NCBI GenBank assembly: GCA_024278555.1
Contig: JAJRSX010000112.1
Location: 1-28,114, forward strand
Source: a bacterium
Lineage (GTDB): Bacteria > CG2-30-53-67 > CG2-30-70-394
Direction of reading: 5' to 3'
Length of the DNA stretch: 28,114 nucleotides
Shown: positions 1-28,114 of the stretch, piece after piece
How positions within the stretch are numbered: position 1 is the stretch's first letter
Layout of the letters: each line of letters starts with the position of its first letter
The notes under the pieces: model-generated
The model's input: the letters and a program-made list of their open reading frames with translations, nothing else
Database searches by the model: none
Told to the model about the DNA's origin: nothing
Made by a program: the position numbers and the translations under genes

Positions 1-458
1 AGGGCGGAGCGTGCGTCCGCCTCGACATCGTGTGTAGCTCCCACCTCCGCCGCGCCCTTGCCCACCCGCTCGCGCAGCTCGAGGACCAGACGCTCGGCGG
101 TCTTCTTGCCGATCCCGGGGATGGTGGCCAGACGCGGGGCGTCGCCCGCGCGGATCGCCGCGGCCACCGCCTCGGGGGAGAGCCCGGAGAGGACCGCCAG
201 CGCCAGGCGCGGGCCGATCTTCTGCACCGTGAGCAGGAGGCGAAAGAGGCCGCGCTCCTCGTCATCGAGAAAACCGTAGAGGTGGATGGCGTCCTCGCGC
301 ACGAGGGTGTGGACGAAGAGGGCGGTCGCCTCCCCCGGCTCCGGCAGATGGAGGAAGGTGGAGAGGGGGCAGAGGAGCCGATAGCCGACACCGTGGCAAT
401 CGACCACCACCTCGTCCGGCTGCTTCGACAGGAGGGTGCCGTTGATCCGCGCGATCAC
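1..458 (-). CDS. ruvA: Holliday junction helicase subunit RuvA (N-terminal part, runs off window)
   Basis: RuvA binds the four-way Holliday junction and loads the RuvB motor during recombinational repair. The visible 152 residues begin with a GTG start at 458 and read IARINGTLLSKQPDEVVVD, the typical N-terminal OB-fold. The middle segment has LLTVQKIGPRLALAVLSGL and TIPGIGKKTAERLVLEL, the two helix-hairpin-helix motifs that grip DNA. The C-terminal RuvB-contacting domain lies beyond the window edge. The GTG overlaps the ruvC stop as GTGA, so the two are translationally coupled and clearly in one operon. ruvB would be expected further out but is not visible. The identification is secure; only the 3' end is missing. 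Confidence 0.95.
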   Translation of the reverse strand, partial: MIARINGTLLSKQPDEVVVDCHGVGYRLLCPLSTFLHLPEPGEATALFVHTLVREDAIHLYGFLDDEERGLFRLLLTVQKIGPRLALAVLSGLSPEAVAAAIRAGDAPRLATIPGIGKKTAERLVLELRERVGKGAAEVGATHDVEADARSA

Positions 459-958
459 TGGACCACCCCGCCGGCGATCCGGCGGGCCACGCCGGCGTGT
501 TGCAGGTGGCAGATGGCCAGCGCCAGGGCGTCGGTCACGTCGGCCGGGCGGGGCGCCTCGGCGAGGCCGAGGAGCCGCCTGACCATCTCCGCCACCTGCC
601 CCTTCTCCGCCTGGCCGTAGCCGACCACCGTCTGCTTCACCAGACGCGGCGCGTAGCCGGCCACCTCCAGCCCGGCCTCGGCGGCGGCGAGCAGGGCTAC
701 CCCGCGGGCGTGGCCGAGGACGAGGGCGGCGCGCGCGTGGCGTGCCACGAAGAGCTCCTCCACCGCCACCTCCGCCGGCCGATACTCGTCGATCACCGCA
801 ACGAGGGCGTCGTGGATGGCACGCAGGCGCGACGGCAACGGATTACCGCTGGGCGTGCGGATGGCGCCGCTGGCGACGTGGCGAAGGCGTGAGCCGTCGA
901 GGGCCACAACACCGTAGCCGGTCACCGCCGAGCCGGGGTCGATACCGAGGACGAGCAT
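455..958 (-). CDS. ruvC: Crossover junction endodeoxyribonuclease RuvC
   Basis: RuvC is the dimeric nuclease that cuts Holliday junctions symmetrically. The 167-residue protein matches the usual family length. It starts MLVLGIDPGS, and the four acidic metal-binding residues of the family are in place: Asp7, Glu67 (in VAVEELF), Asp140 and Asp143 (in PADVTDALALA). The basic motif KQTVVGYGQAEKGQV around residues 108-122 is also typical. The gene follows yebC on the same strand after a 166-base gap and overlaps ruvA by four bases. The yebC-ruvC-ruvA order is common in proteobacteria. The gap in front of ruvC holds a dispersed palindromic repeat that could affect read-through from yebC. Confidence 0.97.
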   Translation of the reverse strand: MLVLGIDPGSAVTGYGVVALDGSRLRHVASGAIRTPSGNPLPSRLRAIHDALVAVIDEYRPAEVAVEELFVARHARAALVLGHARGVALLAAAEAGLEVAGYAPRLVKQTVVGYGQAEKGQVAEMVRRLLGLAEAPRPADVTDALALAICHLQHAGVARRIAGGVVQ

Positions 959-981
959 GGGAGAGAACCCGGAAGGGAAAT

Positions 982-1108
982 GGGGCGGTAGGGAGATAGG
1001 GAGATAGGGGGGTGCCGGCCTGGGGGCCGGCGACGACTCTTTCGTGGATCGCTTCCATCGACATCGCTTCAGCCCGAAGGGCTGTCCATCCCAACATCCC
1101 TACCTCCC
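982..1108. repeat. Palindromic dispersed element, copy 1 (G-quadruplex tract, hairpin, conserved core)
   Basis: The element fills the yebC-ruvC gap. It has a G-rich arm with four G tracts separated by five-base loops (982-1012), a hairpin of seven base pairs (1014-1031), a core containing GCTTCCATCGACATCG and a cagccc-gaa-gggctg hairpin (1070-1084), and a pyrimidine-rich arm (1098-1108) that complements the G-rich arm. A second copy with the same order of parts lies at 24039-24184. The two cores are clearly alike, while the hairpins differ in sequence but keep their position. Confidence 0.7.
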
Positions 1109-1109
1109 T

Positions 1110-1124
1110 GCGCGCTCCGCGCGC
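1110..1124. terminator. Short GC hairpin directly after yebC stop
   Basis: A perfect six-base-pair palindromic stem gcgcgc/gcgcgc with a three-base loop abuts the yebC stop codon. There is no T run, so it is only a candidate for 3'-end stabilisation or weak termination. Confidence 0.3.
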
Positions 1125-1874
1125 TCACCCCTCGTACGCCTGCAGGACCTCGTCCGGGATGTCCTCGTTGGAGTAGACCTCGTTGACGTCGTCGCAGTCG
1201 TCGAGGGCATCGAAGAGCCTGAGGAGCGCGGTGCCGGTCTTCGCGTCCACCGGCACCCTGGTCTTCGGGACCATGGCGACAGCCGCCTCCTCGGTGGTGA
1301 ACCCCGCCCTCTCCAGGGCCGCCTTCACCTCCTCCACCTCCCCCGGGACAGTGTAGACATCAACGGTATCCCCCTCCTCCACCACGTCCTCGGCACCCGC
1401 CTCCAGGGCCGCCTCCATCAAGGCGTCCGCATCCACCTCATCGCCGGCGAAGGTGATGACGCCCCGCCGCTCGAAGAGGTAGGAGACCGAGCCGCTCTCC
1501 CCGAGGTTGCCGTTGTACTTGGTGAGGATGTGGCGAATCTCGGCGACCGTGCGGTTGCGGTTGTCGGTAAGGATCTCCAGGAGGATCGCCACCCCGCCGG
1601 GGCCGAACGCCTCATAGCTCAAGTCCTCGTAGACCACCCCCTCCAGCTCACCGGTCCCCTTCTTGATCGCCCGGGTGATGTTGTCCGCCGGCATGTTCGC
1701 CGCCTTCGCCTTCAGGAGGATCGTACGCAGCCGTGGGTTGGCGTCGGGATCCCCACCACCGATGCGCGCGGCCACCGAGATCTCCCGGATGATCTTGGTG
1801 AAGATCTTGCCGCGCTTGGCGTCGATCGCCGCCTTTTTGTGCTTCGTGGTTGCCCACTTGGAATGGCCGGACAT
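1125..1874 (-). CDS. yebC: YebC/PmpR family protein (TACO1-like)
   Basis: The 249-residue protein starts MSGHSKWATTKHKKAAIDA, the hallmark N-terminus of the YebC/TACO1 family. It also has the family motifs RIGGGDPDANPRLR, ANMPADNITRAIKKG and YEAFGPGG, and the length is normal. Members have been described as transcriptional regulators (PmpR) and more recently as translation factors that relieve ribosome stalling at proline-rich stretches. Which applies here cannot be told from sequence. A ribosome-binding site GAGGA precedes the ATG. The gene heads the yebC-ruvC-ruvA run and is divergent from rpsB. Confidence in the family is very high. Confidence 0.96.
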   Translation of the reverse strand: MSGHSKWATTKHKKAAIDAKRGKIFTKIIREISVAARIGGGDPDANPRLRTILLKAKAANMPADNITRAIKKGTGELEGVVYEDLSYEAFGPGGVAILLEILTDNRNRTVAEIRHILTKYNGNLGESGSVSYLFERRGVITFAGDEVDADALMEAALEAGAEDVVEEGDTVDVYTVPGEVEEVKAALERAGFTTEEAAVAMVPKTRVPVDAKTGTALLRLFDALDDCDDVNEVYSNEDIPDEVLQAYEG

Positions 1875-2027
1875 AACAAATCCTCGTCGAGTCGGAGAGT
1901 GCGAAAACCACCCCGGGCAGGCCGCGTGCCGCGGCCGGGCGGGAGCAAAACGCTACATGCCGCGGCGCCGGAGACGCAAGGTAACGGGCGGCCACGAGGA
2001 CGACGCTTCTTCACCACGGGCGATTGC

Positions 2028-2055
2028 TTCACAAGCGCCGCAGCACCGTGATAAA
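2028..2055 (+). promoter_or_regulatory. Candidate sigma70 promoter for rpsB operon
   Basis: TTCACA at 2028-2033 and GATAAA at 2050-2055 are separated by 16 bases, about 110 bases ahead of the rpsB start. They match the consensus hexamers at 5/6 and 4/6 positions. The predicted leader then contains a small hairpin, tcccc-ttca-gggga (2065-2078). Ribosomal protein S2 leaders are often autoregulated, but no specific S2-binding fold could be established here. Confidence 0.35.
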
Positions 2056-2166
2056 TTGCGCGACTCCCCTTCAGGGGAAATCTCGAGTGTCCCAACGACG
2101 CAGGTGGACGGTCTCCGACCCCCCCTGGGGCACTTCAGCCTAACCCGCGTCACCGAGGATTGATCG

Positions 2167-3054
2167 ATGTCGATTTTGACCCTGCGTGAGCTGCTCGAAG
2201 CAGGCGCCCACTTCGGCCACCAGACAAACCGGTGGAACCCGAAGATGCGCCCCTTCATCTTTGGTGCCCGGAACGGCATCTACATCATCGACCTCCAGCA
2301 GACCCTGAAACGGGCACGGGATGTGTACGCCCAGGTGACGCAGATGGCGGCGGCCGGCAAGGTCATCCTCTTCGTGGGGACCAAACGGCAGGGCCAGGAG
2401 GTCATCAAGCAGGAGGCCACTCGCTGCGGCATGCCGTACGTGAACCACCGCTGGCTAGGCGGCACCCTCACCAACTTCCAGACGGTGAAGAAGTCGATCG
2501 CCAAGCTGAAGGCGTTTGAGGAGATGAAGGAGGACGGCACCTTCGACCTCCTCCACAAGAAGGAGACGGTGCGCATCGAAAAGCAGCGCATCAAGCTCGA
2601 CCGCGCCCTCGGCGGCCTGAAGAACATGAACCGCCTGCCCGATGCCGTCTTCATCGTCGACACGGTGCGCGAGTCGATCGCGGTGGCCGAGGTGAACAAG
2701 CTGAAGATCCCGGTGATCGCCATGGTCGACACCAACAGCGACCCCACCAAGGTGCAGATCCCCATCCCGGCCAACGACGACGCGGTGCGCTCCATCCAGC
2801 TCGTCACCCGACTGATCGCCGACGCGATCCTCGCCGGCAACCCGAACGCCGCCCACCTCCTCGGTGCCGAGCCCGAGCCGGTGGACATCGCCGCCACCGC
2901 CCTCGCCGCCACCGAGCCGGTCGTGGAGCCGGCCGCCACCGACGAGGCGCCCGCCGCTCCCGCCGCTGCGACCGCCCCGGAGGCGCCGCCGGCTGCCGAG
3001 GCGCCGCCGACTGTCGAGACGCCGGCGGAAGCCGTCCCCGGCAACGAGGCGTAG
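2167..3054 (+). CDS. rpsB: 30S ribosomal protein S2
   Basis: S2 is a late-assembling small-subunit protein at the head-body junction, needed for binding of S1. The protein reads LRELLEAGAHFGHQTNRWNP at the start and has the later family signature PDAVFIVDTVRE with IPVIAMVDTNSDP. The core ends near residue 232. It is followed by a 63-residue tail made almost only of Ala, Pro, Glu, Thr and Val, which brings the protein to 295 residues against about 240 in E. coli. Low-complexity S2 tails occur in several GC-rich bacteria, so the tail is odd but not unique. A GAGG ribosome-binding site precedes the ATG, and tsf follows, as in most bacteria. Confidence 0.98.
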   Translation: MSILTLRELLEAGAHFGHQTNRWNPKMRPFIFGARNGIYIIDLQQTLKRARDVYAQVTQMAAAGKVILFVGTKRQGQEVIKQEATRCGMPYVNHRWLGGTLTNFQTVKKSIAKLKAFEEMKEDGTFDLLHKKETVRIEKQRIKLDRALGGLKNMNRLPDAVFIVDTVRESIAVAEVNKLKIPVIAMVDTNSDPTKVQIPIPANDDAVRSIQLVTRLIADAILAGNPNAAHLLGAEPEPVDIAATALAATEPVVEPAATDEAPAAPAAATAPEAPPAAEAPPTVETPAEAVPGNEA

Positions 3055-3073
3055 CCCAACCCCGTGCCCCGTT

Positions 3074-3103
3074 CGCGGGCGGCACCTTCACCGGCCGCCC
3101 GCG
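3074..3103 (+). terminator. rpsB-tsf intergenic hairpin (attenuator-like)
   Basis: A perfect ten-base-pair stem (cgcgggcggc with its complement) closes a ten-base loop between rpsB and tsf. No T run follows, so it probably acts as an attenuator or RNA-processing structure rather than a full terminator. A partial terminator between rpsB and tsf is a known arrangement in other bacteria. Confidence 0.45.
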
Positions 3104-3146
3104 CATGGCTCGCCCCTTCTGACCTCACCCCACCACAGGTATCACC

Positions 3147-4055
3147 ATGCCGATCACCGCAAGCCAGGTAAAAGAGCTCCGGACCAAGACGGGCGCCGGA
3201 ATGATGGACTGCAAGAAGGCGCTCCAGGAGACCGAAGGCGACATGGCCAAGGCCGTCGACTTCCTCCGTGAGAAGGGGCTCGCCGCCGCCTCCAAGAAGG
3301 CGGGAAGAATCGCCGCCGAGGGTGCGGTCGTCGCCGCCCAGAGCGCAGACTCCACGGTCGGCTGCATCGTCGAGGTGAACTCCGAGACCGACTTCGTGGC
3401 CAAGAACGACCTCTTCCGCACCTTTGCCGCGGCGGTCGCAGAACACATCCTTGCCCACGATCCGGCCGACGTGGACGCACTCCTCGCCCAGCCGATGGGA
3501 GACGGCCGGCCGGTCTCCGAGCACGTCAAGGAGCAGATCGCCACCATCGGCGAGAACCTCGCCGTCCGCCGCTTCGCCCGCTTCGGCGGCGGCGGCAAGG
3601 TGGCCACCACCTACATCCACATGCAGGGCAAGATCGGCGTCCTGGTGGAGATGGAGGGGGAGGGCGCAGCAAAGGCGGCGGAGGTCGGACGTGACATCGC
3701 CATGCACATCGCCGCCAGCAACCCCCTGGCACTCCAGCGCGCCGATCTGGACGAGGCGGAGGTAGACCACGAGCGGCAGATCTTCGCCGCCCAGGCCAAG
3801 GAGAGCGGCAAGCCGGAGAAGGTGATCGACAAGATCGTCACCGGCCGCCTGGAGAAGTTCTTCGCGGAGAACTGCCTCCTGGAGCAGCCCTTCGTGAAGG
3901 ACACGGACCTCACCGTGGCGCAGCTCCTGGCCAACAAGGCCAAGGAGCTCGGCGGCCCGATCACCGTCACCCGCTTTGTCCGCTTCGAGCTCGGCGAGGG
4001 GCTGGAGAAGCGCAACGAGGACTTCGCCGCCGAGGTCGCCGCGCAGCTCGGGTGA
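3147..4055 (+). CDS. tsf: Translation elongation factor Ts
   Basis: EF-Ts is the guanine-nucleotide exchange factor that recycles EF-Tu. The 302-residue protein has the N-terminal UBA-like module (ITASQVKELRTKTGAGMMD), the EF-Tu-contacting TDFV motif at residues 81-84 in VNSETDFVAKND, and the two core subdomains. The length is close to the usual 283-295. It lies 92 bases after rpsB with a strong hairpin in between. The family assignment is certain. The following 692 bases carry no gene, so tsf is not tightly linked to pyrH here. Confidence 0.98.
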   Translation: MPITASQVKELRTKTGAGMMDCKKALQETEGDMAKAVDFLREKGLAAASKKAGRIAAEGAVVAAQSADSTVGCIVEVNSETDFVAKNDLFRTFAAAVAEHILAHDPADVDALLAQPMGDGRPVSEHVKEQIATIGENLAVRRFARFGGGGKVATTYIHMQGKIGVLVEMEGEGAAKAAEVGRDIAMHIAASNPLALQRADLDEAEVDHERQIFAAQAKESGKPEKVIDKIVTGRLEKFFAENCLLEQPFVKDTDLTVAQLLANKAKELGGPITVTRFVRFELGEGLEKRNEDFAAEVAAQLG

Positions 4056-4747
4056 CGAGCCCATCCCCATACCCCGGGGTTCTCCGTTTCACCACAGAGG
4101 ACACCGGGGCCGGAATCGGTGCGGCGAGGTGCGCAACCGCGCACGCCTGGGAGTCGCACCACTCACCGCGAAGACGCAAAGGGCGCGAAGGATTCGTCCC
4201 TGGGAGCCTGTCGGACTGTTGGCGATCGGGGCCGACCGGGGGACAGAGAGGCTCTGGCAGAAGTCTGGCCGCCGGAGCAGAGCCGCGATCCTCGTGGATG
4301 CCAGCCAACGCCGTCACTCGTGGTTGGGCGCATCGCCGGCTGCTACGCCTCTCTCCCTCTTGGCGCTCTTTGCGTCTTCGCGGTGACCCCGCTTCCAGCT
4401 CTCCACAACATCGTTCAGCACCCTCCACGACGCCGATCCCCAGTCTCCCGACCCTCTGCGTCTCCGCGCCTCCGCGCGAGGCCCCCCTTCAAGGCCTCCG
4501 GTCTCTCCTGCCCACGACACCATTGTTCCGCACTTCACCCTGTGGGTGAATGGCGCTACCCCCACCGGCGACATCCATCTGCTCGGGACACCACCTGGAT
4601 CGCTCTGAAGGGGTAGAACCAGAGCCGACGATCCAGGGCCGGCCCCCGCCCTTGCGGCGCTTTGGGGTGTCGGGCGAGGATAGGCGCCGCTGCGAAGTCG
4701 CTCCGCGTGCGCACTGTCGCCGTGGAAAGCCGGTCAGGAGGGATGTG
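4056..4747. other. 692-base non-coding gap between tsf and pyrH
   Basis: No convincing gene is seen on either strand. The gap contains a CACCACAGAGG-type repeat (4087-4100), a 27-base inverted repeat (4163-4189 and 4360-4386), CT-rich sequence with the phrase ctctgcgtctccgcg (4454-4468), and a small caccc-tgt-gggtg hairpin near 4540-4553. The last 140 bases before pyrH must hold its leader, but no clear promoter could be picked out. Confidence 0.6.
4163..4386. repeat. Inverted repeat with GAAGACGCAAAG arms
   Basis: The 27-base arms at 4163-4189 and 4360-4386 match at 25 of 27 positions when one is reverse-complemented, and they enclose 170 bases. The arms contain the phrase cgcgaagacgcaaag, a short-period repeat type often met in intergenic DNA of environmental bacteria. 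It resembles a mobile palindromic element rather than a gene. Confidence 0.75.
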
Positions 4748-5470
4748 GTGGCCCCAACAACGTACCAACGTCTGCTGCTCAAGCTGAGCGGTGAGGCGCT
4801 CATGGGGCCGCGCGAGTACGGCGTCGACCCGGAGACGGTGGCGGCGATCGCCAGTGAGCTCGCCGATGTCCACGCCACCGGTCTGCAGCTCGCCCTGGTG
4901 ATCGGCGGCGGCAACATCTTCCGCGGCGTGTCGGCCTCGGCGCGCGGCATGGAGCGGACCTCCGCCGACGCCATGGGGATGCTGGCGACGGTGATGAACG
5001 CCCTGGCGATGCAGAGCGCCCTGGAGAACCGGGGCGTCCCGACCCGGGTACAGACGGCGATCCCGATGCAGTCCCTGGCCGAGCCGTACATCCGGCGCAA
5101 GGCGATGCGCCACATGGAGAAGGGGCGGGTGGTGATCTTCGCCGCCGGCACCGGCAACCCGTACTTCACCACCGACACCGCCGCCACCCTGCGCGCCATG
5201 GAGATCGGCGCCGACGCGATCTTCAAGGCGACCAAGGTGCCGGGGGTCTTCGACAAGGACCCGGCGATCCACCCGGACGCGGTGCGCTACGACGCCATCT
5301 CCTACAAGGAGGTGCTGTCCAAGGGGCTGCGGGTGATGGACTCCACCGCGATCGCCATGTGCATGGAAAACCGCCTGCCCCTGGTGGTCTTCGACATGAC
5401 CGTTTCCGGCAACCTGGTGCGTGCGTGTGGCGGCGAGCCCATCGGCACCACGGTGCAGATGGAGGTGTGA
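4748..5470 (+). CDS. pyrH: UMP kinase
   Basis: PyrH phosphorylates UMP to UDP in pyrimidine nucleotide synthesis and is a hexameric amino-acid-kinase-family enzyme. Visible motifs are [54 protein letters not shown] and [10 protein letters not shown]. The open frame extends upstream, but the GTG at 4748 is preferred: an AGGAGG ribosome-binding site ends six bases before it, and the resulting 240 residues agree with E. coli (241). A neighbouring GTG at 4745 would be only three bases from that site. frr follows after three bases, so the two are co-transcribed. Confidence 0.96.
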
Positions 5471-5473
5471 ACG

Positions 5474-6031
5474 ATGGCCGACGAGACGTATGAGATGGCA
5501 GAGATGGAGATGGACGATGCCATCGCCGCCCTGAAGAGGAGCTTCGGTGGGCTGCGCACCGGGCGCGCCTCGACCCACCTCCTCGATTCGATCCAGGTCT
5601 CCTTCTACGGCGGCCTCTCACCGCTCAACCAGATGGCGACCGTCTCCACCCCGGAGCCGCGCCTGATCGTCATCCAGCCGTGGGACAAGTCGTCGTTGGC
5701 GGCGATCGAGAAGGCGATCCTCGCCTCCGACCTCGGCCTCAACCCGAGCAACGACGGCAACGTCATCCGCCTGCCGGTACCCCAGCTCACCGAGGAGCGG
5801 CGGCGGGAGTTGGTCAAGGTCGCCCACAAGGAGGCGGAGCAGTGCCGGGTGGAGGTCCGCCGCCACCGGCGTGAGGCGAACGACGCCTACAAGAAGCAGG
5901 AGAAGGCGAAGGAGATCGCCGAGGACCAGCTCCACGCCTGCACCCAAGCGATCCAGGGCCTCACCGACAGGAAGATCAAGGAGATCGATACCCTGCTCGC
6001 CGCCAAGGAGGAGGAGATCCTCACGGTGTAG
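5474..6031 (+). CDS. frr: Ribosome recycling factor
   Basis: RRF splits post-termination ribosomes together with EF-G. The 185-residue protein has the family core: LRTGRASTHLLDSIQVSFYG, PEPRLIVIQPWDKSSLAAIEKAI in two consecutive stretches, and LNPSNDGNVIRLPVPQLTEERR followed by a long helix. The length is standard. A GGAGGTG ribosome-binding site lies inside the end of pyrH, and only three bases separate the genes. The usual followers uppS, cdsA and dxr are absent. Instead two hairpins follow and then an unrelated envelope cassette begins. Confidence 0.98.
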   Translation: MADETYEMAEMEMDDAIAALKRSFGGLRTGRASTHLLDSIQVSFYGGLSPLNQMATVSTPEPRLIVIQPWDKSSLAAIEKAILASDLGLNPSNDGNVIRLPVPQLTEERRRELVKVAHKEAEQCRVEVRRHRREANDAYKKQEKAKEIAEDQLHACTQAIQGLTDRKIKEIDTLLAAKEEEILTV

Positions 6032-6098
6032 CCGGCCAACGCCACCGCGTGGCGAAGACCGTAGGAGGGCGGAACGGCCCACCCCCTCTTCGGCCGGG

Positions 6099-6147
6099 CG
6101 CCAGCCGGGTCGGTGCCGGCTGGCGAAGGGGGGCGCGCGGCGCCCCC
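6099..6147 (+). terminator. Tandem hairpins after frr
   Basis: Two strong stems follow frr: nine base pairs with a nine-base loop at 6099-6125, then eight base pairs gggggcgc/gcgccccc with a three-base loop at 6129-6147. There is no T run. Together they probably end or weaken transcription of pyrH-frr before the next gene. Confidence 0.5.
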
Positions 6148-6166
6148 TCCATAATCGGACACGACG

Positions 6167-7120
6167 GTGGCGACGCGACAATCACGGCAGGTGGCGCAGG
6201 AGGGAGTGCGGCGAGTCGCGGCTCCCGCGGCGATCGCCGCCGCGATCGCCCTCCTCTTCCTGCTCGTGGCGCCGGCAGCCGCCCAGGAGATCGGCATCCT
6301 CCGGTCGATGCAGGCGGAGGCCTTCGGGGAGGCGGTCACCGCCTTCAAGGCCGGCCTCCTCCAGGAGTTCCCCGACGCCACCTTCACCGACCTGGGGGTG
6401 GTGGTTCCCGGGTGGAAGCGGCGGGTCGCCCGCTTCCACGGGGCGGCGGTCCTGGCGGTAGGCTCCCTCGCCCTCGACAGCCTCTTGGCGGTCGAGGACG
6501 ACCGCCCCATCGGCTTCACCATGGTCCTCCACCCGCACCTGCCCGCGGGTAGGCGGGTGGCCGGTGCGGCCATGGAGGCGGCAATCGACAAGGAGGTGGC
6601 GCTGATCCACCGGGCCCTGCCGGAGATCAAACGGATGGCCGGCCTCCTCCTCCGCGGGGAGCCCCACGATTGGGCCACCCAGGCGGCGGGCGCCGCCCGC
6701 GGCATGGGGCTCACCTGGAAGTCGGTTAACGCGGAGAGCATCGACGCCCTCCCGGAGGTGGTCCACCGGGCCGCCCCCCTCGACCTCCTCCTCCTCCCAC
6801 CGGCGCCGGCGCTCCTCAGCCCGCGCGCCTTTCGTGTCCTGGTGCGCCTGGCGCACCGCGAGGCGTTCGGCCTGGCGGCACCGTCGACCCCCTTCGTGCG
6901 CGCCGGCGCCGCCGCCGCAGTGGAGGTGAGCTGGCCGGAGTCCGGGCGGCTGGCGGCGACCCAGATGGCCCACCTCCTGCGCCGAGAGCGACCCGTGGCC
7001 ACGGTCCTCCACCCGCATCCCACCCGCCTCTGGCTTCACCAACAACGGCTCCACGACCTCCGCTGGGCGCCGCAACCGGGACCCCGCAGCCCCCTGATCC
7101 ACCTCTGGGAGGGACGGTGA
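6167..7120 (+). CDS. Periplasmic ABC-type substrate-binding-like protein
   Basis: The 317-residue protein has an N-terminal signal peptide: a basic start, then a hydrophobic stretch at about residues 20-38, with a likely cut after Ala39 (PAAAQE). The mature part reads IGILRSMQAEAFGEAVTAF and later VLAVGSLALDSLLAVEDDRPIGF. This layout is typical of the poorly characterised ABC substrate-binding family often labelled PF04392; the assignment is from pattern recognition only. No ABC permease or ATPase is nearby. The gene is instead coupled to a histidine kinase (stop and start overlap as TGATG) and a TonB-dependent receptor. It may therefore sense or deliver a ligand to the kinase. The GTG start at 6167 lacks a clear ribosome-binding site and is uncertain. 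Confidence 0.7.
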   Translation: MATRQSRQVAQEGVRRVAAPAAIAAAIALLFLLVAPAAAQEIGILRSMQAEAFGEAVTAFKAGLLQEFPDATFTDLGVVVPGWKRRVARFHGAAVLAVGSLALDSLLAVEDDRPIGFTMVLHPHLPAGRRVAGAAMEAAIDKEVALIHRALPEIKRMAGLLLRGEPHDWATQAAGAARGMGLTWKSVNAESIDALPEVVHRAAPLDLLLLPPAPALLSPRAFRVLVRLAHREAFGLAAPSTPFVRAGAAAAVEVSWPESGRLAATQMAHLLRRERPVATVLHPHPTRLWLHQQRLHDLRWAPQPGPRSPLIHLWEGR

Positions 7121-8751
7121 TGGCCGGCGCCGAGTCTCGTCCATCCCGCCTCGCGGCACGCCTGCGCCGCATCGGTCTGGGAACCAAGGTGAGCCTCGCC
7201 GCCTGTCTCACGGTGACCCTCCTCCTCACCCTCTTTACCTCCATCCTCCTGCGCCACGACCACCACCTTCTGGAGGGGGAGCTGGCGGAGAAGGTGCGGA
7301 TCCTCGCCCTCGGTGTGGCCCGCGCCGCCGAGCTCGGCCTGCTCACCGATAACCTCGGGCTACAGCGGGAGGGGGCGCACACCGCCGCCATCGATCCGGA
7401 CTTCCTGGCGGTGCAGATCTTCGACCGCCACGGCGTGGCGACGATCTCCGAGCTCCGCCCCGGTGGCGAGACGACCCTTGCCAACCTCCACATCGTGCTG
7501 ACCGACCGTCTCCCCGCCGGCCAGCCGGTGTGGCTGCCCCGCCCCAAAGACCCGACCGTCGTCGGCTTCCGAGTCGAGGTACCCCTCTCCACCGGCCCCG
7601 ACAACGAGGCGCTCCTCCTCGACCCGGAGGCGACGGCCCCCACGGAGAACGGCGGTGCGGTGCAGGTGTGGCTCACCGCCGCGCGCATCGACGCGACCTT
7701 CGCCCTGGCCCGCCACCGCCTGGTGGCCGCCACCCTGATCGTCCTGGTGGCGGTGTGGCTCCTCACCATCTTCGGCATCCGGCGGCTGCTGCGGCCGATC
7801 CGCACCCTGGTGGAGGCGATGGCGCGGGTCGGTCGCGGCGAGCGGACCCCCTTCCTGGAGGCGGCCTCGCGGGACGAGATCGGCCTCCTCACCCGCCGCT
7901 TCAACACCATGGCCGCCAGCCTTGCCGAGTACCGCTCCGCCACCACTGCGACGCGCGAGGAGCTGGAACGCCGGGTTCAGGAGCGGACCGCCGATCTGGC
8001 GCTGCAACGGGACCGCGCCCAGGAGGCGGTCCGCGCCCGCACCGCATTTCTCGCCAACACCTCCCACGAGCTGATCACCCCGCTGAACGCGATCCTCGGC
8101 TTCACCGAGCTGATCCAAAAGGAGGGTAGCGGCCTGCCGACGAGCGTGTGCCGCGACCTCGGCCGGATCCACCGGAGCGCCACCCACCTCCAAGGGCTCA
8201 TCCAACAGCTCCTCGACTACTCGCGCATGGGCGCCGGCCACCTCGCCCTCCGCCGGAAGCCGGTGGAGGTGGCGACCCTCCTCGACGACTGCCTCACCTC
8301 CACCGTCCTGTTGAGCAAGAAGGAGGGGGTCGCTCTCAAGTGCGACATCGCCGCCACCCTACCGGCGGTGGAGGGCGACCCCGCCCGCCTGCGCCAGGCC
8401 TTCCTCAACCTCCTGGCGAACGCGGTGAAGTTCACCGAGCGCGGCCACATCACCGTCCGCGCCCGTGCCACGGACGACCGGCTGACCATCGAGGTGGAGG
8501 ACACCGGGATCGGCATCGCCGAGGCCGACCGGGACAAGGTCTTCACCGCCTTCGCCCAGGTGGACGACGTCCTGGCGCGCCACTACGACGGCCTCGGTCT
8601 CGGCCTGCCGATCACCCGTGAGATCGTCGAACTGCACGGCGGCACCATCGACTTCACCTCCACCCCGGGAATCGGGAGCTGCTTCACCATCACCCTCCCC
8701 CTCCACCCGCAGACCGACGACAACGATCCCGCCGCCACCGAAGGAGCGTAA
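7120..8751 (+). CDS. Membrane-bound sensor histidine kinase (orphan)
   Basis: The 543-residue protein has a first membrane segment near residues 22-44, a periplasmic region of about 155 residues, and a second membrane segment near 200-218. A HAMP linker, a coiled coil, a DHp domain with phospho-acceptor His316, and a HATPase domain follow. The ATPase boxes are visible: NLLANAVKFTE (N), EDTGIGIAE (G1), VFTAFAQ (F) and GLGLGLPI (G2). The H box reads TSHELITPLNAILG, with Ile where Arg is usual. There is no receiver domain, and no response regulator lies in the window. The ATG at 7120 is preferred: it overlaps the upstream stop by one base and has GGGAGGGA just ahead. It is likely co-expressed with the flanking periplasmic and receptor genes. 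Confidence 0.92.
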   Translation: MAGAESRPSRLAARLRRIGLGTKVSLAACLTVTLLLTLFTSILLRHDHHLLEGELAEKVRILALGVARAAELGLLTDNLGLQREGAHTAAIDPDFLAVQIFDRHGVATISELRPGGETTLANLHIVLTDRLPAGQPVWLPRPKDPTVVGFRVEVPLSTGPDNEALLLDPEATAPTENGGAVQVWLTAARIDATFALARHRLVAATLIVLVAVWLLTIFGIRRLLRPIRTLVEAMARVGRGERTPFLEAASRDEIGLLTRRFNTMAASLAEYRSATTATREELERRVQERTADLALQRDRAQEAVRARTAFLANTSHELITPLNAILGFTELIQKEGSGLPTSVCRDLGRIHRSATHLQGLIQQLLDYSRMGAGHLALRRKPVEVATLLDDCLTSTVLLSKKEGVALKCDIAATLPAVEGDPARLRQAFLNLLANAVKFTERGHITVRARATDDRLTIEVEDTGIGIAEADRDKVFTAFAQVDDVLARHYDGLGLGLPITREIVELHGGTIDFTSTPGIGSCFTITLPLHPQTDDNDPAATEGA

Positions 8752-8753
8752 CC

Positions 8754-10847
8754 ATGATCCGCACCCTGCTCTCCGCCCTCCTCTTGTGGGCGTCTCCCTG
8801 GCTCGCCACCGCCGACACCGCGCCGGCGAGCCCCGAGGCCCTGCTGCTCACCCCGATGCCCGAGGTCTTCACCGCCAACCGGTTCAAGCAGCAGCTAAAC
8901 CATGCCGCCTCGGCGGTGACCGTGGTCACCGCCGAGGAGATGGCCCTCTACTGCCTGGGCAGCCTCGCCGACGTCCTGCGTTACGCGGTGGGGGTGAACG
9001 TGGCGACGACCACCGCCTCGTCGGCGATCGTCGGTATCCGCGGCTCGAGCAACGACCTGTCGCACAAGATCCTGGTGATGGTCGACGGCCGCTCGGTCTA
9101 CTACGACTTCTACGGCCACTACTGGTGGCAGAGCCTGCCGGTACCCCTGGAGGAGATCCGCCAGATCGAGATCATCCGCGGCCCCGGGGCATCGCTCTAC
9201 GGCGCCAACGCCTTTGACGGCGTCATCCACATCCTCACCAAGCGTCCCGGCGAGCTCTCCCGCGCCACCGGTGTCGCCACCTACTCCAACCGCGCCGGCG
9301 ACCGCCTTGGGGCGATCACCAGCTACGCCGACGAACGGATGGGGGTGAAGCTCTCCGGCGAGCTCACCGAGCTCCCCGCGTGGCGCGATCGCGACCTCAC
9401 CTCGGGACGGGCGAAGCGGTTCAACCTCTACGCCGAGCGGATCATCGATGGCGACGGCCTGATCAGCGTCGCTGCCGGCCGCACCCGGTTGGACAACGAG
9501 TTCGTCTCCGAGTTCGTCCCCGACCGCCTCGACAACGGCCTGCGCGTCGACTACGTCCAGACGACCCTCCGCCTCGCCGGCCTCACCCTCCAGGGGTTCA
9601 TCACCGACATCGAGCTGCGCGATCGCTCCCAGTTCAACCAGAGGTTCGACCCGACCGAGGATCCCGACTTCGAGCCGATCGACGCCGACTCCACCACCTA
9701 CGACGTGGAGCTGAGCTACCAGCGTGACGTCGGCCGCCACCACCTGGTGGGCGGCGCCACCTTCCGGCGCAATGAGGTGGAGTCCAACCTCTTCGTGGAC
9801 AAGGAGGCGGGTCTCGACCCCCGGCGCAACGAGGACCTCTCGGCCCTCTACCTGCAAGACAGCTTCCCCCTCGCCGAGCCCCTGGAGATCGTCGCGGGGC
9901 TGCGTTTCGACCAGCACCCGCTCACCGACAACCACCTCTCACCGCGCCTCGCCCTCCTCTACTCCCCGGCCCCAGGCCACACGGTGCGCCTCTCCTACGC
10001 CCGCGCCTTTCGCAACCCGAGCTTCGTGGAGAGCTACATCGGCAACGGCAACACCTCCGGCTTCCAGGTCGACGAGGGGCTCGCCTTCAAGGAGCCGCGG
10101 CTGCGCCCCGACCTCAACGAGGAGCCGGAGGCGGAGGGGCTGACCTCGTGGGAGATCGGCTACCGGGGCATCCTCGGGCCACGCCTGTCGCTCAACGGGG
10201 AGCTCTACTACAACCTCCTGTCCCACCTGATGGAGCCGCGCGAGCGGCTGAACAGGGAGGGCAACACGATTGTCCTCATCCGCAACTTCGCCCGCGGCCG
10301 CGCCTGGGGTGCGGAGGGGGAGGGGGAGCTGGCCTTCACCCGGCAGCTCGCCCTGTTTGCCAACGCCACCTACCAGCGCCTCGCCTTCGATGACCAGGCC
10401 GACCCGACCGACGGCTACGGCCCGTCGAGCCTCCTCGACGACGGCGCCCCCCGCTGGCTCGGCAACCTCGGCCTGCGCTATCGCGGCCAGAGGGGCCTCT
10501 TCGCCACCGCCACCCTCCACCGCACCGGCAGCTACCGCACCTACCCCCTGCGCATCCGCGGTCTGGCGGTCGACCCACGCCTGGCGGCGGCGGCGAGCCT
10601 CGCCCAGCCACAGGAGGTGGACGCCTACACGGTCTTCAACGCCTCCCTCGGCTACCGCGCCCGCAACGGGGTCACCATCACCGTCGCCGCCACCAACCTG
10701 TTCGGCAACGACCACCTCGAGTTCCCCGCCGACAACCACCGCTACCAGACGGCCCTCGCCTCAACCCCCCTCCAGCCCCCCCCCGAGGGCCAGGCCGCCG
10801 AGGCGGTGGGGCGGGAGGTGACGGTGAAGGTGCAGTACGACTTCTAG
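8754..10847 (+). CDS. TonB-dependent outer-membrane receptor
   Basis: The 697-residue protein has a signal peptide (MIRTLLSALLLWASPWLATA, then DTAPA). A plug domain follows at about residues 40-165, with SAVTVVTAEEMALYCLGSLA, IVGIRGSSND, ILVMVDGRSVY and IEIIRGPGASLYGANAFDG, and then a long 22-strand-type barrel. The last residues VKVQYDF end in Phe, as expected for recognition by the outer-membrane assembly machinery. Such receptors import siderophores, cobalamin, metals or other ligands using TonB energy; nothing here fixes the substrate. An AAGGAG ribosome-binding site precedes the ATG, two bases after the kinase stop. No cobalamin riboswitch or Fur box was recognised upstream. Confidence 0.93.
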   Translation: MIRTLLSALLLWASPWLATADTAPASPEALLLTPMPEVFTANRFKQQLNHAASAVTVVTAEEMALYCLGSLADVLRYAVGVNVATTTASSAIVGIRGSSNDLSHKILVMVDGRSVYYDFYGHYWWQSLPVPLEEIRQIEIIRGPGASLYGANAFDGVIHILTKRPGELSRATGVATYSNRAGDRLGAITSYADERMGVKLSGELTELPAWRDRDLTSGRAKRFNLYAERIIDGDGLISVAAGRTRLDNEFVSEFVPDRLDNGLRVDYVQTTLRLAGLTLQGFITDIELRDRSQFNQRFDPTEDPDFEPIDADSTTYDVELSYQRDVGRHHLVGGATFRRNEVESNLFVDKEAGLDPRRNEDLSALYLQDSFPLAEPLEIVAGLRFDQHPLTDNHLSPRLALLYSPAPGHTVRLSYARAFRNPSFVESYIGNGNTSGFQVDEGLAFKEPRLRPDLNEEPEAEGLTSWEIGYRGILGPRLSLNGELYYNLLSHLMEPRERLNREGNTIVLIRNFARGRAWGAEGEGELAFTRQLALFANATYQRLAFDDQADPTDGYGPSSLLDDGAPRWLGNLGLRYRGQRGLFATATLHRTGSYRTYPLRIRGLAVDPRLAAAASLAQPQEVDAYTVFNASLGYRARNGVTITVAATNLFGNDHLEFPADNHRYQTALASTPLQPPPEGQAAEAVGREVTVKVQYDF

Positions 10848-10870
10848 GAGCCGTGGGGGCAAGACCACGA

Positions 10871-10980
10871 AGAGGATCAGCGGAAATAGCCCCGAGCGTT
10901 CCGTCGTCCTTCACACCGCTGGAACACGAAACCTCGGAAGCACCGGATATCTCGACAGCCATTATTTCCACGGATCCTCT
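10871..10980. repeat. MITE-like palindromic element, copy 1
   Basis: The left end, agaggatcagcggaaata (10871-10888), is inverted at the right end (10963-10980) with two mismatches in 18. Bases 10871-10933 are identical over 63 positions to 26301-26363. The element is non-coding and about 110 bases long. It is directly followed by a CACCACAGAG-type repeat. This pattern fits a small non-autonomous mobile or REP-type element. Confidence 0.75.
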
Positions 10981-11008
10981 CTGTGCCCTCTGTGTCTCTG
11001 TGGTGAAA
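10976..11008. repeat. CACCACAGAGACACAGAG-type short-period repeat
   Basis: Reverse-complemented, this stretch matches 28051-28083 at about 29 of 33 positions, and its tttcaccacagagg part recurs at 4087-4100. It is a short-period repeat of a kind scattered through intergenic DNA in many environmental bacteria. Confidence 0.6.
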
Positions 11009-11132
11009 CGCCCTTCAAGGCCGGCACCGTGACCACCGGATGCCCTCTTTGATTGCCACGCCTACCACCCGGCCGTATGGTCCGTCTCCCATGGCCGACG
11101 GCGTTGCGGATACCAGGGAGGGACGGTTGCTG

Positions 11133-12500
11133 GTGCGCGGTTGCGCCCTCGCCATGGGGCTGCTGCTGGCCATGGCCACGGCCGGCCGTGCCCAACTCTT
11201 GAACCACGCCCTGACAATCGACAACCAGCTCCTCCTCCTCCAAGACTTTCCCGGGCCGGGGGCGGGTGAGCTGGCCCGGGACTCGCTGATCGACGGCATC
11301 TACCTGAACGGCAACCTGGTCTGGGGGCTGGGGCCGGCGCTCGAGGTGCACCTCGACGCCGACCTCGGGGTGCTCTACGACGACGACACCGGCGATGTTG
11401 CGACCCGGGCCACGGTCCACCGCGCCTATCTCGAAGGGGAGGCGGGGGAGCGGATCGACTGGCGCCTGCGGGGCGGAATCATCCCCCACCGGATCGCCAA
11501 CGGCCTCCTCCTGGATAGTGACGAGCCCACCATCGACCTGCGCCTGCGCGGTGACGCGGGCGCGACCGGGGAGGCGAGCCTCCTCCTCCAGGGTCTCCTC
11601 GTCGAGGGTGAGAGCCCCCTTCTCCGCGCCATGGCGAGCCTCGACGCGGTGGGCCGGGGCCACCTCTCCCTCTGGGCGGGGGCCTATACCGACCGGAGCA
11701 ATCGCCTGGAGGGCCAGGCCACCGCGGCGCGTAACGTGGTTTTGCGCCGCCGCCTGCAGAATGACCCCGCCCTGCGGCGGCGGCTCGCCACCCCACGCGG
11801 CCTCGCGGTGCTGGACGGGCTCCTCGCCGACCGGGTGGCGAGCGAGGGGCGGCTATGGCTGGCGGCGCTGGACGGATCGTGGTCCGGGACCCTGGCGGGG
11901 ACGGCGGTGGAGGGGTCCGCGGTGGCGGTCTACGAGCACGGCGACTATCGGTTCCAGGGGGCGCTCGCCAACGGCGACTTCGACGCGACCGTGGAGGGGT
12001 GGCTGGCGAATGTCGAGGTCCGGGTGGGCCTCGGGGCGCGGCTGGTGGTCGGCCCCTTCCTCCTCTACATGAGCGGGGACGACCGGCTGGTGGACGACCG
12101 GCTTACCACCTTCATCCCGATCGCCCCCTTCAGCCCGTACGCCACCCTCTTCTTCAACGGCTCCCTGAACCGCGACTTCCTCGCCGACACCTTCCAGCCG
12201 CTGGAGCTCTCCAGCTTCGGCGTGGTGGCCGGGGGCGTCGCCGCCCAGGTGGCCGCGGCCGCCGGTCTGACCCTCGACGTGGCGGCCACCGATCTGCGCG
12301 CCGACCGGGTGGGGGCGGAGGCGTCGAGTTCGGCGGCGCTGGGCTGGGAGGTCGACACCCGTCTCACCTGGCAGCCGCACGGCCGGTGGTCCCTCGCCCT
12401 GGAGTGGGACCGTCTCACCCCCGGCGGCCTCACCGAGGCCATGGTGGCGGAGGCGAACACGGTGCAACTCTTCGCCGCCACCCTACGGTATGCATTTTGA
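11133..12500 (+). CDS. Putative outer-membrane beta-barrel protein, unknown function
   Basis: The frame is open from 11040, but the GTG at 11133 is the best start. A GGGAGGGA ribosome-binding site lies about nine bases ahead, and the product then begins with a compact signal peptide (MRGCALAMGLLLAMATAGRA, cut before QLLNH). No such site precedes the ATGs at 11040 or 11091. The mature protein of about 435 residues alternates polar and hydrophobic residues throughout, as in beta-strands, for example LEVHLDADLGVLYDD and WRLRGGIIPHRIA. It ends in FAATLRYAF with a terminal Phe typical of outer-membrane barrels. No family is recognised. Position after the TonB receptor suggests it belongs to the same envelope module, although a repeat element separates them. 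Confidence 0.7.
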   Translation: MRGCALAMGLLLAMATAGRAQLLNHALTIDNQLLLLQDFPGPGAGELARDSLIDGIYLNGNLVWGLGPALEVHLDADLGVLYDDDTGDVATRATVHRAYLEGEAGERIDWRLRGGIIPHRIANGLLLDSDEPTIDLRLRGDAGATGEASLLLQGLLVEGESPLLRAMASLDAVGRGHLSLWAGAYTDRSNRLEGQATAARNVVLRRRLQNDPALRRRLATPRGLAVLDGLLADRVASEGRLWLAALDGSWSGTLAGTAVEGSAVAVYEHGDYRFQGALANGDFDATVEGWLANVEVRVGLGARLVVGPFLLYMSGDDRLVDDRLTTFIPIAPFSPYATLFFNGSLNRDFLADTFQPLELSSFGVVAGGVAAQVAAAAGLTLDVAATDLRADRVGAEASSSAALGWEVDTRLTWQPHGRWSLALEWDRLTPGGLTEAMVAEANTVQLFAATLRYAF

Positions 12501-12582
12501 GCCTGCTGCTCGGGTCGCCCTGCCCACCGCGGCGCGGCGGGTCGGTGAGGTGACGGCCTGCCCCTCGTGGCCCCCCCGCCGG

Positions 12583-13416
12583 TTACCGCAGGTCGATCTC
12601 GCCGGTGAAGACCTCGGCAGTGGGGCCGGCCATGTAGACGTGGTCGTCGCGCTCGGACCAGGCGAGCTGGAGATCGCCGCCCGGGAGGTGGACGGTGATG
12701 TCGCGCTCGCTACGCCCCTCAAGCACGCCGGCGACGCAGACCGCGGAGGCGCCGGTGCCGCACGCCAGGGTCTCGCCGGCGCCGCGCTCCCACACCCGCA
12801 CCGTCACCTCGTCCGGGGTGTCCACCTGCACGAACTCGATGTTCGCCCGCTGTGGGAAGAAGGGGTGGTGCTCAACGGCCGGGCCGAGGCGGGAAAGGTC
12901 GAGGTCGGCCACCGCCTCGACAAAGCAGACACCGTGGGGGTTGCCCATGGAGACGCAGGTAAACCGGCGCTCCTCGCCCGCCACCTCCAGGGGGTGGCCG
13001 ATCACCACCGCCTCGTCCGAGGCCACCGGGATCTCCGGGCCGGCAAGGCGGGGGCGGCCCATGTCGACGCGCACCAGCTCCCCCTCCAGACGCGGGATGA
13101 TCACCCCGGCGCCGGTCTCCACCCGGATCTCCTCCTTGGTCGTCAGGCCGCGCTCGACCACAAAGCGGGCGAAGCAGCGGATCCCGTTGCCGCACATCTC
13201 CACCTCCGAACCGTCGGCGTTGAAGATCTGCATCCGCAAATCACAGGTGGCATCGCGCGCCGGCAGGACCACCAGGAGCTGGTCGCAGCCGATCCCGAAG
13301 CGCCGGTCGCACAGGAAGCGCGCGTGCGGGGCAACCTCCGGCAGTCGCCGCGACACCCCGTCGAGGACGACGAAGTCGTTGCCGAGGCCGTGCATCTTGG
13401 TAAAGGGGAGGCGCAT
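12583..13416 (-). CDS. dapF: Diaminopimelate epimerase
   Basis: DapF converts LL- to meso-diaminopimelate for lysine and peptidoglycan synthesis. The 277-residue protein begins MRLPFTKMHGLGNDFVVLDG. It carries both catalytic cysteines: Cys75 in MCGNGIRC and Cys219 in ACGTGASAVC. These correspond to Cys73 and Cys217 of E. coli. The length is normal. It is convergent with the beta-barrel gene and divergent from metZ. Upstream of its ATG there is no ordinary ribosome-binding site. Instead five copies of the heptamer TCAGCGG begin ten bases before the start, which may affect translation. The function is certain. Confidence 0.97.
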   Translation of the reverse strand: MRLPFTKMHGLGNDFVVLDGVSRRLPEVAPHARFLCDRRFGIGCDQLLVVLPARDATCDLRMQIFNADGSEVEMCGNGIRCFARFVVERGLTTKEEIRVETGAGVIIPRLEGELVRVDMGRPRLAGPEIPVASDEAVVIGHPLEVAGEERRFTCVSMGNPHGVCFVEAVADLDLSRLGPAVEHHPFFPQRANIEFVQVDTPDEVTVRVWERGAGETLACGTGASAVCVAGVLEGRSERDITVHLPGGDLQLAWSERDDHVYMAGPTAEVFTGEIDLR

Positions 13417-13425
13417 CTTCGGCTC

Positions 13426-13460
<35 letters not shown>

Positions 13461-13618
13461 CGCGGAGGATCGCACCCGGCGTGACTGGGCGGCAAGGCAG
13501 GCTTACCCCCCTCCGGCCGAGCGCCCGCGACGCCTCCCCCTCCCACCCTCGACGCGCCCGGCGTACCCTCGCGGCGCCGGCGGCGGACTGCCGGTCCCTG
13601 GATCTCCGGAGCATGCCC

Positions 13619-14797
13619 ATGGCCGACCTTCCCCCCCTCCACCCCGCCACCGTCGCGGTGCGCGCCGGGCGCCAGCCGACGCGGTTTCGCGAGCACAGCG
13701 AACCGTGCTTTCTCACCTCCAGCTTCACCTTCGACTCGGCGGCGCAGCAGGCGGCGATCTTCGCCGGTGACGAGGAGGGCTTTCTCTACTCCCGCTTCAC
13801 CAACCCCACGGTGGGCTGCTTCGAGGAGCGTTACGCGGCACTGGAGGGGGCCGAGGCGGCGGTGGCCACGGCGAGCGGCATGGCGGCGATCGCGACCACC
13901 TGCCTGGCGCTCCTCTCCGCCGGCGACCGGGTGGTGTGCGCCCGCGAGGTCTTCGGCTCCACCCACCTCTTCGTCGAGCAGTGGCTCAGCCGCTGGGGGA
14001 TCGAGGCGGAGCTCGTCCCCCTCGCCGACCTCGACGCCTGGGAGCGGGCCCTGGCCCGGCCGACCAAGCTCTGCCTCGTGGAGACCCCGTCGAACCCGAC
14101 CCTGGCGATGGTCGACCTGGCGGCCCTGAGCGAGGTCGCCCATGGGGCCGGCGCCCTGGTGGCGGTGGACAACGCCTTCGCCACCCCGATCCTCCAGCGT
14201 CCGATCGCCCATGGCGCCGACCTGGTGATCACCTCGGCCACCAAGTACATCGACGGCCAGGGGCGCGTGCTGGGCGGGGTGATCGCCGGCAACGAGGCGG
14301 TGGTGAAAGGGGAGATATTTTCTTTTGTCCGCACCACCGGCCCCTGCCTCTCGGCCTTCAACGCCTGGCTCCTGCTCAAGGGGCTGGAGACCCTGCCGGT
14401 ACGCATCAAGGCCCACTGCGACGGCGCCACGAAGGTGGCGGCGTGGCTCGCCACCCGGAGCGACCTCGCCGCCGTCACCCACCCGTCGCTCCCCGACTAC
14501 CCGTACCGCGAGGTGGCGGCGCGGCAGATGGAGGGGCCCGGCGGCCTCCTCACCTTTGACGTGGGCTCCCTGGAGCGGGCGGTACGGGTGGTGAACGGGG
14601 TGAGCCTCTTCTCGCGCACCGCCAACCTGGGGGACACGAAGTCGATCATCTCCCACCCGGCCTCCACCACCCACGCCCGCCTCACCCCCGAGGCGCGCGC
14701 CGCCGCCGGGATCGGCGACGGACTCATCCGCCTCTCCATCGGCCTGGAGGATCCGCGCGACCTGATCGCCGATCTGGAGCGGGCCCTGGCGGAGTAG
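13619..14797 (+). CDS. metZ: O-succinylhomoserine sulfhydrylase
   Basis: This PLP enzyme of the Cys/Met-metabolism family makes homocysteine from O-succinylhomoserine and sulfide. The start region PATVAVRAGRQPTRFREHSE and FLTSSFTFDSAAQQAAIFAG with YSRFTNPTV matches MetZ rather than MetB or MetC. The PLP lysine is Lys209 in SATKYIDGQGRVLGG. The 392-residue length is normal. The ATG at 13619 is preferred to that at 13613: a CGGAG ribosome-binding site lies eight bases before the former and only two before the latter. Substrate preference for succinyl over acetyl esters is inferred from family resemblance. A strong hairpin follows the gene. Confidence 0.92.
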   Translation: MADLPPLHPATVAVRAGRQPTRFREHSEPCFLTSSFTFDSAAQQAAIFAGDEEGFLYSRFTNPTVGCFEERYAALEGAEAAVATASGMAAIATTCLALLSAGDRVVCAREVFGSTHLFVEQWLSRWGIEAELVPLADLDAWERALARPTKLCLVETPSNPTLAMVDLAALSEVAHGAGALVAVDNAFATPILQRPIAHGADLVITSATKYIDGQGRVLGGVIAGNEAVVKGEIFSFVRTTGPCLSAFNAWLLLKGLETLPVRIKAHCDGATKVAAWLATRSDLAAVTHPSLPDYPYREVAARQMEGPGGLLTFDVGSLERAVRVVNGVSLFSRTANLGDTKSIISHPASTTHARLTPEARAAAGIGDGLIRLSIGLEDPRDLIADLERALAE

Positions 14798-14822
14798 GGG
14801 GAGGCCGCCACAGCGACCACTG

Positions 14823-14857
14823 CCGCCGGAGGCCGGCGCCCCCTACGCCTCCGGCGG
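14823..14857. terminator. Bidirectional hairpin between metZ and a small minus-strand gene
   Basis: A perfect 11-base-pair stem (ccgccggaggc and its complement) encloses a 13-base loop. It lies 26 bases after metZ and overlaps the last codons of the converging small gene. It lacks a T run on either strand but is well placed to block convergent transcription. Confidence 0.5.
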
Positions 14858-15160
14858 CGGACCGGCGGCGGTGCCCTGCGCCTTGTCCAGGAGCCACTGG
14901 CCCACCGAGTGGGCGACCGTCGGCGACATCACCACGGTGGTGAGGAGCTCCCGGACCAGCTCCCCGCCGCCGAGCCGCTCGGTCTCGGTGGGGCGGCCCC
15001 GGTCGTCGAGCTGCATCACCAGCCCCTGGGGGTAGGCCTGCTGTTCGAAGAAGAAGGTGGCGATGATCTCCCCCTGTGGAGTGATCCCCCCCCACACGCC
15101 GCTGGCGTGGTGGGTGCGGTGGTCGGGGCCTTCGTCGAACCGGACATTGATCTGCGCCAT
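14843..15160 (-). CDS. Small conserved-looking hypothetical protein
   Basis: The 105-residue protein starts MAQINVRFDEGPDHRTHHAS and contains SGVWGGITPQGEIIATFFFE and LLTTVVMSPTVAHSVGQWL. It has no signal peptide or membrane segment and is probably a soluble cytoplasmic protein. The VVMSP...WL ending and the histidine-rich start vaguely recall DUF3467-type proteins, but this is a weak impression. A GGAG ribosome-binding site precedes the ATG. It is convergent with metZ. A perfect palindrome lies just upstream (15179-15200) and may be an operator. Confidence 0.65.
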   Translation of the reverse strand: MAQINVRFDEGPDHRTHHASGVWGGITPQGEIIATFFFEQQAYPQGLVMQLDDRGRPTETERLGGGELVRELLTTVVMSPTVAHSVGQWLLDKAQGTAAGPPPEA

Positions 15161-15178
15161 GGCTGCTCCGTGGAATGG

Positions 15179-15200
15179 ATTCTCGAGTCCATTCGAGAAT
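15179..15200. promoter_or_regulatory. Palindrome between divergent genes, possible operator
   Basis: The sequence attctcga-gtccat-tcgagaat is a perfect eight-base inverted repeat with a six-base spacer. It lies 18 bases upstream of the small minus-strand gene and about 105 bases upstream of hicB. The size and spacing suit a dimeric repressor, but no known consensus was recognised. Confidence 0.4.
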
Positions 15201-15310
15201 CGAGTGGGTAATCAGGTCGCCCAGTCTACGCCGGTACCGGAACTGGCTCACCACGTTACCTGCGAGTAGTCAGGAATCCGGCTCGTTTTCCGGAACACAG
15301 GAGGGTGGTG

Positions 15311-15531
15311 ATGCAGATGACGATGACCGCGGTAATTGAACGGGGGGGGACGGCTACGTCGCACTGTGCTCCGAGGTGGATGTGGCGAGCCAGGGAGAGA
15401 CCGTTGACGAGGCGAGGCGCAACCTCCAAGAGGCGCTGGAGCTCTTCTTCGAGACGGCCTCACAAGAAGAGATCAACGAGCGAGCTCGGGGGGAGGTCTA
15501 CATCACCGGTATGGAGCTCACGGTTGGGTAA
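15311..15531 (+). pseudogene. hicB: HicB-type antitoxin, frameshifted at a G8 tract
   Basis: HicB antitoxins neutralise HicA and often bind their own promoter. The start frame gives MQMTMTAVIERGG and then goes out of register at eight G bases (15342-15349). In the next frame the protein continues DGYVALCSEVDVASQGETVD and EARRNLQEALELFFETA, ending ITGMELTVG with a stop at 15529. Adding one G restores an unbroken HicB fold (IERGGDGYVAL). The locus is therefore either a one-base error in a homopolymer or a real frameshift, possibly phase-variable. The antitoxin precedes the toxin and overlaps it by eight bases. Upstream GTG codons at 15305 and 15308 are alternative starts. Confidence 0.8.
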
Positions 15532-15742
15532 GGTTCGCACCCTCTCCGGACGAGAGGTGTGTCGGATTCTCGAAGCTCGTGGCTTCGTCGAGGTGCGACC
15601 TCGGGGCAGCCACATCGCGATGCAGAAGCGGGTGGAGAGGACGACGGTGACCGTCCCCGTGCCCGATCACAAAGAGTTACGGCGCGGTACATTGATGGCG
15701 ATCATCCGCCAGTCAGGCGTGGACCGCAGCGCCTTCGAATGA
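15524..15742 (+). CDS. hicA: HicA-type mRNA interferase toxin
   Basis: HicA is a small double-stranded-RNA-binding-like ribonuclease that cuts mRNA. The 72-residue product, taken from the TTG at 15524, reads MGKVRTLSGREVCRILEARG, then FVEVRPRGSHIAM with the catalytic His30, then TVTVPVPDHKELRRGTL and IIRQSGVDRSAFE. All are typical of the YcfA/HicA family. A GGAG lies about seven bases before the TTG. The toxin is intact while its antitoxin reading frame is broken in this sequence. That is unexpected, because an unopposed toxin should be harmful, and it favours an error or reversible slippage in hicB. Confidence 0.88.
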   Translation: MGKVRTLSGREVCRILEARGFVEVRPRGSHIAMQKRVERTTVTVPVPDHKELRRGTLMAIIRQSGVDRSAFE

Positions 15743-15849
15743 CTCCCGCCATCAGCAATGTTTTAGTCTCCGTGAGCGACCGTGGCCTACCGCCGGGAGA
15801 GCGGGCAAGATAGTCCGTCTATCGGCCACAATCGCAAGGAGCCACCCCG

Positions 15850-16428
15850 ATGATCACCATTACCGAACCTGCCCAGACCCAGATCCGCGCCTACCTCGAC
15901 GGCCACGCCGACGACGGCAACCACCTCCACATGGCGGTGCGAGGCGGCGGCACCATGAATCCGCAGTACGACTTCGGGATCCTCGGCGGCGCCGGCCACC
16001 CGGATGACCCGGTGGTGGAGTTCGACGGCTTCACCCTCCACGTCGACCACGCCAGTGTCGACTTCCTCAAAGAGGCGGTGGTCGACTTTGTCGACGGCGG
16101 CTTCAACATCACCGCCCCCCACGCCACCCCGCCCATGCCGCCGCCCCCCACCGGACCGGTGGGCGACAAGGTGAAGCAGATCATCGACACCCAGATCAAC
16201 CCGGGGATCGCCGGCCACGGCGGCTTTATCCAGCTCGTGGGGATCGACGGGGAGACCGCCTACGTGCGCATGGGGGGTGGTTGCCAGGGGTGCGGCATGG
16301 CCAAGGTGACCCTCAGCCAGGGGGTGGTAAAGGCGATCGTCGACCAGGTGGAGGAGATCAACAACGTGGTCGACATCACCGACCACGCCTCCGGCAACAA
16401 CCCGTACCACCAGCCGAGCGGCAAGTAG
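15850..16428 (+). CDS. nfuA: Fe/S biogenesis protein NfuA
   Basis: NfuA carries 4Fe-4S clusters to client enzymes, especially under oxidative stress or iron limitation. The 192-residue protein has an N-terminal A-type-carrier-like domain (about residues 1-95) that lacks the usual cluster cysteines, as in other NfuA proteins. A proline-rich linker and a NifU C-terminal domain with Cys145 and Cys148 in MGGGCQGCGMAKVTL follow. AAGGAG stands eight bases before the ATG. A short inverted repeat, gatag-tccgt-ctatc (15809-15823), lies upstream, but it does not match an IscR site well. A hairpin follows the stop, separating it from the converging vapC. Confidence 0.9.
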   Translation: MITITEPAQTQIRAYLDGHADDGNHLHMAVRGGGTMNPQYDFGILGGAGHPDDPVVEFDGFTLHVDHASVDFLKEAVVDFVDGGFNITAPHATPPMPPPPTGPVGDKVKQIIDTQINPGIAGHGGFIQLVGIDGETAYVRMGGGCQGCGMAKVTLSQGVVKAIVDQVEEINNVVDITDHASGNNPYHQPSGK

Positions 16429-16429
16429 G

Positions 16430-16453
16430 CCCTTTTTCGCGGACGAAAAAGGG
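16430..16453. terminator. Bidirectional terminator between nfuA and vapC
   Basis: A perfect ten-base-pair stem, ccctttttcg with cgaaaaaggg, encloses a four-base loop. The T5 and A5 runs inside the stem give U-rich 3' strands in both directions. It starts two bases after nfuA and ends four bases before the end of vapC. Confidence 0.75.
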
Positions 16454-16457
16454 GCGA

Positions 16458-16889
16458 TCACCCAAACGGGTTACGGGGGTGGACCCCGTGGAACCGCGCG
16501 AAGTCGCGGTCGGCGGTGAGTAGCTCCTCCACGCCGTGCTCCACCACCAGGGCGGCGATGTGGGCGTCGTGGGCCAGGTTGCCTGCCGCCTGACCCGTCA
16601 GTACCGCGTTTTTCAGGTGGCCCAGGTGGGCGGGCCCCTCACCGAGGAGGGTGAGGGAGGGGGAGGCGAGGAGGGAGAGGAGGTCTTCGACGGCAACCCC
16701 GAGCTCCGTGGGCGGATCGAAGACGCGCGGGTGAGTCACCACCCGGAGGTACTCGTAGACACACGGCCACGGCAAGGCCCACGGCCTCTCACCCTCGGAG
16801 AGCTCCTCGATGAGCGCCCGTGCAGCCTGGTGGTGGGGGGTCTCCTCGCGCCGTGCGTAGACCAGGATATTGGTATCCAGGGCGATCAA
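16458..16889 (-). CDS. vapC: PIN-domain ribonuclease toxin, VapC type
   Basis: VapC toxins are Mg-dependent PIN-domain RNases that cut tRNA or rRNA. The 143-residue product from the TTG at 16889 begins (M)IALDTNILVYARREETPHH. It shows the acidic PIN residues in LDTN, in YEYLRVVTHPRVF and in AHDAHIAALVVEHG with TADRDFARF. This pattern fits the subfamily first defined from mycobacterial PIN proteins. The TTG overlaps the vapB stop as TTGA, matching the coupled layout of toxin-antitoxin pairs. A longer frame upstream exists but would run through vapB, so it was rejected. The target RNA is not predictable. Confidence 0.88.
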   Translation of the reverse strand: MIALDTNILVYARREETPHHQAARALIEELSEGERPWALPWPCVYEYLRVVTHPRVFDPPTELGVAVEDLLSLLASPSLTLLGEGPAHLGHLKNAVLTGQAAGNLAHDAHIAALVVEHGVEELLTADRDFARFHGVHPRNPFG

Positions 16890-17122
16890 TTTCGCCCATC
16901 CATCAGGTCGAAGAGGGCGTCGCGGTCGTCGAGGCGGACGCCGGGCTGGAGCCGGCCGCATTCCGTACGCCACTGAAGGCGATACCCCGTCTGGCGGGGG
17001 ACCTCTTTCATATGGGAGCGGAGGGCCTCCTCCACCACCTGTTTCAGGCTCATCCCGGAATCTGCCGCCCGTCGTTTGGCCGCCCGCAACAGCTCATCGT
17101 TGAGATCCAGTGTCGTTCGCAT
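16886..17122 (-). CDS. vapB: VapB-type antitoxin
   Basis: The 78-residue protein reads MRTTLDLNDELLRAAKRRAA and continues DSGMSLKQVVEEALRSHMKE, a ribbon-helix-helix DNA-binding domain. A C-terminal tail (about residues 45-78) follows that would wrap the toxin. It directly precedes and overlaps vapC. No ribosome-binding site is visible before the ATG at 17122. The upstream region contains a cgtat...atacg inverted repeat (17132-17162) that could be the autoregulatory operator. The ATG lies only 75 bases from the 3' end of purD, with a terminator-like hairpin between. Confidence 0.85.
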   Translation of the reverse strand: MRTTLDLNDELLRAAKRRAADSGMSLKQVVEEALRSHMKEVPRQTGYRLQWRTECGRLQPGVRLDDRDALFDLMDGRN

Positions 17123-17131
17123 GCACAAAAG

Positions 17132-17162
17132 CGTATTACATAACGTGCAGTTGTGCCATACG
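17132..17162 (-). promoter_or_regulatory. Possible vapBC operator-promoter region
   Basis: The bases cgtat (17132-17136) and atacg (17158-17162) form an inverted repeat just upstream of vapB. The included sequence is AT-rich against a GC-rich background (on the minus strand it includes ttatgtaat). Autoregulated VapB proteins bind such sites, but the match is short. Confidence 0.35.
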
Positions 17163-17173
17163 ATGGACGACTT

Positions 17174-17200
17174 CTGATTTTCCCCATCGGGAAAAATCAG
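17174..17200 (-). terminator. Hairpin at the 3' end of purD
   Basis: On the minus strand ctgatttttccc pairs with gggaaaatcag across a gatg loop, with one bulged base. It overlaps the purD stop codon and separates purD from vapB. The U run inside the stem makes it a plausible terminator. Confidence 0.6.
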
Positions 17201-18483
17201 AGCGCGCGGGCGCCGATGTCGCGGCGCAGGGTCTTGCCGGCGAAGTCGATCCGGTCGCACGCGGCGTAGGCGCGCTCCCGCGCCTCCGCCAGGGTAGCCC
17301 CGAGGCCGGTGACCCCCAGGACCCGGCCACCCGCGGTCACCAGGCGGCCACCGTCCAGCCGGGTACCGGCGTGGAAGACAACCACGTTCGGATCCGCCTC
17401 CGCCTCCGCGACGCCGGTGATCGTCTCCCCCTTCGGGTAGCTCCCCGGGTAGCCGGCGGCGGCGAGGACCACGGTGAGGGCGGCGCCCGGTCGCGGGTGG
17501 GGGGTGTGGCCGGCGAGCTCGCCGCGGGCCGCGGCCGCCAGCACCTCGTACAGGTCGTCCTCCAGGCTCGCCATCAGCGGCTGGCACTCCGGGTCGCCGA
17601 AGCGGACGTTGAACTCCAGCACCTTCGGCCCGTCCGGGCCGATCATCAGGCCGGCGTAGACGACGCCCACGAAGGGCGTCCCGTCGGCGGCCATGCCGTC
17701 GACCACCGGCCGGAGGACCTCCTGCTCGACCTGCTCGGCGAGCACCGGGGTGAGGGCCGGCGCCGGGCAGTAGGCGCCCATGCCGCCGGTGTTGGGGCCG
17801 GTGTCGCCCTCGCCGATCCGCTTGTGGTCCTGGGCGGCGGGGAGGGTGAAGAGGGCTCTCCCGTCGGTGATCGCGATCACCGAGCACTCCTCACCCGCCA
17901 GACACTGCTCGATCACCACCTCCGCGCCGGCGTCGCCGAAGGCGCCCTCGGCGAGGATGGCGCGGACCGCCGCCTCCGCCTCCGCCACGGTCTCGGCGAC
18001 GATCACCCCCTTGCCGGCGGCGAGTCCCGACGCCTTCACCACGATCGGCGCCCCCTGATCCCGTACATAGGCGAGGGCCGGCGCCACCTTGGTGAAGCAG
18101 GCGTAGGCGGCGGTGGGGATGTGGTGGCGCGCCATGAACTCCTTGGCGAACGCCTTCGACCCCTCCAACCGCGCCGCCGCCGCACTGGGGCCGAAGACCG
18201 CCAGCCCGTCGGCGCGAAAGCGGTCCACGATCCCCGCCACCAGGGGCGCCTCCGGACCCACCACCGTGAGGTCGATCCGCTCCTCGCGGGCGAAGCGGGC
18301 GAGACCGTCGAGATCGGTCGCCGCGATCGGCACGTCGGTGGCCACCGAGCCGGTACCGCCGTTGCCCGGGGCGCAGAAGAGCTGCGCCACCTGCGGCGAG
18401 GCGGCGAGCTTCCAGCACAGGGCGTGCTCCCGCCCGCCGGAGCCGATGACCAAGACCCTCTTGTCGCCACTACACGCACCCAT
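17197..18483 (-). CDS. purD: Phosphoribosylamine-glycine ligase
   Basis: PurD joins glycine to phosphoribosylamine in purine synthesis. The protein begins MGACSGDKRVLVIGSGGREH. It has the ATP-grasp signatures VVKASGLAAGKGVIVAETV, DTGPNTGGMGAYCPAP and VLEFNVRFGDPECQPL. The ATG at 18483 is chosen over longer upstream options because AGGAGGT lies four bases ahead and the 428 residues equal the usual length (429 in E. coli). A proper terminator-like hairpin follows. purH lies upstream on the same strand, as in many proteobacteria, but about 870 bases away across a toxin-antitoxin relic. Confidence 0.97.
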   Translation of the reverse strand: MGACSGDKRVLVIGSGGREHALCWKLAASPQVAQLFCAPGNGGTGSVATDVPIAATDLDGLARFAREERIDLTVVGPEAPLVAGIVDRFRADGLAVFGPSAAAARLEGSKAFAKEFMARHHIPTAAYACFTKVAPALAYVRDQGAPIVVKASGLAAGKGVIVAETVAEAEAAVRAILAEGAFGDAGAEVVIEQCLAGEECSVIAITDGRALFTLPAAQDHKRIGEGDTGPNTGGMGAYCPAPALTPVLAEQVEQEVLRPVVDGMAADGTPFVGVVYAGLMIGPDGPKVLEFNVRFGDPECQPLMASLEDDLYEVLAAAARGELAGHTPHPRPGAALTVVLAAAGYPGSYPKGETITGVAEAEADPNVVVFHAGTRLDGGRLVTAGGRVLGVTGLGATLAEARERAYAACDRIDFAGKTLRRDIGARAL

Positions 18484-18623
18484 GACACCTCCTGAAAAAA
18501 TGGACGCGCAGTGTACCCGCCCCACCCCGCCGGGGGGGAGCACGGGGGAGGCAGACCTAACCTCGAATATCGCCTCTCTCCCCCTCGCAACGACCGCCTA
18601 GTTTCGACAGACTCCTCTTTGTG

Positions 18624-18953
18624 ATGGACGGACGAAAAATTCTGATCATTGCCGGGCCGAACGGCGCCGGGAAGACCACCTTCGCCCGGGAGCTGTTGCC
18701 CAACGAGGCATCGTGTCCACAGTTCCTGAATACCGACCTGATCGCGGCGTGATTATCGCCATTTGTGCCAGAGCTGGCAGCCGTGCGCGCGGGACGACTC
18801 ATGCTGCAAACAATCTTCGCCATGGAGCGGCGGGGCGAGAACTTTGCATTTGAGACCACACTCGCCGGCCTATCGTATCTGCGGCACATCCGGCGCTGGC
18901 GGACGGCCAGATACCATGTCTCATCGATTGGGGAGAAAACAGATGAATCGTAA
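18624..18953 (+). pseudogene. Zeta-toxin-like P-loop ATPase relic
   Basis: The frame begins [20 protein letters not shown], with a Walker A motif, then NTDLIAA. It is interrupted by TGA at 18750 and continues in the same frame as LSPFVPELAAVRAGRLMLQ and FAFETTLAGLSYLRHIRRWR. These are features of the zeta-toxin/COG4185-type ATPase family of about 190-200 residues. The stop probably replaced a glycine codon (GGA to TGA). After about residue 95 the similarity ends and the frame closes with SSIGEKTDES, so the C-terminal half is deleted. Lower GC content than its neighbours suggests transfer. It sits between purD and purH. Confidence 0.8.
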
Positions 18954-19125
18954 GCCCATCGAGCAGGCAAAGGATCCTGATCTGCGCGCCTCACCGGCGG
19001 CCATGCGGCGCGCGGCACAACGTGCCCGCGAGGTCGCCGCATGCACGGGCACACGGCTAGTTCGGGAACAAAACGGTAAGGTAGTGTGGGTTGAGCCCGA
19101 CCGCGAGGAGGACACGACGGCGTAG
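18943..19125 (+). CDS. Small partner protein of the zeta-like ATPase
   Basis: This intact 60-residue frame reads MNRKPIEQAKDPDLRASPAA, then MRRAAQRAREVAACTGTRLV and ends with EPDREEDTTA. Small proteins with this pattern (a basic helix of Arg/Ala, then TGT-LV---NGK) are often found beside zeta-like ATPases and may act as their antitoxins; that role is inferred from recall of such gene pairs. A GGGGAG ribosome-binding site precedes the ATG. The gene overlaps the end of the broken ATPase by 11 bases. It seems to have survived the decay of its partner. Confidence 0.65.
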   Translation: MNRKPIEQAKDPDLRASPAAMRRAAQRAREVAACTGTRLVREQNGKVVWVEPDREEDTTA

Positions 19126-19254
19126 CAGCGCTACGGTCGAGAAGCACGGGCGAGGACACGGCCCGAAGATCGGACGCATCGGCGTCCAAGATGCCCCGTT
19201 TCCAACCACTCCCACGCCCCACATGTAGGCCGTGCCAGGTGCGTCAGATTTGGT

Positions 19255-19321
19255 TCGCACGCGCGGCCGGGGACCGGAGGCGTACTGGTCGTACGGTGAG
19301 GATCCCCGGCCGCGCGTGCGA
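19255..19321. terminator. Long perfect hairpin downstream of purH
   Basis: Arms of 19 bases (19255-19273 and 19303-19321) are perfectly complementary. They enclose a 29-base loop that contains a further cgtac/gtacg stem. It lies 32 bases after the purH stop. There is no T run. It may end purH transcription or be a palindromic repeat element. Confidence 0.6.
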
Positions 19322-19352
19322 GCCGAAGATGGCGTGCATGGCGCGGCCGTCT

Positions 19353-20871
19353 CTAGTGGCGGAAGTGGCGCATGGAGGTCAGCACCATCGCCATCCCATG
19401 CTCATTCGCCGCCGCGATCACCTCTTCGTCGCGGATCGAGCCGCCGGGCTGGATGACGCAGCTCGCCCCGGCCTTGGCCGCCTCGTCGATGCCGTCGCGG
19501 AAGGGGAAGAAGGCGTCGGAGGCCAGGGCACACCCCTGGGTCTCTTCGGTGGCCTTCATCGCCGCGATGCGGGTGGAGTCGACCCGGCTCATCTGGCCGG
19601 CGCCGATCCCCACGGTGCGGTCGGCGCGGGTGAGGATGATGGCGTTCGACTTGACGTGCTTGCAGACCACCCAGGCGAAGCGCATCGCCGCCATCTCCTC
19701 GTCGGTGGGCCGGCGCTCGGTGACCACCTTGAGCTCGCTCTCGTTGAGGATGGCGAGGTCGCGATCCTGCAGGAGGAGGCCGCCGACGATCCGCTTGTAC
19801 TCCAGCCCCGGGCTGGCGGTGTCGCCGAGGGGGCCGACGTCGAGCAGCCGCAGGTTCTTCTTCTTGGCAAACAGCTCCAGGGCGGCGGGCTCGAAGCCGG
19901 GGGCGATGATCACCTCGGTAAAGACCTCGGCGATCGCCGCGGCGGTCGCCTCGTCGATCTGCTGGTTCACCGCGACGACGCCGCCGAAGGCGGAGACGGG
20001 GTCGCAGAGGCGCGCCTTCTCGTAGGCCTCGGCGAGGTTGGCGCCGGTGGCGGCGCCGCAGGGGTTGTTGTGTTTGATGATCGCGCACGAGCAGGCGGGC
20101 AGCTCGCGCACCAGCTCCAAGGCGGAGTTGGCGTCCTGGTAGTTGTTGTAGCTCATCGCCTTGCCCTGGAGGACCTTGCCGCGGGCGACGCACGGGGCGG
20201 CGTAGCCCGGCTCCAGGTAGACCGCCGCCGACTGGTGCGGGTTCTCCCCGTAGCGGAGGGTGTCGAGGCGCTCGAAGCGGAGGGTGAGCTGCTCCGGGAA
20301 GGGGGCCTCGTCGGTCGCCTGACCGAGGTAATCGGCGATCAGGCCGTCGTAGCGGCTGGTGTGGGCGAAGACCTTGCGCGCCAGCTTGCGGCGGGTGCTC
20401 GTCGAGGACCACCGCGTAGTCGGCCGGGTCGACCACCACCGCCACGTCGCGGTGGTTCTTGGCGGCGGAGCGGAGCATGGCCGGGCCGCCGATGTCGATG
20501 TTCTCGATCGCCTCCTCGAAGGTGCAGCCCGCCTTCGCGGTGGTCGCCTCGAAGGGGTAGAGGTTGACCACCAGCAGGTCGATGGAGCGGATCCCGTGGG
20601 CCTCCATGGCGGCGACGTGGCTGGGGTCGTCGCGCCGGGCCAGGAGGCCCCCGTGGATCTTCGGGTGCAGGGTCTTTACCCGGCCGTCCATCATCTCGGG
20701 AAAGCCGGTGACCTCCTCCACCGGGGTGACCTCAAGCCCGGCCGCGGTGAGGGCCTTGGCGGTGCCGCCGGTGGAGATGAGCTGGACCCCGCGCTCGGCG
20801 AGGCCGCGGGCGAAGTCGACGATGCCATTCTTGTCGGAGACGGAGATCAGGGCGCGTTTAATGGCCGGCAT
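19353..20871 (-). pseudogene. purH: PurH (AICAR transformylase/IMP cyclohydrolase) with an apparent frameshift
   Basis: PurH performs the last two steps of IMP synthesis. The ATG at 20871 has AAAGGAG six bases ahead. The first 158 residues are the IMP-cyclohydrolase part ([48 protein letters not shown]). Near 20397 the frame shifts: the coding continues as [18 protein letters not shown] and GENPHQSAA, then the transformylase domain with [12 protein letters not shown] and its catalytic Lys-His, down to SMRHFRH at 19353. The two parts add up to about 505 residues against 523-529 usually. About ten residues seem missing at the join, which suggests a deletion of roughly 29 bases rather than a single-base slip. 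As PurH is usually needed, an assembly error is possible. Confidence 0.9.
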
Positions 20872-20999
20872 GGCGGCTCCTTTGCACGGGAAATCGGGGC
20901 GCGGACGGTACCACGGCGGACGAATCGGCGGCAAAAGACGACCTCTACCGCGCCCCCTCGCCCTCTGACCCGGCACCAAACCGGCTCAACCATCCACCA

Positions 21000-21080
21000 G
21001 TGCGCCGCGCTCCGCTTGGCACACCCTACAACAAGGGTGAACGAGAAACCGTAGGGTGCGCCAACCGCAGGGCGGCGCAC
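21000..21080. repeat. GTAGGGTGCGCC-type palindromic repeat
   Basis: Arms of 30 bases at 21000-21029 and 21051-21080 match at 26 of 30 positions when inverted, around a 21-base loop. The ends read gtgcgccgcgctccgc and its counterpart, with gtagggtgcgcc at the inner side. This resembles a widespread intergenic palindrome of proteobacteria. It lies between the cysteine-cluster gene and purH. Confidence 0.8.
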
Positions 21081-21089
21081 CGGGCCGAG

Positions 21090-21428
21090 CTACGCAAAGC
21101 AGTCGCGCAGGTTGGGCGGCCCGGGGGAGAAGTAGGTGTAGTAGGCGCACTCGGCCGGCAGCCACCCCTCGGCGAGCACTTCGAGGGTGAGGGAGCGGCA
21201 CCCCTGCTTACAAGCGTGGCGGTCGTCATAGACCGTGCACAGGTGGGTGTCGGTGTCGAGGTACTCGCACGGGGTGTCGCTGTAGGCGACGCGCCCGTCG
21301 GCGCCGTACGCCTTCTCGAAGCAGCACTGGCCGCACCGGCTGCACACATCCGGCAGGGTATGGTCGTCGAGGGGCGCGGACGGGTTGGGGTCGAGGGGCA
21401 GGATCGGCATGGCGTCAATGGGGTACAC
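21090..21428 (-). CDS. YkgJ-like cysteine-cluster protein
   Basis: The 112-residue protein contains DVCSRCGQCCFEKAYGADG, then PCEYLDTDTHLCTVYDDRH and CKQGCRSL. This is the CxxCxxCC...C...C pattern of the YkgJ/UPF0260-type family, thought to bind zinc or an iron-sulfur cluster. The molecular function of the family is not established. The annotated start is a GTG at 21428; an ATG at 21410 (MPILPLDP) is an alternative, and neither has a clear ribosome-binding site. It lies downstream of the phosphoglycerate mutase gene on the same strand, 100 bases away, so co-transcription is uncertain. Confidence 0.75.
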   Translation of the reverse strand: MYPIDAMPILPLDPNPSAPLDDHTLPDVCSRCGQCCFEKAYGADGRVAYSDTPCEYLDTDTHLCTVYDDRHACKQGCRSLTLEVLAEGWLPAECAYYTYFSPGPPNLRDCFA

Positions 21429-21528
21429 GCACCATATCGACGCCGTATTATCAATAGGTTACGGACTTTTTTACTGCTCACATGGCGCCCCTTTGAGCCA
21501 CCTCCGGTCGCCCCGGCCCGGCCGTACC

Positions 21529-22800
21529 CTAGAGCGGCTCGCCGGGTACGTAGTTCCGGCCGAACCCCATGAGGTCGACCATCGACCAGAGCAGGCCGCG
21601 GCCCGGGATGCGGCCGAGGCCGCCGCCCATGCAGGCGGTCTCGCCGAAGCGGCCGACCCCGTCGCGGCGGGAGCCGGGGCCAGCGAGCAGGGCCGGCACT
21701 GGATCTCCCGCGTGAAAGCCGAGGGCGCACGGGGTGGCGTGGTCGCCGGTGACCGCCACCACCCGGTCGTCGGTGAGCAGGGGGGCGAGGGCGGCGTCGA
21801 TGCGGGCGAGGAAGTCGCGCTTCGCCTCCGGCCTCCGGTCGTGGCTGAGGGTGTCGCCCCCCTTGATGTGGAGGAAGCAGAGATCGTGGTCGGCCAGGGC
21901 GGCCTCCGCCACCTCCGCCTTCGCCGCCAGGTCGGTGGCCGGGTCGGCGGTGAAGCGCGGGTCGGAGAGGGTGTCGAGGTTCACCGCCCGGGCGAGGCCG
22001 AGGACGGTCGCGTCGCCCGAGACCACCGCGCCGCGGATGCCGTAGCGGGCGAGGAGGCCGTGGGAGCGGTGGGCGGTGCCGGCGCCGCGCGGCAGGAGGC
22101 AGTTCGCCTCCGGCAGGGAGGCGGCGCGACGGGCCTGGTTGAGCGGGTGGTCGCGGAGGCGCTCGTGGGCGAGGGTGACCAGCCGGTTGACCAGCCGCGC
22201 CGTGTGGTCGGCGGCGGTGTCCTCCCCGTCGAGGGAGACACACCGCTGGAGGCCGAGGTGCAGCGCCCCGCCGCCGGGGTCGACATCGCTCACCCGCGGC
22301 GACAGGCCCGGGCCACGCAGGCGCAGGGCGACGCGAAACTGGGCGGCGGGCCGCAAACTCGCCTCCACCCCGTGGCCGAGGTCGGCGCCGTCGAGGACGG
22401 CGCACAGCTCCGCGGTCCCCGCGTCGATACGGCCGGCGCGCCGGTCCAGGAGCGGCAGGGAGAAGGGATCCCCACCACCGGGGCCGAGGGTGGCGAGGTT
22501 GCAGCGGAAGGCGACGTCGCCCGGTGCCACCTCCAGCCCGACCCCCGCCGCCTCCAGGGGTCCGCGGGGCAAGAGCTCGTCGGGCGGCCGCAGGCCGAAG
22601 AGGATCCCGATCCCCGCCTCGGTCCCCACCGCCAGGCCCGGGTAGACGAGGTCGATGAGCCCCGCCAGGCCGCGGCCGGCGAGGCGGTCGAGGTTGGGGG
22701 TGGCGGCCGCCTCCAGGGGGGTAAGGCCGTCGAGCTCGACGCACGGCCGGTCGCCGAGGCCGTCGAGGATCACCATCAAACCGCGGGGTCGTGGATCCAT
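21529..22800 (-). CDS. apgM: Archaeal-type 2,3-bisphosphoglycerate-independent phosphoglycerate mutase
   Basis: The enzyme interconverts 3- and 2-phosphoglycerate using two metal ions and belongs to the alkaline-phosphatase superfamily. Motifs are LMVILDGLGDRPCVELDGLT (metal-binding Asp), ATPNLDRLA, a central AVVSGDATVLGLARA, FLHIKGGDTLSHDRRPEAK, AVTGDHATPCALGFHAGDPV and ETACMGGGLGRIPG near the end. The 423 residues fit the ApgM family (about 400-415) rather than the longer GpmI. The ATG at 22800 lacks a good ribosome-binding site. A 2-phosphoglycerate kinase gene lies 55 bases upstream on the same strand, so both act on 2-phosphoglycerate and are likely co-transcribed. Confidence 0.88.
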   Translation of the reverse strand: MDPRPRGLMVILDGLGDRPCVELDGLTPLEAAATPNLDRLAGRGLAGLIDLVYPGLAVGTEAGIGILFGLRPPDELLPRGPLEAAGVGLEVAPGDVAFRCNLATLGPGGGDPFSLPLLDRRAGRIDAGTAELCAVLDGADLGHGVEASLRPAAQFRVALRLRGPGLSPRVSDVDPGGGALHLGLQRCVSLDGEDTAADHTARLVNRLVTLAHERLRDHPLNQARRAASLPEANCLLPRGAGTAHRSHGLLARYGIRGAVVSGDATVLGLARAVNLDTLSDPRFTADPATDLAAKAEVAEAALADHDLCFLHIKGGDTLSHDRRPEAKRDFLARIDAALAPLLTDDRVVAVTGDHATPCALGFHAGDPVPALLAGPGSRRDGVGRFGETACMGGGLGRIPGRGLLWSMVDLMGFGRNYVPGEPL

Positions 22801-22855
22801 GGGGGAATAGAGAGCCGGGAGGCAAATGGCGGGTGCGGCGCCGCGCGCCGAGCCT

Positions 22856-24016
22856 TCAGAGCTTGTTGACGTCCGGGGGGTGGCGCTGGGCGAGCTCCTT
22901 GGTGACCAGGTCGATCACCGCCTGCACCGTATCACCCACGGTGTGGCTGGGGACGATGGGGATCCCCTCCTGGTCCGAGGTCTCTAGGAGGTGGGCCTGG
23001 ATCTCCCAGATCTCGTCGAAGTGGCTGAGGTACCGGTCGCGGCGCCGCTGGGGGGCGGCGTCGGTGCGGCGGCTGAAGTGCTCCTTCAGCTCCTCCTTGT
23101 CGAGGGTGGCGAGCATCACCGGCACCACCATCGCCTGCTCCCGGAAGGGGGCGAGGTCGAGGGTCGGGGCGAAGCAGTGGACGCCGTCGATCACCATGTG
23201 GACCATCTCGGTGATCGCCCGCCGGATGGTGGCGTGGATCGGTACCCGCATCGCCTGAATCTGGGCGTAGAACCCCTCCAAGACGCGCTGCTTCGAGGTC
23301 TCTCCCGGGAGCGCCTGCCAGGCGTCGTAGGTGGAGCGAAAGAGGGTCGGCATGAGCTCCGGGGCGAGCATCAACCGCATCACCTCGCGCAACATGTCGG
23401 TGGACTGGGAGCGCACCAAACCGAGGCGGTAGGCCACCTCCGCCGCCACCACGCTCTTGCCCGATCCGGTGGCCCCGCCCACGAGGAGGATCAGGGGGCG
23501 ACCGCTGCGGTGAAAGCGCCGCCACACCAGGTAGTTGTCCGCGTCCTTGGCGCCCGCCGCCGCCTTGATCACCTCGTAGGTCTTGCGCCGCAGATCCAGC
23601 GAGTTCACCTCCAGCTCGCCCGCCGCCTCGAGCTGCTGCTGGATGGTGAGGGCGATGCGGTAGGCGGCGGGTGGGTCGATGGCGCACGCCTGGAGCGAGC
23701 GGGCGAGGGTGGCCGGGGTGAAGGGGATCGGCTGGCCGTCCATGACCACCCGAATGGGCGACTCGGCCGGCCCGCCGTGGGTGTAGCGGTCGCGCACCTC
23801 CTCGCCGAAGCGGGCGGCGAGCCGCTCCCCCACCAGGCCGCGCAGCTTGTGGGCGGGGATCTCCTTCACCCCCTTGAGCGACTCGCGCAGCTCCGAGGCG
23901 ACCGCGTACGCCTCGGTGAAGGTGAGCCCCACGTCGACCAACGACTGGGTGAGGAGCCCGCGCAGGAAGGGGATGCGGTCATCGCGGGTGCGATAGGTGA
24001 CGAGGGGACGGGCCAT
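22856..24016 (-). CDS. 2-phosphoglycerate kinase with N-terminal ATP-cone-like domains
   Basis: The 386-residue protein has two tandem ATP-cone-like segments. The first is near residues 5-75 (VTYRTRDDRIPFLRGLLTQS); the second is near 88-155 (MDGQPIPFTPATLARSLQA). A kinase domain with the Walker A motif GGATGSGKS at 180-188 follows, then RSQSTDMLREVMR and MVIDGVHCFAPTLDL. This resembles archaeal 2-phosphoglycerate kinase, which makes 2,3-bisphosphoglycerate, the precursor of cyclic 2,3-diphosphoglycerate. The bacterial role is unclear, as no cyclic-diphosphoglycerate synthetase is seen. ATP-cones often give allosteric nucleotide control. The gene precedes apgM. Confidence 0.85.
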   Translation of the reverse strand: MARPLVTYRTRDDRIPFLRGLLTQSLVDVGLTFTEAYAVASELRESLKGVKEIPAHKLRGLVGERLAARFGEEVRDRYTHGGPAESPIRVVMDGQPIPFTPATLARSLQACAIDPPAAYRIALTIQQQLEAAGELEVNSLDLRRKTYEVIKAAAGAKDADNYLVWRRFHRSGRPLILLVGGATGSGKSVVAAEVAYRLGLVRSQSTDMLREVMRLMLAPELMPTLFRSTYDAWQALPGETSKQRVLEGFYAQIQAMRVPIHATIRRAITEMVHMVIDGVHCFAPTLDLAPFREQAMVVPVMLATLDKEELKEHFSRRTDAAPQRRRDRYLSHFDEIWEIQAHLLETSDQEGIPIVPSHTVGDTVQAVIDLVTKELAQRHPPDVNKL

Positions 24017-24038
24017 GGGGGCGTTCGCTATCGCTCGC

Positions 24039-24184
24039 GGGGATGGGGGGTGGGGGATGAGGGGTGGGGGAATGGTTGGCCGCTACCGCGGCCAACAGGA
24101 TGTCTCATGGTGGCTTCCATCGGCATATATCAGCCCGCGGGGCTCTCCTTCCCCCACCCCCCATCCCTTATCCCTCATCCCCGG
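24039..24184. repeat. Palindromic dispersed element, copy 2
   Basis: The G-rich arm (24039-24070) has runs of G4 to G6 with loops of one to four bases, a strong G-quadruplex motif. A nine-base-pair hairpin gttggccgc/gcggccaac (24075-24096) follows. A core with GGCTTCCATCGGCATAT and an agccc-gcg-gggct hairpin comes next, then a C-rich arm (about 24148-24184) complementary to the G-rich arm. The order of parts equals that of copy 1 at 982-1108. It separates the PiT gene from the 2-phosphoglycerate kinase gene. Confidence 0.75.
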
Positions 24185-24197
24185 GGCCGCAGGCCCC

Positions 24198-25448
24198 TCA
24201 AGAAAACACCCCTTTGAAGAAGAAAAAGAAGAAGCTCGCCAGGATCGCCCCGGCCGGCAGGGTGACCAGCCAGGAGACGAGGATGCCGCCGATCACCCGC
24301 AGATCCAGCGCCCCGATACCGCGCGCCAAGCCGACGCCGAGGACCGCCCCCACCAGGGTGTGGGTGGTGGAGACCGGCATGCCGCTGAGCGACGCCACGA
24401 CGATGGTGGCGGCGGCGGCGAGCTCGGCGGAGAAGCCGCGGGTGGGGGTGAGCTCGGTGATCTTGCGGCCGATGGTCTCGATGATCCGGTAGCCCCACAT
24501 GGCGAGGCCGGCGAGAATCCCGCCACCCCCCAGAACCATCACCCAGGTGGGGACCGGCGATGCCTGCGACACCGTCCCGGTGGCCGCGACATTGACGACC
24601 GCGGCCAGCGGCCCAATGGCATTGGCCACGTCGTTGGAGCCGTGGGCGAAGGCGACGGCACAGGCGGTGCACACCTGCAGGACGGCGAAGATCCGCTCCA
24701 CGTTGGCATAGTGGAAGTCGCGATCCGCCTCCAGGTCTACCTGGATGCGGCGGATGATGGCGGCCCCCACCAGGGCCGCGGCGGCGCCGATCGCCACCGC
24801 CACCGCGAATGCCTGCCCCACGGAGAGGTCGAGATGGAGGTGCTTCAACCCCTTGAATGAGGTCAGCAGCCCGAGGATCAGGAAGACCGCGAAGATGTAG
24901 AGGGGGCCATAGCGGCGTGCCCGGGCAAAGGGGTCCCCGTGCTCCAGGATGGTGCGCCGGACCACCGTGAAGATGACGAAGGCGATCCCGCCGGCGAGGA
25001 GCGGAGAGGTCACCCAGCTCGCCACGATCTGCCCCACCTTTGCCCAATGGACCGCGTGCGGCCCCAGCCCCACGACCGCGAAGCCCACCACCGCGCCGAC
25101 GATCGAATGGGTGGTGGAGACCGGCCAACCGGCGCGGGTGGCGAAGATCAGCCAGGTCCCGGCGGCGAGAAGGGCGGCGAGCATGCCGTAGATGAGATAC
25201 TCGGGGTTGGCGGCGACGCTGGCGGTGTCGACGATCCCCTTGCGGATCGTCTCGGTGACATCGCCGCCGGCAAAGAAGGCGCCGGAGAACTCGAAGATTG
25301 CCGCCACCACCACCGCCTGGCGGAAGGTGAGGGCGCGCGAGCCCACCGAGGTCCCCATGGCGTTGGCGACATCGTTGGCGCCGATCGCCCAGGCCATGTA
25401 GAAGCCGGCGGCGATGGCGAGGTAGACGAAGGCGGTCGTGTGATCCAT
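24198..25448 (-). CDS. pit: PiT-family inorganic phosphate transporter
   Basis: This inner-membrane carrier imports phosphate, usually as a metal-phosphate complex with protons. It has many hydrophobic helices and both PiT signatures: AWAIGANDVANAMG near the start and AFAHGSNDVANAIGP past the middle. The repeated sequences GWPVSTTHSIVGAVVG and GMPVSTTHTLVGAVLG show the inverted-duplicate structure of the family. The ATG at 25448 (MDHTTAFVYL, 416 residues) is favoured; a GTG at 25484 would add 12 residues without membrane features. The DUF47 gene lies just upstream on the same strand, as is typical for Pit systems. A C-terminal FFFFFFKGVFS end is unusual but hydrophobic. Confidence 0.93.
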   Translation of the reverse strand: MDHTTAFVYLAIAAGFYMAWAIGANDVANAMGTSVGSRALTFRQAVVVAAIFEFSGAFFAGGDVTETIRKGIVDTASVAANPEYLIYGMLAALLAAGTWLIFATRAGWPVSTTHSIVGAVVGFAVVGLGPHAVHWAKVGQIVASWVTSPLLAGGIAFVIFTVVRRTILEHGDPFARARRYGPLYIFAVFLILGLLTSFKGLKHLHLDLSVGQAFAVAVAIGAAAALVGAAIIRRIQVDLEADRDFHYANVERIFAVLQVCTACAVAFAHGSNDVANAIGPLAAVVNVAATGTVSQASPVPTWVMVLGGGGILAGLAMWGYRIIETIGRKITELTPTRGFSAELAAAATIVVASLSGMPVSTTHTLVGAVLGVGLARGIGALDLRVIGGILVSWLVTLPAGAILASFFFFFFKGVFS

Positions 25449-25523
25449 GGCCGGCAGGGGGTTGAGCGGGGTCGGCAGGGGCACCGGCCCGGCAGCCCCG
25501 GCGCCGCCGGGGCACGTTGGAGG

Positions 25524-26201
25524 CTATGTCGCCAAGAAGAGGCGCAGGCGGCTGCCGACCTTCTTTGAATAGTCCGCGAGGTCGCCGGCGAGCTCAATGA
25601 TCCGATACCAGAAGACCACCGAGACCGGGTCGAGCTCACCCTCGATGGCGAAGAGGATCCGGTTCACCTCGGTCTCCAACCGGTCCGCCTCCTCCTCCTT
25701 GTCGCTGAGGGCGTCGACCATGGTCTCCACCCGCGACGCCTCGCGGCCGCGGAAGCCCATCTCCAGGAGCTCGTCGAGTTCGGCGATCACCCCGGCGGCG
25801 GCGTCACACGTCTCCTGGCCGCTCTTCACCAGGGCGAGCATCGGCTCGGCCATCGCCTCGGGCAGGACCATGCGCCGCTCCGCCACCAGCTCGGCGAGGT
25901 CCTGGGCGGTGTCGGCGATGTTGTCCTGGAGGTCGAGGACCTCCAGCAGGTCGCGACGCGCCACCGGCAGGAAGAAGCCCTTTGGGAGGTGGGAGCGGAG
26001 GGCGTTTTTGATCGTGTCCGCCTGGTGCTCCAGGTCGTCGATCTGCGCCCGCTCAACGGCCACGGTGGCGTGGTCGCCGCCGGCCACCGCCTCGAAGAGG
26101 GGGACGACGTGGTCCACGCACCCCCGTACCACCTCCATGTGGCGCTGCATGGGACGAAAGGGAGAGCGACCAAAGAGGTCGCCGAGGAGGGAGGTGGACA
26201 T
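25524..26201 (-). CDS. DUF47/PhoU-like Pit accessory protein
   Basis: The 225-residue all-helical protein starts MSTSLLGDLFGRSPFRPMQR. It contains LEHQADTIKNALRSHLPKGF, a long stretch around VARRDLLEVLDLQDNIADTAQD, and IIELAGDLADYSKKVGSRLR, the hallmarks of the TIGR00153/DUF47 family. Members are encoded next to PiT transporters and are thought to modulate them, with a PhoU-related fold. A GGAG ribosome-binding site precedes the ATG. The pit gene follows within about 75 bases, with a small GC hairpin near 25496-25512 between them. Confidence 0.92.
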   Translation of the reverse strand: MSTSLLGDLFGRSPFRPMQRHMEVVRGCVDHVVPLFEAVAGGDHATVAVERAQIDDLEHQADTIKNALRSHLPKGFFLPVARRDLLEVLDLQDNIADTAQDLAELVAERRMVLPEAMAEPMLALVKSGQETCDAAAGVIAELDELLEMGFRGREASRVETMVDALSDKEEEADRLETEVNRILFAIEGELDPVSVVFWYRIIELAGDLADYSKKVGSRLRLFLAT

Positions 26202-26566
26202 GTGGGCTCCGGAAGAGCGGCCATCCTACGGGGGAACGGCCGCGCCCTCAACGATGGGGGGCGGCCCCATGATTGTCGGGTGGATTCTCGCAGAGAACGG
26301 AGAGGATCAGCGGAAATAGCCCCGAGCGTTCCGTCGTCCTTCACACCGCTGGAACACGAAACCACGACAGGGGGAAAGCACGAAAGACAGCCGATAGAAT
26401 TCTTTCGTGTTTTGAACTTTTCGTGCCTTCGTGTTCCCACCCCCTCGAGGTCTCGGGAACATCGACTTTCTCGCCAGCCATGATTTCCGCTGCTCCTCGG
26501 AGAGATGGCATCAGACCGTCGTGGTAGAGGATGAGGCGATTCCGGGGAGCGGGTCGGTGCTCCCCC
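26202..26566. other. 365-base non-coding gap
   Basis: The gap separates the DUF47 gene from the EAL-HDOD gene (both minus). Most of it is occupied by the second MITE-like element. No small gene was supported. The promoter of the DUF47-pit pair should lie in 26202-26300, but no clear hexamers were found. Confidence 0.5.
26301..26499. repeat. MITE-like palindromic element, copy 2
   Basis: Bases 26301-26363 are identical to 10871-10933. The right end (26482-26499) repeats the left end in inverted form with three mismatches in 18. The interior differs from copy 1: it holds a second inverted pair around gaacacgaa and ttcgtgttc (26352-26435), with phrases of the ttcgtgccttcgtgttc type. It is about 200 bases long and non-coding. 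Confidence 0.75.
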
Positions 26567-27775
26567 CTACTCCCACGCCCCGAAGGTCTCCTCGCTCCAC
26601 TCCACCGCCTCGACGTAGGCGGTGGTGAGCGCCTCCTCGGAGAGGGCGATGGCCGCCGCCTCCGCCGCCACCGCCGGCCAGTCGGCGCGCTCGTAGGCGA
26701 GCATGATGGCGAGGAGGCGACCGAGGCGACCGCGCTGGTGGAGGAGCGCCTCGACGTTCTCCTCGGGAAAACCGAGGGGGGCGATCGCCTCCTCCATGGG
26801 CTGGTCGAGGAAGGCGTCGAGGGTGGAGAAGAGGCCGACGGTGAATGCCTGGGCGCCACGCTCCTTGCCCTCACTTCGCGCCAACAGCTCCATCATCCGA
26901 CCGCGGGTGAGGGCGAGACGGAGGAGCTCGACCGGCTTGGTGGTCCCCACCTCGGTAAGGAAGATGAGGGCCAGCCACTTCTTCACCGCCACCACGCCGA
27001 GGAGGGCCAGGGCCTGGCGGATGGAGGAGACCTCCTGGATGAGGCCGAAGGCGGCGGAGTTGATCAGACGCAGGAGGCGGTAGCTCAGGGCCAGGTCGGT
27101 GGAGATCGCCTCGGCCACCTCCTCGAGCTGGGTGGCGGTGAGGACGTGGCGCATGGAGCGCATCGCCGCGACGCTCGCCCCGGGCTCCCGCTTCTGTTGG
27201 AGCAACGACGGCCGGGCGAAGTAGTACCCCTGGAAGAGGTCGAAGCCGAGGTCGAGGGCGGCGTGGTGCTCCGCCTCGGTCTCCACCTTCTCCGCCAGCA
27301 GCTCGCACTGGTACGGCGCCAGGAGGGCGAGCTGCACCGCCAGGTTGGCGACGGGGATCAGGGTGAGGTCGACCTTGACGATCTGCGCCACCTCCAGGAG
27401 GGGGCCGAAACGCGGCTCGAAGACGAAGTCGTCGAGGGCCACCGTGTACCCCTGGCGGACGAGGGAGCGGCAGGCGGAGACCACCGTCTCGTCCGGCTCC
27501 ACATCTTCGAGGACCTCCAGGACCACCTGCTCGGCGGGCAGGAGGGTCGCGTACTCGGAGACCAGGAGCGAGCGGGTCAGGTTGATGAAGGCGCGCTTGC
27601 CGCCGGTGACCCGCTCGATGCCGAAGGTGCCGAAGGTGTTGATCAGGACCTGGGCGGTGGCGCGGGCGCCGCGCTGGCCGGCGTGCTCCTCCGGCCCCCC
27701 GCGGTAGAGGAGCTCGTAGGCGACCACCTCTCCTTGGCGGTCGAAGATGGGCTGGCGGGCAAGGAAGGCGTGCAT
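26567..27775 (-). CDS. EAL-HDOD signalling protein (YuxH/CdgJ-like)
   Basis: The 402-residue protein has an N-terminal EAL domain (about 1-200): MHAFLARQPIFDRQGEVVAY with the ELL variant of EAL, RAFINLTRSLL, VVLEVLEDVE, VALDDFVFE, IVKVDLTL, AEKVETEAEH and DLFQGYYFARP. A C-terminal HDOD domain (about 205-385) includes LSYRLLRLINSAAFGL and SSIRQALALLGV. Such proteins act in cyclic-di-GMP-linked control of motility or other behaviour. The EAL signature and catalytic set are altered compared with active phosphodiesterases, so it may be a binding or regulatory protein. The ribosome-binding site GAGGAG lies about 12 bases before the ATG, slightly far. Confidence 0.9.
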   Translation of the reverse strand: MHAFLARQPIFDRQGEVVAYELLYRGGPEEHAGQRGARATAQVLINTFGTFGIERVTGGKRAFINLTRSLLVSEYATLLPAEQVVLEVLEDVEPDETVVSACRSLVRQGYTVALDDFVFEPRFGPLLEVAQIVKVDLTLIPVANLAVQLALLAPYQCELLAEKVETEAEHHAALDLGFDLFQGYYFARPSLLQQKREPGASVAAMRSMRHVLTATQLEEVAEAISTDLALSYRLLRLINSAAFGLIQEVSSIRQALALLGVVAVKKWLALIFLTEVGTTKPVELLRLALTRGRMMELLARSEGKERGAQAFTVGLFSTLDAFLDQPMEEAIAPLGFPEENVEALLHQRGRLGRLLAIMLAYERADWPAVAAEAAAIALSEEALTTAYVEAVEWSEETFGAWE

Positions 27776-27837
27776 CGGGATACGGTAGCTCCTCCTCGAT
27801 TATCGCCGCTGGGAGGCAAACCGCGAAGGGGAGAGGG

Positions 27838-27963
27838 GCTTTCAGCGGTCAGCGGAAACAGCGTCGCCATTCAACAAGCGAAGCCCGGACGGCGGTGCCG
27901 CCGCAACCCCCCATTCTCCACCCCCCCCCCACCGCTGAATGCTGTTCGCTGAAAACTGAAAGC
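27838..27963. repeat. Inverted TTTCAGC-type repeat with C10 run
   Basis: The left arm gctttcagcggtcagcgg (27838-27855, continuing to 27862) and the right arm at 27941-27963 are imperfect inverted copies (gctttcag...cagcg..aacagc). Ten consecutive C bases lie at 27921-27930 in the loop. The TCAGCGG unit is the same as the heptamer tandem in front of dapF. Confidence 0.65.
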
Positions 27964-28050
27964 TGAGAGGACCAGCGGAAATCGCAATGCAGTCCAAGTA
28001 CGGCGTCGCTCCACGCCTCGGCTGGGAGGTGGAGGGCTCCCGGAAGAGAT

Positions 28051-28083
28051 TTTCACCACAGAGACCCAGAGGGCGCAGAGAAC
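28051..28083. repeat. CACCACAGAGACCCAGAG-type short-period repeat
   Basis: This stretch, tttcaccacagagaccc and onward, is the inverted relative of 10976-11008 (about 29 of 33 matching positions). It lies in a gap of unknown extent at the window end. Confidence 0.6.
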
Positions 28084-28114
28084 TCCATCGGAAAACAACA
28101 CGATTGAGGGCGCG

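Follow-up and report, generated by a model that had tools for sequence, protein, structure and literature searches.

Described relatives of the kinase and the mutase

The 2-phosphoglycerate kinase (2PGK) of Methanothermus fervidus and its relatives (PRK04220 / PRK12337, COG2074) belong to the synthesis of cyclic 2,3-diphosphoglycerate (cDPG), which in methanogens is regarded as a store of carbon and phosphate (PMC1224877) and keeps total phosphorus high when phosphorus is limited (PMC4302986). A reported plant homolog of the same kinase family, Lpa1 of rice, also affects phosphorus storage according to its published description, as it controls the phytate content of the seeds and its overexpression raises total seed phosphorus (PMC4844318), but its proposed substrate is an inositol phosphate. 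Archaeal-type phosphoglycerate mutases, ApgM (TIGR00306, COG3635), are represented by the structures PDB 2zkt, 3idd, and 3kd8, and both families, 2PGK and ApgM, were noted together in Thermus and Deinococcus in 2005 (PMC1274311). Searching the open-access literature, with most subscription journals outside its scope, we found no bacterial description of the kinase in connection with polyphosphate, PhoU, or ApgM, and kinase and apgM as members of Pit-DUF47, Pst-PhoU, NptA-PhoU, or Ppk1/Ppk2 clusters are undescribed there as well. The first-pass annotation of the DNA described here had seen hints of a role in phosphate storage or stress and supposed such a role to be undescribed in bacteria. This holds as far as the phosphate and polyphosphate context is concerned, which appears to be undescribed, but not for the two families as such, whose joint bacterial occurrence was already known. 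What seems to be new is therefore the phosphate/polyphosphate context of a known enzyme family.

Organization of the locus

The window, which is the whole stretch of 28,114 nucleotides that was analyzed (contig JAJRSX010000112.1), carries five consecutive genes on its minus strand. These encode, in the order of transcription, a DUF47/PhoU_div protein, the PhoU-like Pit partner (25524..26201; PF01865, E 2.2e-47, TIGR00153), the PHO4-family phosphate transporter Pit (24198..25484; PF01384, E 2.5e-122), a 2PGK-like kinase of 386 aa (22856..24016), the alkaline phosphatase superfamily phosphoglycerate mutase ApgM of 423 aa (21529..22800), and a small cysteine-cluster protein that is YcgN-like (21090..21428). 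Pairing of apgM with a 2PGK-like kinase gene, and pit and DUF47 as the next genes upstream, are thus found as the first-pass annotation had them. The intergenic gaps comprise 39 bp between DUF47 and pit, 181 bp between pit and the kinase gene, and 55 bp between the kinase gene and apgM. No match to a sigma-70-type promoter or a simple terminator was found within 20900-26600. A sister genome (locus L050) shows the same order of all five genes. As the position of the small cysteine-cluster gene downstream of apgM is kept in this sister genome alone, its product is probably not part of the kinase-apgM module.

The gap between pit and the kinase gene is occupied by an imperfect palindrome (24036-24190) with 35-nt arms (86%) and a strong predicted RNA fold (z -6). 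Elsewhere in the same genome it has about 40 relatives, which are dispersed, and it is a MITE/REP-like element. It is missing from the pit-kinase junction of the sister genome and is therefore probably a later insertion that lies outside the phosphate system. For these reasons we rejected the hairpin as a regulatory element. Two further observations concern other parts of the window. At 18624-18950 on the plus strand lies the remnant of a P-loop (zeta-toxin-like) kinase with an in-frame stop, which looks like a pseudogene, and purH (19353-20870, minus strand) is apparently split by a frameshift near 20395, which may be either genuine or an artifact of the assembly.

Phosphate and polyphosphate genes around the kinase

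Scanning GTDB genome contigs with an alignment of the family returned 537 kinase relatives, and the best 80 of these, ranked by similarity to the window, were analyzed. They are mostly from Gammaproteobacteria (Sedimenticola, Thiodiazotropha, and other sulfur-oxidizing symbionts), with Planctomycetota, Rhodothermota, Bacteroidota, Acidobacteriota, and Thermodesulfobacteriota as further phyla. Among eight genomes of the small phylum to which the window genome belongs, the kinase is confined to its own genus, and no phage, plasmid, or viral contig with a relative came up in the searches used. In 57 of these best 80 relatives (58/81 with the window), apgM follows immediately downstream of the kinase gene on the same strand. 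The gap between both genes is mostly below 80 bp, and in eleven loci the two overlap by 4 bp, with start codons chosen mechanically; such an overlap is typical of translational coupling.

To describe the wider context, neighboring genes were clustered, the representatives were named by Pfam, and all loci were mapped. Phosphate genes were counted by tblastn at E 1e-8 within about 7 kb of the kinase gene. By this count, genes for phosphate uptake or polyphosphate synthesis (Pit-DUF47, Pst-PhoU, NptA, Ppk1, Ppk2) are located near 65 of the 81 kinase loci, the window included, whereas none were present at 20 control loci, namely those of gpmI in carrier genomes (Fisher p = 1e-11, a value inflated by relatedness). 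The remaining 16 loci, some of which are incomplete, have no phosphate gene. The kinase gene is thus found among such clusters in most carriers, and the partners vary: Pit-DUF47, Pst-PhoU, NptA-PhoU, ppk1 right after apgM, or a divergent ppk2. Because of the relatedness of the sequences, changes of context were also counted on the kinase tree, which requires at least 10 changes for pit/duf47, 16 for pst, 12 for NptA, 10 for ppk2, and 4 for ppk1. This indicates that the phosphate neighborhood has been rebuilt repeatedly. The gene order is consequently not unique to this genome, and the link to phosphate uptake that the first-pass annotation had suggested from Pit and DUF47 extends to other phyla, other Pi transporters, and polyphosphate kinases, with pair and/or phosphate context kept in the sister genome as well as in unrelated phyla.

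A second sample of 274 genomes from one gammaproteobacterial class, unranked by similarity to the window, contained the kinase in 10 genomes, the centre genome included. Outside the centre genome, phosphate genes were present at 9 of 12 kinase loci, but apgM was adjacent at only one of the 12. It is therefore the kinase that is linked to phosphate, with apgM as a frequent but non-obligatory partner, whose high rate among the 80 relatives is partly due to their selection by similarity to the window. The association of the kinase with phosphate genes itself is strongly supported. No phosphate neighbors were found in nine loci of other 2PGKs, which we labeled "Thermus-like" and "Aquifex-like," and apgM was nearby in two of these nine. 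In the latter two (L042, L043), which lack phosphate genes, about 1.4 kb separates the gene of a Thermus-like 2PGK from apgM, so that the pair may exist beyond the phosphate-linked clade.

Domains and phylogeny of the kinase

The kinase shares with the M. fervidus enzyme and its relatives the ATP-cone plus P-loop architecture, the Walker A sequence, and the D207/R210/H280/R317/Q340 motifs, and it can be aligned over its full length with the Thermus/Aquifex-like members of the 2PGK family. It strongly matches the two NCBIfam equivalog models for 2PGK, NF003259 and NF008994, but stays below the curated cut-offs of both (277.9 bits for a cut-off of 343 and 303.7 bits for a cut-off of 603). In its AlphaFold model (pLDDT 88.9), two small alpha/beta domains in succession precede a P-loop kinase. 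The first small domain (approximately residues 1-85, 23762..24016) is delimited by alignment, model, and group-specific columns. The second (approximately residues 86-171, 23504..23761) contains a match to the Pfam ATP-cone over residues 93-170 with E 6.9e-4, which is under the cut-off of that model, and an ATP-cone match is present in 46 of 47 relatives. Moreover, the Foldseek list for the model includes class I and anaerobic ribonucleotide reductases with bound dATP. Model and reductase matches thus support two ATP-cone-like domains, in line with the first-pass annotation, and these probably make the kinase responsive to nucleotides. The P-loop domain (residues 172-386, 22859..23503) has gluconate kinase, adenylate/UMP kinase, and PFK-2 as its best fold matches (Z 11-13, the best 13.0), and its Walker A region, GGATGSGKS at residues 180-188 (23453..23479), is conserved across the family. 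All columns that are invariant among the 47 relatives are retained. No relative of the kinase was found in the PDB by sequence.

In a tree of 92 sequences, which was made by a quick method and has several long branches, the 83 phosphate-linked kinases form a clade apart from the nine Thermus/Aquifex-like 2PGKs (SH-aLRT 99). This clade, to which the window kinase belongs, differs from the other 2PGKs in the first cone, where PFLRG replaces PFSKG, and in three nearly fixed changes: S18L in the cone loop (78/78), H310L (77/78), and R337W (77/78), with S, H, and R in 9/9 of the other 2PGKs. The window kinase, which accordingly carries L310 and W337 where the other 2PGKs have His and Arg, lies near the base of the clade and diverges further from the consensus by H226F and P283A. 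A clade-wide loss of the HxxP motif was rejected, since P283 is kept in the clade and the proline is missing only in the genus of the window. Near the window kinase group second copies encoded beside ppk1, ppk2, or pst on three gammaproteobacterial contigs (L059, L066, L093), each of which harbors two nearby kinase copies, one of them of this divergent type.

Proposed function and the substrate of the kinase

We propose that the pair in the window would be the local form of a conserved bacterial module centred on a kinase related to the archaeal 2PGKs. ApgM would turn 3-phosphoglycerate (3-PG) into 2-phosphoglycerate (2-PG), to which the kinase would add a second phosphate, most likely yielding 2,3-bisphosphoglycerate (2,3-BPG) or a close analog, and the two ATP-cone-like domains would probably set the response of the kinase to nucleotide levels. 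The product could be a soluble phosphate store that also binds cations or, alternatively, a signal by which Pi uptake, here by Pit-DUF47, and polyphosphate synthesis are coupled to the state of energy and carbon. Phosphate homeostasis is very probably the field in which the kinase acts. For the complete scheme, i.e., a nucleotide-gated module for phosphate homeostasis or storage leading from 3-PG via 2-PG to a bisphosphorylated product, we see an even chance, as substrate, product, gating, and role are what we infer, and whether the product is 2,3-BPG itself is similarly finely balanced. A wider reading, toward which we lean somewhat less than away from it, is that in bacteria of several phyla 2,3-BPG or an analogous soluble, bisphosphorylated metabolite is made by ApgM and the ATP-cone kinase, as phosphate store or as signal coupling the energy state to Pi uptake and polyphosphate synthesis. 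Bacterial phosphate homeostasis would then have a new branch, parallel to the use of cDPG by methanogens and of phytate by plants.

It is conceivable, albeit rather unlikely, that the kinase acts in phosphate metabolism on another substrate, e.g., an inositol phosphate or a small phospho-acid, and that apgM is a frequent neighbor supplying glycolytic intermediates. The nearly fixed substitutions that set the clade apart suggest that the substrate may differ from that of 2PGK, and apgM is often non-adjacent. Furthermore, the plant member of the family, Lpa1, has been put forward as an InsP1 kinase (PMC4844318, PMC6417671), and the genome of the window has a homolog of inositol-phosphate synthase. 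However, 16 of the 27 carrier genomes, many of them drafts, gave no such synthase, which weakens the case for inositol phosphate as a general substrate. The tight coupling with apgM in several phyla, on the other hand, favors 2-PG. The retention of every family-invariant residue of the kinase also speaks against this alternative.

ApgM and central metabolism

ApgM reaches 320.9 bits on TIGR00306, just over the cut-off of 320, and also matches PF10143 and PF01676. Its AlphaFold model (pLDDT 92.8) superimposes on the ApgM of Pyrococcus horikoshii (PH0037, 2zkt) with Z 48.0 and 2.6 A over 375 residues. Metal ligands and nucleophile (D13, T60, D316, H320, D353, H354, H363) are invariant or nearly so in 30 relatives, in which the pocket residues R120, R121, R156, R224, R238, and K294 are conserved, too; these assignments follow the equivalence to residues of the B. 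stearothermophilus iPGM. Judged by residues and predicted fold, ApgM likely catalyzes the conversion of 3-PG to 2-PG. In contrast to 2zkt and 3idd, which have Ser as nucleophile, the window ApgM uses Thr60, and it has GT(H/E)xG in place of the GSDTAH of archaeal-type enzymes. We rejected the Thr as the mark of a new reaction, as it is shared by both ApgMs encoded next to Thermus-like kinases (L042, L043) and is thus not peculiar to the phosphate-linked clade.

The apparent catalytic completeness of ApgM would also suit an ordinary role in central metabolism, in which ApgM would be an additional mutase of glycolysis, while the kinase would produce 2,3-BPG, which is known as the primer of the cofactor-dependent mutase (dPGM). 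Nevertheless, this is very improbable. Unlike the archaeal-type enzymes, the window ApgM coexists with GpmI (414.9 bits), encoded elsewhere than the locus, and GpmA (TIGR01258) has no match in the same genome. Among 30 genomes tested, GpmI is above the cut-off in 22 and GpmA in three, leaving 27 in which it is not. With GpmI present and GpmA scarce, ApgM is probably dispensable for glycolysis and 2,3-BPG is probably not needed as a primer. Therefore, we rejected both ApgM as sole glycolytic mutase and a primer function in this genome, and an ordinary metabolic role would leave the phosphate gene context unexplained. The single ppk1 of the genome is likewise located elsewhere than the locus.

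Relation to cDPG synthesis and significance

A compatible-solute route to cDPG, as in thermophilic methanogens, would share the first enzyme family and the precursor (PMC12136491), but it is hardly to be expected here. The window kinase stands in a phosphate/polyphosphate context rather than in one of cDPG synthesis, no cDPG synthetase is among the recurrent neighbor families identified around the pair, and cDPG is described as occurring in hyperthermophilic methanogens only (PMC10690619). That Pit-DUF47 are meaningless chance neighbors is the least credible explanation, since the phosphate genes at most kinase loci and at no control locus, their frequency in the second sample, and the recurrence of independent rearrangements with different phosphate genes outweigh the uncertain co-transcription caused by the dispersed repeat in the window.

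The recurrent pair beside phosphate genes points to an undescribed step of bacterial phosphate uptake or storage. If the proposed phosphate module is true, it would give a bacterial function to a kinase family known from cDPG synthesis in methanogens and from rice, where the low-phytate phenotype is incompletely explained. Phosphate uptake and the accumulation of polyphosphate would also gain a further step, one that involves a metabolite, e.g., in sulfur-oxidizing symbionts (Sedimenticola, Thiodiazotropha), Planctomycetota, and Rhodothermota. Apart from the phosphate genes, transporters of the CNNM/CorC type recur near the kinase (L172, L173, L174, L102, and Thiodiazotropha loci), where they perhaps contribute to the cation balance of polyphosphate or bisphosphoglycerate.
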